64,000 nt of DNA, taken from positions 3,844,001 through 3,908,000 of the forward strand of contig NZ_CP107834.1 in NCBI RefSeq assembly GCF_036346595.1, written 5' to 3'. This stretch comes from Streptomyces sp. NBC_00525 (GTDB taxonomy: Bacteria; Actinomycetota; Actinomycetes; Streptomycetales; Streptomycetaceae). A program made the position numbers and the translations under genes. Below the pieces are notes generated by a model, which saw nothing but the letters and a program-made list of their open reading frames with translations, was not told the DNA's origin and searched no databases. Within the stretch, counting starts at the first letter, position 1. Each line of letters begins with the position of its first letter. Positions 1 to 64,000 of the stretch are shown in pieces.

Positions 1-43
1 TCGCCGCGTCGAAGAACTGACCGGCCAGCTTGCTTTCGCTCAT
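1..43 (-). CDS. SIS-domain sugar isomerase-like protein, N-terminal 14 codons only
   Basis: Fragment cut by the window edge. On the minus strand an ATG opens a frame reading MSESKLAGQFFDAA, which matches my memory of the N-terminus of Streptomyces SIS (sugar isomerase) domain proteins. A purine-rich stretch (GGAAAGG) lies upstream of the ATG. The gene is divergent from the DtxR-family regulator, as expected for the SCO4393/dmdR1 pair. Only the first residues are visible, so the family call rests on N-terminal similarity and gene order. Confidence 0.5.
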   Translation of the reverse strand, partial: MSESKLAGQFFDAA

Positions 44-227
44 CGATGAGGGCCTTTCCGGCAAGGGTGAGATGTCCAGGGGGCGTCCGTACCGCGATCA
101 CGGTGCGGTCTGGACCTGTGACCTGTCAATACCGCAGCGTGCACGGCGCGACCGGCGAGGCACGGTTCTCGCCACGATGAGTCAGAATTGGTTGAGGGCC
201 AGCGCACGACTGCATCGAGGGGCACGA

Positions 228-920
228 ATGTCCGGACTGATCGACACCACGGAGATGTATCTCCGCACCATCCTCGAACTCGAAGAGGAAGGTGTGGTCC
301 CCATGCGCGCCCGGATCGCGGAGCGGCTGGACCAGAGCGGTCCGACCGTGAGCCAGACGGTGGCGCGCATGGAGCGCGACGGCCTGGTCCAGGTCGCGGG
401 CGACCGCCACCTGGAGCTGACGGAGGAGGGCCGCCGGCTGGCGACCCGCGTGATGCGCAAGCACCGGCTGGCCGAGTGCCTGCTGGTGGACGTGATCGGC
501 CTGGAGTGGGAGCAGGTCCACGCCGAGGCGTGCCGGTGGGAGCACGTCATGAGTGAGGCGGTCGAACGCCGGGTGATGGAGCTGCTGCGCCACCCGACGG
601 AGTCGCCGTACGGGAACCCGATTCCGGGGCTGGAGGAGCTGGGCGAGAACGCCGGGGCCGATCCGTTCCTGGACGAGGGCATGGTGAGCCTGTCCGAGCT
701 CGACCCGGGCAGCGACGGGAAAACGGTGGTGGTCCGCCGGATCGGGGAGCCGATCCAGACGGACGCCCAGCTGATGTACACGCTGCGGCGGGCGGGCGTG
801 CAGCCCGGTTCGGTGGTCAGCGTGACCCAGTCGCCCGGTGGTGTGCTCGTCGGCAGCAGCGGCGAGGCGGCGGAGCTGGACTCCGAGATCGCCTCGCACG
901 TCTTCGTCGCCAAGCGATAG
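228..920 (+). CDS. dmdR1: DtxR/IdeR-family iron-dependent repressor (DmdR1)
   Basis: Fe(II)-activated repressor of siderophore and iron-uptake genes. The 230-aa length is typical: winged helix (about 1-72), dimerisation/metal domain (about 73-140) and C-terminal SH3-like domain (about 150-230). Every DtxR metal ligand is present at its canonical number: Met10, His79, Glu83, His98, Cys102, Glu105 and His106. The ATG at 228 was chosen because those numbers then coincide exactly with DtxR; the frame stays open upstream but the extra residues have no family counterpart. The neighbouring hydrolase and ABC genes support DmdR1 rather than the second paralogue DmdR2. No obvious iron box was seen near its own promoter. 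Long antisense frames cover the gene (see findings). Confidence 0.93.
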   Translation: MSGLIDTTEMYLRTILELEEEGVVPMRARIAERLDQSGPTVSQTVARMERDGLVQVAGDRHLELTEEGRRLATRVMRKHRLAECLLVDVIGLEWEQVHAEACRWEHVMSEAVERRVMELLRHPTESPYGNPIPGLEELGENAGADPFLDEGMVSLSELDPGSDGKTVVVRRIGEPIQTDAQLMYTLRRAGVQPGSVVSVTQSPGGVLVGSSGEAAELDSEIASHVFVAKR

Positions 921-1416
921 GGCATACAAGAGGCAGGACATCTTTTCGAAGGCCGGGCGTCGGCGGTCGAGGCCGCGGACGTCCGGTCTTCGCCTTTTCC
1001 GGTCGGAACCGCAGCGCTCCGCCGCCGTACGTGCCACGCTGTGGCGGAAGGGTAGCCGTGCGTGTCGGCCGCCGGTCCGTCCGGCCGGGGAGGGGAGTGC
1101 GATGCGCCCGTCGTACGAGAGCGCGGCCGTCGTCCGTGAACATGCGGGCGGCCCCGGCGCCGCAAGGCACCGGGGCCTGTCCTCCCCTGTGTCCGACCTG
1201 GAGCCCCGAGCTCTCGAGGTCGGTCCCGCGGGCCCTCATCCCCGAGTGGCCCGCCTCCCGGTGAACATCTCCCCGCAGCTGCCGCCGTCAATCCTGGGAA
1301 GCAGTCACTCGTACGAGCGGTGTTGCCCGCCGTACCCCGGTGTTCGAATAGGAGTTCGATAGTCTGGCCGAGATGACCGACCGGTGACCCAGGGAGAGAA
1401 GGGGGTGCCAGCAGCT
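921..1416. other. Intergenic region with a strong hairpin; no convincing plus-strand gene
   Basis: About 500 bases separate dmdR1 from the hydrolase. At 1150-1177 lies a hairpin with arms GGCCCCGG/CCGGGGCC, an inner GCC/GGC pair and a GCAA tetraloop, about 230 nt past the dmdR1 stop. At 1332-1352 the near-repeats GTTCGAATAG and GTTCGATAG lie about 70 nt before the hydrolase start and could be part of its promoter. Plus-strand frames lack coding bias. On the minus strand the long frames antisense to dmdR1 extend into this stretch. Confidence 0.4.
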
Positions 1417-2310
1417 ATGGCGCGGCGCATCGATGTGACCGGAACGGACGGCGTACGCCTCGCGGCCTGGGAGTTCGCCGGGCCGCCCGAGACGGGCGCG
1501 GACGGCCCTCGGGCCCCCGCCGTCTTACTGCTGCACGGCCTGATGGGCCGCGCCTCGCACTGGGCGTCCACCGCCGCCTGGCTCGCCGAGCGCCATCGCA
1601 CGGTCGGCCTCGACCAGCGCGGCCACGGCGACAGCGGGAAGCCCGCCGACGGCCCCTACACCCGTGACGCCTACGTGGCGGACGCGGAAGCGGTGATCGA
1701 ACAACTGGACCTCGGGCCGGTCACCCTCGTCGGTCACTCCATGGGCGCGCTCACCGCCTGGCAGCTCGCCGCCAAGCGCCCCGACCTGGTCCGCGCCCTG
1801 GTCATCTGCGACATGCGCGCTTCCGCGCTCGGCGCGGCCTCGCAGCGCGAGTGGGAGGACTGGTTCCGGACCTGGCCGCTCCCGTTCGAGTCACGGGAGG
1901 CCGCCCGGCGCTGGTTCGGCGAGGAGGACCCCTGGGTGGAGCAGCCCAACCCGTCGCGCGGCGCCTTCTACGCCGCGGTGATGGAGGAGGCGGCGGACGG
2001 CTGGCGGCCGGTGTTCTCCCGCCGCCAGATGCTCGCGTCCCGCGCCACCTGGGTGTACGACGCGCACTGGGAGGAGCTGGCCCAGGTCCGCTGCCCGACG
2101 CTCGTGCTGCGCGGGCTCGACGGCGAGCTGGGGCGGGCGGAGGCGCAGGAGATGGTCCGGGTGCTGCCGCGCGGGCAGTACGCGGAAGTGGCCGACGCCG
2201 GCCACCTCGTGCACTTCGACCGGCCGGAGGACTGGCGCGCCGCGGTCGAGCCGTTCCTGGAGCAGTCGGCGGAGGACAGCCGGGACGACCGCGAACCGGT
2301 CGCCCCGTAA
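1417..2310 (+). CDS. Alpha/beta-hydrolase
   Basis: Alpha/beta-hydrolase fold protein of about 297 aa; substrate unknown. The oxyanion-hole segment LLLHGLMG lies near residue 40, the nucleophile elbow GHSMG near residue 108, an acid-containing segment (LDGELG) near 230, and the catalytic His in DAGHLVHF near 265. The 297-aa length is ordinary for esterases, haloperoxidase-like and epoxide-hydrolase-like enzymes. ATG 1417 follows a GAGAAGGGGG purine run by about 11 nt; in-frame GTG codons at 1384 and 1405 are alternatives. It is transcribed away from dmdR1 and converges on the ABC genes. No metabolic partner is visible, so specificity cannot be assigned. Confidence 0.8.
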   Translation: MARRIDVTGTDGVRLAAWEFAGPPETGADGPRAPAVLLLHGLMGRASHWASTAAWLAERHRTVGLDQRGHGDSGKPADGPYTRDAYVADAEAVIEQLDLGPVTLVGHSMGALTAWQLAAKRPDLVRALVICDMRASALGAASQREWEDWFRTWPLPFESREAARRWFGEEDPWVEQPNPSRGAFYAAVMEEAADGWRPVFSRRQMLASRATWVYDAHWEELAQVRCPTLVLRGLDGELGRAEAQEMVRVLPRGQYAEVADAGHLVHFDRPEDWRAAVEPFLEQSAEDSRDDREPVAP

Positions 2311-2360
2311 CGGGCCCGCCGCCGCTTCCCGCTTCCCCGTAAAAGCCTGCCGCCCGGCGG

Positions 2361-4022
2361 TCAGCCCTTGCTGACCGCCCACAGGATCTCCGGCAGCCGG
2401 CCCGCCATGCGCGGGGCCGCCAGCCGCAGCCCGGCCCAGGCGATCAGCGCGCCGTACCCGCCGCCCACCGGCAGCAGCACCCACAGCCAGTCCGTGCGCC
2501 CGGTCACGTGCAGCGTGACGGTCAGCGCGATCACCGGCGCACTCAGCACCGCCGCCGAGACCATCCCGCCCAGGATCGAGATCCAGGCGATCCCGGCCTG
2601 CCCCGGCGCCACGTTCTTGAACGCGCCCTCCTGCGGCACCGAGTACGGGAAGCTCACCGACGCCATCGCGCCCGTCGCCAGCATCGCGCCGAGCAGCGCG
2701 AACGACAGCCCCACCACCCCCGGCAGCACCGGCCAGTCCGCGAGCAGCGCCGCCGTCACCACCGCCACCAGCACCGTGTACGGCAGCGTGATCAGCAGCA
2801 GCGCCAGCGCCCGTGCCCGCAGCTCCAGATACGCGTCCCGCGTCGAGGACACCGTCTGCGCCACCATCCAGAAGGCCGAGGTGTCCTGGCCGAACTGGTT
2901 GTACATCTGGATGCCGAGCATCCCGGACGCGAAGCAGGCGAAGTACACCGAGCCCTGCCCCTGCACGGCGTTGATCAGCGGCACGATCAGCCCGACCGCC
3001 AGCGCGGTCACCCAGGCCGCCTTGGTCTTCGGATCGCGCGCCACATAGCGCAGCGAACGCTGCATCACCGTGCCGGTCCGGCCCTGCGGGAGCAGCGCCC
3101 ACAGCCCGGCCCCGGTCCGGCCGGTCCGCTCGCGGCCCGGCTCGGCGGCGGCGGTCGTGGAACCGTCCGGCGCGGTCATCAGCCGGGTCAGCGTGCGCTG
3201 CCACAGCCACAGCAGCGCCACCAGCGCCGCCGCCGCCAGCAGCAGTTGGGCGGCGGCCCGCCCGTACGCCCCCTCGGCGGCGGAGCCCACCGCGCCCACG
3301 GCCGAAGCGGGCGGCAGCCAGCGCACCACGTCCGCCGCCGGTTCGAGCGCGGACAGCCCGCCGGCCCGGCCGAGCCGCTGGATGCCGAAGTTGACGACCT
3401 GGATGCCCACCGCGATCAGCAGGCCGCTCAGGACGGCCAGGTCGCGGCCCTTGCGCGAGGTGAGCAGCCGGGTGTTGGCGGCGGCGACCGTACGCGCCAG
3501 CGCCACGCAGACCAGCAGCGTCAGCGGCACCGCGAGCACCGCGCAGACCACCGCGCCCGCCCCGCCCGCCAGCGCCGCCACCCCGCCGGCCGCCAGGCAC
3601 AGCGTGAACAGGGGGCCCAGCCCGATCAGCGACGACACCAGCAGCGCGGTGATCAGCGGCCGGGGCCGCAGCGGCAGCATGACGAGCCGGGTCGGGTCCA
3701 GGGTCTCGTCCCCGGCCGCGAAGAACAGCGGCATCACCGCCCAGCCCACCGCCACCACGGCGACGAACAGCACCACCAGCGCCTCGGCGTGCGCGTGTCC
3801 GCGCAGCAGGACCAGCCCGAACACCTGGCCCGCCGCGATCAGCAGCGCGGTGACGACCGACACCACGTAGACGGCCCGGCGCCCGGCGGACTGGCGCAGC
3901 CCGTTGCGCAGCAGTGCCAGCTTGAGCCGCGCGAAGACGGGAATCAGCGCCGAGGCCCCGCCGGAACCCCCCGCTCCACCGGTACCGGCCGAACCGCCCG
4001 CCGGGGCGTCGAGCACGCTCAT
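2361..4022 (-). CDS. ABC transporter permease, large ABC-2-type membrane protein
   Basis: Membrane component of an ABC exporter, 553 aa, with roughly 14 hydrophobic segments spread from residue 50 to the end. A Gly/Ala-rich cytoplasmic N-terminus (about 1-28) precedes the first charged helix. A hydrophilic loop near residues 280-320 contains an RTGRTGAG stretch. The ATG overlaps the stop of the ATPase gene (ATGA), so the two are translationally coupled and probably form one transporter. The substrate cannot be read from the sequence. The whole frame keeps strong GC3 bias, unlike the long overlapping frame on the same strand, which I treat as a shadow. Confidence 0.8.
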   Translation of the reverse strand: MSVLDAPAGGSAGTGGAGGSGGASALIPVFARLKLALLRNGLRQSAGRRAVYVVSVVTALLIAAGQVFGLVLLRGHAHAEALVVLFVAVVAVGWAVMPLFFAAGDETLDPTRLVMLPLRPRPLITALLVSSLIGLGPLFTLCLAAGGVAALAGGAGAVVCAVLAVPLTLLVCVALARTVAAANTRLLTSRKGRDLAVLSGLLIAVGIQVVNFGIQRLGRAGGLSALEPAADVVRWLPPASAVGAVGSAAEGAYGRAAAQLLLAAAALVALLWLWQRTLTRLMTAPDGSTTAAAEPGRERTGRTGAGLWALLPQGRTGTVMQRSLRYVARDPKTKAAWVTALAVGLIVPLINAVQGQGSVYFACFASGMLGIQMYNQFGQDTSAFWMVAQTVSSTRDAYLELRARALALLLITLPYTVLVAVVTAALLADWPVLPGVVGLSFALLGAMLATGAMASVSFPYSVPQEGAFKNVAPGQAGIAWISILGGMVSAAVLSAPVIALTVTLHVTGRTDWLWVLLPVGGGYGALIAWAGLRLAAPRMAGRLPEILWAVSKG

Positions 4023-4849
4023 CGGGCGCCGCCCAGCCAGTCAAGGCCCTCACCGGTGTCGCGGTCGCCCGCGCCCACCAGCTCCAGGAAGGCGCTCTGC
4101 AACGACGGCGCCTCCCCGCGCACCTCGGCCAGCGGGCCCTGCGCCCGGATGGTGCCGGCGGCCATCACGGCCACCCAGTCGCACAGCGACTCCACCAGCT
4201 CCATCACATGGCTGGAGAACACCACGGTCGCCCCGGACCGCGTATAGCGCTCCAGGACCTTGCGGATGGTCTGCGCCGAGACCGGGTCCACGCCCTCGAA
4301 CGGCTCGTCCAGGAAGAGGACTTCGGGGTTGTGCAGCAGCGCGGCGGCCAGCCCGATCTTCTTCCGCATCCCGGTCGAGTAGTCGATGACGAGCTTGTGC
4401 TGCGAGCCCGCCAGATCCAGCACGTCGAGCAGCTGGGTGGCCCTGCTGTCCACCTCCTGCCCCGGCAGCCCGCGCAACCGGCCGGTGTACGCGAGGAGTT
4501 CGCGGCCGGAGAGCCGTTCGAACAGCCGCAGCCCCTCCGGCAGCACCCCGATCCGGGACTTCACCGCGACCGGGTCGCGCCAGACATCGCGCCCACCGAT
4601 CTCGATGCTGCCCCCGTCCGGCCGGAGCAGCCCGGTGACCATGGACAACGTGGTGGTCTTCCCCGCCCCGTTGGGCCCCACGAGCCCGACGAACCGGCCC
4701 GCCGGCAGCACCAGATCGATGCCGGCGACCGCCGTCTGCTCACCGAACCGCTTCCACAACCCCTCGACGCGCACCGCGGGCGGCGTCGCCCGCGGTGCGC
4801 CGGCCTCCACGTCCCGGCCCGTCTCCCCGTGTGCTGCCCGGTCCGCCAT
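4019..4849 (-). CDS. ABC transporter ATP-binding protein
   Basis: Nucleotide-binding subunit that energises the adjacent permease, about 276 aa. Walker A is GPNGAGKTT near residue 50, the signature-like segment is YSTGMRKK near 145, and Walker B VLFLDEP near 165 is followed by an H-loop, SSHVMELVE. Drug and lipid exporters of the ABC-2 class share this architecture. ATG 4849 follows an AAAGGG motif; a GTG two codons upstream is an alternative. Immediately upstream, 4871-4888 is CCCC-GTACGTAC-GTGGGG, a palindromic element between this gene and the prim-pol gene that could be an operator or a weak terminator. Confidence 0.9.
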   Translation of the reverse strand: MADRAAHGETGRDVEAGAPRATPPAVRVEGLWKRFGEQTAVAGIDLVLPAGRFVGLVGPNGAGKTTTLSMVTGLLRPDGGSIEIGGRDVWRDPVAVKSRIGVLPEGLRLFERLSGRELLAYTGRLRGLPGQEVDSRATQLLDVLDLAGSQHKLVIDYSTGMRKKIGLAAALLHNPEVLFLDEPFEGVDPVSAQTIRKVLERYTRSGATVVFSSHVMELVESLCDWVAVMAAGTIRAQGPLAEVRGEAPSLQSAFLELVGAGDRDTGEGLDWLGGAR

Positions 4850-4894
4850 GTACACGCCCTTCGAAGCCAGCCCCGTACGTACGTGGGGACCAGC

Positions 4895-5572
4895 CTACGA
4901 AAGGCCGTCGCGGGCGTCCGCCGCCACCCGGCCGCAGGCGTACGCCAGCGGGCCGATCAGCTCCTCCACCTCGGGCAGCCAGCGGTTGGCGGTGGTGGGG
5001 CAGCGGGCCCACTGCACCGCGCCCGCCCCGCCGATCCGGGTGGGCGGCGCCACCACGTACGCGCCCTCGCCGACCCCGCGCAGCCCGATCGCCGGCGCGT
5101 TCCAGCCGGCCCGGCGCGCCAGGTCCTCCGTCTTGGCGGCGGCGCCCGGCAGCACGAAGAACTGCATCCGGCGGTCCGGGGTGCGGGTGACCGGGCCCAG
5201 CGGCAGGCTCATCCGCTCCAGCCGGGCGAGCGCCAGGAAGCCCGCCGACTCCGGCACGTCCACCGCGTCGAAGGCGCGCCCGGTCGGCAGCAGCACGGCC
5301 GCGTCCGGCTGCCGCGACCACATCCGGCGGGCCGCCGCGCCGCTGCCGGTGGCCCCGCCCGCCCAGTCGTCCCCGACGGGATGGCCGCCCGGCGCGGCGC
5401 ACCCGTCGTCGCCGCACGAGCACCGCCGGCCGGAGCCGGCCGGCTCCAGCCAGGTGCCGGGGCAGACCTCCCAGTGCCGCTCCTCCGCGTACCGCACGGC
5501 GGCTTCGAGTAACGATTCGGCGCGCTGGCGCGGGACCTGCGCCGCTTCCTTGACTCCGATGGGCTCTTCCAC
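4895..5572 (-). CDS. Prim-pol (bifunctional primase/polymerase N-terminal)-like protein
   Basis: About 225 aa, resembling Streptomyces proteins annotated as bifunctional DNA primase/polymerase N-terminal domain. A compact CSCGDDGCAAPG metal-binding-looking motif near residue 50 is followed by an HPVGDDW segment, and LLPTGRAFDAVDVPE in the middle corresponds to the prim-pol nucleotide-binding region. Only the N-terminal domain exists; no helicase is attached. The chosen GTG (5572) begins VEEPIGVKE, which agrees with family starts as I recall them; a GTG at 5596 gives eight more residues. The true role is unknown; a standalone prim-pol fold could act in nucleotide binding rather than replication. 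It is divergent from the TPR regulator across about 290 bp. Confidence 0.7.
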   Translation of the reverse strand: MEEPIGVKEAAQVPRQRAESLLEAAVRYAEERHWEVCPGTWLEPAGSGRRCSCGDDGCAAPGGHPVGDDWAGGATGSGAAARRMWSRQPDAAVLLPTGRAFDAVDVPESAGFLALARLERMSLPLGPVTRTPDRRMQFFVLPGAAAKTEDLARRAGWNAPAIGLRGVGEGAYVVAPPTRIGGAGAVQWARCPTTANRWLPEVEELIGPLAYACGRVAADARDGLS

Positions 5573-5865
5573 GCCCGGCTCAACTACGGGCTTCACGAAG
5601 AGTTACGGCCCGGTCTCCCACGGTTCCGCACGCGGGGCGCACGGATGCATGGGCGGGGGCGCGCAGGAGAGGGCCGCCCTCCGGGTGGGTAGCTGGATAC
5701 GGGACATCCGGGCGGGGGCGATGCGTCGCGGCATTTTAGTGACCGCACGTGACGAATGAGGTGAGTCGCGCGGAAAGTGACCAACACGATGAATCAGCGC
5801 ATTTCTCAGTCATATGTCGGGCAGTGATCCCGCCATCGATCACCGCGGCCCCAGGGGGATACACC

Positions 5866-7248
5866 ATGGCAGCCAGGCCACTTGTCGCACGCCAGCCGAA
5901 CGAACGGCTCCAGGCGCTCATCCAGGAAGCCGGATGCTCCAACGCGGGCCTCGCCCGCCGCGTCAACATGGTCGGGGCCGAACGCGGCCTCGACCTGCGC
6001 TACGACAAGACGTCCGTCGCCCGCTGGCTGCGCGGCCAGCAGCCGCGCGGCCGGGCCCCCGGCACCATCGCCGAGGCGCTGGGCCGCAAGCTCGGCCGTA
6101 CGGTCACGATCGACGAGATCGGCATGGCCAACGGCAAGAACCTCGCCTCCGGCGTCGGCCTCCAGTTCGCCCCCACGGTCATCGGGGCGATCGAGCAGGT
6201 CTGCGAACTGTGGCGCAGCGACGTCGGCCGCCGCGACTTCCTGACCGGCTCCTCCGTCGCCTCCTCGGCACTCGTGGAACCCAGCCGTGACTGGCTCATC
6301 ACCGGCGCAGACCCGCAGGTCGAGCGCACGGCCGGCTCCCGCGTCGGCATGCCCGACGTCGAGGCGGTGCGCGCCACGACCGCCGCGCTGGTCGACCTCG
6401 ACCACCGCTTCGGCAGCGGCCATGTGCGCCCGGTCCTCGTCCATTACCTCAACAGCGTGGTCTCCGGCCTGCTTTCGGGTGCCTACCGCGAATCGACCGG
6501 CCGTCAGCTCTTCGGCGCCGTCGCGCGGCTCACCGAACTCGCGGGATACATGGCCGTCGACACCGGTCAGCCCGGCCTCGCCCAGCGCTACTACATCCAG
6601 GCGCTGCGCCTGGCGCAGGCGGCCGGCGACCGCGCCTACGGCGGCTATGTGCTGGCCGCCTCGATGAGCCATCTCGCCGCCCAGCTCGGCAATCCGCGCG
6701 AGATCGCCCAGCTCGCCCGCGCCGCCCAGGAGGGCGCCCGCGGCCGGGTCACCCCGCGCGCCGAGGCGATGTTCTACGCGGCGGAGGCGCGCGGCCACGC
6801 GCTCCTCGGGGACGCGCGGACCTGCCTGGAGGTGGCCGGGTGGGCCGAGGCGGCCCTCGACCGGGCCGACCCGGACAGCGGGGACGACCCGGACTGGATC
6901 GCCCACTTCGACCACGCCTACCTCGCGGACGAACTGGCCCACTGCCACCGCGACCTCGGGCAGGCGGAGGCCGCCGCGCGCCGGGCGAAGGAGTCCCTGG
7001 ACGGCCACCCGGAGTCCCGCGCCCGCCGTCGGGGCATCGGCCTCGCGCTCCTGGCCACGGCCCAGGTGCAGATGCGCGAGGTGGAGCAGGCCTGCCACAC
7101 GGGGACGCGGGCGATGGAGCTGCTGGGCACGGTGCGTTCCAGCCGGGGCGCGGAGTATCTGGAGGACCTCCAGCAGCGTCTGCTGCCGTACGGGGACGAG
7201 CCCGCGGTACGGGAGTTCGGCGCCCGGCTGGAACTCCAGGCGGCCTGA
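5866..7248 (+). CDS. NsdA-like regulator: helix-turn-helix plus TPR protein
   Basis: Regulator of about 460 aa. The N-terminus (about 10-95) has an atypical helix-turn-helix: LQALIQEAGCSNAGLARR, then a YDKTSVARWLRGQ recognition-like segment. A linker with twin-arginine-like character (GRRDFLTGSSVASSALVEP) follows near residue 125. From about 200 to 440 alpha-helical repeats of TPR type run to the end. The layout is that of NsdA-type Streptomyces proteins, which repress differentiation and antibiotic production, but orthology to NsdA itself is not claimed. ATG 5866 follows a purine-rich GGGGGA stretch and starts at the conserved domain. A related regulator lies at 49751-51181. Confidence 0.75.
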   Translation: MAARPLVARQPNERLQALIQEAGCSNAGLARRVNMVGAERGLDLRYDKTSVARWLRGQQPRGRAPGTIAEALGRKLGRTVTIDEIGMANGKNLASGVGLQFAPTVIGAIEQVCELWRSDVGRRDFLTGSSVASSALVEPSRDWLITGADPQVERTAGSRVGMPDVEAVRATTAALVDLDHRFGSGHVRPVLVHYLNSVVSGLLSGAYRESTGRQLFGAVARLTELAGYMAVDTGQPGLAQRYYIQALRLAQAAGDRAYGGYVLAASMSHLAAQLGNPREIAQLARAAQEGARGRVTPRAEAMFYAAEARGHALLGDARTCLEVAGWAEAALDRADPDSGDDPDWIAHFDHAYLADELAHCHRDLGQAEAAARRAKESLDGHPESRARRRGIGLALLATAQVQMREVEQACHTGTRAMELLGTVRSSRGAEYLEDLQQRLLPYGDEPAVREFGARLELQAA

Positions 7249-7301
7249 GAGCGGCCGCCTTGTCACACCTGTGTCACGGGCCGGTGGAGGACAACGGGCG
7301 C

Positions 7302-7332
7302 TTGGCAAGCGTCCGCTGCCACCCGGTAGCGT
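7302..7332 (+). promoter_or_regulatory. Candidate housekeeping promoter of the proline/glutamine-rich membrane protein gene
   Basis: TTGGCA (7302-7307) and TAGCGT (7327-7332) resemble the -35 and -10 boxes of Streptomyces HrdB promoters, but the 19-nt spacer is slightly long. The boxes sit 38 nt before the GTG start at 7370, which has its own AGGAG site. Confidence 0.35.
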
Positions 7333-7369
7333 GAGCCGACGATTCCGTAGTTGACGTGTAGGAGTCCCG

Positions 7370-8806
7370 GTGACACAGAGCGGACAGGGCGACGAGCAGC
7401 AGCCCCCTGCTGTACGGCCCTCGGACGGCGGTCAGCCGTGGGGCCCCGAGCCCGACGCCGGCCGGCCCCCGTCGTACCAGCCGGGTCAGCCCCCGCAGCC
7501 CCCGTACGACGGCGGACCCGCCTACGGCCAGGGCGGACAGCCGTCGTACGGCCGGCAGCCCCCCGCGTACGACCAGGGCTACGGCGGGCAGCAGCCCTCC
7601 CCGTACGGCCAGGGCCAGGGGCAGGGGCAGCCGCTGCCGCCCGCGCAGCCCCAGCCGTACGCGCAGCCCCTGCCGCCCGAGGCCGGGCCCGCCGCGCCCG
7701 GCGGCGACGCCGACGCCACGCAGTTCATCGCGCCGATATCCGGCGGGCTGCCGCCCGAGAGCCCGGCGGAGTCCACCCAGTTCCTCGGGCGCGCCCCGCA
7801 GTCCCCGCAGTCCCCGCAGTCCCCGCAGCCCGGTTTCCCGCCGGGCGGGCCGGACGCCGAGGCGACGCAGTACATTCCGCCCGTGCCCGGCGGCGGCGCC
7901 CCGTACGGCGAGCGGCAGCCGCCCGCCGAGTTCGACAACCTCTTCCGCAGCGACGTGCCCGAGGGCGCGACGCAGCAGATGCCCCGGATCGACCCGGCCC
8001 CGCAGGCCCCGCGGCAGCCGGGCCACCCGCAGCAGCAGGGCCACCCGCAGCAGCAGGGCCACCAGCAGCCGGGTCACCCGCAGCAGGGCTTCCGGCAGCA
8101 GCCGCCCCCGCCCCCGTACCACGGGCCGGTGCACGACGACGACGAGGACCGCGGCGGGCGGCGCAAGAAGTCCGGCGCCGTGCCCCTGATCGCGGCCGTC
8201 GTCGTCGGCTGCGCGGTCATCGGGCTCGGCGCGGGCGCGCTGATGAGCGGCGGCGACGAGGACGACAAGGCCAAGGAGCCGGTCGCGTCGGCCAGCACCC
8301 CCTCCGCCGGTGAGCCGACGGAGAAGGAGAAGGAGCAGCCCCCGGCCGACCCGGCGAAGCCGCAGGCCGAGGCGCTGGACAAGCTGCTCGCGGACAGCAA
8401 CAACAGCCGGGCGGCGGTCGTCGGAGCGGTCGAGAAGACCAAGACCTGCACCGACCTGGACAAGGCGGTCTCCGACCTCAAGGGCGCCGCCAAGCAGCGC
8501 CGCGACCTGGTCACCCGGCTCCAGGGCCTGTCCCTGGACAAGCTGCCGAACCACGAGCAGCTGAGCGCCTCGCTGACCAAGGCGTGGCAGGCGTCGGCGT
8601 CGGCCGACGACCACTACGCCGCCTGGGCCGCGCAGGCCAAGAGCAAGAAGGTCTGCAAGCACGGCCACGCCCGCGCGACCTCGCACACGCGGGCGGCGAC
8701 CGCGAAGAGCGGCGAGGCCAGCGCGGCGAAGCGGCAGGCGTCCGCGCAGTGGAACAAGATCGCGGAGAAGTACGGCCTCACCAAGCACCAGGCGACCGAG
8801 CTCTGA
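7370..8806 (+). CDS. Pro/Gln-rich single-pass membrane protein with repeated ATQ motifs
   Basis: A 478-aa protein of unknown function. Residues 1-260 are disordered, rich in Pro, Gln, Gly and Tyr, with QSP and HPQQQG tandem repeats. Four motifs share an [A/S]TQ core: DATQFI, ESTQFL, EATQYI and GATQQM, resembling threonine phosphoacceptor sites for Ser/Thr kinases or FHA-domain ligands. A Lys/Arg cluster (GGRRKKSG) precedes one membrane helix at about 270-290 (VPLIAAVVVGCAVIGLGAG). The rest (about 300-478) is an external Ala/Lys-rich helical domain with two Cys (KTCTDLD and KKVCKHG) that could form a disulfide. The GTG start is preceded by AGGAG. It ends in a convergent terminator. Confidence 0.75.
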   Translation: MTQSGQGDEQQPPAVRPSDGGQPWGPEPDAGRPPSYQPGQPPQPPYDGGPAYGQGGQPSYGRQPPAYDQGYGGQQPSPYGQGQGQGQPLPPAQPQPYAQPLPPEAGPAAPGGDADATQFIAPISGGLPPESPAESTQFLGRAPQSPQSPQSPQPGFPPGGPDAEATQYIPPVPGGGAPYGERQPPAEFDNLFRSDVPEGATQQMPRIDPAPQAPRQPGHPQQQGHPQQQGHQQPGHPQQGFRQQPPPPPYHGPVHDDDEDRGGRRKKSGAVPLIAAVVVGCAVIGLGAGALMSGGDEDDKAKEPVASASTPSAGEPTEKEKEQPPADPAKPQAEALDKLLADSNNSRAAVVGAVEKTKTCTDLDKAVSDLKGAAKQRRDLVTRLQGLSLDKLPNHEQLSASLTKAWQASASADDHYAAWAAQAKSKKVCKHGHARATSHTRAATAKSGEASAAKRQASAQWNKIAEKYGLTKHQATEL

Positions 8807-8829
8807 GCCCACGGCGCCCGGTACGCCGC

Positions 8830-8866
8830 GCGGCCCGCACCACCCCCCACCGGTGGTGCGGGCCGC
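8830..8866. terminator. Bidirectional rho-independent-like hairpin between convergent genes
   Basis: Perfect 15-bp stem GCGGCCCGCACCACC / GGTGGTGCGGGCCGC with a 7-nt loop. It lies 24 nt after the stop of the plus-strand membrane protein gene and 22 nt after the stop of the minus-strand binding-protein gene, so it can end both transcripts. There is no U-tract, as is usual in Streptomyces. Confidence 0.8.
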
Positions 8867-8887
8867 GGGCGGCCCCGGACGGTCGGC

Positions 8888-10171
8888 TCAGCGGCCGGCG
8901 CTGGCGTCGACCAGGGTCTCGGTGACGTCCACGAAGCCCTTCCGCGTGGCGACCAGCCGCCCGTTCCGCACCACCTGGAGCGTCACCTTGGTGTTGACGA
9001 TCCGGGGGTACGACTTCGAGCCGATCATGTCCTCGTAGTGCCAGCGCAGCGCGGGCGTGAGGCCGCCGGTGTCCACCCGGTCGCCCTGCTGCAGCGCCGC
9101 GGTGACCTTCCCGGCGGTGATGTCGGGCTCCCGCATCGCCTCGACGAGCGACCGCAGCACGGTGTACGCGATCCAGGTCGTCTGCACGCCCGTGTCGTCC
9201 GGGTCGATCCGGTTGTCGCCGAAGGCGTGCTCGCGGATCACCCGGCGCATCTCGTCCCACCGCGCGTCGCCCGGCGGCGGGTACCAGCCCGTGACGTACG
9301 CCCCCTCGAACGGGCTGTTCCGGCCGCCGGTGCGGTCGATGAGCGGCTGGTCGACGCTGCCGAGCACCGAGGCCACCCGCACCGGGGTGCCCTCCGGCTC
9401 CAGCCGCCGGAACGAGTCGAAGAACGTCTCCGTGCGGTCCCCGAGCACGGACGTCACACAGCCGCCGCCCGTACCGGCCACGGAAAGGGCCCGTTCCGCC
9501 TCCCGGCCGTACGAGGTGGCGTCCTCGGCCGCCGGTATGTCGAGCGGCTCCGGGCGCCCCGCGCCGTCGAGACCGGTGGTCAGCAGCCACGCCTGGCTCC
9601 AGCCGGCCAGCGTGTCCGGCCGCACCAGCGAGACCCGCTCGCAGCCCCGGGCGAGCTGCACGGCGGTCCCGGCGAGCAGCGCGGGCTGGCCGCCGGTCAG
9701 CGGATAGGAGCTGTAGCTGCTGTACTCCTCCTCGGAGGCGCCGTAGCCGCCGATGTACGGGATGCCGGCGACCTGGAGCGGCGCCATGAACGCCTGCCCG
9801 TGCCGGCTGTACGAGCCGAGGACCGCGACCGCCTTCTCCTTGACGGCCCGCCGGGCGCAGTCGCCCGCCCCGGTCGCGGTGTCCTGTTCGTCACAGGTGA
9901 CGACGCGCAGCTTGTGCCCGTCGATGCCGCCGGACTCGTTGACCCAGCGCCCGTACGCCTGGGCCATGGCGGTCATCCCCGCCATGTTCGCCGCGTCCGG
10001 GCCCGTGGTGCCGCTCGGCGCCCACGTCATGACCGTGACGGGCTTCCCGGATGCCCCCGGTCCGCCGGGGAGCGCGCCACAGCCGGTCAGCAGCAGCGCC
10101 CCCGCCGCCACCGCGCCGGTGAGCGTTCTGAAGGGGCGGGTGGGGGAAGAGGGGCGTCGCCGTCCGGTCAT
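8888..10171 (-). CDS. Lipoprotein, ABC-type branched-chain amino-acid-like substrate-binding protein
   Basis: Periplasmic-binding-protein type I fold, 427 aa. The start at 10171 gives MTGRRRPSS, an Arg-rich n-region, a hydrophobic core and the lipobox LLLTGCG with the lipidated Cys near residue 30. The body shows LivJ-like features: TWAPSGTTGPDA at the N-terminus, VVTCDEQDTATGAGDCARRAVKEK (two Cys, here split as VTCDEQD and GAGDCARR), and VAVLGSYSRHG. An in-frame start 17 codons upstream lacks signal-peptide logic. No permease or ATPase genes adjoin it, so it may serve a transporter encoded elsewhere or act as a sensor. Ligand unknown. Confidence 0.8.
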   Translation of the reverse strand: MTGRRRPSSPTRPFRTLTGAVAAGALLLTGCGALPGGPGASGKPVTVMTWAPSGTTGPDAANMAGMTAMAQAYGRWVNESGGIDGHKLRVVTCDEQDTATGAGDCARRAVKEKAVAVLGSYSRHGQAFMAPLQVAGIPYIGGYGASEEEYSSYSSYPLTGGQPALLAGTAVQLARGCERVSLVRPDTLAGWSQAWLLTTGLDGAGRPEPLDIPAAEDATSYGREAERALSVAGTGGGCVTSVLGDRTETFFDSFRRLEPEGTPVRVASVLGSVDQPLIDRTGGRNSPFEGAYVTGWYPPPGDARWDEMRRVIREHAFGDNRIDPDDTGVQTTWIAYTVLRSLVEAMREPDITAGKVTAALQQGDRVDTGGLTPALRWHYEDMIGSKSYPRIVNTKVTLQVVRNGRLVATRKGFVDVTETLVDASAGR

Positions 10172-10294
10172 GGGCCCTGAGCCTTCCGCGTCCGGGGTAA
10201 CACCGCGCTGTGGACTCGACAACGCTCGGTGACGTCACGGTGAACGCCAGGGGCCGGTCGGGGCCGCCGGGAAGGGAACGTACGATCGACAACC

Positions 10295-10792
10295 GTGCAG
10301 CAAGGTTCCGAGAACTCTTCCCGTCGCGGCCGTCGCTCCTCCACCATGGGCGGCATGCCGCTCAACGACCTTCCGTGGTGGCGCTGGCGCAGCAATGTGC
10401 GTTCGGCGCTGCACATGCTCTCCGACCCCGTCTTCCACCACGAGTACTGGCTGGCCGGCCGCGAGGGGTACGGCGACGTCACCGACGCCGTCTACCGCCT
10501 CGTCGAGGACACCTGGCTCGACAACTGGTCCGCCGAGAAGTACGTCGGCACGATCTTCCGGGACGCCACCGAGGCCGCGCTCGTGGACGCCGCGGTGCTG
10601 CGGGTGCTGCGCATCCTGCACCAGGTCGGGGCGGACGCCCACGTCTCCGTCTATCTGGACCATCCGGGCTGGCCGGAGGCCGTCACGGCCGCGCGCGAGG
10701 CCCATGTCCTGCTCTCCACCAACGACGGCGAGGACCCCGATGTCGCGCCCCGGTCCCTGGACGTGCTCCGCATTTTGACTAGGACGCCATGA
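10295..10792 (+). CDS. SCO4402-family conserved hypothetical protein
   Basis: A 165-aa protein matching the actinobacterial SCO4402 family that precedes purU in Streptomyces. The core runs from PLNDLPWWRWRSNVRS (about 22) through SDPVFHHEYWLAGREGYGD to a DVLRILT tail. The composition is soluble, with Trp-rich patches; no catalytic motif is recognised. The start is a GTG followed by a Ser/Arg-rich, possibly flexible leader; an ATG at 10346 just before GGMPLNDL is an alternative. It lies 28 nt upstream of purU on the same strand, so co-transcription is likely. Function unknown. Confidence 0.8.
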   Translation: MQQGSENSSRRGRRSSTMGGMPLNDLPWWRWRSNVRSALHMLSDPVFHHEYWLAGREGYGDVTDAVYRLVEDTWLDNWSAEKYVGTIFRDATEAALVDAAVLRVLRILHQVGADAHVSVYLDHPGWPEAVTAAREAHVLLSTNDGEDPDVAPRSLDVLRILTRTP

Positions 10793-10820
10793 GCGGCCGC
10801 CGGTGTGGCACGCTACGGGG

Positions 10821-11693
10821 ATGACCGCTCCACAGCCCACCGCCTCCGAACAGTACGTCCTCACCCTGTCCTGCCCCGACAAACAGGGCATCGTGCACGC
10901 CGTGTCGAGCTATCTCTTCATGACCGGCTGCAACATCGAGGACAGCCAGCAGTTCGGTGACCACGACACGGGACTGTTCTTCATGCGGGTCCACTTCTCG
11001 GCGGGCTCCCCGGTCACCGTGGACAAGCTGCGGGCCAGCTTCGCCGCGATCGGCGACTCCTTCGCCATGGACTGGCAGATCCACCGCTCCTCGGAGCGGA
11101 TGCGGATCGTGCTCATGGTCAGCAAGTTCGGCCACTGCCTCAACGACCTGCTGTTCCGGTCCCGCAGCGGCGCCCTGCCCGTCGAGATCGCCGCCGTCGT
11201 CTCCAACCACCCGGACTTCGCCGAGCTCGTCGCCTCGTACGACGTGCCGTTCCGGCACATTCCGGTGACCCGGGACAACAAGCCGCAGGCCGAGGCCGAG
11301 CTGCTGGAGCTGGTGCGCGCCGAGAACGTGGAACTGGTCGTCCTGGCCCGCTACATGCAGGTCCTCTCGGACGACCTGTGCAAGCAGCTGAGCGGCCGGA
11401 TCATCAACATCCACCACTCGTTCCTGCCGAGCTTCAAGGGCGCCAAGCCCTACCACCAGGCGCACGCGCGAGGCGTGAAGCTCATCGGCGCCACCGCCCA
11501 CTACGTCACCGCCGACCTCGACGAGGGCCCGATCATCGAGCAGGAGGTCGAGCGCGTCGGCCACGGCGTCACCCCCGACCAGCTCGTCGCCATCGGCCGC
11601 GACGTCGAGTGCCAGGCGCTGGCCCGCGCGGTGAAGTGGCACGCGGAACGCCGCATCCTGCTCAACGGCCGCCGCACGGTGGTCTTCGACTGA
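10821..11693 (+). CDS. purU: Formyltetrahydrofolate deformylase
   Basis: Hydrolyses 10-formyl-THF to formate and THF, balancing the one-carbon pool and supplying formate for purine synthesis. At 290 aa it is full length. An ACT-type regulatory domain (about 10-90) opens with LTLSCPDKQGIVHAVS. The catalytic formyltransferase-like domain (about 95-290) contains the nucleotide-fold start RIVLMVSKFGHCLNDLL, the hallmark LARYMQVLS, the catalytic-loop motif INIHHSFLPSFKGAKPYHQA and the conserved ATAHYVTADLDEGPII. The ATG at 10821 was chosen over an upstream GTG because PurU proteins begin just before the ACT domain. Confidence 0.96.
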   Translation: MTAPQPTASEQYVLTLSCPDKQGIVHAVSSYLFMTGCNIEDSQQFGDHDTGLFFMRVHFSAGSPVTVDKLRASFAAIGDSFAMDWQIHRSSERMRIVLMVSKFGHCLNDLLFRSRSGALPVEIAAVVSNHPDFAELVASYDVPFRHIPVTRDNKPQAEAELLELVRAENVELVVLARYMQVLSDDLCKQLSGRIINIHHSFLPSFKGAKPYHQAHARGVKLIGATAHYVTADLDEGPIIEQEVERVGHGVTPDQLVAIGRDVECQALARAVKWHAERRILLNGRRTVVFD

Positions 11694-11702
11694 GCGGAAC
11701 CG

Positions 11703-12989
11703 TCACAACCGGCTGAGCGAGGCGGCCGCGAACAGCACGTCGCGGATCGCCTCGCGGTCCCCGCGCTGACCGGCCGCCGCCTCCACCGGCTGCACCCGCC
11801 CCGCCACCAGCCGGCAGAACTCCACCCCGTCGAGCGCGACCTGCGCCACGCTGTGCGCGGCGGAGCCCAGGGCGGCGGGGGAGTCCAGCGCGACGTACCA
11901 GTCGCCGCCGCCCGAGCCCTCGATCTCCAGATGCAGCGAGCGCCCCGGCGAACCGGCCGTCACCAGCTGCCGGGCCGGGCCCGCGAGCCCCGACCTGCGC
12001 CGTACCGCGAGGGCGGCGGGCAGCATCCGCACCGCGAGGTCGATCATCCGGTGCAGATGCCCGGCGGACGGCGGCTCGTACGGATAGTCCACCGCCTGCG
12101 CGATGTCCCAGGCGTGCACCCAGCACTCGAAGGCCCGGTCCAGCAGGGCGTCCTGCAACGGCAGCGCGAAGTCCCCGTACGACACGGACAGCTCCGCCAC
12201 CCCGCGCCCCGCGAACGACACCGTCCGGATCAGCGTGTGGCTCTGCTCGCGCCACGGGCCCCGGACGGCGCGGGTGGGCGGGACGCGGGTCGAGGCCCAG
12301 TACGCCTCGGTGCGCGCGGTGGGCGTGAGCGGGGCGCCGGGCAGCGGGTCGCCGAGCCCCAGGGCGGCGCCGATCAGCGCGTCCACGGTCGTCAGATGGC
12401 CGATCACCCCGGCGACCGTCGTCCGGCGGCTCACCGGGCGCTCGCCCTCGAACCACTGGAGCCGCACCGGGGCGTGCCACTCGGCGTCCGCGATGTCCCG
12501 CAGCAGCGCGTCGAGCCGGGCCGTCTCGGCGTCGTACGGGGCGGCCCAGTCGGGCACCGGGATCTTCGCGGGCCGCCGGTTCAGACAGGCCTCCAGCACG
12601 CGGGCCCGCAGCAGCGGATCGAGGTCCAGGCTGCGGTCGGTGTGCAGCAGCCCCACGGCGTCCCGCAGCCGCAGCGCCTCCTCGGCGCAGGGCACGCAGT
12701 CGGTGAGGTGCGCGTCGACCGCGGCGGCCTCCTCCGGGGAGCAGGCGGCGAGCGCCCATGCCCCGAGGAGCGCCTGGAGCACGCGGTGCGGCAGTACGGG
12801 GGCGGGTGGTGCGGACGGTGCGGGCACGGCCGCCTCCGGTGGTGGCTGGGGCTGCGCCGGTGGCGGCAGCGGTACGCGGCTCAGGTCGCCGAAGTCGTCG
12901 GCGGGCGGCCGCGGGCCCGGTATGCGGCGGGCGCCGCGTACCTCCTCCTCGCGGCCCTCCTCGTCCCGGCCGTCCGTACCACCGCTCAC
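11703..12989 (-). CDS. Zinc-finger (zf-HC2) anti-sigma-like protein fused to an MDMPI/maleylpyruvate-isomerase-like domain
   Basis: A 428-aa protein whose GTG start overlaps the stop of the sigma-factor gene (GTGA), so it is coupled to it. Residues 1-70 are Pro/Glu-rich. A zinc-binding anti-sigma motif (HLTDCVPC, with a preceding CSPEEA) lies around 90-130. The remainder, about 170-428, looks like a mycothiol-dependent maleylpyruvate isomerase/DinB-like helical bundle: DAEWHAPVRLQWFEG and GHLTTVDALIG near the start, FECWVHAWDIAQAVDYP in the middle. The expected role is to hold the cognate sigma factor in check; the fused domain may sense a thiol signal. No membrane segment is present. Confidence 0.8.
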   Translation of the reverse strand: MSGGTDGRDEEGREEEVRGARRIPGPRPPADDFGDLSRVPLPPPAQPQPPPEAAVPAPSAPPAPVLPHRVLQALLGAWALAACSPEEAAAVDAHLTDCVPCAEEALRLRDAVGLLHTDRSLDLDPLLRARVLEACLNRRPAKIPVPDWAAPYDAETARLDALLRDIADAEWHAPVRLQWFEGERPVSRRTTVAGVIGHLTTVDALIGAALGLGDPLPGAPLTPTARTEAYWASTRVPPTRAVRGPWREQSHTLIRTVSFAGRGVAELSVSYGDFALPLQDALLDRAFECWVHAWDIAQAVDYPYEPPSAGHLHRMIDLAVRMLPAALAVRRRSGLAGPARQLVTAGSPGRSLHLEIEGSGGGDWYVALDSPAALGSAAHSVAQVALDGVEFCRLVAGRVQPVEAAAGQRGDREAIRDVLFAAASLSRL

Positions 12990-13558
12990 AGCGCCCTCCC
13001 GTACCCCGGCGGCGGGGCGCCCTCCGGCGGGCGGGTCCGGGCGGTGGCCAGCAGTTGCAGCCCGAGCCGCAGCCGGCGCCGCGCCTCGTCCTCGGTGACC
13101 CCGAGGTCCGCGGCGGCCTGCCGGTAGTCCCGGCGCTGCGCGTACGCCAGCTCCAGGGCGGCCCGCAGCGGGGCGGGCATGGACGCGACGATGTAGTCGG
13201 CACGGGCGGCCGAGGTGGCCCGGCGCACCCGTTCGTCCAGCTCGTCCGGGTCGTCGGGGCCACCGTCGGCGTCGGCGTCGGCGCGCAGCCGGCGGACGGA
13301 CTCGCGGTGGGTGAGATGGGCCACCCAGGCCCGCATGGAGCCCTGCTTCGGGTCGTACGCCTCCGGATGCTCCCAGACGTATCCGAAGACCTCGCGGGTG
13401 ACCAGGTCGGCGGCGTCCTCGTCGTCCAGCATCCGGTTGGCCTGGCTGTGGACGAGCGCGGCGAACCGGTCGTACATCTCGCCGAGGGCGGCCGCCTCGC
13501 CGCGGGCCAGCCGCTGCTGAATCCTGCGATCCCAGCGGGGTGGTGCGTTTTTGGCCAT
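12986..13558 (-). CDS. RNA polymerase sigma factor, ECF-like
   Basis: A 190-aa group 4-like sigma factor. Region 2 (about 15-90) includes MYDRFAALVHSQANRML, DEDAADLVTREVFGYVWEHP and an RAWVAHLTHRESVRRLRAD segment. Region 4 (about 125-180) has the helix-turn-helix ALELAYAQRRDYRQAAADLG. ATG 13558 was chosen because it follows an ideal GGGAGG ribosome site by 5 nt; the frame extends 28 codons upstream without support. It is co-transcribed with the zinc-finger regulator and divergent from a STAS anti-sigma antagonist, which fits the SCO4409-SCO4410 arrangement as I recall it. Its targets are not visible here. Confidence 0.88.
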   Translation of the reverse strand: MAKNAPPRWDRRIQQRLARGEAAALGEMYDRFAALVHSQANRMLDDEDAADLVTREVFGYVWEHPEAYDPKQGSMRAWVAHLTHRESVRRLRADADADGGPDDPDELDERVRRATSAARADYIVASMPAPLRAALELAYAQRRDYRQAAADLGVTEDEARRRLRLGLQLLATARTRPPEGAPPPGYGRAL

Positions 13559-13870
13559 CTGACCTCCCGCCTCCGGCCGCGGAAACCTGGTGTCCGTCCT
13601 CGTCGTTCCGTCCGAATGTAGTCGGCCACCCCCACTGAACACGCCCCTTTACGGCAAGTACGTCCCTCGGGGCGTCCCGGATGGTAGGGAATGCGACCCC
13701 GCCGTCTGACGGAATCGGACCCGAAGCGATCATTTCTGCCGGAATCGTTTCCGGACCGGTCCTTCGTGGCCGGTGTTTCGCGAGGGGCCCACGGGGGCAG
13801 CGGCGAATGGAGGAACGCAAACTTCCGGATCGCCGGGCTCGCCGGAATCCCCGGAGCGAGAGGCCCAGTC
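13559..13870. promoter_or_regulatory. Divergent control region between sigma factor and STAS genes
   Basis: 312 bases without a gene. GGAATC occurs near 13711 (in GACGGAATCGG), at 13741 and near 13850. The 13741 copy lies inside the inverted repeat CCGGAA-TCGT-TTCCGG (13739-13754). These could be operator or ECF promoter elements for autoregulation; no complete -35/-10 pair stands out. Confidence 0.35.
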
Positions 13871-14245
13871 GTGACCCTGAAAGTCTCGGAGACCGAGCGG
13901 GGCGGATGGACCGTGCTGCACATAGCCGGTGAACTGGACCTCCTCACCTCCGCCACCGTCCGCCAGTCCGTGCACGACGCGGTCGCCGCGGGCCGCCACG
14001 ACGTGGTGCTCGACCTGTCCGGGGTCCGGTTCTGCGACTCCAGCGGGGTCGGCGTGCTGATCGCCTCGCGCCGTCTGATGCGGTCCTGCGGGGGCCGGCT
14101 GCGGCTGATCCTGCCGGCGCGGGGCGCCGAGGAGGGCTCGCACGTCAACCGGGTGCTGGCCGCGCTCGGGGTGCGCCGGCTGTTCGACGTGTATCCGGAC
14201 TGGGATGCGGCCGTCGATGAGGAGTCCGAGCCGCTGACGGCCTGA
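13871..14245 (+). CDS. Anti-sigma factor antagonist (STAS domain)
   Basis: A 124-aa SpoIIAA/RsbV-like STAS protein. It starts VTLKVSETERGGWTVLHIAGELDL and carries the phosphoacceptor loop CDSSGVGVL near residue 57, where the first or second Ser would be phosphorylated by a HATPase-type kinase. In partner switching the unphosphorylated form binds the anti-sigma kinase and frees the sigma factor. GTG 13871 follows a GGAGCGAGAGG stretch; the longer frame to 13691 gives a leader unlike STAS proteins. It is divergent from the sigma factor and close to a HATPase-domain protein at 15333, its likely partner class. Confidence 0.9.
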   Translation: MTLKVSETERGGWTVLHIAGELDLLTSATVRQSVHDAVAAGRHDVVLDLSGVRFCDSSGVGVLIASRRLMRSCGGRLRLILPARGAEEGSHVNRVLAALGVRRLFDVYPDWDAAVDEESEPLTA

Positions 14246-14337
14246 AACAGCCGTATCCGGGGGTGCGGACGCGGGTCGGCCAGGGGCTGAATCAGGTAAG
14301 TGACACGTGACGCCTCGGGGCGTCGTACTCTCCCCGC

Positions 14338-14859
14338 ATGGACAGCGCAGAGTATGAGCGCAAGATCGCCTTCCGCTTCGCCGCCTTCGACCAGGACGGC
14401 AGTGGATACATCGATCGCGCGGATTTCAACGCCGCCGCGGCCCGTCTGCTCACCGAGTTCGGTACGACGGCCCGCTGCGACAAGGGTCAGGCGCTCTACA
14501 GCGGCGCCGAGGCGTTCTGGCAGGGCATGGCCGGCATCGCCGATGTGGACGGGGACCAGCGGGTCACCCGTGAGGAGTTCGTCGGGGGCGCGGTGAAGCG
14601 GCTCCGGGACAATCCGGAGCGGTTCGCGGAGATCGCCCGCCCGTTCCTGCGGGCGGCGCTCGCGGTGGCGGCCGGGCCCACGGGCGACGGCGGGGCGCCG
14701 GTGGCCGCGGTCGAGCGGGCGCTGCGGGTGCTCGGGGCCGGGCCGGAGGCGGCGGCGTTCGCCGCGCAGAGCCTGGACGTGGACCGGGACGGCGGGGTCG
14801 TCGAGGACGACGCGGTGGCCGCGCTCGCCGCGTACTTCACGGTGATCGAACCCGAGTAG
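14338..14859 (+). CDS. EF-hand calcium-binding protein
   Basis: A 173-aa cytosolic calmodulin-like protein. Three EF-hand loops are visible: DQDGSGYIDRADF (about 18-30), DVDGDQRVTREEF (about 68-80) and DVDRDGGVVEDDA (about 142-154). Acidic residues occupy loop positions 1, 3 and 12 in the first two; the third is weaker because its twelfth position is not Glu. Similar 4-EF-hand proteins occur in Streptomyces; here only three loops are recognisable. A TACTCT box ends 6 nt before the ATG, which hints at a leaderless transcript. The role is probably Ca2+ buffering or sensing; partners unknown. Confidence 0.88.
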   Translation: MDSAEYERKIAFRFAAFDQDGSGYIDRADFNAAAARLLTEFGTTARCDKGQALYSGAEAFWQGMAGIADVDGDQRVTREEFVGGAVKRLRDNPERFAEIARPFLRAALAVAAGPTGDGGAPVAAVERALRVLGAGPEAAAFAAQSLDVDRDGGVVEDDAVAALAAYFTVIEPE

Positions 14860-15332
14860 CGGGGCGGCCGCGGGGGAACGTCACGCCCGGGGGCATTCCG
14901 CCCTTGGGCGTGACGCAGCGCGACCATCGACGGGCGATCACGGCTTGTGCCGTTTGCGTGCTTCGTCACGGGGTGGAGTCGGTGCCCGACTCAGGTACCC
15001 TCCGAGGCATGCGAGTGGATCTGGAACCTGGCGGTCCGGGGGTGGCCTGTGCGGCGCGCCGGGTCCGCGAGGGGTGCTCCGCCCGTGGTCGGAGCGGTGT
15101 GGCCGGGTCTCCGGGGGAGACGATTCTCCGGCCGGCGCGGTCCCGTTGTTCGACTCTCCGCGATGTGCGTCGCACAGTATGCACCACGCGTACTCCTTCG
15201 CGCTGGAATATGCCCGAAGCGCTTGTTGCGGTGACTGTACGTCAACCATGCTGTCGTGCAAGGGAATCACGTTCCGTGACCCTGATGAGGAGGCGCGAGG
15301 CGATGTGTCCGCCGGTTCGGATGGTGTGAGCG
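14860..15332. other. Intergenic region upstream of the HATPase gene
   Basis: About 470 bases. Several short frames exist but none has Streptomyces codon bias. A TACCCT box precedes an ATG at 15009 in leaderless fashion, but the downstream frame is Arg/Cys-rich and unconvincing. GTTGCGGTGACTGTACGTCA near 15227 is relatively A/T-rich and may be part of the promoter for the gene at 15333. No terminator hairpin was recognised. Confidence 0.3.
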
Positions 15333-15827
15333 GTGCAGGTGCTTCAGGTTCAGTTGGAGGTCGGGCCCGACCCCGCGGAGGTCGGACGGGCCCGCAGATG
15401 GGCGCGCTCACGGCTCGCCGGGTCCGGCCTGGCGGATGACGAGCCGCTGGCCGAGACCCTGATCCTGCTCATCTCGGAGCTGGTCACCAACGCGGTCGTG
15501 CACACCGGCTGCCCCGCCGTGCTGCGCATGCTGTTCGGCTCGCCGGGCGGGCCGGGGAGCGTCGGTACGGTCCGGGTCGAGGTCGCCGACGCCAGCTGCC
15601 GCCCGCCCCAGCAGCGGCACGCACGCGGTGAGGACACCGGCGGCCGCGGCCTGGAACTGGTGGACGGCCTGGCCGACCGCTGGGGCTGGCAGCCGGAGGG
15701 CGCGGGCAAGCGGATCTGGTGCGAGGTGGACCGCCGTATCCCGCTCGTCCAGGTGCAGCTCCAGCCCGGCGCGCACGGGGCCGTCCAGGGCGCCGAACCG
15801 TCCCACGCGGTCCCGCAGGGCGGCTGA
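15333..15827 (+). CDS. ATP-binding protein, anti-sigma-factor-like HATPase domain
   Basis: A 164-aa GHKL/HATPase_c protein of the RsbW/SpoIIAB-like Streptomyces class. The N-box is LLISELVTNAVVHTG near residue 50; the G-box region is DTGGRGLELVDGLADRWGW near 107. No receiver or membrane segment is present. Such proteins phosphorylate STAS antagonists or bind sigma factors, so the STAS protein at 13871 is a candidate partner. The last 25 residues are a variable Gln/Gly-rich tail. The start is GTG 15333; no strong ribosome site precedes it, so the start is a little uncertain. Confidence 0.85.
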   Translation: MQVLQVQLEVGPDPAEVGRARRWARSRLAGSGLADDEPLAETLILLISELVTNAVVHTGCPAVLRMLFGSPGGPGSVGTVRVEVADASCRPPQQRHARGEDTGGRGLELVDGLADRWGWQPEGAGKRIWCEVDRRIPLVQVQLQPGAHGAVQGAEPSHAVPQGG

Positions 15828-15874
15828 GGCGGCTGCGCCGGGCGGCCCTTCGAGCCCTTGACTCCGCCGGGCCC

Positions 15875-16900
15875 TCAGAACCGGTTCCCGGCCGCCGGGC
15901 TGCCTGCGGCCGGGCTGCCCGCCGTCGCGCGGAACGTACGCCGGTACACCGTGGGCGAGACGCCCAGGGCCGCCTGGAGGTGCTGCCGCAGGGACGTGGA
16001 GGTGCCGAACCCCGCGTCCCTGGCCACCTGGTCGATGGACAGGTCGGTGGACTCCAGCAGCCGGCGCGCCAGTTCCACCCGCTGCCGGGTCAGCCACTGC
16101 ACCGGACTGACGCCGACCTCCTCGCGGAACCGCCGGGTGAACGTCCGTACGCTCATCGACTCCTGCTGGGCCATGTCCCGCAGCAGGATCGGCCGCTCCA
16201 GCCGGGCCAGCGCCCAGGCCCGCGCGGTGGTCGTCGTGGCGAACTGGGTGTCCGGGACGGGCCGCTGGATGTACTGCGCCTGGCCGCCCTCGCGGTGCGG
16301 CGGCACCACCGTGCGCCGGGCGACATCGTTGGCGACGGCCGTGCCGTGGTCGCGGCGCACCATGTGCAGGCAGAGGTCGATCCCGGCGGCGACCCCGGCG
16401 GACGTCAGGACGTCCCCGTCGTCGATGAACAGGACGTCCGGGTCGACGCGCACGGCGGGGAAGACCCGCTGGAAGTGGTCGGCGTAGGCCCAGTGCGTGG
16501 TGGCGGGGCGCCCGTCGAGATAGCCGGCGGCGGCCAGCACGTAGCTGCCGGTGCAGATGGACACCATCCGGGTGCCCGGCCGTATGTACGCGAAGGCGGC
16601 GGCCAGCCCCTCGGTCAGCCGGCCCTCGCTGTGCACGGGCCCCAGCTCGTAACTGGCCGGGACGACGACGGTGTCGGCGGTGGCGAGCGCCTCGGGGCCC
16701 TGGCCGACCATGATCGTGAAGTCCGCGTCGGTACGGACCGGGCCCGGCGGACGTATGGAACAGGTCACGACGTCGTACAGCTTGCGACTGCTCCGGCCCT
16801 GGGTCCCCAGAGGGCGGGCGAGCCCGAAAATCCTCTGGGGAATGCCCAGTTCGAAGGGGAGAAGCCCATCAAGGGCGAGAACGACGACCCGGTGCGGCAC
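15875..16900 (-). CDS. GlxA-family transcriptional regulator (DJ-1/PfpI-like domain plus AraC HTH)
   Basis: A 341-aa regulator. Residues 5-190 form the DJ-1/PfpI-like amidotransferase-fold sensor: VVVLALDGLLPFELGIP at the start, VSICTGSYVLAAAGYLDG with the nucleophile-position Cys, and ATTHWAYADHF. Residues 215-320 are the AraC double HTH: LARLERPILLRDMAQQ, SVRTFTRRF and SIDQVARDAGFGTSTSLRQH. The GTG start has a GGGAG site 6 nt upstream. It is divergent from an MFS transporter, the usual position for a local activator or repressor of that transporter. Ligand unknown. Confidence 0.88.
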   Translation of the reverse strand: MPHRVVVLALDGLLPFELGIPQRIFGLARPLGTQGRSSRKLYDVVTCSIRPPGPVRTDADFTIMVGQGPEALATADTVVVPASYELGPVHSEGRLTEGLAAAFAYIRPGTRMVSICTGSYVLAAAGYLDGRPATTHWAYADHFQRVFPAVRVDPDVLFIDDGDVLTSAGVAAGIDLCLHMVRRDHGTAVANDVARRTVVPPHREGGQAQYIQRPVPDTQFATTTTARAWALARLERPILLRDMAQQESMSVRTFTRRFREEVGVSPVQWLTRQRVELARRLLESTDLSIDQVARDAGFGTSTSLRQHLQAALGVSPTVYRRTFRATAGSPAAGSPAAGNRF

Positions 16901-16980
16901 AGCGGACTCCCTTCGGCCCGGCCCGGCCCAGCAAAAAGGCCCTAGCTGGTATAGACCATAAGCTGATACATGTCCTCGGT

Positions 16981-18270
16981 GTGAAGGAAAAGTCAGCAGA
17001 TCCCGTGTGCATTCCCGCCGCGGGCCCCCAGGCCGCCCCCGGCGGCCCGCCCTCGCTCCCGCACGTCGAGGAACCGGGCCGGCAACTCTGGAACCGTGGA
17101 TTCCGGTTGTTCTTCGTCGCCCGGACCGCCGCCGTTTTCGGCGACGGAATGATCCCCGTGGCGCTCACCGCCGGCCTGCTCGACGCGGGCCGCCCCGCCT
17201 CCTCGGTCGGCTACGCGCTGGCCTGCTGGATGGGCCCGCTCGCCCTGTTCGTGCTCTTCGGCGGCGTCCTCGCGGACCGGTTCACACCGCGCCGCATGAT
17301 GCTCATCGCCGACGCGCTGCGCCTGGTCGGCGCCGCGGTGCTCGCCGTCTCCTTCTCCACCGGCAACCCGCCGCTGTGGACGGTGTACGCGCTCAGCTCG
17401 GTGGCCGGCGTCGGGGCGGCGCTGTTCCAGCCGGGCGTCGCCTCCACCGTGCCGCGCGTGGCGCCGGACGTGCAGCGCGCCAACGCCGTACTGCGGGTCT
17501 CCGAGGCGCTGATGACCATGGCCGGCCCGGCCTTCGCCGGCATCCTCGTCGGCCTGGCGAGCGCCGGCGCGGTCTACGCGGCCAACGCCTCCACCTTCCT
17601 GGTCTCCGGAGCCTGCCTCTTCCTGCTCCGGCTGGCCCCGGCCCCCTCGGACGACGCGCCGCGCGGCTCCTTCGCCGCCGAACTGATCGGCGGCTGGAAG
17701 GAGTTCACCGCCCGCAGCTGGCTGTGGGGCGTGATCGCCATCTGGACGGTCTACGGCTTCGCCGTCCTCGGCCCGATGCTCCCGCTCACCGCCGTCCGGG
17801 TCACCGAGGCGCACGGCTCCGGCACGTACGGCGCGATGATGGCGGTGAACGGCGCCGGCAGCGTCGTCGGCGGCCTCCTCGCCCTGCGGCTGCGCCCCCG
17901 CCGCCCGCTCGCGGCGGGCGCCGTCGCCCTCACCGGCGTCTGCGTCAACCTGGTCGTCCTGGGCCTCGGCCTCTCCGTACCGGCCCTGGCCGTCGGCCAG
18001 ATCGTCGCCGGCGCGTCCGCCGCCTTCTGGCTCGTGATGTGGTCCACCACCGTCCAGACCCACATACCCCCCGAATCCCTCAACCGCCTCCACGCCTACG
18101 ACGTGGCCGGCTCCCTCCTCATGGTCGCCGCGGGCCGCGCCCTGGCCGGCCCGGCAGCCGACCAACTGGGCACGGCGGAGGTCCTGATAGCCGGCGCGGT
18201 GATCAACCTCGCGGTGGTGGCCGTACTCCTGACCTCCCGCCCCATCCGCAACCTGGAACGCATCCCCTGA
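16981..18270 (+). CDS. MFS transporter, MFS_3-type efflux permease
   Basis: A 429-aa permease with 12 predicted membrane helices. After a soluble N-terminus of about 40 residues, helix 1 starts at NRGFRLFFVARTAAVFGDG and the MFS motif-A-like loop GGVLADRFTPRRMM lies near residue 95. The closest architecture is enterobactin-exporter/macrolide-type MFS_3 proteins. The start is uncertain: GTG 16981 has no ribosome site, while GTG 17005 follows AGGAAAAG by 12 nt. It is divergent from the GlxA-type regulator and ends at a convergent terminator. The substrate cannot be assigned. Confidence 0.85.
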   Translation: MKEKSADPVCIPAAGPQAAPGGPPSLPHVEEPGRQLWNRGFRLFFVARTAAVFGDGMIPVALTAGLLDAGRPASSVGYALACWMGPLALFVLFGGVLADRFTPRRMMLIADALRLVGAAVLAVSFSTGNPPLWTVYALSSVAGVGAALFQPGVASTVPRVAPDVQRANAVLRVSEALMTMAGPAFAGILVGLASAGAVYAANASTFLVSGACLFLLRLAPAPSDDAPRGSFAAELIGGWKEFTARSWLWGVIAIWTVYGFAVLGPMLPLTAVRVTEAHGSGTYGAMMAVNGAGSVVGGLLALRLRPRRPLAAGAVALTGVCVNLVVLGLGLSVPALAVGQIVAGASAAFWLVMWSTTVQTHIPPESLNRLHAYDVAGSLLMVAAGRALAGPAADQLGTAEVLIAGAVINLAVVAVLLTSRPIRNLERIP

Positions 18271-18288
18271 CGGCGCCGCGGGAGCCCG

Positions 18289-18315
18289 CCGCGACCGCCG
18301 GCGAAGCGGTCGCGG
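18289..18315. terminator. Convergent bidirectional terminator hairpin
   Basis: Perfect 10-bp stem CCGCGACCGC / GCGGTCGCGG with a 7-nt loop. It lies between the stop of the MFS gene (18270) and the stop of the HIT gene (18317). Confidence 0.75.
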
Positions 18316-18316
18316 G

Positions 18317-18763
18317 TCAGCCGGTCCAGGGCGTCTCCAGAGCGCGGAGGCCCGCGCGCACAGCGGCCGCGGCCTCGTCGAGCTCCCGGCGGTCCCGCTC
18401 CCGCCAGTCGGCATCGATCCTGAAGCCATCGCCGGCGAAGCGGGGGAAGACGTGCAGATGGACGTGGAAGACCTCCTGGAAGGCGGCCTCCCCATCGGCG
18501 AGGAACAGATTGACCCCGTCACACTCCAGCCCCGACCGGCGCAGCGCCCGTCCCAGCCGATGGGCCACCCTCCACATCCGGACCCCGACCTCCTCCTCCA
18601 GATCCTGGAGCCCCACCGCGTGTGTCCTCGGGACGACGAGCAGATGGCCCGGGGTCACCGGCTGAAGGTCCATGAAGGCCACCACCGAGTCGTCCTCGTG
18701 GACCAGGCTCCCCTCGGCCTGCCCCCGCACAATCCCGCAGAAGACACATCCCCCGTCTGTCAC
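18317..18763 (-). CDS. HIT-family nucleotide hydrolase/transferase
   Basis: A 148-aa histidine-triad protein. It opens VTDGGCVFCGIV, a zinc-like CxxC, and carries the triad HVHLHVFPR near residue 107. Hint-type members hydrolyse AMP-lysine or dinucleoside polyphosphates; exact substrates are unknown. PGHLLVVPRTHA near residue 40 is also typical. GTG 18763 was preferred to an upstream start because GGAGGAG sits 9 nt before it and the protein then begins at the conserved domain. The C-terminus WRERDRRELDEAAAAVRAGL matches Streptomyces HIT proteins. Confidence 0.9.
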   Translation of the reverse strand: MTDGGCVFCGIVRGQAEGSLVHEDDSVVAFMDLQPVTPGHLLVVPRTHAVGLQDLEEEVGVRMWRVAHRLGRALRRSGLECDGVNLFLADGEAAFQEVFHVHLHVFPRFAGDGFRIDADWRERDRRELDEAAAAVRAGLRALETPWTG

Positions 18764-18869
18764 GACCCGGCTCCTCCCCGCGCAAGTTGGCCACCGCTCC
18801 AACGGAACCGGAAACGCGCCGAACCACGCAAACGAGTTACGCCCGGCCCGGCATGGGCGACCCGGAGGG

Positions 18870-19199
18870 CTACTTGTTGCGGCGGCGGGCTTCGGTCTGT
18901 TGCATGTCGATCACCGTCAGGACGTGGGCGCTGGTCTGACGGCGGGCGATCCCGGTGACGAGGAGGGCTGTGCCGGCTGTGGAGAGGGGGGCGGAGAAGG
19001 CCAGCAGGGTCAGTTGCTTGGGCATGGTGGTGTCCATCTCGCAGATGGACGCGTCGAAGCAGTGCAGGGTGTTCTCCGAGTCGTGGATCAGGAAGCCCAG
19101 CCTGATCCACAGGAGGCAGGCGATGACGAGGAGCAGGGTGCCCCAGCCCTGCATCAGCGCCGATCGGCGGTCGAAGTGCTGGCGCTCGGCCCACTGCAT
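18870..19199 (-). CDS. Small membrane protein, two transmembrane segments
   Basis: A 109-aa protein of unknown function. A short basic N-terminus (MQWAERQHFDRRSAL) precedes helix 1 (WGTLLLVIACLLWIRLGFLI). A loop with two Cys (HCFDASICE) could be disulfide-bonded outside the cell. Helix 2 (TLLAFSAPLSTAGTALLVTG) follows, then a basic cytoplasmic tail. ATG 19199 has a GGGGGGAC site; an upstream start adds 13 residues. It is divergent from the MFS gene at 19337. No family recognised. Confidence 0.6.
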   Translation of the reverse strand: MQWAERQHFDRRSALMQGWGTLLLVIACLLWIRLGFLIHDSENTLHCFDASICEMDTTMPKQLTLLAFSAPLSTAGTALLVTGIARRQTSAHVLTVIDMQQTEARRRNK

Positions 19200-19336
19200 G
19201 AAGTCCCCCCGGAACGTGGACGGTACGGCGTCGCGCATCGTACGCGTATGCGGGTGAGGTGGTGTGGCCCGAATCTTGCGGAGGGTGGCCCTCGGGCCAC
19301 TCGTGAGGGGGTGCGGGGTGGTCGGATGCTGAAGGG

Positions 19337-20656
19337 GTGAATCCGACGATCGAGAGCACCCGCGCCGCCGCCACCGGGCGGCCCAACACCCCGGAAGCGC
19401 CCAGCCGTTGGCGTATTCACCGGTCCTGGATCGTCGCCGCCGTCACCTTTGTGACGATCATCGGCGGCGCCGCCTTCAACTCCCTGCCCGGTCTGCTCTT
19501 CGACCCGCTCCAGGACGACTTCGGCTGGTCGCGCGGGGAGATCGGGCTGGCTGTCTCCATCGACATGGCGCTGTACGGGCTCACCGCGCCGTTCGCCGCC
19601 GCGCTGATGGACCGGTTCGGCATCCGCCGGGTGGTCGCGGTGGCGCTCACCGCGATCGCGGCCGGGGCGCTGGCCAGTGTGTGGATGACGGCCGCCTGGC
19701 AGCTGATGCTCTACTGGGGCGTCCTGGTGGGCCTCGGCACCGGGTCGATGGCGCTGGCGTTCTCCGCGACCGTCACCGACCGCTGGTTCACCACCCGGCG
19801 CGGCCTGGTCACCGGGATTCTGACCGCCGCCGGGGCCTCCGGGCAGCTGGTCTTCCTGCCGCTGTGCGCCTGGATCGTGGAGGAGCACGGCTGGCGTCCC
19901 GCGTCGGTGACCGTGGCGCTCGCGGCCCTGGTCGTCGTCCCGTTCGTGTGGCTGCTGATGCGCGACCACCCGGCCGACGTGGGGCTCGCCCCGTACGGCG
20001 GGGAGTACGTCGAGAAGCCCGCGCCCGCGCGCGGGGCGGCCGGCCGGGCCGTACGGGTCCTGTTCGACGCGGCGCGCGGCGGACCGTTCTGGCTGCTGGC
20101 CGGGTCCTTCGCGATCTGCGGCGCCTCCACCAACGGCCTCATCCGTACGCACTTCGTGCCCTCGGCGCACGACCACCACATGCCCGCCACCGTCGCGGCC
20201 TCGCTCCTCGCGGTCATCGGGATCTTCGACATCATCGGCACGGTCTTCTCCGGCTGGCTCACCGACCGCTTCGACGCCCGCCGGCTGCTGGCGGTCTACT
20301 ACGCGCTGCGCGGCGTCTCGCTGCTGTTCCTGCCGATCCTGATGCAGGCCACCGTCGAGCCCCCGATGGTCTTCTTCATCGTCTTCTACGGCCTGGACTG
20401 GGTCGCCACCGTCCCGCCCACCCTGGCCCTGTGCCGGGAGCAGTACGGCGAGGACAGCGCGGTCGTCTTCGGCTGGGTGCTGGCCTCGCACCAGGTGGGC
20501 GCCGCGCTGGTGGCTTTCCTGGGCGGCGTGGCGCGGGACGTCTTCGGTACGTACGACGTCGTCTGGTACGCGGCCGGCGCGCTGTGCGCGGTCGCCGCGC
20601 TGATGGCCCTGGTCATCCGCCACCCCCGCCCGCAGGTCGCCGCCGCGCGCGAGTGA
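19337..20656 (+). CDS. MFS transporter, monocarboxylate/oxalate-formate-like
   Basis: A 439-aa, 12-helix permease. The first helix region is SWIVAAVTFVTIIGGAAFN. Motif-A-like loops are DRFGIRRVVA near residue 93 and DRFDARRLLAVYY near 314. LGTGSMALAFSATVTDRWFTTRRGLVTG near 133 is characteristic of the OxlT/MCT-like branch (quoted here as a region, key residues DRWF and RRG). The start is GTG 19337 with GAAGGG almost touching it, so initiation may be leaderless or poorly placed. It lies 22 nt before the next plus-strand gene, so the two may be co-transcribed. Substrate unknown, possibly an organic acid. Confidence 0.82.
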   Translation: MNPTIESTRAAATGRPNTPEAPSRWRIHRSWIVAAVTFVTIIGGAAFNSLPGLLFDPLQDDFGWSRGEIGLAVSIDMALYGLTAPFAAALMDRFGIRRVVAVALTAIAAGALASVWMTAAWQLMLYWGVLVGLGTGSMALAFSATVTDRWFTTRRGLVTGILTAAGASGQLVFLPLCAWIVEEHGWRPASVTVALAALVVVPFVWLLMRDHPADVGLAPYGGEYVEKPAPARGAAGRAVRVLFDAARGGPFWLLAGSFAICGASTNGLIRTHFVPSAHDHHMPATVAASLLAVIGIFDIIGTVFSGWLTDRFDARRLLAVYYALRGVSLLFLPILMQATVEPPMVFFIVFYGLDWVATVPPTLALCREQYGEDSAVVFGWVLASHQVGAALVAFLGGVARDVFGTYDVVWYAAGALCAVAALMALVIRHPRPQVAAARE

Positions 20657-20678
20657 GAATGCGTGCGAGGGGGCGCAC

Positions 20679-21593
20679 ATGACGAAGGACACTGTGGGGG
20701 ACACGCGCGAGCCGTCCGTCTGGTCGGGGCACCCGATCGTCGCCGGGGCCGCCGCGCTGTTCGTGGGAACGGCCCTGGCCACCGAGGTGTTCGGCTTCGC
20801 CGAACTGGCCGCCGAGACACCCGCGCCGCCGGACGGATTCGGCGGGATGCTGCTCGTCCTGCCGTTCCTGTCCTGCTTCGGGGTGCCGTTCGCGCTCGTG
20901 GGCAGCCTCCTCGTGGTGCTGCCCGTGGTGTGGGCGGCCCGCCGGGTGAGCGACCGGGCGGCCGGGCGGGACGCCTGGTGGTGGGTGCCCGCCGTCGCGG
21001 TGCTCCCGGCGGTCCTGGTCACGGCCGTCGCGGGGATCGCCCTGCGCCCCGGTCCCGGCACCCTGGCCCTCGTCGGGCTGACGGCGTACGCGCTCCTCGC
21101 CGGGTCCGCCCTCCTCGCGCGGGACGCCGCCCTGCACGGCGGCCGGCTCCTGCGCGTCCTGGGGTACGGGGCGGCGGCGGCCGTAGCAATCTTCGGGCTC
21201 GGCGCGACGGCGTACGGGACCGGGCTGGTCACCGAGTACAGCCCGCCGAAGGCGACCGCCGCCCAGCTCGCCGGAACCTGGCGCGACGGACACGGCGGCA
21301 CGCTGTGGCTGTCCGCCGACGGCACCGCCCGCGCCGAACGGCTGACGGACCACGACGCCGCGTACGAGGACCGCGCGGACACCGGCTCCGACCGCTACCG
21401 CTGCACGGGGACCGGCCGGTGGACGTACGAGCCCGGCGACTCGAACACCTGGAGCCAGCGCCTGGACCTGACCGTCGGGGAGTGTGCGTTCAACGCCGAC
21501 GCGTGGTCGATCGGCGGTACGCCGGGCCACCTGAAGCTCCTTCAGGAGTACGGGGACATCGACGACCCCGGCTGGTACACCCTCACCCGCTGA
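20679..21593 (+). CDS. Polytopic membrane protein with external C-terminal domain
   Basis: A 304-aa protein of unknown function. Five to six hydrophobic helices occupy about 18-190. The remaining 110 residues are hydrophilic and start TAAQLAGTWRDGHGGTLWLSADG, resembling a lipocalin- or META-like beta domain that would lie outside the cell; two Cys (RCTGTG and ECAFNAD) could pair. ATG 20679 is preceded by GAGGGGG. The gene follows the MFS gene closely but has no recognisable functional link. The reverse-strand frames over it have weaker codon bias and were discarded. Confidence 0.7.
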   Translation: MTKDTVGDTREPSVWSGHPIVAGAAALFVGTALATEVFGFAELAAETPAPPDGFGGMLLVLPFLSCFGVPFALVGSLLVVLPVVWAARRVSDRAAGRDAWWWVPAVAVLPAVLVTAVAGIALRPGPGTLALVGLTAYALLAGSALLARDAALHGGRLLRVLGYGAAAAVAIFGLGATAYGTGLVTEYSPPKATAAQLAGTWRDGHGGTLWLSADGTARAERLTDHDAAYEDRADTGSDRYRCTGTGRWTYEPGDSNTWSQRLDLTVGECAFNADAWSIGGTPGHLKLLQEYGDIDDPGWYTLTR

Positions 21594-21596
21594 CGG

Positions 21597-22775
21597 TCAG
21601 CGGCCGGACCGGGCCGACCGCCTGGCTATCCGCTTCGCGATCTTCCGCGCGTCGCGGGCCAGTTCGCGGAGCATGCCGCTGATCGGGTTGGTGAAGCCGG
21701 TGAAGTAGAGGCCGGGGGCCTGCTTCGGGGCGCGGGTGCCGCGCACCAGCGGGCGGCCCCGCTCGTCCAGCACCCCGAGGTGGCCGACCAGCGGTTCGAG
21801 GCCCCGCAGATAGCCGGTCGCCGCGATCACGACGTCCGGGGTGGCGCGCGTGCCGTCCGCCAGGACCACCGCGTCCCCGTCGAACGACTCGACGGCCGCC
21901 ACCGGTTCGACCCGGCCCCGCTTCACGGCGTCCACCAGGCCGACGTCCAGGACCGGCACCGCGCCCTGCCTGATCCGCGCGTGCAGGGCCGTGTCCGGCC
22001 GGGGCAGGCCGTACGCCGACAGGTCGGGCGTGGCGACGCGCGCCATCAGGCGCCCGGCCCGGTTCAGCAGGAACGCGGGCATCCGGCGTATCAGGATGCC
22101 GTTGGCCTGCGAGGGCCAGCCCAGCGTGGAGCGCCGTACGACGAACGGCGCGGTGCGCACCGCGATCCGTACCCGCTCCGCCCCGCCCTCCACCAGATCG
22201 ACGGCGATCTCCGCACCCGTGTTGCCGACGCCGACGACCAGCACGTCGCGCCCGGCGTACGGGGCGGGGGAGCGGTACTGCGCGGCGTGCAGCAGTTCGC
22301 CGGTGAACTTCTCGCGGCCCGGCCAGTCCGGCAGCTTCGGGGTGTGGTTGAACCCGGTGGCCACGACGACGGCCCGGCCGGTCAGTTCACGGCCGCCGCT
22401 CGCGCTCAGCCGCCACCCGCTGCCGTCCGCCGCCGGGTCCACGCGGGAGACCTCGACGCCGGTCACGACCTCCAGCTCATGGTGCTCGGCGTACTTCTCC
22501 AGGTAGCGCACCACGTTGTCGCGGGCGACCCAGCGGCCGAACTTCCTGGGCATCGGGAGGCCGGGGAGCGCGGACCAGCGCCGGGTGGTGTGCAGGCGCA
22601 GCCGGTCGTAGTGGTTGCGCCAGGACGCGCCGACGTCCCCGGACTTCTCCAGCACGACGGCCCGGACGCCCCGCGCGCGCAGGGCGGCGGCGGTGGCCAG
22701 TCCGCCGGGGCCGCCGCCGATGACGTAGACGGGGCGGTCCTCGGTGAGGTCGGTGGGGGTTGCGCTGTCGGCCAT
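21597..22775 (-). CDS. Flavin-containing monooxygenase-type NAD(P)/FAD oxidoreductase
   Basis: A 392-aa class B flavoprotein monooxygenase-like enzyme. The FAD-binding motif GGGPGGLATA lies at about 20, an NADPH-binding VGVGNTGAEIA near 172, and between them the FMO fingerprint FTGELLHAAQY (FxGxxxHxxxY). An ATGY-like motif, AATGYLRG, is near 313. It probably oxygenates a small nucleophilic substrate, or acts as an N-hydroxylase or indole-acetaldehyde-type oxidase; the substrate is unknown. The ATG start is followed by a 14-residue leader. It is divergent from the thioesterase-like gene across about 210 bp, which includes a CACGCCCG-GCGG-CGGGCGTG hairpin at 22844-22863. Confidence 0.87.
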   Translation of the reverse strand: MADSATPTDLTEDRPVYVIGGGPGGLATAAALRARGVRAVVLEKSGDVGASWRNHYDRLRLHTTRRWSALPGLPMPRKFGRWVARDNVVRYLEKYAEHHELEVVTGVEVSRVDPAADGSGWRLSASGGRELTGRAVVVATGFNHTPKLPDWPGREKFTGELLHAAQYRSPAPYAGRDVLVVGVGNTGAEIAVDLVEGGAERVRIAVRTAPFVVRRSTLGWPSQANGILIRRMPAFLLNRAGRLMARVATPDLSAYGLPRPDTALHARIRQGAVPVLDVGLVDAVKRGRVEPVAAVESFDGDAVVLADGTRATPDVVIAATGYLRGLEPLVGHLGVLDERGRPLVRGTRAPKQAPGLYFTGFTNPISGMLRELARDARKIAKRIARRSARSGR

Positions 22776-22989
22776 GCTTCGGAGCGTAATCGCGTGACTC
22801 CTTGATGGGTATCGGTCAAGACCTGAATCGGTTGCGAATTGATCACGCCCGGCGGCGGGCGTGGAGCGTACGGGGCGGGGCGTGCGGGGCGGGGTGGTGC
22901 GTACGTGTGGCAGGTGTCACCCCGCAGCCCGGCGCGGCCGGTGGCACGCTGGGGGCTCCTGATCCGTACGGCCGCGAGGGACGCATCCG

Positions 22990-23772
22990 TTGAACACCGG
23001 CAGCTACTACGAGCGCATCGACGCCCACCGCTACAAGCCGACCGCGCACGCGAGCGGCGCGTGGAGCACGGACGAGGTGCACTTCAGCCCCTTCGGCGGG
23101 CTCCTCGTCCACGCCATCGAGCGCCATCTCGCCGACCGGCCCGGCGAGCGGCTGCTGCTGTCCCGGATCGGCTTCGACATCCTGGGCCGGCTCGCCCTGG
23201 ACGAGTGCGAGATCCGGGTCGAGACCCTGCGCCCCGGCCGCACCATCGAACTGGTGGAGGCCGTCGCCCTCATCGCCGGCCGCCCGGTCGTCCGGGCCCG
23301 CGCCTGGGCCCTGGCGCCCGTGGACACCATGGAGGTCGCCGACGGCGAGGCCGCCCGGCTCACCCCGCCGGAGGCCCTCGCGCCCTGGCCGATGGCCGAC
23401 CTCTGGCCCGGCGGCTACGTCGCCTCCATCGACGTGCGCCCGCTCGCCCCGCCGCTGCCGGGCCGCACGACGGCCTGGATCTCCACCCCGCTCGACCTGG
23501 TCGCGGGCGAGCCGGTGGGCCCGGTGGCCTCGTTCGTGGCGCTCGTGGACACCGCCAACGGCATCGCCGTACGCGAGCAGCCCACCGAGTGGATGTTCCC
23601 CAACGTGGACCTGACGATCCATCTGCACCGGCAGCCCGAGGGCCGCTGGACCGGACTCGACACCACCGTCGTCTTCGGCCCCACCGGTCAGGGCCTCACC
23701 AGCACCGTCCTGCACGACGTCCACGGCGCGGTCGGCCGGGCGGAGCAGATCCTCACCGTCCGCCCTCTCTGA
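22990..23772 (+). CDS. Acyl-CoA thioesterase-like (hot-dog fold) protein
   Basis: A 260-aa protein resembling double hot-dog acyl-CoA thioesterase-superfamily proteins of actinomycetes. The N-terminal domain opens YYERIDAHRYKPTAHASGAW and includes GGLLVHAIERHL; the C-terminal domain includes PNVDLTIHLHRQPEGRWTGL and ends QGLTSTVLHDVHG, the usual second-domain motif. It would hydrolyse acyl-CoA esters in the cytosol; chain length unknown. TTG is the likely start, preceded by AGGGACG. The stop lies just 3 nt from that of the convergent AAA+ gene, so the transcripts probably overlap. Confidence 0.8.
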   Translation: MNTGSYYERIDAHRYKPTAHASGAWSTDEVHFSPFGGLLVHAIERHLADRPGERLLLSRIGFDILGRLALDECEIRVETLRPGRTIELVEAVALIAGRPVVRARAWALAPVDTMEVADGEAARLTPPEALAPWPMADLWPGGYVASIDVRPLAPPLPGRTTAWISTPLDLVAGEPVGPVASFVALVDTANGIAVREQPTEWMFPNVDLTIHLHRQPEGRWTGLDTTVVFGPTGQGLTSTVLHDVHGAVGRAEQILTVRPL

Positions 23773-23775
23773 ATC

Positions 23776-25980
23776 TCACCGTCCGCCGCTGCCGGGGTTG
23801 CGCGTACGCCGCAGCCACGGGCCGAACTCGCTGTCCAGGACCAGCCGTCCGAGCTTGCGGTACTCCGCCAGCACCGCGGTGACCAGCTGGTCCGTGTCCA
23901 GCGGGCGGCCCGAGTCCGCCGCCTGGTACGCGGCGGTCACCGCGCACGCCCGGATCGAGCCGCCCGTCAGCTCGAACCGCTCCGCGCACGTCGGCAGGTC
24001 CAGGTCCGGGGCGCGGGGGATCTCCGTGCCGAGGCAGCGTTCCCACAGGGCGAGCCGCTGTTCGGCGTTGGGCACGGGGAAGTCCGCGACCACGTCCAGA
24101 CGGCGGGTGAACGCCTCGTCCAGGTTGGCGCGCAGGTTCGTCGTGAGGACGGCGATGCCGTCGAAGGACTCGATGCGCTGGAGCAGATAGGCCGACTCCA
24201 CATTGGCGTGCCGGTCCTGCGCGTCCTTGACCTGCGAGCGCTTCCCGAAGACGGCGTCCGCCTCGTCGAACAGCAGCACCGCGTTGACGTCGGACGCCTC
24301 CGTGAAGATCCGCTCCAGGTTCTTCTCGGTCTCCCCGACGTACTTGTCCACCACGGACGACAGGTCCACGACGTACAGCTCCATGCCCAGGTCCGCCGCG
24401 ATCACCTCCGCCGACATGGTCTTGCCCGTCCCGGACTCCCCGGCGAACAGCGCGACGATCCCGCGCCCCCGGCCGCCGCCCGGCCGCATCCGCCACCGGC
24501 CCAGCACCTGGTCGCGGTGGCGGGCGCGCAGCGCCAGGTCGGACAGCTGGCGGCGGGTCGCCGGGGGCAGCACCAGGTCGTCCCAGCCGACCGCGGGCTC
24601 GATGCGGCGGGCGAGCCGGGCCAGCCCGGCCCCGTTCTGCGCGCGTACGGCCGTGCGCAGGTCGCCCGCGGCCACCGGCCGGCCCTCCAGGGCGGCCAGC
24701 CGGGACGCCACGGTGGCGGCGCGGCGGATCTGCGCACTGTCCAGCCGGTACGCGCGGATGGCGTCCACCAGTTCGGCGTCGGCGTCGGCGTCGGCTTCGG
24801 CGGACCCGGTGCCGGCGGCCGGCCCGTCGTCGGCGCCCGCGCCCATCCCCGTACCCGCGCCCAAACCCATGCCCGCGCCCGCGTCGGCGAGCGCGCCGCG
24901 CCAGCGCCGTATCGCGTCGGCCGGGTCCGCCGGGGCGACCGGGATCGTCACCGGGCTCTCGGCCGCCCACAGCGGGTCCCAGTTCTTCTTCCCGTACAGC
25001 AGCAGCGGCGCCCCGCCGCCGGCCGCCGCGCACAGGGCGCCGAGCAGCGCGGCGCCCTTGGGCCGCTCCGGGGCGAGGGTCTCCAGCGGGCCCAGGACGA
25101 GCCCGGCGCCGCTCAGCCGTGCCTCGGTCGCCAGGACGCGCACGGCCAGGTCCGGTTCGGGGGCCGCCGCCAGCGCGGCCGCGTCCACGACGAGCGGGCG
25201 CAGCCCGGCCGCGGCGAGCGCGCCCGCGGCGAGGCGGGCCGGGTCGCCGCCCCGGTCCAGCAGGTGCACGAGACCGCTGCCGGTGCCGGCCGCCGCCGCG
25301 ACGCGCCGGGTCACCGGGCAGCCGCCGGGCCCGTCCGGCTCGTCCGGCGGCGCGGCCACCCGCACCAGGCCGTGCGCCCGCGCGTCCACCTCGTCGTCGC
25401 CGAGCAGATGCGCGGTGACCCGGTCCGGGACGCGCAGCACCCGCGACAGCAGCGGGCGTTCGGGCTCCAGGATCTCCACCAGACCGGCCGCGACGAGCGG
25501 CGCGGACGGCGAGAACCGGAACCGGCCGGGGCCCGCGCCGGGCAGGCCGCACAGTTCGAGCGCCAGGCCGATCGTGGCCCGGCGCCGGGTCAGGTCGTCG
25601 TTGAGATAGCCGTACAGCCGCTCGAACCGGGCGTCGATGTCCGGGGCCATGGCGACCAGCAGGAGATCGACGTCGGGCCCGGCAAGACCGAACCGGGCCA
25701 CCAGCGCGCCGATCCGGCCACCCCCCGGCGGTGGTTCCGGGTCCTGCGGCCCGTGACCGGGGACGGGCCGGAACGCGTCGCGTGAGTCCAGCACCCGTTC
25801 GGCGGCGGCGGGCGTGAGGTACTGCCCCAGGAACGGATCGTCCGGCTCCGGATCGACCTCGCGGCGCAGGGTGACCGCGATCCGCACCCGCCGCTCGACC
25901 TCCCCGAGCCGCGCCCAGAGTTCGGCGACGGCCGCGTCCGGCCCGTCGAGCCCGGCGGGCGTCTGCTGTACGGCGGTCAC
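23776..25980 (-). CDS. CIS-associated AAA+ ATPase
   Basis: A 734-aa ATPase. The N-terminal half (about 1-360) is an all-helical/Rossmann-like region with degenerate nucleotide-binding character, followed by a Gly/Ala/Asp low-complexity linker (about 370-400). The AAA+ core has Walker A GESGTGKT (about 513-520), Walker B VLLFDEADAVFG (about 575) and an Arg-finger-like RRLDVVADFP near 618. Such ATPases are constant partners of extracellular and cytoplasmic contractile injection systems, where a role in assembly or disassembly is inferred. It is the third gene of a minus-strand operon (beta-propeller protein, DUF4255 protein, ATPase). GTG 25980 has a GGAGGCGG ribosome site. Confidence 0.88.
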   Translation of the reverse strand: MTAVQQTPAGLDGPDAAVAELWARLGEVERRVRIAVTLRREVDPEPDDPFLGQYLTPAAAERVLDSRDAFRPVPGHGPQDPEPPPGGGRIGALVARFGLAGPDVDLLLVAMAPDIDARFERLYGYLNDDLTRRRATIGLALELCGLPGAGPGRFRFSPSAPLVAAGLVEILEPERPLLSRVLRVPDRVTAHLLGDDEVDARAHGLVRVAAPPDEPDGPGGCPVTRRVAAAAGTGSGLVHLLDRGGDPARLAAGALAAAGLRPLVVDAAALAAAPEPDLAVRVLATEARLSGAGLVLGPLETLAPERPKGAALLGALCAAAGGGAPLLLYGKKNWDPLWAAESPVTIPVAPADPADAIRRWRGALADAGAGMGLGAGTGMGAGADDGPAAGTGSAEADADADAELVDAIRAYRLDSAQIRRAATVASRLAALEGRPVAAGDLRTAVRAQNGAGLARLARRIEPAVGWDDLVLPPATRRQLSDLALRARHRDQVLGRWRMRPGGGRGRGIVALFAGESGTGKTMSAEVIAADLGMELYVVDLSSVVDKYVGETEKNLERIFTEASDVNAVLLFDEADAVFGKRSQVKDAQDRHANVESAYLLQRIESFDGIAVLTTNLRANLDEAFTRRLDVVADFPVPNAEQRLALWERCLGTEIPRAPDLDLPTCAERFELTGGSIRACAVTAAYQAADSGRPLDTDQLVTAVLAEYRKLGRLVLDSEFGPWLRRTRNPGSGGR

Positions 25981-26017
25981 CGGGTGCCGCCTCCGTACAG
26001 GTCGCCGCGTACGGTCC

Positions 26018-26746
26018 TCATCGCAACCCGCTCCCGCTCCCGCTTCCGCCCCCGCGCCTGCGCCGGCCCGGCGGCAACTGCCGTTCGCGTTCGGCCGCGA
26101 AGCCCTCGCCCCGCCGGTCCGGCGCGCCGTTCTCGTAGCGCAGCCGGCGGCCCGGTTCGGTCGCCCCGCCGTCCACGGCGGCGGCCGTGCGCACCACCAG
26201 GCCCTCCGTGACCGGCGGCCCGACCGGTTCCAGTTCGCCGGAGAGCGGTGCCCAGACCCGCAGGTCGATGGCGGCCTTCAGCTCGCCGCCCAGCGCCGAC
26301 CACACGTCCACCGTGGAGGGGCGGTCGCCCGAACCGGCCGAAGCGGCCTCCATCTCGACCGTGAGGCCGAGTTCGGCGAGGCTGCCCGTGAGCATCCGTT
26401 CGGGGAGCGCGCTCGTCCGGATCAGACAGCGCAACACCTCGGACAGCAGCCGGTGTTCGTCCTGGGGGCGGTTGGTCCAGGCGGTGACCAGGTACGTCAG
26501 CTCGAACCAGCGGGCGGGCGCGCGGCGGCCGGTGACGACGCCCTCCCCGTCGTACTCCTCGGCCGTGCCGCTGCGGCGGCGCGCCGCGTCCTCGCGGATG
26601 CCGTACAGGAACACGCTCACCGTGGGGGCGTTGCGCCGCGCCGACCAGTCCTTCGTCGGGGCGTCGAAGACCAGCTCGACGCCGCTGTCCTGGAGTCCGG
26701 CGTCGACCAGCAGCAGCCGCAGCCCCTCGTCGACCTCGTGGATCAC
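26018..26746 (-). CDS. DUF4255-domain protein (Pvc16-like) of the injection system
   Basis: A 242-aa protein of the DUF4255/Pvc16 N-terminal family found in tail-like injection systems; in the PVC/Afp group it is thought to cap or terminate the tube-sheath. Diagnostic segments are VIHEVDEGLRLLL at the start, APTVSVFLYGIRED near 55, PARWFELTYLVTAWT near 83 and EHRLLSEVLRCLI near 103. The GTG start overlaps the stop of the upstream beta-propeller gene (GTGA). The last 40 residues are Arg/Gly/Ser-rich and probably disordered. Downstream is the AAA+ ATPase, 37 nt away. Confidence 0.88.
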   Translation of the reverse strand: MIHEVDEGLRLLLVDAGLQDSGVELVFDAPTKDWSARRNAPTVSVFLYGIREDAARRRSGTAEEYDGEGVVTGRRAPARWFELTYLVTAWTNRPQDEHRLLSEVLRCLIRTSALPERMLTGSLAELGLTVEMEAASAGSGDRPSTVDVWSALGGELKAAIDLRVWAPLSGELEPVGPPVTEGLVVRTAAAVDGGATEPGRRLRYENGAPDRRGEGFAAERERQLPPGRRRRGGGSGSGSGLR

Positions 26747-29700
26747 CGGCGCCCCATCTCGTCCGGCGGCACCAGGTTGCCCGTGACCACCAGGAAGTCC
26801 GTGTCCACCGGCGAGAAGCCGGGGCCGGACGCGATGATGGTGCGCGGCCCGGTCCGGTCCTTGACCATGATCAGCAACTGGGCGATGAACGTCCCGTCGC
26901 CGGCCGGCCGGGTGGGCGCGGCGGCGGCCGTGATGCCGGGCTTCCAGGTGAGTTTCACCGGCACACCGGGCGGGAAGTCCTTGCCGCGCACCGAGGTCAC
27001 GAAGCCGGGCTTGCCGACCTCGGGCACGGACACGATGCGCGGCTGGAGGATGCGCAGCGGGACGCGCGAGACGTTGTCGCCCCGGTCCGCGTCGGTGCCG
27101 CTGGTGGTCAGGGTCGCGGTGATGGTGGTGCGCAGGGCGCGGTCCGGGGCGAGCACCACCCGCAGCACCGACGAGGCGCCCGGCGCCAGGTCGGCCAGCC
27201 CGCACACCCCGCCCGAGCAGCCGGCCGGGAGCGTGTCCACGGGGATGCGGGCGGGCAGCCCGAGCCGCAGCCGCAACCCGGTCGCCACGGCGTTCTTCCC
27301 GTTGCGCACGGTGTACGTCACCACGACGCGTCCGCCGACGTAGCCGGGGCTCGGCTGCGCCCGTACGACGACGCCGGGTCCGGCCTCGGGTTCGGGCGCG
27401 GGCGGCTCGGCGGGCGGCTGGGGGGCGGGCGGCCGGGGCGTCGGGAACGTGGGCGGGTCGGCCGGTCCGGGGGTGGGCGCGGGCGGCCGGGGCGTGGTGC
27501 GGACCCGGACGTCCGTGCCGGTGGCGTTGTCGGTGGGGTTCGGGTCGAGGACGGTGCCGGTGACGGACCAGCCGAGCTGCCAGGGGCCGTCCGTGACGCC
27601 GGTGAGCCGTGCGGTGATCTCCACGCGGGCGCCGGGTTCGAGGAGCCCCAGGTCGCAGGTCGGCGTCCCCGCCTCGCAGGTGCCGCGGGTGCTGGTCAGC
27701 TCCTCCAGGCGGACGCCCGGCGGGAGGTCGGCGACGAACGTGGTGCCGGGCGAGGGGGCCGGGCCCCGGTTGGTGACGGTGACGGTGACGGGCACCGATG
27801 AGCCGCTCTCCACGGCGGGGAGGGTGGGCGGCGCGGTGACCGTCAGGTCCACCTTCCACTGGAACGCCGGCTCCTTCTGCCGGCCGGGCAGCTCCGCGGT
27901 GAGCGGGGTCAGGGTGCCGGTCGCCAGGTCGAGCTGGGACAGCTGCTCGGGGGAGTTCGGCGCCCTGCCCCGGCGGTGGCTGAGGACCAGCCGGGAGGCG
28001 TCCGGCGACCAGGCCACGTCACGCGGCTGGTACGGGCCGGTCGTCTCGACGTCCGGGATCTTCGCGCCGCACGCGGCGGGGTCGTCGCGCCGGTCGGACG
28101 GCAGCACGACCCGGCAGTTCTCGCCCTTGGGCGAGGTGACGACGACACTGGCCCGCTGGTTGATCTGGTCGGCGCGGTCCTTGCGGTTGAAGGCGATGGA
28201 GGCGCCGTCCGGCGAGAACGCGGGGCTGTCGTCGATGACCTTGCACTCGCCGGGGCAGGCGGTGGCGCTGAGGTCGTGCTGGTCGGTCAGGTCGCCGGAC
28301 GGGGCCGTCCAGACGTGCTTGATGCCGCCGAGGCCCCGGATCACCTGGTTGCGGGTGAAGGCGATCAGGGTGCCGTCCGAGGACCAGGCGGGCTGTGCGT
28401 CGGAGCCCTGCACCTGGTCTGCCGGCGGGACGACCCGACCGGTGACCCGGCCGGTCGCCCGGTCGGTGTCGACGTCCGCGATCAGCACCTGGCTCGTGCG
28501 GACGCCGTCCGCGCCGGGTGTGGAGCGGGTGAACGCCAGCCGGGTGCCGTCCGGTGAGAACGCGGGGTCGGTGTCCCAGTCGCTCGGGCCCCGCCCGAGG
28601 TCCAGTGCCTTCGCGTGCTCGCCCTCGGTGTCGGTGAGCCAGATCCGCTGGATGCGCTGCCCGTTGTCCGTCTCGAACCGGGTCACGGCGATCTGCCGCC
28701 CGTCGGGCGTGTACGTCTGCCGCTCGGTCCAGGGGTCGTAGCCCTTGGCCGGGTGGAACAGCGGGTCCTCGGCGGGGTTGTCGCTGGTGTTGGCCTTGGC
28801 GCGCGGGTCCTCGCGCAGCACGTCGAGCCGCAGGTCGCGGGGGTCGGAGCCGTCCTGCCGCATGTCCTGGAGGGTGACGAGCGCGGGGTCCTTCGTGGTG
28901 CGGCGGGTGACGACCGGGACCGGGGCGCCGGCCGGCCCGAGCACCGCCGGCGGCCCGACCTCGCGGTCCTCGTCGAGGACCATCTCCGGGTCGGGGCCGC
29001 CGATGGACGTGAGCCGGTAGACGTGGTCGTAGACGGAGCACCCGCAGTCCGTGTTCGGGCTGAGGAAGTAGAGCCCCTCGCCGTCCGGCAGCCAGGCCGC
29101 CGACCGGGTGCCCCAGTCGGCGCCGAGGCCGGCGAAGACCTCACGCCCCTTCCCCGCCGAGTCCGAGACCCGCAGCCGGTGGCCGGTGTCCTCGTCGGAG
29201 GTCGGCTCGACGTGCAGCGTGTAGACGACGCGGGACCGGTGGGTGGCGTCGTTCAGCGGGTTCCACTCGGGCTCGTCCGCGTCGCCCTGTGTGCTGTCGC
29301 TGAGGCAGGTCACCGGGCCGCCGGCCAGGTCGCGTGCGTAGATCTGCGTACCGGGTTCGGGGCCGCCGTCGCTCGCGTACGCGATCCGCTTGCCGTCCGG
29401 GGAGAGCGTCGGGGACGTCTCGTTCGCGGCCGTGTCCGTCAACTGCCGCGGCTCGCCGCCGGCCACGTCCACCGACCACAGGTCCCGCTGCCCGGTGTCG
29501 TCGGCGGAGTCGAACACCACCGTCTGCCCGTCCACCGAGAGTTCGGGGTGCGCGGCGTCCATGCCGGAGGTCAGCCTGCGTACGTCGCCCTTCGCGTCCC
29601 GCAGGTACACCTGCGGTCGAACCTCGTCGCGCAAGCTGGTGAAGACGAGCACGTCCCCGCGCCCGTACGGGTCCTGGTCGTAGTGGGCGGGCCCGGAGGC

Positions 29701-29937
29701 GAACAGGTCCCCGGTCGCCTCATCCGATGTGGCCTCGCCCAGGCTGCGGTGGCCGGTCCCGGCGAACACGATCCGGCCGGTGTCCGCCGCCGCCTTCGCG
29801 TCCGACGCGGCGGCGGCCGGCTGCGCGGCCTGCGGTGCGGATACGGACCCCGCCACGAGCAGCGGCGTCAGCAGCACCAGCGCACCCCCGAGCCGCCGCC
29901 ACCGGGCACTCCTCGCCGGGCCAGCAGGACCGCCCAC
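26743..29937 (-). CDS. Secreted beta-propeller (PD40/TolB-like) protein with DUF11/CARDB-type repeats
   Basis: A large exported protein of about 1064 aa. A signal-peptide-like segment (LGGALVLLTPLLVAGSVSA) is followed by about 50-600 of TolB-type WD40-like (PD40) blades, with repeating motifs such as TLSPDGKRIAYAS, AFSPDGTRLAFTR and AFSPDGASIAFNR. From about 650 come Ig-like DUF11/CARDB domains (PVTVTVTNRGPAPSPGT; VVTYTVRNGKN), separated by a Pro-rich segment. It is the first gene of the minus-strand operon leading to DUF4255 and the AAA+ ATPase, so it is genetically linked to the injection system. Its role in the particle is unknown; surface binding is possible. The GTG start was inferred from the signal peptide; the frame continues upstream to 30270. 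Confidence 0.72.
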   Translation of the reverse strand: MGGPAGPARSARWRRLGGALVLLTPLLVAGSVSAPQAAQPAAAASDAKAAADTGRIVFAGTGHRSLGEATSDEATGDLFASGPAHYDQDPYGRGDVLVFTSLRDEVRPQVYLRDAKGDVRRLTSGMDAAHPELSVDGQTVVFDSADDTGQRDLWSVDVAGGEPRQLTDTAANETSPTLSPDGKRIAYASDGGPEPGTQIYARDLAGGPVTCLSDSTQGDADEPEWNPLNDATHRSRVVYTLHVEPTSDEDTGHRLRVSDSAGKGREVFAGLGADWGTRSAAWLPDGEGLYFLSPNTDCGCSVYDHVYRLTSIGGPDPEMVLDEDREVGPPAVLGPAGAPVPVVTRRTTKDPALVTLQDMRQDGSDPRDLRLDVLREDPRAKANTSDNPAEDPLFHPAKGYDPWTERQTYTPDGRQIAVTRFETDNGQRIQRIWLTDTEGEHAKALDLGRGPSDWDTDPAFSPDGTRLAFTRSTPGADGVRTSQVLIADVDTDRATGRVTGRVVPPADQVQGSDAQPAWSSDGTLIAFTRNQVIRGLGGIKHVWTAPSGDLTDQHDLSATACPGECKVIDDSPAFSPDGASIAFNRKDRADQINQRASVVVTSPKGENCRVVLPSDRRDDPAACGAKIPDVETTGPYQPRDVAWSPDASRLVLSHRRGRAPNSPEQLSQLDLATGTLTPLTAELPGRQKEPAFQWKVDLTVTAPPTLPAVESGSSVPVTVTVTNRGPAPSPGTTFVADLPPGVRLEELTSTRGTCEAGTPTCDLGLLEPGARVEITARLTGVTDGPWQLGWSVTGTVLDPNPTDNATGTDVRVRTTPRPPAPTPGPADPPTFPTPRPPAPQPPAEPPAPEPEAGPGVVVRAQPSPGYVGGRVVVTYTVRNGKNAVATGLRLRLGLPARIPVDTLPAGCSGGVCGLADLAPGASSVLRVVLAPDRALRTTITATLTTSGTDADRGDNVSRVPLRILQPRIVSVPEVGKPGFVTSVRGKDFPPGVPVKLTWKPGITAAAAPTRPAGDGTFIAQLLIMVKDRTGPRTIIASGPGFSPVDTDFLVVTGNLVPPDEMGRR

Positions 29938-30087
29938 GGCCCACCTCGCAGTCTGTGTCGATGGATCTCCACACCGAGCATCACCCCCAAGGGGGCGAGG
30001 GAACAGGGCCCGCGGTACCGGGGACGGGGAAGAGCGGCTGCCCTTTGGGGGCGGGCGCCGGGGGCCGCGTATGTTCGAAGCTGTGAA

Positions 30088-30639
30088 GTGCACTCCGAGA
30101 TCCCGGCCGGTGACCCGGTGAGCGGCTGGTGGGCCTACCTGGAGGTACGGACCCGCCGAGCGGTCGATGCCGATGTGCTGTGCGACCGCCGGCTGTCGGC
30201 GGTCAGGTCCGTCTGGGAGGCGCTGCGCCCGCTGGGGGTGGGCCTGCACGAAGCCGAGCGGGTGGTCCACGCGCGGTACGAGGCTCTGGGCGACCGTGTG
30301 GAGCGAACGCCGCCCGATCCGCTGGGCCTCCCCTCACTCGCGGCCCGCGCTGCGGCTCTTCCGGGCCGTGTGGTGGCGGTGGAGGCGTTCTGGGACGGGG
30401 ATACGGTGCACGACTGGTTCGTGCTCATGGTCGCCGTTCTGGACGACCCGGAAGGGGAGGGCCATCTCGCGACGGTCCATCACCGATCCGACGGCCCTCC
30501 ACCTGGTGTCGCCGCGGACGAGGCCGGCCGGGCGCTGGCCCGCCACCTTCGCGTGCCGTTCCACTTCGCGTCTCCGGACGTCCCCGATGACGACGCCCCG
30601 CGCCTGCGGAAGACCCAACGGTCGGCGGAAGGGCCGTGA
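30088..30639 (+). CDS. Conserved hypothetical protein embedded in the injection-system locus
   Basis: A 183-aa soluble protein without a recognised domain. WWAYLEVRTRRAVDADVLCDRRL at the start, an acidic AFWDGDTVHDWFVLMVAVLDDP segment near 105 and RHLRVPFHFASP near the end keep Streptomyces codon bias. The first in-frame GTG with some upstream purines (GAAG) is 30088; 30118 is an alternative. It runs opposite to the flanking minus-strand genes and converges on the LuxR gene, so it may be an independent insertion or a regulator. I see no functional link. Confidence 0.55.
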   Translation: MHSEIPAGDPVSGWWAYLEVRTRRAVDADVLCDRRLSAVRSVWEALRPLGVGLHEAERVVHARYEALGDRVERTPPDPLGLPSLAARAAALPGRVVAVEAFWDGDTVHDWFVLMVAVLDDPEGEGHLATVHHRSDGPPPGVAADEAGRALARHLRVPFHFASPDVPDDDAPRLRKTQRSAEGP

Positions 30640-30751
30640 CCGGAGGCATGGACGGGCGAATCCCGGAAGGCCGCACGACATGGCGCCCACCGTCCGCATC
30701 CGCTCCGCCGGCCGGTTCGGGGTGCCCCAGGGGCAACATCGGCTGCCCCCG

Positions 30752-30779
30752 GGCCGCCCGCGAGCCGTCCCGGGCGGCC
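30752..30779. terminator. Convergent terminator hairpin
   Basis: 9-bp perfect stem GGCCGCCCG / CGGGCGGCC with a 10-nt loop. It sits between the hypothetical gene ending at 30639 and the LuxR gene ending at 30805, suited to stop both transcripts. Confidence 0.7.
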
Positions 30780-30804
30780 GGAACGACCGGCCGTCCGGTG
30801 TGGG

Positions 30805-31530
30805 TCAGATGAGGCCGTGGCGCATCGCGTAGCCCACGGCGTGTGCCCGGTTGCGCAGGTTGAGTCTGGTCGCGACCTCGTGCAGCACGTTCTTGACGGT
30901 GCGTTCGGAGTACGAGGTCTTCTGGGCGATCTCCGCCGTGCCGTAGCCCTCCGACACCAGCCGGATCATCTCCGCCTCACGCGTCGTGAGCGTGGACAGG
31001 GAGAGCCCCCTCGGGTCCAGGACCGAGCGGTGCAGGCTGCTCACGTGGTCGATGAGCTTGCCGAGGAGGTCGCCGGGAAGGACCCCCTCGCCCTTCGCGA
31101 CGGCCGTCACGAGATGCACGAGGCGGTCCTGGTCGGCCTCGCCGCGCCGCAGCACGGCCGCGACCCCGTACTCGATCAGGGTCTGGAGGGCGCCCGCCTC
31201 GAAGTAGCCGACGACCAGGCCGGTGCGGGTCGCGGTGTTGCGCTGGAGGCGGTGCAGGAGCTGCACGGCCGGTTCGTTCACCATGTCCACCACGACGAGG
31301 GAGACCTGGGCGCGGTCCGCCTCCTCGTCCGGTACCAGTTCGATCTCCGGGCGCTGGCGCAGCTGCTGCACCACCCCGGTCCGCAGTATCAGGTCCTCCG
31401 CGTACACCGCGACCGCGATCCGGCCGAGTGCGGGGGCGTGCGGGGCGGGTGCGGGGCGTTCGGGCGGCGAGAGGGCGCGCAGGCCCGCCGCCTCCTTCGT
31501 CGTCGTCATGTCTGTCGTGATGGTCGTCAT
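30805..31530 (-). CDS. LuxR-family (response-regulator-like) transcription factor of the injection-system locus
   Basis: A 241-aa protein. A receiver-like domain (about 30-150) starts IAVAVYAEDLILRTGVVQQL but the usual phosphoacceptor region reads VSLVVVDMVNEP; Asp is present in VVVDM, so phosphorylation is possible though the acidic pocket is poor. The NarL/LuxR HTH occupies the C-terminus: LTTREAEMIRLVSEGY, GTAEIAQKTSYSERTVKNVLHEV. The ATG 31530 start has a GAAGGACGAG site. It is divergent from the plus-strand CIS operon, so it is the prime candidate for its local regulator. Confidence 0.88.
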   Translation of the reverse strand: MTTITTDMTTTKEAAGLRALSPPERPAPAPHAPALGRIAVAVYAEDLILRTGVVQQLRQRPEIELVPDEEADRAQVSLVVVDMVNEPAVQLLHRLQRNTATRTGLVVGYFEAGALQTLIEYGVAAVLRRGEADQDRLVHLVTAVAKGEGVLPGDLLGKLIDHVSSLHRSVLDPRGLSLSTLTTREAEMIRLVSEGYGTAEIAQKTSYSERTVKNVLHEVATRLNLRNRAHAVGYAMRHGLI

Positions 31531-31730
31531 GTGCTCGTCCTTCTGGGCCGCTTCCGTCGCTGTCCGTTCCGTCCGGTGCCGTACGCGTTCGTCCGGTGTG
31601 CGCAGGGCGACCGGGCCCGGGGATGCGGTGCGGGCATCCGGCGCGGGTGTGCCGCCGGGGCACCGCGCGTGCCCGCACATTGCCCTCGCGCCCCTGCTGC
31701 CGGGAGCGCGGTGCGGCCTAGCGTCGCATC

Positions 31731-33083
31731 GTGACCACATCTGCCGAACTCGACATGCCCACGGTGACGGTGTCGCCCGGCGCCGAAGCGACGACCACGC
31801 TGACCGTGCGCAACGACGGCGACATCGTCGAGGCGTACTCCCTCGACGTGGTCGGCGACTGCGCGGCATGGACCACGGTGGAACCGGCACGGGTCTCGCT
31901 CTATCCGGGCACCTCGGAGACCGTCACGGTGCGGTTCGCGCCGCCCCGGTCGCACGAGGTGCGGGCAGGCGAACTGCCCCTGGGGATAAAGGTGCTGCCC
32001 GCCGAGCACCCCGAGGCGGTGGCCGTCCCCGAGATGACGGTGGTCGTCGAGCCGTTCCACGAGCTGCGCGCGAGCCTGGAACCGGGACGCCGCCGGGGCT
32101 GGCTGGGCGCCCGCTTCCGTACGGCGGTGCAGAACCGGGGGAACGCTCCCATCGACCTCGCGTTCGCCGGGCGGCAGCAGGGCGAGGAGCTGCGGCTCGC
32201 GTTCACGCCGGAGCGGCGGCGCCTGGAGCCCGGCGAGTCGGCGGAGTCGGGGCTCAAGGTCCGGGCCCGCAAGCTGATCTGGTTCGGCGCCCCGGCGGAC
32301 TGGCCGTTCGAGGTCGTCGTCGGGGAGCCCGAGGCCGAGGGCGGCGCGCCCGTCGAGGACGCGCGGGCCGACCGGGCGCAAGCCGAGACCCTGCAGGGCG
32401 AGTTCGCCCAGCTCCCGCTGCTGCCGCGCTGGCTGCTCATCCTGCTCGCGGCGATCCTGGCCCTGCTGCTCGCCTGGTTCGCGCTGGTGCGGCCGACCAT
32501 CCGGTCCACCGCGCAGGAGGCGGGCACCAAGGCCGCGCAGGAGGAGAACCGGCAGGCCCGGCAGGAGGGCGGAGCCGCGTCCGGCGGTGCCACCGGGGGC
32601 GGCCAGGGGCAGCCGAAGGGGCAGGGGCAGGGGAGCACGGCGGGCGCGGACGGGACCGGTGGAGGCGGCGGCACGGGCGGCTCGGGCACGACCGGGTCCA
32701 CCGGCGGAGCCGGCGAGCAGCAGAGCTCCGCGACGATCGACGTGCAGACGCGTGCCGGGGGCAAGGAAACCCGCACCTATGTGGTCCCGGAAGGCAAGAC
32801 TTTCGGTGTCACGGACATCGTCGTGGCCAATTTCCAGGGCGACGAAGGGCTGCTGACCATCTCCTTCGGCGAACGGAAGATCACCACGATCGCGCTGGAG
32901 ACGTTCAGGAACCAGGACTATCACTGGGTCACCCCCATTCAGATTCCGGAGAACGCGGCGGTCACCGCTTCCGTGACCTGTGCCAAGCCCGGGACTCCGG
33001 CCACCGGCAGGCAGGCTTCCCGGTGCCACCAAGTAGTCAATGTCAGCGGTGTGCTGACCGATGTCTCGCGGGATGAACGATAG
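31731..33083 (+). CDS. Ig-like single-pass membrane protein of the injection-system operon (annotated 'hydrolytic protein' in relatives)
   Basis: A 450-aa protein. Two Ig-like/COG1470-type domains (about 1-215) open PTVTVSPGAEATTTLTVRNDGD. A single membrane helix lies at about 227-250 (WLLILLAAILALLLAWFALV). Next is a Gln/Arg region, a Gly/Ser/Thr-rich linker (about 285-330), and a C-terminal beta-type domain with two Cys (SVTCAKPG and SRCHQVV). Streptomyces homologues are often called hydrolytic proteins, but no catalytic motif is visible. It lies at the position of CIS-associated SCO4256/4257-type genes in S. coelicolor (from memory). GTG start; a TAGCGT box about 7 nt upstream may mean a leaderless mRNA. 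Confidence 0.7.
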   Translation: MTTSAELDMPTVTVSPGAEATTTLTVRNDGDIVEAYSLDVVGDCAAWTTVEPARVSLYPGTSETVTVRFAPPRSHEVRAGELPLGIKVLPAEHPEAVAVPEMTVVVEPFHELRASLEPGRRRGWLGARFRTAVQNRGNAPIDLAFAGRQQGEELRLAFTPERRRLEPGESAESGLKVRARKLIWFGAPADWPFEVVVGEPEAEGGAPVEDARADRAQAETLQGEFAQLPLLPRWLLILLAAILALLLAWFALVRPTIRSTAQEAGTKAAQEENRQARQEGGAASGGATGGGQGQPKGQGQGSTAGADGTGGGGGTGGSGTTGSTGGAGEQQSSATIDVQTRAGGKETRTYVVPEGKTFGVTDIVVANFQGDEGLLTISFGERKITTIALETFRNQDYHWVTPIQIPENAAVTASVTCAKPGTPATGRQASRCHQVVNVSGVLTDVSRDER

Positions 33084-33562
33084 CGCCGGGCGCTCGCACT
33101 TCTGTTCCGGTGATGTGAACGGCAGCCGGTGCGACCTGCGCTGATGATCCATCGGGTGTTCATCCGGATGTGTCCCTTCCCACATCAGGACACACGCGCA
33201 AGTGCTGGACGCGTAAATGCGCGGAGTACGGGCAGCCGGTGAATGAAGCCGTTCCCGGGGCGATTCCCGGTCATTTCCGGATGCGTCGAATGGACTGGAC
33301 CAATCCGGTGTGTGCAGGCCGGAGCGGATTCGGCTTCCTCCGGTTGCTCCGGGCCACGGTGGAAATTCGGCCGATTTCGCTCCTGCGGCCGATAATTTCT
33401 GGCCGGAATTCACCCCTTGCGGCGGTGTCGGCGTGTGACCGGCCCTACAGGCCCGGAAAGGCAGCGGCCCTGCCCCCCGGCCAGGACTTTGGGGCCTACT
33501 GCCCGCGCGCACCCGCTGGGAAGACTGGGCGGGCGAACGACTGACCAGCCGAAGGAGCGAGC
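33084..33562. promoter_or_regulatory. Control region upstream of the sheath gene
   Basis: About 480 bases, A/T-richer than its surroundings, without a convincing frame. At 33169-33194 is the inverted repeat TGTGTCC-N12-GGACACA; overlapping it, GATGTG-N8-CACATC occupies 33167-33186. GATAAT at 33391-33396 is the best -10-like element. An A/T-rich stretch at 33391-33413 precedes the sheath ribosome site AAGGAG. These fit an operator and promoter for the particle genes, but no experimental site is known to me. Confidence 0.45.
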
Positions 33563-35080
33563 ATGCCGTCGTACCTCACCCCAGGTGTTTACGTGGAGGA
33601 GGTGCAGTCCGGAGCACGGCCCATCGAGGGAGTCGGCACCGCGGTCGCCGCCTTCGTCGGCTTCGCTGAGACCGGCCCGTTCCACCGGCCGACGCTGGTG
33701 ACCAGCTGGGACCAGTACGTTTCGACCTTCGGCACCTTCACCCCGGACACGTACCTCACGCTCGCCGTCCACGGGTTCTTCAGCAACGGCGGCGGCGCCG
33801 CGTACATCGTGCGCGTCGGCGGCCCCGCCGAGGGCGCCCCGCAGGAGATCGCCCCGGCGCCCTCCGTGGCCATCGGCGGCTTCCTGGTCTCCGCCCGGCC
33901 CGGCGCCGGCGACGGCATCTCCATCGAGGTCGCCGACGCCGAGGGCGAGAACCCGCCGGAGGACCGGTTCCGGCTGCTGGTGCGGCAGGGCGGCAAGGTC
34001 GCGGAGACCTTCGACACCTCCGTACGCAAGAATGTCAAGGGCTACCTGGTCACCCAGGCCCGCCAGTCCAAGCTCATCGAGGTCACCGAGCAGCCCGGCG
34101 CCGCCCAGAGCCGCCCCGAGAAGCAGAGCCTCACCCTCGCCCCCGCCACTCCGGGCACCGCCACCGGCCGCACCGGCGCCGTCGAGTTCGTCGGCGACGC
34201 GGCGGAGCGCACGGGCATCGCGGCCCTGGAGGCGATCGACGAGATCACCATGGTGGCCGTCCCCGACCTGATGAGCGCCCACCAGCGCGGCGACCTGGAC
34301 GACGAGGGCGTCCGCGCCGTACAGCTCGCCGTCATCGCGCACTGCGAGCAGATGGGCGACCGGGTCGCCGTCCTGGACACCCCGCCCGGCATGAACGCCC
34401 AGCGCGTACGCACCTGGCGCAACGACGACGCCGGCTACGACTCCCGCTACGCCACGGTCTACTACCCCTGGCTCAAGGTCCTCGACCCGGCGTCGGGCCG
34501 GCAGACCCTGATGCCGCCCAGCGGCCACGTCGCCGGTGTCTGGGCGCGCAGCGACGGCGAGCGCGGAGTCCACAAGGCGCCCGCCAACGAGGTCATCCGG
34601 GGCGCCCTGGACCTCGAACTCCGGCTCAGCCGGGGCGAGCAGGACCTCCTCAACCCGATCGGCGTCAACTGCGTGCGCGCCTTCCCCGGCCGGGGCATCC
34701 GGATCTGGGGCGCCCGCACCCTCTCCTCCGACCCGGCCTGGCGCTACCTCAACGTCCGCCGGCTCTTCAACTACCTGGAGGAGTCCATCCTCCTGGGCAC
34801 CCAGTGGGTCGTCTTCGAGCCCAACGACGACCGCCTCTGGTCGAGCATCCGGCGCAACGTCACCGCGTTCCTCTCCGAGGAGTGGCGCCGGGGCGCGCTC
34901 TTCGGCCGTACGGCGGAGGAGGCGTTCTACGTCAAGTGCGACCGGGACAACAACCCGCAGGAGTCCATCGACCTCGGCCAGGTCGTGTGCGAGATCGGCG
35001 TCGCCCCGGTGAAGCCCGCCGAGTTCGTCGTCTTCCGCCTCTCGCAGTTCTCGGACAGCACCAGCCTCGTGGACGAGTGA
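33563..35080 (+). CDS. Contractile tail sheath protein
   Basis: A 505-aa sheath subunit whose helical polymer contracts to drive the tube. It opens YLTPGVYVEEVQSGARPIEGV, the standard sheath N-terminal motif. The C-terminal domain (about 350-505) has KAPANEVIRGALDLE, GINCVRAFPGRGIRIWGARTLS (split here as VNCVRAFPGRGI and RIWGARTL), WRYLNVRRLFNYLEESI and the terminal handshake region. ATG start with an AAGGAG site 6 nt upstream. It begins the core structural operon and is followed by the tube gene after 65 nt. Confidence 0.96.
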   Translation: MPSYLTPGVYVEEVQSGARPIEGVGTAVAAFVGFAETGPFHRPTLVTSWDQYVSTFGTFTPDTYLTLAVHGFFSNGGGAAYIVRVGGPAEGAPQEIAPAPSVAIGGFLVSARPGAGDGISIEVADAEGENPPEDRFRLLVRQGGKVAETFDTSVRKNVKGYLVTQARQSKLIEVTEQPGAAQSRPEKQSLTLAPATPGTATGRTGAVEFVGDAAERTGIAALEAIDEITMVAVPDLMSAHQRGDLDDEGVRAVQLAVIAHCEQMGDRVAVLDTPPGMNAQRVRTWRNDDAGYDSRYATVYYPWLKVLDPASGRQTLMPPSGHVAGVWARSDGERGVHKAPANEVIRGALDLELRLSRGEQDLLNPIGVNCVRAFPGRGIRIWGARTLSSDPAWRYLNVRRLFNYLEESILLGTQWVVFEPNDDRLWSSIRRNVTAFLSEEWRRGALFGRTAEEAFYVKCDRDNNPQESIDLGQVVCEIGVAPVKPAEFVVFRLSQFSDSTSLVDE

Positions 35081-35145
35081 CCCACCCCGCCCCAGGGGTG
35101 ACCCGGCAGGCAACAGACAACGAACGGAACAGGTGACACACAGTC

Positions 35146-35586
35146 ATGGCAGAGGGCGACGCTCTTTCCACCCACGTCTTCGGCGTGCAGCTCGGCGGCT
35201 ACCTCGTGGAGTCCATCCAGGAGATCAGCGGGCTGACGGTCGAGGAAGAGGTGGTCGAGGTCCGGCAGGTGACCTCCACCGGCAAGCAGATCATCCGCAA
35301 GCAGCCCGGCGCGCGCCAGGCCGGCGAGGTGACGATCACCCGAGGGCTCGACAAGAGCAGCGAGTTCACCAAGTGGATCAAGGAGACGCTGAACAACGGC
35401 GCCGTCGACACCGCTCGGCAGAACCTCACCATCGAGATCAAGGACTCCAAGGGTGAGACCGTCCGCCGCATCCAGCTGATGCAGGGCTGGGCCAGCCGCT
35501 GGGAGGGCCCCTCCCTCAAGGCCGGCGAGTCCAGCGCGGCCACCGAGACGGTCACCATCACCTTCGAGGAGATCGTCGTCGAATGA
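35146..35586 (+). CDS. Inner tube protein (gp19/Hcp-like), copy 1
   Basis: A 146-aa tube subunit that stacks as hexamers inside the sheath. The fold signature runs LSTHVFGVQLGGYLVESIQEISG, VVEVRQVTSTGKQIIRKQPG, and ends AATETVTITFEEIVVE. This is the major-tube type. It is larger than phage minor tube proteins and lies immediately after the sheath, as in PVC, Afp and CIS loci. Its stop overlaps the next start (ATGA). Confidence 0.95.
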   Translation: MAEGDALSTHVFGVQLGGYLVESIQEISGLTVEEEVVEVRQVTSTGKQIIRKQPGARQAGEVTITRGLDKSSEFTKWIKETLNNGAVDTARQNLTIEIKDSKGETVRRIQLMQGWASRWEGPSLKAGESSAATETVTITFEEIVVE

Positions 35587-36083
35587 GGCGCAGGACCGTT
35601 TCCGGCGGCGGCCTCGAAGAGGTCCTGGACTCCCTGGCCGCCGCCGCGCCCGCGCAGCGCGAGGCCGCCCCGGCGGCGGCCCCCGCGCCCACCCCGGCCG
35701 CCCCGCCCGTCCGCCGGCCCGACGAGTTCGACTTCGAGCTGCCGCGCGGCTACGTGGACGACGAGGGCCGGGTCCACCGGACCGGCACCATGCGGCTGGC
35801 CACCGCCCGCGACGAACTGCGCCCGCAGATCGACCTGCGGGTCAAGGAGAACCCGGCCTACCTCAGCGTCGTGCTCCTCAGCCAGGTCATCACCCGGCTC
35901 GGCACGATCACCGATGTGCACGCCGGGGTGGTGGAGCGGATGTACGCCACCGACGTGGCGTTCCTCCAGGACTTCTACCGCCGCATCAACAGCGAGGGCC
36001 ACACCCACGCGGCCGTCACCTGCCCGCTGTGCCAGGGCACGTTCGAGGTGGACCTGTCGGGTGAGCGCCTGGGGGAATCGTGA
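35583..36083 (+). CDS. Tail assembly protein-like (TAC-type) with a CPLC motif
   Basis: A 166-aa protein. The first 45 residues are Ala/Pro-rich. The central core (about 60-145), starting FDFELPRGYVDDEGRVHRTGTMR, resembles tail-assembly chaperone-like proteins (T4-phage gp41/E-type family). A CPLCQG motif lies near 151, possibly one half of a zinc site. It overlaps the tube gene (ATGA) and the following 52-aa gene (GTGA), a coupling typical of tape-measure/chaperone regions. No tape measure gene of classical form is seen downstream, so length control may lie elsewhere. Confidence 0.75.
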   Translation: MRRRTVSGGGLEEVLDSLAAAAPAQREAAPAAAPAPTPAAPPVRRPDEFDFELPRGYVDDEGRVHRTGTMRLATARDELRPQIDLRVKENPAYLSVVLLSQVITRLGTITDVHAGVVERMYATDVAFLQDFYRRINSEGHTHAAVTCPLCQGTFEVDLSGERLGES

Positions 36084-36238
36084 CGTACGCGCCTTCCCGG
36101 CTGCGGGAGGAGCTCGCGTACATCGCCTACCACTTCCACTGGCAGCGTGAGGAGATCCTCGACCTCACCCACGGTGAGCGGCAGGAATGGGTGAGGGAGA
36201 TAGCGCGGATCAACACCCGCGTCAACGAGAGCGGGTGA
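36080..36238 (+). CDS. DUF6760-like 52-aa protein of the injection system
   Basis: A 52-aa gene, coupled to the previous one by a GTGA overlap and 4 nt before the next start. The protein opens MTYAPSRLREELAYIAYHF and has HWQREEILDLTHGERQEWV, mainly helical. It corresponds to the tiny DUF6760-type proteins encoded in Streptomyces CIS operons at this position. Its length, overlapping start and strong GC3 bias support a real gene despite the small size. The function is unknown; a chaperone frameshift-product analogue is a guess. Confidence 0.85.
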   Translation: MTYAPSRLREELAYIAYHFHWQREEILDLTHGERQEWVREIARINTRVNESG

Positions 36239-36242
36239 GGGC

Positions 36243-39212
36243 GTGGAGTTGAAGGGCTGGTTCCGGCGGAGCACCGTCCGCGCGGAGCGTACGCCGGTGC
36301 CCGAGCCGGTCGCGCCCGAGCCCGCGACCGCGCCCGCGCCGCCCTCCCCGCGCCCCGGCGCGGACTGGGACGGCGGCTGGCGCCGCGTCGCGCCCCCGGT
36401 GGTCACGGTCGCCCGCTCCTCGATCGGCGTCAGCGACGGCCTGCGCTTCCGCTCCCGCCTGGCCTCGTGGCAGAACGTGGCCTACAGCGACGGCGAACTG
36501 GGCCATGCCGTCCTGCCGACGGCCCCGGTGGGCCGCATCCACGGAGTGACCCACACACCGGGCACGCCACGCACGGCCCCGGAAGGCACCCCGTTGGTGC
36601 TCCGCACGGTACCGGCGCCTGCGGACGGGGTTACGGGGACGGACGCGCCTTCCGGCGGGGTTACGGGTACGAGCCCGGCGCCCCGGACCGGTCGGGGCGC
36701 GGACGCGCCCAGGCGCGCTGTCCGGGTGGTGTCCGGCTCGGCGCGGGCCGCCGGGACGACGGCGGGAACTCCCCGGACGAGCGATGCCCCGGTACGGGCC
36801 CGGCGCACGGCGCCCCCGTTGATCGTCGCCCGCCGCCCGATGACGGCCCCGCGCACGGTGCCCGCGATCGCGACGAGCGCGGTTCCGGCGCAGGCGCCGG
36901 GGTCGGCCCCGGTGGTGCAGCGGTCGGCCGAGGCGCCGGCGGTACGCCCCGCGCTGGGCGAGCCGGTGGCCGAACTGCCCTCCGGGCCGGCCGTTTCGGC
37001 CCCCGCGACGGGGGGCGAGCCGGTCCCTGCGGCGGAGCCGGAGCTGCCGGTGGTGCAGCGCCGGGTGGACGGGCCTGTGGCGCCTGTGCCGACCTCGCCG
37101 GGCACCGCCCCGGAGCCGGTCCCGCCGGTGGTGCAACGGCACGTGCGGGCGTCCGCGCACTCCGCGCATCCCGCGCCTTCCGCGCCTTCCGCGCCGGAAC
37201 GGCCCGCCGAGGGGTCGGCTGTCCGGCGCCCGGCGGACGCTGCTCCGGTGCGTCCTGTGCTGGGTGAGGCGCCGTCCGGCGCGGAGCCGGTGGTGCAGCG
37301 GCAGTTGGCCGCACCGGGGGAGGCTACGGAGCCGGTCCTGCCGGTGGTTCAGCGGAAGGCGGACGCGCCCGTGCCGGGGGTGAACCCGGAGCGCCCGGTC
37401 ACCGGAGCGTCGGAGGCACCTGCGGTGCGTCCCGAGCCCGTTGTGCAACGGCGGGCCGAAGCACCCGTGGCCCCCGTGCTGGGCGCGGCCCCGGAGCCTC
37501 GTCCGGTCACCGCTGGGGCGTCCGACGTACCTGTGGTGCGTCCCGAGCCCACCGCACCGGAGACGCCCGCCGCCTCGGGCCCGGCCCTGCCGGTGGTGCA
37601 ACGCCAGACCGACGACGCGCCCACCACGCCGGAACGGCCCAGCAGCGGCCCGGCGTCCACGGGCCCGATCCCGCCCGTGGTGCAGCGGAAGGCGGACGCG
37701 CCCGCGCGCCCCGCATCGGAGCGGCCCGGCAACAGCCCCGCCCCGACGACCCCGGTTCCGCCGGTGGTGCAGCGCGAGGTGAACGCGCCCGCGCGCCCCA
37801 CGTCGGAGCGGCCCGACAACAGCCCCGCCTCGACGAGCCCGGTCCTGCCCGTGGTGCAGCGTCAGGCGAGCACGCCTGCCCGGCCCGGCAACGGCCCCGC
37901 GCGCCCCGCGCCGGGTGCGCCGGACGCGCCCGGCGTCGTACCCGTCCCTCCCGCCCCCGCCGTTCAGCGGCGTACATCCGACGCGCCGCCCGTCCGGCCC
38001 GCCCTGGGGGCGCCGCTCGGCGAGCTGCCCGCCACCGCGCGCCCCCTGGGCGCAACCGCACCCGCGCCCCAGCCCGCCGCCGAAGGCGGCCCCGCGCTGC
38101 CCGTCGTACAGCGGCAGGCCGACGCACCCGCGCCCACGGGCCCCGACGCACCCCCGGCGCCCCAGCGGCCCTCCACCCGCCCCGCGTTGGGCAAGCCGAT
38201 GCGGGCGATGCCGTCCGCAGCGGCCCCGTTCGCGGGCCCCCTGCCCGTCGTGCAGCGGCAGGTGTCCGACGCCCCTGCCCCGCCCCCGGTACCGGGCGCC
38301 GCACCCGACTCCGCACCCCCCGCCGGCCCCGGCGCGCAGGCGCGTACCCGAGGTGGGCTCGGCGCGCCCATGTCCGCCCTCCCGCCCACCGCCGGCACTC
38401 CGAGCGGCCCCGCGCCGACGCCCCCGGCCATGCCCCTGCGCAGCGCGCCCGCCCCGCAGCCCCGCGCCCCGCAGCCCCCCGCCGTACAGCGCACCGCTAT
38501 CGCCCCCGTCCGTATCCGCAGCGTCCGCACGCCCTCCATCGGCACCGCGCCCGCGCCCGCCCCCGTGCAGCGGGCCCGTGCTCTGCTCACCCGGCGGACG
38601 CTCGCCGTGCGTACCGGCGCCGCCGAGGGGTTCACCGCACGTCCGTCCGCCGCACCCACCCGGCCCGTCGTCCCGGCGACCTGGCCGCGCCAGCAGACAC
38701 AGCAGGCTCAGCAGTCACAGCAACCCCAGCAGCCACATCAGCCCCAGGCGGCCCCGGCCACACACGCCCCACTCGCCACACCCGTCGCCCACCCCGCCCC
38801 CCTGCAGCGCGTCGCCGTCCACCCCGCTGCCCCGCCCGCACCCCACGCGCCCCTTCCCGCGCGTCCCACGCCGCACTTCGGGCAGGAGCCGCCGCCCCCG
38901 GAGAACCTGGTCGGGCCGCACGAACCCCGCGTACCGCAGAAGCTGTCCGCGCGCCCGGCGACGGGCCAGGCGCCCGGCGCGGCGCCCGTGCAGCGGCTCG
39001 TCGCGGGGGTGCCGGTCACCGTGGTGCAGCGGCAGCCCGCGCCGGGGGCCGCCCCCGCGCCGGAGCCGCCCGCGGCCGAGCGCCCCGCGCCCCCGGACGT
39101 GGACGTCGAGGACCTGGCCCGCCGGCTCATCGACCCCGTCGCCCGGCTGCTCCGGGCGGACCTGCGGCGGGGCAGGGAACGTACCGGACGCCCGTACGAC
39201 GGCCGCCGCTGA
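36243..39212 (+). CDS. Large Pro/Ala-rich protein with 17 VQR repeats, CIS-linked
   Basis: A 989-aa protein without a recognised enzymatic domain. A globular-looking N-terminus (about 40-105) contains WDGGWRRVAPPVVTVARS and GLRFRSRLASWQNVAYSDG. From about 222 to 930 the chain is disordered, rich in Pro and Ala, with 17 [V/A/P]VQR motifs, 13 of them VVQR, most as LPVVQR or PPVVQR followed by a variable residue and a DAP-rich spacer. Five copies of an RPxLGxP(x)nLP-like motif also recur. A Gln/His run lies near 820-835. The tail (about 955-989) is a conserved-looking amphipathic helix, DVEDLARRLIDPVARLLRAD. It sits between DUF6760 and the second tube gene. The role is unknown: tape-measure, scaffold, effector carrier or cell-envelope anchor are possible. 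Confidence 0.7.
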   Translation: MELKGWFRRSTVRAERTPVPEPVAPEPATAPAPPSPRPGADWDGGWRRVAPPVVTVARSSIGVSDGLRFRSRLASWQNVAYSDGELGHAVLPTAPVGRIHGVTHTPGTPRTAPEGTPLVLRTVPAPADGVTGTDAPSGGVTGTSPAPRTGRGADAPRRAVRVVSGSARAAGTTAGTPRTSDAPVRARRTAPPLIVARRPMTAPRTVPAIATSAVPAQAPGSAPVVQRSAEAPAVRPALGEPVAELPSGPAVSAPATGGEPVPAAEPELPVVQRRVDGPVAPVPTSPGTAPEPVPPVVQRHVRASAHSAHPAPSAPSAPERPAEGSAVRRPADAAPVRPVLGEAPSGAEPVVQRQLAAPGEATEPVLPVVQRKADAPVPGVNPERPVTGASEAPAVRPEPVVQRRAEAPVAPVLGAAPEPRPVTAGASDVPVVRPEPTAPETPAASGPALPVVQRQTDDAPTTPERPSSGPASTGPIPPVVQRKADAPARPASERPGNSPAPTTPVPPVVQREVNAPARPTSERPDNSPASTSPVLPVVQRQASTPARPGNGPARPAPGAPDAPGVVPVPPAPAVQRRTSDAPPVRPALGAPLGELPATARPLGATAPAPQPAAEGGPALPVVQRQADAPAPTGPDAPPAPQRPSTRPALGKPMRAMPSAAAPFAGPLPVVQRQVSDAPAPPPVPGAAPDSAPPAGPGAQARTRGGLGAPMSALPPTAGTPSGPAPTPPAMPLRSAPAPQPRAPQPPAVQRTAIAPVRIRSVRTPSIGTAPAPAPVQRARALLTRRTLAVRTGAAEGFTARPSAAPTRPVVPATWPRQQTQQAQQSQQPQQPHQPQAAPATHAPLATPVAHPAPLQRVAVHPAAPPAPHAPLPARPTPHFGQEPPPPENLVGPHEPRVPQKLSARPATGQAPGAAPVQRLVAGVPVTVVQRQPAPGAAPAPEPPAAERPAPPDVDVEDLARRLIDPVARLLRADLRRGRERTGRPYDGRR

Positions 39213-39229
39213 CAAGGGAAAGCAAGCAG

Positions 39230-39655
39230 ATGACGGACAACATCTTCGCGACGAGCGTGTTCTTCACGCTCGCCATCGGCGGAAACGACCTCGGCGCGTT
39301 CCACACCTGTTCCGGCCTGGGGGCCGAGGTGGAGGTGGAGCAGTACGCCGAGGGCGGCAACAACGGCTTCGCCTGGCAGCTGCCGGGCCGGATCACGTGG
39401 ACGAACATCACGCTCACCCGCCCGGTCACCGCCGACACGCTCAAGATCGCGCGCTGGCTGAACGAGACGACGCAGCGGGTCGAGCGCAAGGACGGCGAGA
39501 TCGTCGCCCTGCGCCCCGATCTGACGCGGATCATCAGCTGGCAGATCCAGGGCATCGTGCCGGTCCGCTGGCAGGGCCCGTCGTTCGACCCGGCCAGCTC
39601 GCAGGCCGCGATCGAGACGCTGGAGATCGCCCACGAGGGCCTGGTGCCGTCCTGA
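39230..39655 (+). CDS. Inner tube protein, copy 2
   Basis: A 141-aa gp19-like tube protein, shorter than copy 1. It begins NIFATSVFFTLAIGGNDLGAFHTCSGLGAE, includes WTNITLTRPVTADTLKIARWLNE and ends AAIETLEIAHEGLVPS. Having two tube paralogues is normal in PVC/Afp/CIS systems, where the second is thought to form a tube-baseplate adaptor. AGGGAAAG lies 8 nt before the ATG. The LysM gene follows after 64 nt. Confidence 0.93.
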   Translation: MTDNIFATSVFFTLAIGGNDLGAFHTCSGLGAEVEVEQYAEGGNNGFAWQLPGRITWTNITLTRPVTADTLKIARWLNETTQRVERKDGEIVALRPDLTRIISWQIQGIVPVRWQGPSFDPASSQAAIETLEIAHEGLVPS

Positions 39656-39719
39656 TGCCCCGCCGTACTCCGTACGTACGCGCCCCGTACGCCCACCACG
39701 CCCCGGAAGGAGGGACACC

Positions 39720-40457
39720 GTGGCCGCCGCTGCCCGCACGAGCCGTGCCCGCGCCCAGCTGACCATCATGGAGCCGCCGTCGGACGTCGGCGCCAAGCCC
39801 GGCGGCACGCTCGCCCGGCTCACGCTCCAGTTCAACCCGGCCTCACTTTCCCTGAGCAAGACCACCGAGTGGCGCCGCACCCCGTCCCGTACGGCGGGCG
39901 AGTCCGCGCTGCCCGAATTCGTGGGCAGCGGGCCCCGCTCGCTCTCCCTCGACGTGTTCCTGGACGCCACCGCCACCCACGACAACTCCGTGGAGAAGGC
40001 GGTCGAGCAGCTGATGACGGCCTGCGTGCCGACGCCGACCAGCCTGGGCCGGAAGAAGCCGTCGAGCCCCTGGGTGCGGTTCGACTGGGGCACGTCCACG
40101 ACCACGTCGTTCGACGGCGTGCTGGCCGGCCTCTCCGTCTCGTACACGCTGTTCGACGTGGACGGGAAGCCGCTGCGCGCCACCTGCTCGCTGTCCATCG
40201 AGGAGGCGAGCGTCGACCCGGCCGGGCAGAACCCGACGTCCGGCTCGCGGGAGGCCCGCCGTACGCACACGGTCGTCGCCGGGGACAGCCTGCCGCTGCT
40301 GGCCTGGCGGGAGTACGGGGACGCCACGGCCTGGCGCACGATCGCCGAGGCCAACGACATCGACGACCCGATGCAGCTCGCCCCCGGCAGCGAACTTCTC
40401 GTGCCCGCCCTTGAGGACGACGCGGCGGAAGCGGGCGTACGGGAGGCGGCCCGGTGA
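39720..40457 (+). CDS. LysM-domain baseplate/tube connector (gp53-like)
   Basis: A 245-aa protein that links the tube to the spike in this family of systems. The N-terminal domain (about 1-175) has LQFNPASLSLSKTTEWRRT. The C-terminus (about 180-240) is a LysM motif: RTHTVVAGDSLPLLAWREYGD and a PGSELLVPAL ending. In the Afp/PVC group such proteins (Afp7-like) clamp the hub. GTG start with GGAAGGAGGG site. Its end overlaps the spike start (GTGA). Confidence 0.93.
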   Translation: MAAAARTSRARAQLTIMEPPSDVGAKPGGTLARLTLQFNPASLSLSKTTEWRRTPSRTAGESALPEFVGSGPRSLSLDVFLDATATHDNSVEKAVEQLMTACVPTPTSLGRKKPSSPWVRFDWGTSTTTSFDGVLAGLSVSYTLFDVDGKPLRATCSLSIEEASVDPAGQNPTSGSREARRTHTVVAGDSLPLLAWREYGDATAWRTIAEANDIDDPMQLAPGSELLVPALEDDAAEAGVREAAR

Positions 40458-42226
40458 CCGGCCCCGCCCGCTCCTTCGCCGCCGACCCGATCGTGGAGGC
40501 CCCCGCCGAGCTGCCCGCCGCCTGGGCCGCCCAGCTGGTGAGCTGCGCGGTCGACGAGAACGTCGGACTCCCCGACAGCGCCGTACTCACGTACCGCGAC
40601 CCGTACCACACGCTGCTCACGGCCACCGGGATCACCATCGGGACGCCGCTGAAGATATCCGTGGTCACCGTCCAGGAACGGGCGCGCGAGCGGCTGTTCA
40701 CGGGCGAGGTGACCGCGCTGGAACTCGACAGCGACACCACCGGATCGTTCACCGTCGTCCGCGCCTACTCCAAGGCGCACCGGCTGCGGCGCGGCCGGAA
40801 GGTGGTCGCGTTCCGCAACATGAAGGCCGCCGACATCGTCCGCAAGGTCGCCGCCGGGGCCGGGCTGCCGTGCGGGAAGGTCGAGGCGGCGCCCGTCATG
40901 TACAAGCAGCTCACCCAGCCGAACATCTCCGACTGGGACTTCCTCCAGTACCTGGCGGGGGAGTGCGGGGCGCATGTGCGCGTCGACGAGAACGGCGTGC
41001 TCCAGTTCGTGAAGCCGAAGCCCGCCGCCTCGGCGCCCGCCCCGTCCACCTCCGCGTCCAAGCACCCGATGGTGCTGGAGTACGGGCGCAACCTGCTGGC
41101 GCTGCGGGCCGTGCTGACCGGCGCGGACGGGGCGGACAGCGTCGAGGTGCGCGGCTGGGACGTGGAGACGAAGACCCGCCTCGTCGCCCGCGAGCAGTCG
41201 ATCCGGTCCACCACCGTGGTGCCCGGCGCCAGCCCGTCCGCCGCGGCCGGGGCCTTCGGCCCGAACGCCCGGATGACCGTCGCGGACACCCCGTACCGGA
41301 CGCAGGCCGAGGCACGCGCGGTCGCCGGGGCGGTCGCCGCGCGGGTCTCCTCCGGCTTCGGCGAGATCGAGGCGGTCGCCGAGGGCAACCCGAAGCTGCG
41401 GGCGGGCGAACCGGTCGCACTCGGCAACGTGGGCCCCGCCTTCGCCGGGCGCTACACCGCGACCGCCGCCCACCACACCCTGGACCCGCAGGGCGGCTAC
41501 CGTACGACGCTCCTGGTCAGCACCGACCCGGACCGCTCGCTGGCCGGGCTCACCGGCGGCGGGGCGGCGCCCGTGCCGGGGCCCCGGATGCCCGGCCTCG
41601 CCATCGGCGTCGTCACCGACATCCGCGAGGGGCGGGGCGGCGGCGAACGCGGCTCGGTACGGCTCAAATTCCCCTGGCTGGACGACACGTACGTCACCGA
41701 CTGGGTGCGCACCGTGCAGTGGGGCGGCCAGGGCGGCGGCGGGGTGTTCAGCCCCGAGGTCAACGACGAGGTCCTGGTCGGCTTCGAGCAGGGCATGCTC
41801 GACAGCCCGTATGTGCTGGGCGGGCTGTACAACGGCGTCGACAAGCCGTCCCCGCACGACGTACCGCTGGTGGACCCGACCAGCGGCAAGGTCAACCGCC
41901 GCTCCCTGGTGTCCCGTTCGGGCAACCGGATCGAACTGCTCGACACCCCGCGCGGCCCGTCCGGGGTACGGCTCGCCACCGGCGACGAGCAGCTGGAGAT
42001 CACGCTGGACGAGCGGCGCGGCGAGATCGCGCTCAAGGTGTACGCGCGCGGCACCTCGCGCGTCCTCAGCTCCCTGTCGCTCGACCGCTCCGGTATCACG
42101 CTCGACGCGGGCACCGGCGACGTCCGGATCAAGGGTCGGCAGGTGAACGTCAACGGCAAGACCGGCGTCACCGTCGACGGCGGACTGCTCGCCGTCCTCA
42201 AGGCCGCACTCGTCCGCATCAACTGA
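40454..42226 (+). CDS. VgrG-like central spike/baseplate hub protein
   Basis: A 590-aa fusion of a gp27-like hub (about 1-370) and a gp5-like OB/beta-helix part (about 380-590). The C-terminal portion shows RGSVRLKFPWLDDTYVTDWVR, a WGGQGGGGVFSPEVNDEVLVGFEQG core, YVLGGLYNGVDKPSP and a repeat-rich tail ending DVRIKGRQVNVNGKTGVTVDGG. This penetrates the target layer with a PAAR tip. There is no lysozyme domain. Coupled to the LysM gene by a GTGA overlap. The PAAR gene follows after 92 nt. Confidence 0.95.
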   Translation: MTGPARSFAADPIVEAPAELPAAWAAQLVSCAVDENVGLPDSAVLTYRDPYHTLLTATGITIGTPLKISVVTVQERARERLFTGEVTALELDSDTTGSFTVVRAYSKAHRLRRGRKVVAFRNMKAADIVRKVAAGAGLPCGKVEAAPVMYKQLTQPNISDWDFLQYLAGECGAHVRVDENGVLQFVKPKPAASAPAPSTSASKHPMVLEYGRNLLALRAVLTGADGADSVEVRGWDVETKTRLVAREQSIRSTTVVPGASPSAAAGAFGPNARMTVADTPYRTQAEARAVAGAVAARVSSGFGEIEAVAEGNPKLRAGEPVALGNVGPAFAGRYTATAAHHTLDPQGGYRTTLLVSTDPDRSLAGLTGGGAAPVPGPRMPGLAIGVVTDIREGRGGGERGSVRLKFPWLDDTYVTDWVRTVQWGGQGGGGVFSPEVNDEVLVGFEQGMLDSPYVLGGLYNGVDKPSPHDVPLVDPTSGKVNRRSLVSRSGNRIELLDTPRGPSGVRLATGDEQLEITLDERRGEIALKVYARGTSRVLSSLSLDRSGITLDAGTGDVRIKGRQVNVNGKTGVTVDGGLLAVLKAALVRIN

Positions 42227-42318
42227 CGCCACCAACTGATGTCACCAGCTGACGCCACCCACTGACGCCCACCGACGCCCCGAACCGCATCACCGCATCA
42301 CCGAGGAGAGCAACCGTC

Positions 42319-42627
42319 ATGCCCCAGGCAGCCCGAACGGGCGACCCCACCGTCCACGGGGGCGTCATCGGCACCCCGCCGCCGGGCGCGGTGGCCGTGG
42401 CCACCGTCCTGATCGGCGGCAAGCCGGCCGCCGTCACCGGCAGCCTGCACGTGTGCGTGATACCCCCGCACGCCCTGCTCGGACCGGGCAACGTCATCAT
42501 GCCGAACCCGGCCGCCGGCACCGTCCTCATCGGCGGGCTGCCCGCCGCCCGCATGGGCGACACCACCAGCTGCGGCGCGAAGATCATCATGGGCGCGCCG
42601 AACGTCCTCATCGGAGGCCCGGTATGA
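42319..42627 (+). CDS. PAAR-domain spike tip
   Basis: A 102-aa PAAR-like protein sitting on the spike as a sharpened tip. It starts MPQAARTGDPTVHGGVIG and has a repeated G[D/N]xxxxP..VLIGGxPAAR.GD pattern with two Cys and a His (SLHVCVIPPH and TTSCGAK), consistent with zinc binding. The GAGGAGAG ribosome site lies 8 nt upstream of the ATG, and the stop overlaps the gp25 start (ATGA). Confidence 0.94.
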   Translation: MPQAARTGDPTVHGGVIGTPPPGAVAVATVLIGGKPAAVTGSLHVCVIPPHALLGPGNVIMPNPAAGTVLIGGLPAARMGDTTSCGAKIIMGAPNVLIGGPV

Positions 42628-43028
42628 GCGAGGGATTCATCGGCCGGGGCTGGGGCTTCCCGATGCGCGTCGGCGCCACCGGCGGCATCGGAATGGTCGA
42701 GCGCGAGCAGGAGATCGAGGAGGCCATCGGCCTGATCCTCGGCACCGCGCCCGGCGAACGTCCCATGCGGCCCGAATTCGGCTGCGGTATCCACGAGTAC
42801 GTCTTCGCGCCCGGCGACGGCGCGACCGCCGGACGCATCGCGCACGAGGTGCGGACCTCGCTGGAGCGCTGGGAGCCGCGCATCGAAGTCCGGGACGTCG
42901 TCGTCGCGTTCGACACCGTCGAGGAGGGCACCCTCTACATCGACGTGCACTACACCGTGCGGTCCACCAACGACCTGCGCAACCTTGTCTTCCCCTTCTA
43001 CACCATCCCGGAAGCGGGAGCCCGCTGA
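42624..43028 (+). CDS. Baseplate wedge protein, GPW/gp25-like
   Basis: A 134-aa gp25 family protein. It contains GFPMRVGATGGIGMVEREQEIEEAIGLIL near the start (key residues EREQEI), GERPMRPEFGCGIHEYVF, the diagnostic wedge motif, and EPRIEVRDVVVAFDT. In contractile systems gp25 nucleates sheath polymerisation from the baseplate. It is coupled on both sides, ATGA from PAAR and TGATG to the J-like gene. Confidence 0.96.
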   Translation: MSEGFIGRGWGFPMRVGATGGIGMVEREQEIEEAIGLILGTAPGERPMRPEFGCGIHEYVFAPGDGATAGRIAHEVRTSLERWEPRIEVRDVVVAFDTVEEGTLYIDVHYTVRSTNDLRNLVFPFYTIPEAGAR

Positions 43029-44983
43029 TGTCCCTTCCCCCGCCCAACCTGGACGACCGCCGCTTCCAGCAACTCGTGGACGAGGCCAAGCGGTACGTCC
43101 AGCAGCGCACCCCCGAGTGGACCGACCACAACGTCTCCGACCCCGGCGTCACGCTGATCGAGACATTCGCGTACATGGTCGACCAGCTGCTGTACCGGCT
43201 CAACCGGGTGCCCGACCGCAACTACCACGCCTTCCTCGACCTCCTCGGCGTCCAGCTCTACCCGCCCGCCGCCGCCCGCGCCGACGTCGACTTCTGGCTG
43301 TCCGCGCCGCAGCCGGACACCGTGCGCCTGCCCGCAGGTACGGAGGTGGCGACCGCGCGCGGCGAGACCGAGGAGGCGGTCGTCTTCTCCACCGACGAGG
43401 ACCTGGCCATCGTGCCCAGCTCCCTGGTCCGCCTCGTCACCGTCCCGGTCGGCGGCGAGCAGACCGACCGCACCGGGCCGCTCGGCGAGGGCCGCGACAT
43501 CCCCTGCTTCCAGACCCGCCCGCAGCCCGGCGACGCCCTGCTGTTCGGACTGCCCACCGCCGTGCCCCGCTGCATCGTCGCCGTACGCCTGGACAGCCGG
43601 GTGGAGGGCGTCGGCGTCGACCCCCGGCAGCCGCCGCTCGTCTGGGAGGCGTGGGACGGCGCCCGCTGGGTGACCTGCGCGACCGGCACCGACTCCACCG
43701 GCGGGCTCAACAAGCCCGGCGAGATCACGGTGTTCGTGCCCGCCGCACACACCATGTCCGTCGCCGCCGGCACCCGCGCCGGCTGGCTGCGCTGCCGCGT
43801 CACCGAGGCCGAACCCGGCCAGCCCTTCTACTCCGAGTCCCCGACGATCCGCGAGGCCGAGGTCTTCACCGTCGGCGGCACGATCGGCGTCGAACACGCG
43901 GAGACCGTCCACGACGTGCCCCTCGGCACCTCCGAAGGCGTCGCGGGCCAGACCTTCGCCGCCCCCCGCACCCCCGTCCTGCTCGACGGCGAACCGCCGC
44001 TCGTCGAGGTGTCCTCGGACGACGGCTGGCAGACCTGGACGCCCGTCGAGCACTTCGGCGCCTCCGGCCCCGGCGACCGGCATGTGCGCGTGGACCCCGT
44101 CGCCGGCCGGTTCGCCTTCCCGCCGGAGGTCCGCGAACAGGACGGCACCATGCGGGCGTACGGGGCGGTGCCCGCCAAGGGCGCCCACATCCGCCTCGCC
44201 CGCTACCGCACGGGCGGCGGCGCCGCCGGCAACGTGGCGCGCGGCGCGATCCGCGTCCTGCGCAGCTCCGTCCCGTACGTCGCCGGCGTCACCAACCGCG
44301 AGGCCGCGCGCGGCGGCGTGGACGGCGAGACCGTCGAGAATGCCAAGATCCGCGCCCCGCAGATCCTCCGCGTCCAGGAACGGGCCGTCACCGCCCAGGA
44401 CTACGAGGCCATCGCCCGCGAGGCCGCGCCCTCGCTGCGCCGGGTCCGCTGCCTGCCCGCCGCCCCCGGCGAGGGCGGCGCGGTCCGGGTCCTGGTCGTC
44501 CCCGACGCCGTCCCCGACGAGGGCGGCCGGCTCCGCTTCGAACAGCTCGTCCCGCCGGACCCGGTCCTCGCGGCCGTGGCCGGTCGGCTCGACGAGCGCC
44601 GCCTCGTCGGCACCCGCCTGGTCGTCGAACCCCCCGCCTACCAGGGCGTCACGGTGGTCGCGGGCCTGGTCGCCGACGAGGGCGACACGGACAGCGTCCG
44701 GGCCGCCGCGCTCGACGCCCTCTTCGCCCACATCGACCCGCTGCGGGGCGGCGCGGACGGCACCGGCTGGGCGTTCGGCAGGCCCGTGCAGTACGGGGAG
44801 GTCTTCGCCGTCCTCCAGGCCGTGCCCGGCGTCCGCCTGGTCGAGGAGGTCCGCCTCTTCCCCGCCGACCCGCTCACCGGCAGGCGCGGCGGGGCGGTCG
44901 ACCGGATCGACGTCGCCGCCAACGCGCTGGTCTTCTCCCACCAGCACCAGATCGCCGTCACCGCCACCGGGGAGCGCTCATGA
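43028..44983 (+). CDS. Baseplate J-like wedge protein (gp6/Afp11-like)
   Basis: A 651-aa baseplate component, comparable to Afp11 or T4 gp6/P2 gpJ. Features are PPNLDDRRFQQLVDEAKRYVQ and WTDHNVSDPGVTLIETFAYMVDQLLYRLNRVPDRNYHAFLDLLG at the start (key motif SDPGVTLIE). In the C-terminal third are GVTNREAARGGVDGET and VPDAVPDEGGRLR. Proteins of this size bridge wedge to sheath. Coupled to gp25 (TGATG) and to the next gene (ATGA). Confidence 0.94.
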   Translation: MSLPPPNLDDRRFQQLVDEAKRYVQQRTPEWTDHNVSDPGVTLIETFAYMVDQLLYRLNRVPDRNYHAFLDLLGVQLYPPAAARADVDFWLSAPQPDTVRLPAGTEVATARGETEEAVVFSTDEDLAIVPSSLVRLVTVPVGGEQTDRTGPLGEGRDIPCFQTRPQPGDALLFGLPTAVPRCIVAVRLDSRVEGVGVDPRQPPLVWEAWDGARWVTCATGTDSTGGLNKPGEITVFVPAAHTMSVAAGTRAGWLRCRVTEAEPGQPFYSESPTIREAEVFTVGGTIGVEHAETVHDVPLGTSEGVAGQTFAAPRTPVLLDGEPPLVEVSSDDGWQTWTPVEHFGASGPGDRHVRVDPVAGRFAFPPEVREQDGTMRAYGAVPAKGAHIRLARYRTGGGAAGNVARGAIRVLRSSVPYVAGVTNREAARGGVDGETVENAKIRAPQILRVQERAVTAQDYEAIAREAAPSLRRVRCLPAAPGEGGAVRVLVVPDAVPDEGGRLRFEQLVPPDPVLAAVAGRLDERRLVGTRLVVEPPAYQGVTVVAGLVADEGDTDSVRAAALDALFAHIDPLRGGADGTGWAFGRPVQYGEVFAVLQAVPGVRLVEEVRLFPADPLTGRRGGAVDRIDVAANALVFSHQHQIAVTATGERS

Positions 44984-45540
44984 CGAGGGCCGCCGTCCCC
45001 GGACTCCCCAGCCGCTACCCGATCGGCGCGCAACTGCCCGCCATGTACGCGGACGACGACTTCGCACAGCGCTTCACGGCGGGCCTGGACACCGTCCTCG
45101 CCCCGGTCCTCTCCACCCTCGACAATCTCCCCGCCTACTTCGACCCGGCGCTCACCCCGGAGGACTTCCTGCCCTGGCTGTCCTCCTGGGTCGGGGCCGG
45201 CATCGACCCGGCCTGGCCGGTCGAACAGCGCCGCGCCGCAGTCGCCCGAGCCGTCGAACTCCACCGCCGCCGGGGCACCCGCCAGGGCCTGGCGGACCTG
45301 CTGCGCCTCTGCTTCGGCGGGGAGGCGGAGATCGTGGACGGCGGCGGCGTGACCTGGTCGCCGGAACCGGACTCCCCGCTGCCGCCGGCCCCGACCGGGG
45401 AACTCCTGGTACGCCTGCGCCCCGCGCACCCGGTGGACGAGTCCCGCGTGCTGACGGTGGTCCGCGCCTCGTGCCCGGCGCACCTCACCTGCCGGGTGGA
45501 GATCCTGCCGCCCCACGACACCCCAGGGAGCCCGACATGA
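44980..45540 (+). CDS. Baseplate protein, P2 gpI / Afp12-like
   Basis: A 186-aa phage-tail-P2-I-like protein. It contains PSRYPIGAQLPAMYADDDFAQRF, ALTPEDFLPWLSSWVGAGIDPAWP and EQRRAAVARAVELHRRRGTRQGLADLL, the family's central arginine-rich helix. It completes the wedge together with the J-like protein. ATGA overlaps with both neighbours show coupled translation. The last ~25 residues (SCPAHLTCRVEILPP) belong to the usual C-terminal strand. Confidence 0.93.
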   Translation: MTRAAVPGLPSRYPIGAQLPAMYADDDFAQRFTAGLDTVLAPVLSTLDNLPAYFDPALTPEDFLPWLSSWVGAGIDPAWPVEQRRAAVARAVELHRRRGTRQGLADLLRLCFGGEAEIVDGGGVTWSPEPDSPLPPAPTGELLVRLRPAHPVDESRVLTVVRASCPAHLTCRVEILPPHDTPGSPT

Positions 45541-46835
45541 CCCGCCCGTGCCCGGCCTGCGGCGCCGCGAACGCGGAGGACGAGGACTTCTGCGGAAGCT
45601 GCGGTACGTATCTGGGCTGGTCGTCCCGACCCGGAGGCGGGGGACCGCGGACGGCCCGGACCCCCGACCCGGAACCGGAACCGGCACCGGAACCGCCCGC
45701 GCCCGCCGTACCGGAGGGGGAGCGGCGTACGGCCCCGGAACCGTCGGCCTCGGAACCGTCGGTACCGGAGCCGGAAGCCAGGCCGGAGCGGCAGCCGGAG
45801 CCGAGCCCCCGCCCCGAGCGGCGTACTCCGCGAACCCCTGCACCGCGCCCGGCCCCGACATCGGCGCCTGCGCCGGAGCCCTCCCCGGCACCGCGGCCGG
45901 AGGCACGCCCCGCCCCGCAGCAGAGCCCCGCGCCGACCCCGACCCCGACCCCGGAGCCTCCGCGCACCCCCGCTTCCCGCCCCGCGCCCGCCCCCGTACG
46001 GCCGGCGCGGCCGGAACCGCCGCGCCGGGAGCCGACGCGCCCGGAGCCGGAGGAGGAGCCGATCGGGGCCGTGCGCCCCGGCGTACCGGTCGCCGCGCGC
46101 CCCACCGTCCGTACGGTGGCGGCCGAGGAGGACGCGGACGGTGAGCCGTGCCCGTCGTGCGGGACGAAGAACCGGCCGGGCCGCACGTTCTGCCGGAACT
46201 GCGCGCAGCCCCTCAAGCCACGGGCGGCGGCCGCCGCGTTGCCGTGGTGGCGGACCCGCTGGCCGTTCAACCGCAGGGTGCGGGCGGGCTCGGGCCGGCT
46301 GCTGCGGGGCACCCTGATCGCGCTGGTGATCGCGGGACTCCTGGTAGGGGGATTCCTGCTGTTCCCGGCGGGCCGTTACGTCGTGGAGGACGTACGCGAC
46401 AAGCTCGGCGGCACGGGCGAGGTGAGCCCCGCCCACGTCTCCGCGAGCGCGTCGGCCGCGGGCCACCCCGCGAAGGATGCGGTGGACCAGCTGACGAACA
46501 CGTACTGGGGCGCGCCGAAGATCGGCGACGCGCTGACGGCGGAGTTCGAGAACCCGTTCCGCCTGGTCGGCGTCACGGTCTACACGGGCATCTCGAAGAA
46601 GCCGGAGAACTTCCACAAGGGCGCCCGCCCGACGAGCGCGAACCTGCTCATCAAGACGAAGGACGGAAAGACCCACGAGAAGAAGATGCCCCTGGCCGAC
46701 AAACCGGGCGAACAGACCCTACGCATGGGCATCAGCGACGTCGTATCCATCACCTTCGTCATACGAGAGGCCACGGGCCAACAGGACGGCCACCCGATAG
46801 CCCTGGGCGAAATCGAGTACTTCAAGCGAACGTGA
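45537..46835 (+). CDS. Zinc-ribbon, single-pass membrane protein with discoidin-like C-terminus (CisA-like)
   Basis: A 432-aa protein. A zinc ribbon CPACG-N-CGSCG begins at residue 5; the second, CPSCG-N-CRNCAQ, lies near 204-222. Between them is a 170-residue disordered Pro/Glu-rich stretch. One membrane helix (LIALVIAGLLVGGFLLFPAG) occurs near 258-280. The extracytoplasmic part (about 295-432) has a discoidin/F5-8-type fold: AKDAVDQLTNTYWGAP and ENPFRLVGVTVYTGIS. From memory, S. coelicolor CisA, proposed to couple the particle to the membrane and mediate firing and cell death, has this layout. Coupled to the gpI-like gene (ATGA). Confidence 0.75.
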   Translation: MTRPCPACGAANAEDEDFCGSCGTYLGWSSRPGGGGPRTARTPDPEPEPAPEPPAPAVPEGERRTAPEPSASEPSVPEPEARPERQPEPSPRPERRTPRTPAPRPAPTSAPAPEPSPAPRPEARPAPQQSPAPTPTPTPEPPRTPASRPAPAPVRPARPEPPRREPTRPEPEEEPIGAVRPGVPVAARPTVRTVAAEEDADGEPCPSCGTKNRPGRTFCRNCAQPLKPRAAAAALPWWRTRWPFNRRVRAGSGRLLRGTLIALVIAGLLVGGFLLFPAGRYVVEDVRDKLGGTGEVSPAHVSASASAAGHPAKDAVDQLTNTYWGAPKIGDALTAEFENPFRLVGVTVYTGISKKPENFHKGARPTSANLLIKTKDGKTHEKKMPLADKPGEQTLRMGISDVVSITFVIREATGQQDGHPIALGEIEYFKRT

Positions 46836-46855
46836 GGTGTGCGAGGGTTGCTCAC

Positions 46856-48037
46856 ATGCTCGGGGGTTGGGTGCGCGTCGCGGATCACGCCGTGTGGGGC
46901 CGGGGTTTTCCGGTGAAGTACCTCCTGGCTCAGGAGGACGAAGACGGCGTGGAACAGCTCTGGGGGAGGTGCGCGGGGGTCGAAGGGTTCTTCGTCGACC
47001 CTGCCCCGCCGCCGCGGGAGGTACTCACCCTCCGAGGGTGTCGCCTTAACGGCCTCCTGGGCGAGGTATTGGCCGAGCCCGGCGTCTCGCTACGGAGTCC
47101 GGGCGACGTGTGCGTGGAGGTCTGGGACGGCGAGCAGCCCGTGCAGTGGTGGACCCTCGTCGATGCGGTCGTGCTGGCCTGCCAGCCCCACCCGGCCGAT
47201 CCGGAACGGTACGACATTGTGCTCGGCGCCGGCGTCAGGAATGAGGAGGGCTTCTTCGGACTACCCGTGAGGCCGCGCTTCGAACTGTTCGTGGGAACAG
47301 CGAGTGCGGGCCGGTGCTCCGGCGTGGACGGCCTGTTCAGGCCGCGAGCGGACCCGGCCCCCGTTCCGATGGAGCTGATCGGCTGCGAGCCTGCGGAGCC
47401 CTTGCTCGCGGCGCTGCGACGACCCCGGCGGTCGGAGCGGGACTGGGCCTCCCTCCTGGTTCTGGACCGTCATGGTGCCGTGATGGCCTCCCACCTCGTG
47501 GGCCTGGCCATCACCGGAGCGCGACCGTCCGTGCTCGGCGGCACTCTCGTCGACATCACCCTCACCGATGGTGGCGACGACCGGCCATCCCCGGCGACCC
47601 GCCCGATCTGGGCGGAGTGGTACCAGGGCCCGCCTGCCGAACCCAACCTGTGGGCGCCGTACGACTCGCGGGGCAGGGACGCGTGGCTGGACCTCACCAC
47701 CCGCGCCTGGCGGATGCCCGCGCCCCGGCCGGACCGGTCCGGCGGTGAGCACCACCTCGACGGCCGGTTCGTCACGGACGCCGCAGGACTGCACTGCGCG
47801 ATCGCCGAGGCCCTGCTCGGACCCGGCCGCTACTTCGGCCGGGAGTGGAACTCCTTCAAGGACTGCCTGAGCGGAGGATTCGGAGTCACCCCTCCCTTCA
47901 CCCTGACCTGGCGCAACTCCGAGATCGCGCGCCGCGCCCTGGCGGACGTCGTGGATGACCCGAAGGACGGACGTTCCTACTTCGAAGACATCGTGCGACT
48001 CCTCGAACAAAGCGGCGCCACGGTCGATCTCCGGTAA
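46856..48037 (+). CDS. Barstar-domain (RNase-inhibitor-like) protein ending the CIS operon
   Basis: A 393-aa protein. The C-terminal ~90 residues match the barstar superfamily: LDGRFVTDAAGLHCAIAEALLGPGRYFGREWNSFKDCLSGG (key residues GRYFGREWNSFKDCL), then PFTLTWRNSEIARRAL and YFEDIVRLLEQSG. The N-terminal 300 residues contain two related segments, with FFVDPAPP and LFRPRADP motifs, of unknown fold. Barstar inhibits barnase-type ribonucleases by occupying the active site, so it could neutralise an effector RNase. It starts 20 nt after the CisA-like gene with a GAGGG site; no RNase toxin gene was recognised in the locus. Confidence 0.8.
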   Translation: MLGGWVRVADHAVWGRGFPVKYLLAQEDEDGVEQLWGRCAGVEGFFVDPAPPPREVLTLRGCRLNGLLGEVLAEPGVSLRSPGDVCVEVWDGEQPVQWWTLVDAVVLACQPHPADPERYDIVLGAGVRNEEGFFGLPVRPRFELFVGTASAGRCSGVDGLFRPRADPAPVPMELIGCEPAEPLLAALRRPRRSERDWASLLVLDRHGAVMASHLVGLAITGARPSVLGGTLVDITLTDGGDDRPSPATRPIWAEWYQGPPAEPNLWAPYDSRGRDAWLDLTTRAWRMPAPRPDRSGGEHHLDGRFVTDAAGLHCAIAEALLGPGRYFGREWNSFKDCLSGGFGVTPPFTLTWRNSEIARRALADVVDDPKDGRSYFEDIVRLLEQSGATVDLR

Positions 48038-48092
48038 GCCGGGAGCGCATGCGGCGCCAGCACCTGCTCTTGCCGGCCAACGGTGGCGGCGG

Positions 48093-48509
48093 CTACTCGC
48101 CGGCGACGAGTTGGGCCGTCACTACGCCGTGCAGCAGTTCCGCGTCCACGAAGTCGCCTTCCTCCGGGGGGCCGCAACGCCAGCTCAGTGGGTAGGTGTT
48201 GCCCTCGGCTGCCGGGATTCCGACGTACTGGTCCCAGGCGGCCGGCCCGAAGCACTTGGCGCCCGGGGGCCAGTCGAAGTCCTGGCTGGTGCCGGGCTCC
48301 AGCAGGAAGTAGGTCCACCGCGCCCCAGAGATCTCCCGTACGACTGGCCCCGGATCACCGTCCGTGAGGGTCATCAGATGGTGCACAGTCGCCTCGCCCC
48401 GTACGCCCCGCATCCGGATGGCGTCGAAGTGGATACCGGTCAAGTGGAGTTGATGCCCCGAGGAGGGAACCCATTCGGGGAGTTTCTTCGGCTTCATGGC
48501 TATGAGCAT
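48093..48509 (-). CDS. Conserved hypothetical protein, possibly prim-pol-fold-like
   Basis: A 138-aa protein of unknown function. It contains GIHFDAIRMRGVRGEATVHHL, a GDPGPVVREISGARWTYFLLEPG stretch and WDQYVGIPAAEGNTYPLSWRC. Such proteins sit beside XRE/DUF397 pairs in Streptomyces and have been likened to small prim-pol-type domains, but I cannot confirm that. It converges on the barstar gene, 55 nt apart, and is divergent from the XRE gene. ATG 48509 has a weak GGCGGA site; an ATG 12 nt downstream is an alternative. Confidence 0.55.
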   Translation of the reverse strand: MLIAMKPKKLPEWVPSSGHQLHLTGIHFDAIRMRGVRGEATVHHLMTLTDGDPGPVVREISGARWTYFLLEPGTSQDFDWPPGAKCFGPAAWDQYVGIPAAEGNTYPLSWRCGPPEEGDFVDAELLHGVVTAQLVAGE

Positions 48510-48581
48510 TCCGCCATATGCGTAGCGTGACCAGGAGTACACGATCCACATCGAGGCGATGTGGGGAAGGGGTGGTGAGCT

Positions 48582-49397
48582 GTGGGGACGAGCGATGAGG
48601 TGAGTCACGGGCGGAAGCTCGTAGGGGAGTTGATGCGTATCCACCGGGTGCGGGCGAGGTTCACGCAGAAGGCGGCCTCCGAGAAACTGCTCGTCTCGGA
48701 ATCGCTGCTGGGCGCGGTGGAGCGCGCGGAACGCATCCCGTCGTTGGAACTGCTGACGGACGCGGAGGTCCTGTACCAGGCGAACGGGGCGTTGAAGGCG
48801 TGCTGCGACCTGGTGGATGAGGAGAAGTACGCGCCCAAGTTCCTGAACTGGGCCAAGCTGGAGCGGACGGCTCGGGTCATCAGTGCCTACGAGACGATGC
48901 TGATTCCGGGGCTGCTCCAGACGGAGGCTTACGCCCTCGCGCTGTACCGCGCACGCGTTCCGGCGTACACGGAAGCCGAGATCATCCAGCACGTCGAAGC
49001 GCGATTGGAACGGCAGGCGGTGCTGGAGCGTACGCCGCCGCCGCGCGTGGGCTTCGTCATTGAGGAATCGGTGCTCGACCGAACGCTGGGTGGCCCGGAG
49101 GTGCTCAAGGAGCAACTGCGGCACCTGCTGGACTGTATCGAGCGCTACAACCACCTGACGGTGCAGGTGATGCCGTCCGCGCAGCACACGCACGCGGGGT
49201 TGATGGGACCGATGCAGCTGATGACCACGGCGGAAGGGCGCGGTCTGCTGTACGTGGAGGCGCAGGGCGGCGGTAGGTTGTTCTCAAAGCCGGAGCAGGT
49301 GGGAGACATGGTCGACCTCTTCGGCATTCTGCGGGCTCAGGCGCTCAATCCCTGGAAGTCCGTAGAGGCCATCGAGACGAAGGTGAGACAACTGTGA
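48582..49397 (+). CDS. XRE-family regulator with DUF5753 domain
   Basis: A 271-aa transcription factor of the helix-turn-helix_31/DUF5753 type, the WhiJ-like family of Streptomyces. The HTH (about 8-65) reads LVGELMRIHRVRARFTQKAASEKL and SESLLGAVERAERIP. The DUF5753 part (about 85-265) has YETMLIPGLLQTEAYALALYRA and SVLDRTLGGPEVLKEQLRHLL. Its GTG start has a GTGGGG context. It overlaps the DUF397 gene (GTGA), the standard pair in which the small protein modulates the regulator. Confidence 0.92.
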   Translation: MGTSDEVSHGRKLVGELMRIHRVRARFTQKAASEKLLVSESLLGAVERAERIPSLELLTDAEVLYQANGALKACCDLVDEEKYAPKFLNWAKLERTARVISAYETMLIPGLLQTEAYALALYRARVPAYTEAEIIQHVEARLERQAVLERTPPPRVGFVIEESVLDRTLGGPEVLKEQLRHLLDCIERYNHLTVQVMPSAQHTHAGLMGPMQLMTTAEGRGLLYVEAQGGGRLFSKPEQVGDMVDLFGILRAQALNPWKSVEAIETKVRQL

Positions 49398-49642
49398 GCC
49401 ACGTGTCCGGGCTGGCCTGGTTCAAGTCCAGTTACAGCGGCAACGAGGGCGAAGCCTGCATCGAAGTCGCCTACGACTGGCGCAAGTCCAGCTACAGCAA
49501 CAATGAGGGCGAAGCCTGCGTCGAGGTCGCAACCTGCCCCCACACCGTCCACGTCCGGGACTCCAAGGTCACCGACGGTCCGACCTTCGCCGTCGCCCCG
49601 GATGCCTGGACCGCGTTCCTGGGTCACGCCACGGCGGGCTGA
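49394..49642 (+). CDS. DUF397 protein with duplicated N-terminal motif
   Basis: An 82-aa DUF397 partner of the XRE regulator. It carries two copies of the DUF397 core, FKSSYSGNEGEACIEVA and RKSSYSNNEGEACVEVA, exactly 20 residues apart, then the usual tail RDSKVTDGPTFAVAPDAW. Normally there is a single core in about 60-65 aa, so this is an expanded copy. It is coupled to the upstream gene (TGTGA). Its 3' end is repeated 4.3 kb downstream (53876-53942). Confidence 0.92.
   Translation: MSHVSGLAWFKSSYSGNEGEACIEVAYDWRKSSYSNNEGEACVEVATCPHTVHVRDSKVTDGPTFAVAPDAWTAFLGHATAG
49423..49531 (+). repeat. Tandem duplication inside the DUF397 gene, 60-bp period
   Basis: 49423-49471 and 49483-49531 are near-identical direct repeats 60 bp apart (CAAGTCCAG..ACAGC..CAA.GAGGGCGAAGCCTGC), differing at a handful of silent or conservative positions. 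They encode the two DUF397 cores. The exact 20-codon period preserves the reading frame. Confidence 0.9.
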
Positions 49643-49646
49643 TCAC
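49580..49646. repeat. Direct repeat, left copy (DUF397 3' end)
   Basis: 67 bp that recur at 53876-53942 with one mismatch (49624 T versus 53920 G). It encodes the last 20 codons and stop of DUF397 plus 4 nt. It marks the left boundary of the tgm cassette. Confidence 0.92.
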
Positions 49647-49678
49647 CGAAGGCGGTTGCGCGCCTCGCAAAGAAGGCT

Positions 49679-49705
49679 CTGGAGAACGGCTACGCCGCTC
49701 TCCAG
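49679..49705. terminator. Hairpin terminator between DUF397 and TPR-regulator genes
   Basis: Stem CTGGAGAaCGGC / GCCGcTCTCCAG with a 3-nt TAC loop and one internal mismatch. It is located in the 108-bp convergent gap, so it can stop the XRE-DUF397 transcript or the regulator transcript. It lies just inside the repeat-bounded segment. Confidence 0.72.
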
Positions 49706-49750
49706 ACAGCCTGAGCCACGCCGAACCGTGCGGATTTTCGCAGCCTTCGG

Positions 49751-51181
49751 CTACACCGCTGTGGCAGCGGCGATGAGTTCTCGCAGCCTTCCGCCGCTTC
49801 GTCCGCCGGCGAAGGGCTTCGCCTCGTCATGGAGCTCCACGAGGCGGTCGGCCACACGGCGGGATTCGATGACGCCGAAGAGGTCGAGGGCGCGTTCGGT
49901 TTCAAGCAGTGCGCCGTCGAGTTCTTCGGCCGCGATATAGGTGCGGGCCAGGCCGAGATGGTCGAAGGCTTTGCTGCGTACTCGGTGCTCGGGCCGGTTG
50001 TCGAGTGCGCGACTGATCAGTGAGACGGACTTCTCGGCACGCCTTGCGCGATGCGCGGCAGTGCTGTGCTTGGCAGCGATCTGGTGCGCTACTCCGATGG
50101 TGGCGGACAGCTCCGCAGTGTCGAAGAACGTCATGTGCGCGGGTTCGGCGCCGGGTGTGACGCGAGTGAACGTCTCTTGGGCGTGGTCGGCTGCCCGCTC
50201 GCTCTCGTCGAGGTTGCCCAAGATGGCGTGGAAGCGGGATTCGAGGGAGGCGAGCATCGAAACAGTGGCGGGGGACATGCGGCGGCGGGCACCGAACTGG
50301 GCAAGCGCGATCAGGTCGAGTGCGTCCTCGTAGCGTTCCAGGTGGGACATCTGCCGGGCCATGCATTGCAGGATGTGAGCACCCAGGGCCTTGTCTCCGC
50401 CTTCGGAGGCGGCGTGCAGGGCGGTGACGAACAGCCGTTGTGCGGCGGCGTGGCGGCCGGCGTCGAAGGTCATCCATCCGGCCACGGACCCGAGGTCGGC
50501 GACGGCGGAGAAGAGGGCCTGGCCGGTCGCTGTGGTGTAGGAGCACGAGTTCAGCATGGCGACGGCGTCGTCGAGTTGTCCGAGAACGGCTTTGCGGGAG
50601 AGGGCACCGCCATGGCGATTGTCCAGGTCGCGGAAGGTGGCCGTGGCCGCTCGGATGCCTTCGACCTGAGCGGCTCCGATGCGCCCTGAGCGTGTGGCCC
50701 CCACTTCGGTTCCGTCACCGGTGGGGGTGGCCGAGGCCCAGTGCTGGAGGGGCGCGAGCAGGTCGTCGCCGGCGTGTACGCCTTGAGCGTCGGAGCCGGT
50801 GCGGGTTGTCGGCAGCATGAATTCGCTCCGGGTGATGTCCGCCAGGGCGTCGATGGTGCTGGGGGCCTCCCACGGGAAATCCGGATGGCGGCGGGCGCCT
50901 TCGACATCTCGGGGGCCGGGGAAGCCGAGGTCTGCGCAGGTGAGATGCAGGCCGAGGCGGGCGTTGATGACGTCTGTGATGAGCTGCGGTACGGGTGGGC
51001 GGGGTGTCTCGCCATTGAGCCAGCGGCGTACGCGGCTTTCGTCCGTGCCGATGCCCCGGTGTCCGAGGTCGACGGCACGGTCGGTGACGGCGCGCGCCAG
51101 CCCTACGCGGGACATGCCGGTGCGGGTGAACCAGTGAGCCAATAACGCGTTGGGTCGCCGACCGGTCGGGGGCCTTGCCAT
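49751..51181 (-). CDS. NsdA-like HTH/TPR regulator of the graspetide cassette
   Basis: A 476-aa regulator of the same class as 5866-7248. HTH-like N-terminus (about 14-80): NALLAHWFTRTGMSRVGLAR and DESRVRRWLNGETPRPP. The TPR-type helical region runs from about 170 to 470 (TATGQALFSAVADLGSVAGWM; RAADHAQETFTRVTPGAE). ATG 51181 has a GGAGG site. It is divergent from the RiPP precursor gene, separated by 336 bp bearing phased TTCGCC repeats that are its likely target. The unrelated extension upstream to 51979 is not credible. Confidence 0.82.
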   Translation of the reverse strand: MARPPTGRRPNALLAHWFTRTGMSRVGLARAVTDRAVDLGHRGIGTDESRVRRWLNGETPRPPVPQLITDVINARLGLHLTCADLGFPGPRDVEGARRHPDFPWEAPSTIDALADITRSEFMLPTTRTGSDAQGVHAGDDLLAPLQHWASATPTGDGTEVGATRSGRIGAAQVEGIRAATATFRDLDNRHGGALSRKAVLGQLDDAVAMLNSCSYTTATGQALFSAVADLGSVAGWMTFDAGRHAAAQRLFVTALHAASEGGDKALGAHILQCMARQMSHLERYEDALDLIALAQFGARRRMSPATVSMLASLESRFHAILGNLDESERAADHAQETFTRVTPGAEPAHMTFFDTAELSATIGVAHQIAAKHSTAAHRARRAEKSVSLISRALDNRPEHRVRSKAFDHLGLARTYIAAEELDGALLETERALDLFGVIESRRVADRLVELHDEAKPFAGGRSGGRLRELIAAATAV

Positions 51182-51517
51182 GGACGCCTCCGGGTGCTGA
51201 ATCCGACCAGCGTAGAAGCTGAGTGGGCGGCACGGAACAAGGCCGAGCAATTCGCCGGAATTCGCCGAGATCGCCACCGTTGCGCGCCGGGTCCTTCGCC
51301 GTTCTTCGCCACCGTTCGCCGAGTCCCGGTCATCGGTGATCAGTGGTGATCTGTTCATAGCCGTGGCGAACAGGCGCTGCGGCAGCACCGGCAGACCGAG
51401 AAGCGCGACGGCAAGACGTACTGCCGGGCATGCAAGCGGCAGATCTCCCTGCGAAGACTCCGCCCCCCGCCGGGGCGAGTCCTGCGCGACACCGTAGGAA
51501 GCAACCGAGGAGGAATC
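51182..51517. promoter_or_regulatory. Divergent control region of the tgm cassette
   Basis: 336 bases. Contents: phased TTCGCC hexamers (separate entry), a direct repeat GGTGATC at 51335 and 51345, and a possible decayed zinc-binding frame at 51352-51430 (TYCRACKRQI). It ends with the AGGAGG site of tgmA. No -35/-10 pair is unambiguous. Confidence 0.45.
51251..51320. promoter_or_regulatory. Phased TTCGCC repeat array, candidate operator
   Basis: TTCGCC starts at 51251, 51261, 51295, 51305 and 51315; a degenerate ATCGCC occurs at 51270. Spacing within each cluster is 10 bp (one helical turn), and the clusters are about 44 bp apart. It lies 70-139 nt before the regulator start and 198-267 nt before tgmA. 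A DNA-bound multimer, probably the divergent TPR regulator, could occupy it. Confidence 0.55.
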
Positions 51518-51790
51518 TTGCAGACAAGCGCCACAGGTACGCAGACGACCGCACAGGCCCCGTGGGGGCTGCGCCGTATGGCTCCGTTGCGCAACGGCTC
51601 TTCCTCGCCGTGGCGATACGCGGGCATCGACCCGGACACGCAGACCGGCCGATGGCTTGGGGAGGGCGGAGCGATGACGCCGGCCGAACTCGGCAAGCAC
51701 GGCACGTCCGTCAACACTTACCCGCCCACACAGGTCGGCAAGGACGGCAAGATGGACGCCGATTCCGGTCACGACGCGACACAGGACTAG
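51518..51790 (+). CDS. tgmA: ATP-grasp-modified RiPP precursor peptide (graspetide)
   Basis: A 90-aa precursor. The leader carries APWGLRRMAPL and DPDTQTGRWLGEGG, characteristic of the actinobacterial SAV_5884-type (tgmA) family. The putative core at the C-terminus, from about 60, is KHGTSVNTYPPTQVGKDGKM then DADSGHDATQD: Thr/Ser hydroxyl acceptors and Asp donors for the ester crosslinks made by TgmB. It also has a D76-G77 dipeptide, an aspartimide-prone site for the PIMT-like TgmC. TTG start with an AGGAGG ribosome site. tgmB begins 10 nt after the stop. Confidence 0.88.
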   Translation: MQTSATGTQTTAQAPWGLRRMAPLRNGSSSPWRYAGIDPDTQTGRWLGEGGAMTPAELGKHGTSVNTYPPTQVGKDGKMDADSGHDATQD

Positions 51791-51800
51791 GGGGAGAGCC

Positions 51801-52760
51801 ATGGACGGGCGCCCGGTGCTGGTCTGCACGGAGTACGAGGACGCCACCGCTGATCTGGTCATCGCAGAACTGAACCGGCGCCGGGTGCCTGTTCTCCGGT
51901 TCGACCCTGGGCGCGACTTCCCGACGCCCGCGGTGCTCGCCGCGCACATGGGGGCGGGCGGATGGGGCGGGCGGCTCACGGTCGGGGAGCGTACGGCCGA
52001 CTTGTCCGCCGTGCGCGCCCTGTACCACCGTCGCCCGAGCCCTTACCCGACGGGGAGCGGCGAGCAGGCGGCCCGGTTCGCCACGCAGGAGAACCGGCGC
52101 GGCCTGAGTGGCGTGCTGGGCGCGCTGCCGGGGTGCCTGTACCTGAGCCACCCGCAAGCCATCGCACGAGCGGAGTACAAGCCCGCGCAGTTGGACGCGG
52201 CGGCACGGGTCGGGCTCACGGTTCCCGCCACCCTGATCACGAACGATCCGATGGAGGGCAAGGCGTTCTGCGCCGAACGGCCGACCATCTACAAGCCCCT
52301 GCACGCCGGGGCGTACGAGGTCGAGGGTGAGCCGGCCGGAATCTGGGCGGCCCCGGTCGAGGCGGGCGAGATCGACGGAGCGGTGAGGCACAGCGCGCAC
52401 CTGTTCCAAGAGCGGGTGCCGAAGGTGGCGGACGTGCGGACGGTCGTCGTCGGCGAGCAGGTGTTCAGCGCGCGCATCACCGCGCCGCCCGGGGTCGTGG
52501 ACTGGAGAGCCGAGTACCGGAGCCTCACCTATGAGCCGGTCGCCTGCCCGGGCGGGATACGCGAGGCGTTGGTGAGGTTCCTCGCCGGATTCGGGCTGAA
52601 CTTCGGCGCCTTCGACTTCTCCGTGACCGCTGACGGCGCATGGTGGTTCCTGGAGTGCAACCCCAACGGCCAGTGGGCGTGGCTCGAAGACGCGGCCGGA
52701 CTGCCCATCACACACGCAATCGCAGACCTGCTGGAGAACGGAGCGAGTCAGCATGACTGA
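51801..52760 (+). CDS. tgmB: ATP-grasp ribosomal peptide maturase (graspetide ligase)
   Basis: A 319-aa ATP-grasp enzyme that should link core side chains to Asp/Glu side chains by ester or amide bonds, using ATP. Segments: [11 protein letters not shown] near residue 72, [39 protein letters not shown], the ATP-grasp active-site region [11 protein letters not shown] and [15 protein letters not shown], and the Mg-binding signature [19 protein letters not shown] near the C-terminus. The start is ATG with GGGGGAGAG. Its stop lies 8 nt inside the tgmC start region. Confidence 0.93.
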
Positions 52761-53874
52761 CCCCTTGCCCTCGGAACACCTGCGGGCCGACCTTGCGCGG
52801 CGCCTGTCCAAGTCCGGCCCGCTACGCAGCGCGGACTGGGAGGCGGCTGTCATGTCGGTGCCCCGCGAGGCGTTCCTCTCGTGCGGCTGGTTCGAGTACG
52901 AGGACGGCGGTTGGTACCGCCCTGCAGCCGGGGACTCCCCGGAAGGACTCGCGCGAGTCTACGAAGACGACAGCCTCGTGACGCAGGTGGCTGGGGGCGT
53001 CTTCCCCAACCAGGTCGAGGGGCGCATCGCGGCGGCCCCGTCGTCCTCGTCCACCTTGCCGAGTCTGGTCGTGCGGATGCTCGAAGACCTGCGGGTGACC
53101 GAGGGGACGCGCGTTCTTGAGATCGGCACGGGCACGGGCTACTCGACCGCGCTGCTGTGCCATGTCGTGGGCGAGGACAACGTGACCACGGTCGAGGTTG
53201 ACGCGGAGGTGTCCGCCCGTGCCGGAATGGCCCTGTCGGGCGCCGGATACTGGCCGGCCCGCGTGGTCGGTGACGGCCTGGCGGGCTACGAGGCGGGAAG
53301 TCCGTATGACCGTGTGATCGCTACATGCGGCGTGCACACGGTGCCGGTCGAATGGCTGACGCAGACACGGCCCGGCGGTCAGGTCCTGGTCACGGTCGGC
53401 GGATGGATGCATGCATCCGAACTCGTACGGCTCACGGTCGCCGACGACGGCACGGCGAGCGGCCCGGTTCTCGGTGGGCAGGTCTCGTTCATGCTGGCCC
53501 GTCCCCACCTTCCGCCCCCGCTCGGGATGCTGCCGAATCTCAGTGAGGGCGACGCGGTGCCCGCCGAGCTGGGTGCGGATGTGCTCGACGACTGGGAGGT
53601 CCGGTTCGTCGCGCAGTTCGCCGCGCCGCGTGCGCAGCGGCTCAGGCTGGAACGGGAGGGCCGGACGGAGCACGTCGTCATCGACGTGGACGCCGGGGCC
53701 TGGGCGGTCCTCTTCCAGGACGGCGCGCGGTGGATGGTGCGACAGGGCGGCCCGGCGCGCCTATGGGATCAGATCACCGAACGCATCACGCGGTGGCAGA
53801 CGGATGGGCGACCGCCGGCCGACCGGATGCGGCTGCACGTCGCACCCGCCGGACAACGCCTCACCTGGGCGTGA
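52753..53874 (+). CDS. tgmC: PIMT-like methyltransferase of ATP-grasp RiPP maturation
   Basis: A 373-aa SAM-dependent methyltransferase resembling protein-L-isoaspartate O-methyltransferase but with an extra C-terminal domain (about 230-373). The SAM motif is [15 protein letters not shown] near residue 120; an N-terminal gate region has [10 protein letters not shown] and [24 protein letters not shown], the PIMT substrate-loop analogue. In related graspetides (fuscimiditide type) such an enzyme turns an Asp in the crosslinked peptide into aspartimide. It overlaps tgmB by 8 nt. The stop is followed after one base by the right-hand repeat. Confidence 0.9.
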
Positions 53875-53875
53875 C

Positions 53876-53938
53876 CCGACCTTCGCCGTCGCCCCGGATG
53901 CCTGGACCGCGTTCCTGGGGCACGCCACGGCGGGCTGA
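53876..53938 (+). pseudogene. Stranded 3' remnant of a DUF397 gene
   Basis: Encodes PTFAVAPDAWTAFLGHATAG and a TGA stop, identical in protein to the last 20 residues of the DUF397 gene at 49394-49642. There is no start codon or upstream DUF397 sequence here. It is the orphaned tail left by whatever event created the flanking repeats. Confidence 0.9.
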
Positions 53939-53942
53939 TCAC
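53876..53942. repeat. Direct repeat, right copy, flanking the tgm cassette
   Basis: 67 bp, one mismatch to 49580-49646. It begins one base after the tgmC stop codon. Immediately beyond it is the GGCGGCCG-TCAAC-CGGCCGCC hairpin and glsA, so the junction looks like the pre-insertion DUF397/glsA border. Confidence 0.92.
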
Positions 53943-53944
53943 GG

Positions 53945-53965
53945 GGCGGCCGTCAACCGGCCGCC
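53945..53965. terminator. Hairpin at the end of glsA
   Basis: 8-bp perfect stem GGCGGCCG / CGGCCGCC with a 5-nt TCAAC loop, overlapping the glsA stop (53953). It probably terminated the DUF397 transcript in the ancestral layout and may still stop tgmC transcription; its position inside the glsA 3' end limits action on glsA itself. Confidence 0.65.
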
Positions 53966-54984
53966 TCCGCGTGCGCCGTCGAGGCGAACAGGTTCATGCC
54001 GAGCGCCCCGGACAGGAAGTGGGCCACGCGCTGGCCTCGTACGCTGTTGCCCGCCTCGTCCAGGCGGGGTGAGAACACCGCGAGGCTGCCCTTGCCGGGG
54101 GCGACGGTGATGATGCCCCCGGACACCCCGCTCTTGCCGGGCATGCCGACCTCGTACAGCCAGTCGCCGCTGCGTTCGTACAGGCCGGCCGTGGCGAGCG
54201 CGGAGAGGGTGTCGCGGCAGACGCCGGCGTCCACGACCTGCTCGCCGGTGCGCGGGCAGACGCCGCCGTTGGCGAGGGTCGCGCCCATGGTCGCGAGGTC
54301 GCGGGCGGAGACGGTCAGCGAGCACTGCCGGGTGTAGAGGTCCGTGGTGGTCACGGGGTCCCCGGCGAGGGCGCCGTAGCTGTCCAGCAGCCGGGCGATG
54401 GACTCGTTGCGCTGGTTGGTCGCGGCCTCGGAGGTGTACACCCGGTCGTCCACGAGCAGGTCCCGGCCCGCGAAGCGGGACAGGCCCCGCCGGACGAAGT
54501 CCCACCGCTCCTGCGGCGTCGCGCCGGGCACCAGCGCGGTCGTGGCCAGGGCCCCCGCGTTGACCATGGGATTCATCGGGCTGCCGTGGTTCAGCTCGAC
54601 CGCCAGCACGGAGTTGAACGGCAGGCCGGTGCTGTTGACCCCGATCCGCTGCCGTACCGTCTCGCGCCCCAACTCGTGGTTCACGAGGGCGAACACGAAC
54701 GGCTTGGACACGGACTGGATCGAGAACATGTGGTCCGCGTCGCCGGCCGTGTAGGTGCTGCCGCCGACATGGGCGACCGCGATGCCGAACAGTTCCGGGT
54801 CCGCCTCGGCGAGGACCGGAATGTAGTCGGCGACCCGCCCGCCCCGGTCGCCCTGGAACCGCCGGTGCACCCCCTCCAGCGTCGCCCGTACGGCCTCGGC
54901 GGTCGGCAGCCGCCCCGTGGAGACGGCGGCCCGCGCCGTGCCGGGGTCCGCGACGTCCCCGGTGTCATGGATCACCCCGGCCAT
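53953..54984 (-). CDS. glsA: Glutaminase, class A-like serine-dependent
   Basis: Hydrolyses L-glutamine to glutamate and ammonia. 343 aa. The serine-beta-lactamase-like fold has the catalytic SxxK within QSVSKPF near residue 94, a conserved FNSVLAVELNHGSPMNPMVNAGAL segment with the catalytic Tyr-region partner nearby, and GMPGKSGVSGGI near 290. ATG 54984 has an ideal GGAGG site. The final 25 residues are more variable. It is convergent to the tgm cassette and DUF397 remnant, with no functional link to them. Confidence 0.93.
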   Translation of the reverse strand: MAGVIHDTGDVADPGTARAAVSTGRLPTAEAVRATLEGVHRRFQGDRGGRVADYIPVLAEADPELFGIAVAHVGGSTYTAGDADHMFSIQSVSKPFVFALVNHELGRETVRQRIGVNSTGLPFNSVLAVELNHGSPMNPMVNAGALATTALVPGATPQERWDFVRRGLSRFAGRDLLVDDRVYTSEAATNQRNESIARLLDSYGALAGDPVTTTDLYTRQCSLTVSARDLATMGATLANGGVCPRTGEQVVDAGVCRDTLSALATAGLYERSGDWLYEVGMPGKSGVSGGIITVAPGKGSLAVFSPRLDEAGNSVRGQRVAHFLSGALGMNLFASTAHAEAAG

Positions 54985-55171
54985 CCGCCACCTCCTGATC
55001 TCCGGCCCCGGCCCTCCGGAACCGCACCCGACTACCACTACCGCACAGCCCACCCGCCACCGCCGCGCGAAATGACCGATGCGGCCGGGAGAGCCCCCGA
55101 TGGCCGATGTCGTACGCACCGGGCCGCGTGGGTACCGGGTCCGGACGGGACGGCGCCCTACACTCACGCGG

Positions 55172-56029
55172 ATGCGTCGTGACGAGGAACCGGCCGGCCG
55201 GGGCGGCGAAGGCCGGGCCGAAGGCGTGGGGCCGTTCACCACACGGCTCACACTGCGCGGGGCCGATGGCAGCGAGGCCGTGTGGGACTCCCGTACGGTC
55301 CGCAGGCGCGGCGCGCTGACCGTACGGGCGGCGGGCGGCACCCGAGCGGTGGTCCAGCGGGCCGACGCTCCGGGGCTGGCCCGGACGCGGGCGCTCAACT
55401 CCGTCGCGGCGGTGGCGTTCACACTCGGCGGACTGCTCTTCGCCGCCGGGGCCGCGCTCGCGATCGACGGGGCACCCGCGAACTCCGTGTCGAGCACGTA
55501 CTTCGCCGGTGGCCTCTTCTTCAACGCCGGGGGCTACGCCTCACTCCTCCAGGCCGTCAACGCACCCCGGCGGACCGAGGGCAACCGGCTCAGGACCGGC
55601 GCGTGGCGGTGGTGGAGCTACGAGCCGATGCGCATCGACTGGCTCAGTACGTTCCTGCTCTTCGCCGGCACGCTGGTCTTCGGCCTGAACCTGCTGGACT
55701 CGTTCCTGCACGGCCTCAGCACCCAGCAGGCGGCCCGACTCGTGTGGGCGCCGGACGTGATCGGCTGCGTGCTCTTCCTGATCTCGGGCCAGCTCGCCCT
55801 CGCCGAGGTCTGCCACGCCGCCACGGGCGTCCGACCGCACGACCTCGGCTGGTGGATCGTCGCCGTCAACATGGCCGGCTCGGTGCTGTTCATGATCGCC
55901 GCCCTGGCGGACCTGGTCAGCCCCGGCGAGAGCGCCCCGGTCAGCATGGCCGTCTCCAACACCGGCACCCTGGCCGGAGCCCTGTGCTTCGCCGCGACCG
56001 GCGTACTCCAGTGGTTCGAACGCCCCTGA
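55172..56029 (+). CDS. YrhK-like multi-pass membrane protein
   Basis: A 285-aa protein with about 6 membrane helices from residue 90 on. WWSYEPMRIDWLSTFLLFAGTL and DVIGCVLFLISGQLALAEV resemble the YrhK-like family seen with two such units; here the first half (SVAAVAFTLGGLLFAAG; YFAGGLFFNAGGYASLLQ) may be a divergent repeat. The function is unknown. ATG 55172 was chosen because a TACACT box sits 7 nt upstream (leaderless type); in-frame starts at 55079 and 55100 are alternatives. It stops 13 nt before the convergent monooxygenase gene. Confidence 0.7.
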   Translation: MRRDEEPAGRGGEGRAEGVGPFTTRLTLRGADGSEAVWDSRTVRRRGALTVRAAGGTRAVVQRADAPGLARTRALNSVAAVAFTLGGLLFAAGAALAIDGAPANSVSSTYFAGGLFFNAGGYASLLQAVNAPRRTEGNRLRTGAWRWWSYEPMRIDWLSTFLLFAGTLVFGLNLLDSFLHGLSTQQAARLVWAPDVIGCVLFLISGQLALAEVCHAATGVRPHDLGWWIVAVNMAGSVLFMIAALADLVSPGESAPVSMAVSNTGTLAGALCFAATGVLQWFERP

Positions 56030-56042
56030 CCGCAGCGAGGCC

Positions 56043-57581
56043 CTACCGGAGCCGGTCCGAGGGCTGGGCCGGCAGGGCGTCGTGGGCGGCGTCGGCCTGG
56101 GCGGGCAGGGAGAGTTGCCAGGTGTAGTCGTCCGGGTCGAAGGCGTGCAGGCGCTTGACGAGCCGGGCCGTCGACCAGGGCCAGCAGAACGTGTTGACGC
56201 CGGGGAGGCCGAAGTAGTAGCCGGTGCCGCCGCCGGCGTTGTAGACCGTGCCGGACAGCGCCTCGTGCAGAGCCCGCTGGTAGGCCGCCTCGGCCCCCGG
56301 CCTGACGTCCAGGGTGGCGGACGCCCCGCCCGCGCGCAGCCGGCTGAGGGCGTCGGTGACGTAGCGGAGCTGGGCTTCGAGGACGGTGGGGACGGCCGTG
56401 GTGCCGGTGAGCAGGTTCGGGCCGATGAGCAGGAAGAGGTTGGGGTATCCGCTGACGCTGGTGCCCAGGTAGGCGCGGCGGCTGCCGGCCCAGCTCTCGG
56501 CCAACGTGCCCTCGGTGCCGTGCAGATGGGGGGCCAGCGGGATGTCGCCGATGTGGAACCCGGTCGCGAGGACGAGGACGTCGGCACGGGTGCGGCTGCC
56601 GTCGGCGCCGATGACGTCGGAGCCGTCCACGGCCGTCACGCGAGTGGGGCGCAGCCGTACGTTGGGCCGGGTCAGGGCGGCGTAGTACGTGCTGGAGGTG
56701 ATCAGGCGGCGCCCGCCCAGACGGTAGTCGGGCGTCAGGGCGCGGCGCAGGGCGCGGTCCCGGACGGAGGTGCGCAGATGGAGCCGGGCCAGGGTCTCCA
56801 GGGGCCGCAGCAGGCTCGGGTGGCGCAGCGGGAATCCGATGCTCTCCTGGGTCAGATGGTGCAGGCCGCGCAGTGCGCGGCGGGCCGCCGGGTGGCGGGC
56901 GAAGTACCGGTGGAGGCCCGGCGGGAGCGGGTAGTCGGGCTTGGGGAGGACCCACTGCGGCGTGCTCTGGAAGACGTCGACACGGGCCGCCCTCGGCTGG
57001 ATCTCGGGCAGGAACTGGACGGTGGACGCCCCGGTGCCCACCACCGCCACGCGCTGCCCGGCCAGGTCGACCCCGTGGTCCCAGCGGGCGGAGTGGAAGG
57101 CGGCGCCGGGGAAGGTGTCGAGGCCGGGGATGTCGGGGATGCGGGGCCGGTGCCAGGGGCCGGTGGCGACGATCACCGCGCGGGCGGCGCAGGTGCCGGA
57201 CGTGGTCCGCAGCCGCCAGCGGTGCGCCGCCGGCTCCCAGCGGGCCTCCAGCACCTCCGTGTCGTAGCGGATCGCGTCGTGCACGCCGTGCGCCGTCGCG
57301 GTGTTGTCGAGGTAGTCGAGGATCTCCGGCCGGCCCGCGAAGCCCCGGCTCCAGGTGTGCGGCGCGAAGGTGTACTCGTACAGCATCGCCGGTACGTCGC
57401 AGCCGCAGCCGGGGTAGGTGTTGTCGCGCCAGGTCCCGCCGAGGCGGGCGGACTTCTCCAGTACGACGACGTCGTCGAAGCCGGCCTCGCGCAGCGCGAT
57501 CACGGCGGCCAGGCCGGAGATCCCGGCCCCGATGACGACGACTTCCGCTTCGTAGTGCTGTCCGATGCTGTCGTCGGCCAC
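56043..57581 (-). CDS. Type I Baeyer-Villiger monooxygenase-like flavoprotein
   Basis: A 512-aa FAD/NADPH monooxygenase. The FAD motif is GAGISGLAAV (about 17), the NADPH motif is VGTGASTVQF (about 182), and between them the Baeyer-Villiger fingerprint FPGAAFHSARW (FxGxxxHxxxW) is intact. It would insert oxygen beside a ketone, e.g. in cyclic ketones or steroids. The GTG start follows AGGAGG. It is divergent from the Rieske oxygenase gene (183 bp), hinting at a common pathway. The substrate is not deducible. Confidence 0.88.
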   Translation of the reverse strand: MADDSIGQHYEAEVVVIGAGISGLAAVIALREAGFDDVVVLEKSARLGGTWRDNTYPGCGCDVPAMLYEYTFAPHTWSRGFAGRPEILDYLDNTATAHGVHDAIRYDTEVLEARWEPAAHRWRLRTTSGTCAARAVIVATGPWHRPRIPDIPGLDTFPGAAFHSARWDHGVDLAGQRVAVVGTGASTVQFLPEIQPRAARVDVFQSTPQWVLPKPDYPLPPGLHRYFARHPAARRALRGLHHLTQESIGFPLRHPSLLRPLETLARLHLRTSVRDRALRRALTPDYRLGGRRLITSSTYYAALTRPNVRLRPTRVTAVDGSDVIGADGSRTRADVLVLATGFHIGDIPLAPHLHGTEGTLAESWAGSRRAYLGTSVSGYPNLFLLIGPNLLTGTTAVPTVLEAQLRYVTDALSRLRAGGASATLDVRPGAEAAYQRALHEALSGTVYNAGGGTGYYFGLPGVNTFCWPWSTARLVKRLHAFDPDDYTWQLSLPAQADAAHDALPAQPSDRLR

Positions 57582-57764
57582 CAGTACGCGCCTCCTGTCT
57601 GCGTCGCGAGCACCCCGGCGCCACAGCCGAACCGCTCCCGCCCGCTTGCCCGGATTGCCGAGCCTAGGGAGGTTCGCGGTCTCGCACGTGGATACGACGA
57701 CAGATGGCTCGAAGGAGTGGTATTGCTGGGTTATCGGAATACCGGGGCGGCCTTCTCTGCTTGG

Positions 57765-58796
57765 ATGCCGACCATGGCGAAGAGGGGCGGACTGCCCGAA
57801 TCCGGGAGACTCCAGGCCGCCGTCGACGAGCCCGGACGGCGACTGCCGTACCCCAGCGGCTGGTTCTGCCTGGCGCGTTCACGGGAGCTGTCGCCCGGCA
57901 AAGTCGCGACCCGCCGTTTCATGGACGAGGACGTCGTCCTCTACCGCACCCGTGACGGCCGCGCCCACGCCGTACGTCCCTACTGCCCCCACCTCGGCGC
58001 CCACCTGGGCGCCGGCGGCACGGTCGAGGGCCGGAACCTCGTATGCCCCTTCCACGGCTTCGCCTTCGGCCCGGACGGCACCTGCGTCGGCACGCCGGAC
58101 GGCCTGCCCCCGCGCGCCCGTCTGAGCCACCACACCATCAGCGAGCGCGACGGCTTCCTCTTCGTCTGGTACGCGCCCGGCGGCGCCGCGCCCACCTGGG
58201 AGATCCCCGGCATCGCGCGGCCCGGAATCGCCCCGACGGCCGCCTGGAGCACGGAAGTGCGCACCTACCCCCAGGAGATCATCGAGAACACCCTCGACTT
58301 CCAGCACCTCCCGGTCCTGCACCACGTCTCCGTGCGGCAGCTCGACCCGCCCACGCCCCAGGGCCCCCTGCTGCGCATGCGGCTGCGCCTCGGGCCGACC
58401 AGGCCGGCCGTCCTCGCGCACCGGGTCCGGGCCGACCACACCTTCCTCCTGGCCGGGCTGGGATACCTCTGCGTCGAACTGCCCGTGCCCGCGCTCGGAC
58501 TCACCAGCTACCTCTGGGCGATGCACACCCCGACCGGGCCCCGGCGCACGCGCATGCTGGTCGCGACGGCCTGCGCGGACCTCCACGGGCGGGCCGCCGA
58601 CGCCGCGTCGCTCCCGCGGCGCGGCCTGCACCGGGCCTTCGCCCGCGCGATGCTGCGCACCGCCGTCGGCAAGGTCCACCAGGACCTGACGATCTGGAAC
58701 ACCAAACGCTACGAGCCGTACCCCCGGCTCGCCCCGAACGACCGGGCCATCGGCCTGTTCCGCCACTGGGCCCACCAGTTCTACCCGAAGCCCTGA
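57765..58796 (+). CDS. Rieske 2Fe-2S oxygenase, KshA/Neverland-like
   Basis: A 343-aa oxygenase alpha-subunit. The Rieske motif CPH-x16-CPFH begins near residue 70 (CPHLGAHLGAG; LVCPFHGF). The mononuclear iron motif is ENTLDFQHLPVLHHVS near 178, where D-x-x-H-x-x-x-x-H fits the ligand pattern. Length and layout resemble 3-ketosteroid 9-alpha-hydroxylase or cholesterol 7-desaturase types. Its reductase partner is not in the window. ATG 57765 or 57774 is the start; no strong ribosome site. It is divergent from the Baeyer-Villiger gene. Confidence 0.85.
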   Translation: MPTMAKRGGLPESGRLQAAVDEPGRRLPYPSGWFCLARSRELSPGKVATRRFMDEDVVLYRTRDGRAHAVRPYCPHLGAHLGAGGTVEGRNLVCPFHGFAFGPDGTCVGTPDGLPPRARLSHHTISERDGFLFVWYAPGGAAPTWEIPGIARPGIAPTAAWSTEVRTYPQEIIENTLDFQHLPVLHHVSVRQLDPPTPQGPLLRMRLRLGPTRPAVLAHRVRADHTFLLAGLGYLCVELPVPALGLTSYLWAMHTPTGPRRTRMLVATACADLHGRAADAASLPRRGLHRAFARAMLRTAVGKVHQDLTIWNTKRYEPYPRLAPNDRAIGLFRHWAHQFYPKP

Positions 58797-58841
58797 ACGA
58801 ACCCGCGCCCGTGCACCGCCCCCGGCAGCCCCGTACGCCCC

Positions 58842-59426
58842 TCACAGCCCCGGCGCCCCCCACACCGGGAACCAGCGGGACAGGTCCTGCTCGACGCGGA
58901 GGTCGTCGCCCAGCGTGGCGCGGACCTGGAGTTCCAGCTGGTTGTCGCGCTTCTCGGCGGCGCCCGGCACCGGGGCGAAGGGGTAGAACGTGCCGCGTTT
59001 GTAGAGGTAGACCAGGGCCAGGGCGCGGCCGGCCGGGTCCTTGAAGGCGACCAGGGAGCAGAGCAGCTGCGGGCCGAAGCCGGCTTCCTGGAGGAGCGTG
59101 TTGACGGCGTGGAGGTCGTTGACCAGGGCGGCGCTGTCCTCGGCCGGTTGGCGGGCCAGCAGCCAGGTGTAGCCGTACGAGTCCTGGCTGAACTCCACCG
59201 GGATGCCCCCGCGCCCCGTATCCGCGTCGAGGAGTTCGCGTACGTCCTGCTGGATGCGGGCGAAGGCGGAGCCCTCCACGCCCGCGAAGCACACCGAGCC
59301 CCGGCCGGTCGGGGCGAAGCCCGTCGCGGCCCGCAGGGTCAGCGCGGCGGACGGTACGGCGAAGAGCTGGTCCAGATCCGGGCGGACCGGCTTGCTGCGG
59401 CCCAGGATCGTGTCGAGCAGACCCAC
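58842..59426 (-). CDS. pspAB: PspA-associated protein PspAB
   Basis: A 194-aa protein that starts MGLLDTILGRSKPVRPDLDQLFAVPSAA, the typical PspAB opening (key residues GRSKP and DLDQLFA). It includes VEFSQDSYGYTWLL and ends VEQDLSRWFPVWGAPGL. It works in the phage-shock/envelope-stress system; biochemical role unknown. GTG start with AAGGAG site. It follows htpX by about 49 nt on the same strand, and the pair is common in actinomycetes. Confidence 0.92.
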   Translation of the reverse strand: MGLLDTILGRSKPVRPDLDQLFAVPSAALTLRAATGFAPTGRGSVCFAGVEGSAFARIQQDVRELLDADTGRGGIPVEFSQDSYGYTWLLARQPAEDSAALVNDLHAVNTLLQEAGFGPQLLCSLVAFKDPAGRALALVYLYKRGTFYPFAPVPGAAEKRDNQLELQVRATLGDDLRVEQDLSRWFPVWGAPGL

Positions 59427-59475
59427 GGGGACTCCTTGCGACGGGGACGGGCGGCGCCCGCACTGACGGGCGCCC

Positions 59476-60387
59476 TCACGGGCGGGACAGGTCGGCCGAG
59501 ATGCGGGCCAGCTGGTCCAGACGCTGTTCCAGCGTCGGATGCGTGGAGAGCAGCCGGCCGATGCTCTCCTTCGACGCGAACGCCGGAACGAAGTAGAACG
59601 CGTTGTACGGCTCCGCCTTCCGCAGGTCCTCCGTCGGAATCCGGGCCATCTGGCCGCTCACCTTCGTCAGCGCGGACGCGAGGGCGGAGGGGCGGCCCGT
59701 CAGCAGGGCGGCGGTCCGGTCCGCGGACAGCTCGCGGTAGCGCGACAGCAGCCGGGTCAGCAGAAAGCTCAGCGCGTAGACGACCGCGCTGACCAGCGGG
59801 ATCAGCATGAGGATGATGCCGGAGGGGTCGTTGCTCCGGTTGCTCCGGGCGAAGCCGCCCCACAGCGCGACGCGGGTGATGATCCCGGCGAGGACGCCCA
59901 GGAACGAGGCGATCGTCATCACCGCCACATCCCGGTGCGCGACATGCGACATCTCGTGCGCGAGGACCCCCTCCAGCTCCTCCGGCTCCAGTCTGCGCAG
60001 CAGCCCCGTGGTCGCGCACACGAGCGAGGACCTCTCGCTCCGGCCGGTCGCGAACGCGTTCGGCACATCGCTCTCCGCGACCGCCACACGCGGTTTCGGC
60101 ATATCGGCAAGAGCGCAGATCCGGTCGATCGCGCCGTGCAGTTCGGGCGCCTCGGCGGGGGATACCTCCCGCGCGCCCATGCTGAACGCCGCGATCCGGT
60201 CGCTGAACCAGAACTGGGCGACGAACATCCCGCCGACCAGAACCAGGATCAGCGGCCAGGACCCCCGCAGCACGGCCAGCAGCACCCCGACCAGGACCAC
60301 GTACAGCAGCCCGATCAGAAACATGGTGGTCACCATGCGGGTGGTCAGTCCCCGGTCGGTGGCGTACCGGCTACGCGTACGGCTCAT
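59476..60387 (-). CDS. htpX: M48 zinc metalloprotease HtpX
   Basis: A 303-aa membrane protease that degrades misfolded or damaged membrane proteins. Two N-terminal membrane helices lie at about 20-65; the zinc motif HEMSH occurs near 146-150 and the third ligand in RYRELSADR near 228. Two more hydrophobic segments (about 155-180 and 190-215) match HtpX topology. ATG 60387 follows GGAGGG; upstream frame extension is noise. It is followed closely by pspAB, consistent with an envelope-stress operon, and is divergent from the P450 gene. Confidence 0.93.
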   Translation of the reverse strand: MSRTRSRYATDRGLTTRMVTTMFLIGLLYVVLVGVLLAVLRGSWPLILVLVGGMFVAQFWFSDRIAAFSMGAREVSPAEAPELHGAIDRICALADMPKPRVAVAESDVPNAFATGRSERSSLVCATTGLLRRLEPEELEGVLAHEMSHVAHRDVAVMTIASFLGVLAGIITRVALWGGFARSNRSNDPSGIILMLIPLVSAVVYALSFLLTRLLSRYRELSADRTAALLTGRPSALASALTKVSGQMARIPTEDLRKAEPYNAFYFVPAFASKESIGRLLSTHPTLEQRLDQLARISADLSRP

Positions 60388-60584
60388 CGGGCACCCTCCA
60401 GTCCTCGCCGCCCCCGGTCTGTCCGGTCTGTCCCGCCCGTCTTCCATGGTGCGCCTCACCGGCCGAAAACGACGGAAACCGGATGGGTGGGGAGATCTGG
60501 CCGAAGAGCGTCTGGCCCCGATAGGTGCCTGGGGCATCTAGTGAGGGTGATCGGCAGGACCACCCCCCTCGCTGTGAGGTCCGC

Positions 60585-61817
60585 ATGACACAGATCCAGT
60601 CCGAGACGATTCCCTTCCCGCAGAACCGCACCTGTCCCTACGAGCCGCCCGCCGGATACCCCAGGGCCGGCCGGGACCGGGGCCCCGTGTTCCGGGTCCG
60701 GCTCTACGACGGCCGTACGGTCTGGCTGGTGACCGGGCACGCCGAGGCGCGCGCCCTGCTGGCCGACCCCCGGCTCTCGTCCGACCGCGCACACCCCGCG
60801 TTCCCGCTCTTCGCGCCCCGGCTGGCCGCGGTCAGGCAGCGGCGCGTCGAACTGCTCGGCCTGGACGACCCGGAGCACAACGCGCAGCGCCGCAAGCTCA
60901 TCCCGAGCTTCACCGTCCGCCGGACGGCGGCCCTGCGCCCGCGCATCGAGCAGATCGTGGACGGGCTGCTGGACGCGATGGTCGCGCAGGGGCCGCCCGC
61001 CGAGCTGGTCGGCGGCTTCGCCCTGCCGGTGCCGTCCATGGTCATCTGCGAGCTGCTCGGGGTGCCGTACGAGGACCACGACTTCTTCGAGGACCGCTCG
61101 CGCAGGCTGCTCCGGGGCCCCGGACCGGCCGACGTGGTAGCGGCACGGGAGGACCTGGACGCGTACTTCCGCGAGCTGATCGACGTCAAGCGGCGGCGGA
61201 AGCCGGAGCCGGGCGGGCCGGGCGGGCCCGGCGGCGGGCTGCTGGACGAGCTGATCGCCGGGCAGCTGGAGGCCGGGACGATGGACGGCGAGGAGCTGGT
61301 CCGGCTGGCCGAGATCCTGCTCATCGCCGGCCACGAGACCACCGCGAACATGATCGCGCTGGGCACGTACACGCTGCTGAGCCACCCGGACCAGCTGGCC
61401 CGGTTCACGGCGGGGGACGCCGACGCGGTCCCGGCCGCCGTGGAGGAGCTGCTGCGCTTCCTGTCCATCGCGGACGGGATCTCGCGGCTGGCCGTCGAGG
61501 ACATCGAGATCGGCGGGGAGACGATCCGGGCGGGGGAGGGCGTGCTGCTGTCCACCTCGGTGATCAACCGGGACGCGTCCGTCTTCCCGGAGCCGGACGC
61601 GCTGGACCTCGGGCGCGGCGGCCGCAACCACGTGGCGTTCGGGTTCGGCATCCACCAGTGCCTGGGCCAGAACCTGGCCCGCGCCGAACTGGAGATCGCG
61701 CTGCCGGCCCTCTTCCGCCGCCTGCCGGGGCTGCGGCTCGCGGTGGAACCGCAGGAGGTCCGGATCAAACCGGGGGACACGGTGCAGGGGTTGCTGGAAC
61801 TGCCGGTGACCTGGTGA
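60585..61817 (+). CDS. Cytochrome P450, CYP105-like
   Basis: A 410-aa monooxygenase. The I-helix oxygen-activation motif is AGHETTAN (about 248), the K-helix ExxR is in EELLRF (about 290) and the heme-thiolate loop FGFGIHQCLGQ (about 348-358) is intact. The layout and close coupling with a small ferredoxin are those of actinobacterial CYP105-type enzymes that oxidise xenobiotics or secondary metabolites. ATG 60585 follows GAGG; the frame extends 20 codons upstream. The ferredoxin gene starts 13 nt after its stop. No ferredoxin reductase gene is present. Confidence 0.95.
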   Translation: MTQIQSETIPFPQNRTCPYEPPAGYPRAGRDRGPVFRVRLYDGRTVWLVTGHAEARALLADPRLSSDRAHPAFPLFAPRLAAVRQRRVELLGLDDPEHNAQRRKLIPSFTVRRTAALRPRIEQIVDGLLDAMVAQGPPAELVGGFALPVPSMVICELLGVPYEDHDFFEDRSRRLLRGPGPADVVAAREDLDAYFRELIDVKRRRKPEPGGPGGPGGGLLDELIAGQLEAGTMDGEELVRLAEILLIAGHETTANMIALGTYTLLSHPDQLARFTAGDADAVPAAVEELLRFLSIADGISRLAVEDIEIGGETIRAGEGVLLSTSVINRDASVFPEPDALDLGRGGRNHVAFGFGIHQCLGQNLARAELEIALPALFRRLPGLRLAVEPQEVRIKPGDTVQGLLELPVTW

Positions 61818-61830
61818 GGAGGGGAGGACG

Positions 61831-62010
61831 ATGAAGATCGCCATCGACAAGGACGTGTGCATCGGCGCCGGGCAGTGCGCGCTGGCCGCGCCGAAGGTGT
61901 TCACCCAGGACGACGACGGCCTGAGCGAACTCCTCCCCGACGCGGAACCGGGCCCGATGGTCGCGGAGGCGGCCCGCGCCTGCCCGGTGGGGGCGATCAG
62001 GATGGAGTAG
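61831..62010 (+). CDS. 3Fe-4S ferredoxin partner of the P450
   Basis: A 59-aa ferredoxin. Cys10, Cys16 and Cys53 (in CIGAGQC and ACPVGAI) form the three-Cys ligand set of [3Fe-4S] proteins; the usual second Cys of a 4Fe type is replaced by Ala. The ribosome site GGGGAGGA is 5 nt upstream of the ATG. Its spacing to the P450 stop implies co-transcription and electron delivery to it. Confidence 0.93.
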   Translation: MKIAIDKDVCIGAGQCALAAPKVFTQDDDGLSELLPDAEPGPMVAEAARACPVGAIRME

Positions 62011-62068
62011 GGCACCGGGGGACAGGACCTGGGGCGCGGGGGCGCCGCGCGTGGCCCGAAGGGGTTCG

Positions 62069-62716
62069 CTACTTCGTCGGCTTTCTGCCGGTGATGCCGA
62101 GGTGCACCAACAGGGCCAGGTTCGGCTTGAGTTCGGCCTGCTTGACGCCCCAGGCGGTGAACCCCTTCTGGTGCGAGGCGACGCCGGTCAGCATGACGAC
62201 CAGCGAACCGGCCAGCGCGGCGGCGCTGACGTCCTTGTCGACCTTGCCCTTCGCCTGGAGTTCCTTCACGGACTCCGTGAGGGAACCGGTGACGGAGTTG
62301 AGGATCTTCATGCGGATCTTGTTGAACCGCTTGTTGCCCTCGGCCGCGCCGAGATCGACCACGCGCAGAATCGCGTCGTTCCGCCGCCAGAAGTCGAGGA
62401 ATCCCTCGACGAATTGTTCGGCGGTCTGCCAGCCCGACTTGCCGACCCAGGAACGCCCGGCGACAAGTTCCGTCAGCCCGGAGCCCTCCTTCGCCATCTC
62501 TTCGGCGATTTCGAGGACAGCGCCCTCGACGTCCGGGAAATACTGGTAGAAGGTAGCCGGTGAAGTCCCCGCCTTACGGGCGACGTCGATGACTTTGACG
62601 TCCCGGTACGGCGAGGAGCTGAGCATCTCGCTGAGGCAGTCGAGCAGCTTCTGCCGCGTCGCCTGGCCGCGCCGACCGGCCACGCGGCCGTCGACGGTGC
62701 GTACTTGTCCTGTCAT
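62069..62716 (-). CDS. TetR-family transcriptional regulator
   Basis: A 215-aa repressor-type protein. The HTH (about 18-65) reads RQKLLDCLSEMLSSSPYRDVKVIDVARKAGTSPATFYQYF (key GTSPATFYQYF). The ligand domain is all-helical, with FLDFWRRNDAILRVVDLGAAEGNKRF near 105-130. Its C-terminus ends HLGITGRKPTK. ATG start at 62716. It converges on the P450-ferredoxin operon, so it may control it or a gene elsewhere. Inducer unknown. Confidence 0.9.
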   Translation of the reverse strand: MTGQVRTVDGRVAGRRGQATRQKLLDCLSEMLSSSPYRDVKVIDVARKAGTSPATFYQYFPDVEGAVLEIAEEMAKEGSGLTELVAGRSWVGKSGWQTAEQFVEGFLDFWRRNDAILRVVDLGAAEGNKRFNKIRMKILNSVTGSLTESVKELQAKGKVDKDVSAAALAGSLVVMLTGVASHQKGFTAWGVKQAELKPNLALLVHLGITGRKPTK

Positions 62717-63052
62717 GCCGTCAGCTTACCGACGGGTGAACGGAGCGCGATTTGGCGAGAGCAAATGGGGAATGCGGCCCGCTCGGGGGCCATTTCGCGC
62801 CGTGTGCGCGGCGCATTTTCCGCTCGCTCTTCTCTCGCATTCCGCCCCTGTTCCGGCCCCCGTTCCACCACCCCGCGAACGCGGTGTGACGAGTGTTATG
62901 AACAGCCTGTGGATAACTTCGGTGGATAACTTTCGAACGCGCGTTTGCCCGGCTGGCGCGCGTTTGTCCGGCCGGGGTGGCGCCCGGAGCGCGCGCCGTG
63001 CGCCGCGCCGTTACGTTGGGTGGAGCGGGGGACGACGGAAGGATTCGGGCCC
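62717..63052. other. A/T-richer divergent region with two DnaA-box-like sites
   Basis: 336 bases between the TetR gene and the glyoxalase gene. A/T content is locally raised (62750-62935). TGTGGATAA, the exact reverse complement of the DnaA box, is at 62908-62916, and GGTGGATAA at 62921-62929. No gene with convincing bias; a short MAxxx frame near 62705 was dismissed. Confidence 0.45.
62908..62929. promoter_or_regulatory. Tandem DnaA-box-like motifs
   Basis: TGTGGATAA and GGTGGATAA in the same orientation, 13 bp start to start. The first is a perfect DnaA-box complement, the second has one change. They might titrate DnaA or regulate the flanking genes; two boxes alone do not make an origin. 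Confidence 0.4.
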
Positions 63053-63853
63053 ATGGCCGCGTTCGCACACTCCGCACCGTGCTGGGTGGATGCGCAGCTC
63101 CCCGACCTGGAGGCGGGCAAGCGCTTCTACGGCGAGCTGTTCGGCTGGACCTTCCGGCCCGCCGAGGGCCGGCGCGCCGACGCCCTCAGCGACGGAAGGC
63201 TCGTCGCCGCGCTGGCCGCCAAGAAGGACGGCCGGATGCCCACCGCCTGGGGCGTCTACTTCGCCACCGACGACATCGAGGCGTCGGTCGCCCGTATCCG
63301 CGCGGCCGGCGGCCAGGTGATCACCGAACCCGTCCCGGCCGGCCGCCACGGGGTCCTCGCCCAGGCGGCCGATCCGGGCGGCGCGGTCTTCGGCCTCTGG
63401 CAGGCCGGGGAGCGCGCGGGCTTCCAGAAGCGGAACGAACCCGGCTCCTTCTGCTGGACCGAGGTCCACACCCGGAACAAGGACCGCGTCGACCCCTTCT
63501 ACGAGGAGGTCTTCGGCTTCCGGGGCGCCGACGTGGACGACTCGCCCCTGGACGTCCCCGACACCGACGAGCACCGCGTGGACTTCCGTACCTGGTCCCC
63601 GCCCGGCACCGAACCCGGACCCGAGACGGCGGTCGGCGGGCGCAGCGTCATCACGGACGCGTTCCCGGCCGAGCTGCCCAGCCACTTCCTGAGCTACTTC
63701 AACGTCACGGACTGCGACGAGACCGCCCGCACCGTCCAGCGCCTGGGCGGCCGGGTCACCGAACCGCCGCTCGACATCCCGTACGGGCGGATGGCCGTCC
63801 TCCAGGACGACCAGGGTGCCGAATTCGCCGTACTTCAGGAACCTGTGTCCTGA
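63053..63853 (+). CDS. Two-domain VOC (glyoxalase/bleomycin-resistance-like) protein
   Basis: A 266-aa vicinal-oxygen-chelate-fold protein with two tandem modules: about 5-115 (CWVDAQLPDLEAGKRFYGELFGWTF; DPGGAVFGLWQ) and about 130-262 (FCWTEVHTRNKDRVDPFYEEVFGFRG; DDQGAEFAVLQEP). Proteins of this type in Streptomyces are annotated as hydrolase- or dioxygenase-like VOC proteins; no activity is known. The metal ligands His/Glu are only partly conserved. ATG 63053 has GGAAGGA 8 nt upstream; in-frame upstream extension was ignored. Confidence 0.88.
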   Translation: MAAFAHSAPCWVDAQLPDLEAGKRFYGELFGWTFRPAEGRRADALSDGRLVAALAAKKDGRMPTAWGVYFATDDIEASVARIRAAGGQVITEPVPAGRHGVLAQAADPGGAVFGLWQAGERAGFQKRNEPGSFCWTEVHTRNKDRVDPFYEEVFGFRGADVDDSPLDVPDTDEHRVDFRTWSPPGTEPGPETAVGGRSVITDAFPAELPSHFLSYFNVTDCDETARTVQRLGGRVTEPPLDIPYGRMAVLQDDQGAEFAVLQEPVS

Positions 63854-64000
63854 TACGGGGAGAGTGGTACGGGACACCCCGATCCGCCCCCGAGTTCGCA
63901 ACCGGGGGCCCGGCCAGGAACAATCGGGGTGCGCACCGCCGGGGGGCGCTCGGTGATGAGACGCTGCACGCGGCGGGATTTTCGCGGACCTCCGTGCCCG
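63854..64000. other. Right-edge region, no complete gene seen
   Basis: 147 bases after the VOC gene. A GTG at 63930 opens an Arg-rich frame that runs off the window; I cannot support it as a gene. Confidence 0.3.

What the first reader, a model, noticed from the sequence alone, without database searches (positions are those of the whole stretch)
36243..39212. 989-aa Pro/Ala-rich CIS protein with 17 VQR repeats and a conserved helical tail
Seen: 17 [V/A/P]VQR motifs (13 are VVQR) over about 700 residues, mostly LPVVQR or PPVVQR plus a spacer rich in DAP; five RPxLGxP-type repeats; a globular N-terminus and an amphipathic C-terminal helix (DVEDLARRLIDPVARLL). It lies inside the particle operon between the DUF6760 gene and the second tube gene, where a tape measure or cargo protein is expected. 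Inference: the repeat may be a binding or processing site along the tube lumen or on an unknown partner, or a length-control scaffold. No domain name is known to me for the repeat.
Basis: partly seen in the sequence, partly recalled or inferred. Interest (0 to 1): 0.85.

Follow-up and report, generated by a model that had tools for sequence, protein, structure and literature searches.

The report
Disordered tape measure of Streptomyces injector
A long, unstructured protein full of a small repeated motif sits where tail-like machines keep the gene that sets their length, directly behind what looks like a hidden pair of tail-assembly helper genes, and is a good candidate for the length-setting part that published work says this bacterial injection machine lacks.

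Summary
In detail: 17 [VAP]VQR (13 VVQR) over residues 225-930, against 0.44 expected; five LG-box repeats; one C-terminal helix. AlphaFold2 does not fold the conserved N-terminus; all but helix 955-980 is predicted disordered.

An intact orthologue fills the same slot in 73 of 114 Streptomyces CIS loci (most others are cut or masked); tail-homologous slot proteins occur in 5 other actinobacterial loci. The decisive evidence is upstream. The 166-aa gene matches a phage tail assembly chaperone family (12 of 12 members). DUF6760 weakly matches phage P2 GpE (5 of 12, not the window's own). DUF6760 lies in the -1 frame behind GGGGGAA, a slippery heptamer reported for actinophage frameshift genes, present in 113 of 113 Streptomyces loci. 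In phages the next gene is the tape measure (recalled). Published work calls that gene absent in S. coelicolor, although particles are uniform in length.

[VLI]QR is also enriched in linkers of DUF4157 (eCIS-core) proteins, so it is probably a shared docking motif.

Best reading: a disordered tape-measure-type protein (0.6). Against: not helical, no tape-measure family matches, length constraint unexceptional, effector-deletion particles look mostly empty.

The parts
36243..39212 (+). 989-aa Pro/Ala-rich slot protein, proposed disordered tape-measure-type protein
36363..36605 (+). conserved N-terminal segment, residues 41-121, not confidently folded
36915..39032 (+). VQR region, residues 225-930, 17 VQR motifs and LG-box repeats
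39105..39182 (+). C-terminal helix, residues 955-980; its profile finds slot proteins across Actinomycetota
35583..36083 (+). 166-aa gene, tail assembly chaperone-like (phrog_508)
36071..36077 (+). GGGGGAA slippery heptamer, candidate programmed -1 frameshift site
36080..36126 (+). potential hairpin just downstream of the slippery site (13-bp stem)
36080..36238 (+). DUF6760, -1 frame of the preceding gene, possible chaperone extension
33563..35080 (+). sheath
35146..35586 (+). inner tube
39230..39655 (+). second tube protein / tube initiator
39720..40457 (+). CIS_tube + LysM hub protein
40454..42226 (+). VgrG-like spike
23776..25980 (-). AAA+ ATPase near the cluster, candidate loading factor (inference)

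Best explanation
The 989-aa protein is the tape-measure-type product of a class IId contractile injection system. The two genes before it form a tail assembly chaperone pair: the 166-aa protein and, through a programmed -1 frameshift at GGGGGAA, a fusion that carries the DUF6760 part. The chaperones bind the long unfolded chain and bring tube subunits to it. The C-terminal helix anchors the chain on the spike or hub. The disordered body runs up the tube lumen and its overall length, not the number of VQR motifs, helps fix where tube growth stops. VQR is a short docking motif, recognised by the chaperones, the tube wall or the loading ATPase, and eCIS-core (DUF4157) proteins carry the same motif for the same reason. 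Shown here by computation: conserved gene order, chaperone-family match, -1 frame and frozen slippery site, conserved tail helix, predicted disorder, motif enrichment and sharing. Inferred: frameshifting itself, chaperone binding, place in the lumen, anchoring on the spike, length control, and the partner of VQR.
For: (1) Slot: an intact ORF between DUF6760 and the tube initiator in 73 of 114 Streptomyces CIS loci (22 of 26 window-type entries, 7 of 8 others, 44 of 80 S. coelicolor-type); the rest are mostly cut by contig ends, masked, split between frames or ambiguous. (2) Chaperones: the 166-aa protein hits phrog_508 'tail assembly chaperone' in 12 of 12 aligned members at E up to 1, best 1.2e-5, the window's own 3.5e-5. 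DUF6760 hits PF06528 Phage_P2_GpE in 5 of 12 members, best E 0.0057, not in the window's own; the window's own hits phrog_1756 'tail protein' at 0.0054, alone of 12. (3) Frameshift signature: DUF6760 is in the -1 frame in 18 of 18 loci with a slot protein, whole or cut. CTGGGGGAATCGTGA is identical in 120 of 128 junctions; six of the eight others are loci without a slot protein. GGGGGAATC is present in 33 of 33 and 80 of 80 Streptomyces loci. GGG and GAA are minority codons in the same genes (GGG 40 of 161 Gly; GAA 27 against GAG 126). PRFect reports that one slippery-motif class is GGGGGAA in all of about a thousand SEA-PHAGES cases, in a set where 2397 of 2476 frameshift genes are tail assembly chaperones (PMC10885494, passages). 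The 19-mer around it occurs in 67 of 150 Streptomyces genomes, its reversed control in none. In L179 the heptamer is GGGGGGG and DUF6760 has no usual start codon at its head. (4) A Streptomyces tail profile finds the slot protein in 7 of 7 loci with a complete slot ORF, among 1185 ORFs. (5) Chaperone and tape measure genes are neighbours in P2 and lambda (recalled). (6) Diffocin tape measure: C-terminal helices bind the spike; 1388 A for 817 residues (PMC11329794, passages). CIS-Sc: 230-268 nm; orthologues in nine relatives with 91-99% identical sheath are 1280-1433 aa, i.e. 0.16-0.21 nm per residue against 0.17. (7) Published: particles identical in length, tape measure gene absent (PMC12237407 section 6).
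Against: No Pfam or PHROGs family matches the protein itself and no solved structure does. It is not helical: AlphaFold2 gives one helix only, whereas the diffocin tape measure is a coiled coil. Length constraint is unexceptional: variable-part CV 5.4% against 2.6% for IF2 and 9.0% for RNase E in the same 22 genomes, with fixed parts subtracted by rough constants. Nine close S. coelicolor-type relatives vary from 1280 to 1433 aa. In S. coelicolor lacking sco4256-4258 most tubes look empty (about 85%) and particles are otherwise similar to wild type (PMC10066040, passages), so a lumen-filling chain is not seen; AlgoCIS lacking its two cargo proteins also looks mostly empty (PMC8894135, passages). 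One paper lists SCO4242, SCO4256 and SCO4251 as the unknown-function proteins found by mass spectrometry, not SCO4249 (PMC10020575, passages); the tables of the other papers were not readable here. The DUF6760-GpE match is weak. The conserved GGGGGA could serve in part as a ribosome-binding site for the overlapping GTG. The hairpin is only partly supported: RNAalifold's covariation term is +0.48 (no net support) and the window fold has z -1.74 with 7 of 200 shuffles as good. The 166-aa protein has no tblastn match in 50,697 phage records. The 113 Streptomyces junctions are related and not independent.
Confidence: 0.6

Rival explanations
1. Cargo-loading scaffold, not a ruler. The tail helix docks on the hub, and the VQR motifs recruit or line up cargo, or the loading ATPase, during assembly. 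Length is set by something else.
For: VQR is shared with DUF4157 proteins: 478 [VLI]QR against 10.9 expected in linkers of 120 closely related Streptomyces proteins; 46 [VLIM]QR against 4.6 in 18 resolved of 32 loci; 7 of 8 viral-contig loci. Repeat number does not track length in the window clade. Published effector mutants look empty but otherwise similar to wild type.
Against: It does not explain a chaperone-like gene with a -1 frameshift site directly upstream, which in phages serves the tape measure (recalled).
Confidence: 0.2
2. The protein is itself ejected cargo, a DUF4157-less relative of the Tme effector of S. davawensis, and length control is secondary or absent.
For: L176 has a protein with a PF13699 match (E 5.1e-24) and the same tail in the same slot. 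Tme lies immediately upstream of baseplate genes and is about 70% disordered (PMC11126660, passages). L183 and L185 have long proteins with PF13699 matches near DUF6760 instead of a slot protein.
Against: No Pfam domain is found in the window protein and AlphaFold2 shows no folded domain. Phage tape measures are also ejected, so this does not exclude the best explanation.
Confidence: 0.1
3. VQR is a protease processing site and the chain is cut into short peptides.
For: Conserved P-V-Q-R with a variable next residue is compatible with cleavage after Arg. DUF4157 carries a metallopeptidase-like HExxH motif (PMC8213781, passages).
Against: No cleavage data. The growth effect of Cgo1, a DUF4157 cargo protein, did not depend on the metalloprotease motifs (PMC8894135, passages). 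Nothing here tests cleavage.
Confidence: 0.05
4. Ordinary low-complexity drift of a GC-rich gene, repeats without function.
For: Most of the chain is fast-evolving Pro/Ala-rich sequence; mean column identity is 20% in 40 homologues.
Against: VQR 654 against 18.7 +/- 3.9 expected in 83 homologues; scrambled QVR 3 and RVQ 10. P[PVA]VQ is followed by R in 68 of 74 listed cases in 22 orthologues and 196 of 207 listed cases in 44. IF2 and RNase E disordered parts of 7 genomes hold 0 [VLI]QR in 10280 residues, 2.4 expected.
Confidence: 0.02

Closest known systems
Phage-type tape measure protein (diffocin CD1366; P2 gpT and lambda gpH recalled)
   Same: Long chain encoded right after chaperone-like genes; conserved C-terminal helix and N-terminal segment with a variable body; comparable nm per residue if it sets length
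   Different: No sequence match; predicted disordered and Pro/Ala-rich instead of a coiled coil; no Pfam domain; place in the lumen not shown
Phage tail assembly chaperone pair with -1 frameshift (lambda G/GT, P2 E/E' recalled; GGGGGAA sites of SEA-PHAGES, PMC10885494)
   Same: Two overlapping ORFs in the -1 frame between tube and tape-measure slot; GGGGGAA; phrog_508 match; weak P2 GpE match in 5 of 12 DUF6760 members; potential hairpin
   Different: Lies in a cellular injection system; CPxC stretch near the end of the first protein; no tblastn match among phage records
Tme of S. davawensis CIS and eCIS-core (DUF4157) proteins
   Same: Same part of the operon; long, largely disordered; [VLI]QR motif shared with DUF4157 proteins; L176 bridges the two
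   Different: No DUF4157 and no nuclease domain in the window protein
S. coelicolor SCO4249 (by gene order, inferred)
   Same: Same slot before the SCO4248 tube initiator; nine close relatives carry a 1280-1433 aa VQR-rich protein
   Different: Not named or modelled in the passages read; its own sequence was not fetched here

Membership tests
Phage-type tape measure protein | Gene lies directly after the tail assembly chaperone gene(s) | tested here: met
   GpE part weak
Phage-type tape measure protein | Sequence match to a known tape-measure family | tested here: not met
   Pfam none, PHROGs none, PDB none
Phage-type tape measure protein | Mostly helical, coiled-coil chain | tested here: not met
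   AlphaFold2: one helix 955-980, 763 of 989 residues below pLDDT 50
Phage-type tape measure protein | C-terminal helix anchored on the spike | tested here: inconclusive
   helix present and conserved; binding not testable
Phage-type tape measure protein | Protein length sets tube length | tested here: inconclusive
   one published system only; 0.16-0.21 nm per residue in close relatives; length CV unexceptional
Phage-type tape measure protein | Component of the particle lumen | not testable with these tools
   published passages do not settle it
Tail assembly chaperone pair with programmed -1 frameshift | Second ORF in the -1 frame, overlapping the end of the first | tested here: met
   18 of 18 loci with a slot protein, whole or cut; of six loci without one, five -1 and L183 same frame, but there the upstream ORF is not chaperone-like
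Tail assembly chaperone pair with programmed -1 frameshift | Slippery heptamer at the overlap | tested here: met
   GGGGGAATC in 113 of 113 Streptomyces loci; heptamer known from SEA-PHAGES
Tail assembly chaperone pair with programmed -1 frameshift | Stimulatory structure downstream | tested here: inconclusive
   13-bp stem paired in 92.3% of cells, 3 compensated pairs, above shuffles; but RNAalifold covariation term +0.48, z -1.74
Tail assembly chaperone pair with programmed -1 frameshift | Homology of the proteins to known chaperones | tested here: met
   first protein: phrog_508 in 12 of 12, best 1.2e-5; second: only weak, GpE 5 of 12, best 0.0057
Tail assembly chaperone pair with programmed -1 frameshift | Fusion protein is made in the cell | not testable with these tools
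   needs protein data
DUF4157 / Tme-type cargo | DUF4157 domain | tested here: not met
   no Pfam family in the window protein

The most novel reading that the evidence does not exclude
Class IId CIS keep a phage-type length-control module that has been overlooked: a frameshifted tail assembly chaperone pair and a tape measure that is an intrinsically disordered Pro/Ala-rich chain instead of a coiled coil. The chain and the eCIS-core proteins share a short [VIL]QR motif, a general loading or docking signal for eCIS lumen proteins, possibly well beyond Actinomycetota.
Probability: 0.45. Interest if true: 0.87.

Novelty: new variant of a known kind. Interest (0 to 1): 0.74.

Why it matters
Published structural work states that these particles are all the same length but that the cluster has no tape measure gene (PMC12237407, section 6). 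This work names a candidate and a test. A tape measure without helices would change the idea that rulers are rigid coiled coils. A programmed frameshift kept nearly letter for letter in a chromosomal injection-system operon would be uncommon. A motif shared by DUF4157 proteins and the tape-measure-slot protein would give a handle on how eCIS are loaded; for the PVC and Afp signal peptides no conserved sequence was detected (PMC11297309, passages).

Tried and rejected
Repeat number as the ruler: rejected for the window clade. Strong length constraint: not shown, slot CV lies between two controls. Globular N-terminus: not supported. Fully stretched polyproline ruler: 1300 aa at 0.31 nm would be about 400 nm, longer than the 268 nm particle. 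Direct phage relatives of the 166-aa protein: none found. Two early DUF4157 motif counts were flawed (pattern too strict, minus-strand loci missed) and were replaced. In one search, 14 of 32 loci were not resolved by my pattern and were left out; two of those (L193, L198) showed 2 and 3 motifs and the weak DUF4157 hits L209-L211, L214 and L215 showed none. In the viral-contig set the hosts and phyla are unknown; only GC content (45-69%) was seen. Ortholog counts dropped rows: L034, L051 and L053 end at contig ends, L035 is split between frames, L045 gave no ORF, L060 has masked bases; 36 of 80 S. coelicolor-type loci are cut, masked or ambiguous. L062 counts as intact although no BLAST match supported its frame; its C-terminal tail does. 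Of 40 places in other genomes matched by the N-terminal search I fetched 37; G028, G130 and G144 were not fetched; L067, L069 and L070 hold no CIS genes. I did not check that each of the 19-mer matches lies in a CIS locus. Control lengths for IF2 and RNase E were typed and are stop-to-stop. Shuffle controls for motif counts keep composition but not relatedness. The held library only was searched: 'contractile injection' with 'tail assembly chaperone' gave 9 papers and none of the listed titles concerns Streptomyces CIS; with 'frameshift' and 'Streptomyces' none; eCIS with VQR one, unrelated by title. I cannot say that this is not in print elsewhere. The P2 and lambda gene order is recalled, not from a call.
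Full report
The observation. The frame 36243-39212 encodes 989 aa. It holds 17 [VAP]VQR motifs, 13 of them VVQR, over residues 225-930, and five LG-box repeats, four of them RPxLG. Shuffled versions of the same protein give 0.44 VQR. The copies differ somewhat in their codons. AlphaFold2 on 40 aligned homologues finds one helix, residues 955-980, and no confident fold elsewhere. A run on the first 130 residues with 39 more distant relatives also gives no fold. So the N-terminal segment is conserved but not shown to be globular.

The surroundings. Upstream lie sheath (33563-35080), tube (35146-35586), a 166-aa gene (35583-36083) and DUF6760 (36080-36238). Downstream lie tube initiator, hub and VgrG-like spike. 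In S. coelicolor SCO4243-4248, SCO4252-4253 and SCO4260 are modelled in the published particle (PMC12237407, passages and section 6), which leaves SCO4249-4251 for the genes between tube and tube initiator. That the window protein corresponds to SCO4249 is inferred from order.

Relatives. A search with the N-terminal 120 residues matched 39 of 150 Streptomyces genomes, the window's own included. I fetched 37 loci; 34 hold CIS genes and 3 do not. A search with the published S. coelicolor sheath gave 324 relatives, of which the best 80 named loci were kept. With the window these make 114 analysed entries (L045 gave no ORF). In 73 of them an intact ORF, starting as a rule 3-4 bases after DUF6760, fills the slot before the tube initiator; most of the rest are cut or masked, a few are split or ambiguous. 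Intact window-type orthologues are 954-1181 aa (n 22), S. coelicolor-type ones 1070-1486 aa (n 44), and seven others 618-1290 aa. A protein search found 83 homologues, where named 'hypothetical protein' or 'Syndecan 1'. In those, VQR occurs 654 times against 18.7 +/- 3.9 expected; the scrambles QVR and RVQ occur 3 and 10 times. Around the motif the sequence drifts, but P[PVA]VQ is followed by R in 68 of 74 and 196 of 207 listed cases. IF2 and RNase E disordered parts of 7 genomes have none in 10280 residues, 2.4 expected.

The tail. A profile of the last 45 residues, built from Streptomyces, was searched in 1185 ORFs from 24 stretches. It found the slot protein in 7 of 7 loci where the slot ORF is complete, with E from 4.5e-23 to 1.6e-5; two of these are Streptomyces and five are other Actinomycetota. 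One of them, L176, carries a PF13699 (DUF4157) match in the same slot. Six of 15 DUF6760 loci have no such slot protein (L180-L183, L185, L186), and two (L173, L184) are cut at a contig end. The N-terminal profile found only three of the seven.

The chaperones. The 166-aa protein hits PHROG family 508, tail assembly chaperone, in 12 of 12 aligned members. DUF6760 hits phage P2 GpE weakly, in 5 of 12 members, best E 0.0057, and not in the window's own copy. DUF6760 lies in the -1 frame in 18 of 18 loci with a slot protein, whole or cut. The junction CTGGGGGAATCGTGA is identical in 120 of 128 loci; six of the eight exceptions are the loci without slot protein, and the other two, L176 and L177, keep GGGGGAA. 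L179, with another ending, has GGGGGGG and no usual start codon at the head of DUF6760. GGGGGAATC is present in 113 of 113 Streptomyces loci. GGGGGAA is the 'fivetwo' slippery motif that PRFect found in all of about a thousand SEA-PHAGES cases, with a G:U re-pairing explanation (PMC10885494, passages). The 19-mer around it occurs in 67 of 150 Streptomyces genomes and its reversed control in none. A potential 13-bp hairpin follows. Pair counts in 18 chosen sequences show three compensated pairs, above shuffles, but RNAalifold's covariation term is +0.48 and the window fold is not outstanding (z -1.74). In phages such as lambda and P2 (recalled) the gene after this pair is the tape measure.

The motif is not private to this protein. 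All three DUF4157 proteins found in the same genome carry [VLI]QR. In 120 Streptomyces DUF4157 proteins, the listed best of 2646 and closely related, the linkers hold 478 against 10.9 expected. Of 18 resolved DUF4157 proteins from 32 loci, 15 carry [VLIM]QR, 46 against 4.6 expected. In 8 viral-contig loci of unknown host 7 carry it.

Against the ruler. The chain is not helical and matches no tape-measure family. Length variation is 5.4% of the variable part, between IF2 (2.6%) and RNase E (9.0%) in the same 22 genomes. Nine close relatives of the S. coelicolor system range from 1280 to 1433 aa. Particles without SCO4256-4258 look mostly empty but otherwise similar to wild type (PMC10066040, passages). 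Particle mass spectrometry in one paper lists other unknown proteins (PMC10020575, passages). For it: 230-268 nm over these lengths is 0.16-0.21 nm per residue, near 0.17 of the diffocin tape measure, whose C-terminal helices bind the spike (PMC11329794, passages).

Verdict. The gene is in the tape-measure place behind a chaperone-like pair with strong sequence marks of programmed frameshifting. It should not be filed as a member of a known tape-measure family, because sequence match and helical build were tested and not met. It may still work like one. Interest is high because it makes the missing-ruler question directly testable.

Noticed in passing
G000:C1:6541001-6561000 (L171), same genome outside the window: A second CIS cluster with its own chaperone junction and a 584-aa slot protein with 9 QR motifs and the same tail.
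   Followed up: partly
G000:C1 about 6.532 Mb, 0.100 Mb and 0.137 Mb (L071-L073): Three DUF4157 proteins outside the window's CIS cluster, all with [VLI]QR motifs.
   Followed up: partly
L176 4160-6409 (reverse strand reading): A protein with a DUF4157 match in the tape-measure slot with the same C-terminal tail: a possible bridge between slot proteins and Tme-type cargo.
   Followed up: partly
L067 (G107:C3:21831-36046): A weak match to the N-terminal segment in a locus without CIS genes, about 3.6 kb from a DUF4157 match.
   Followed up: no
window 46676-48037 +: An open frame downstream of the CIS genes with a Barstar domain (PF01337, E 3e-11).
   Followed up: no
L074, L076, L079, L080, L087, L089 and others: Many draft assemblies break inside the slot gene, so intact copies may be under-represented in databases.
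   Followed up: no
window 35583-36083 +: The chaperone-like protein has a CPxC..F stretch conserved in all 12 aligned members, with only weak zinc-ribbon matches.
   Followed up: no
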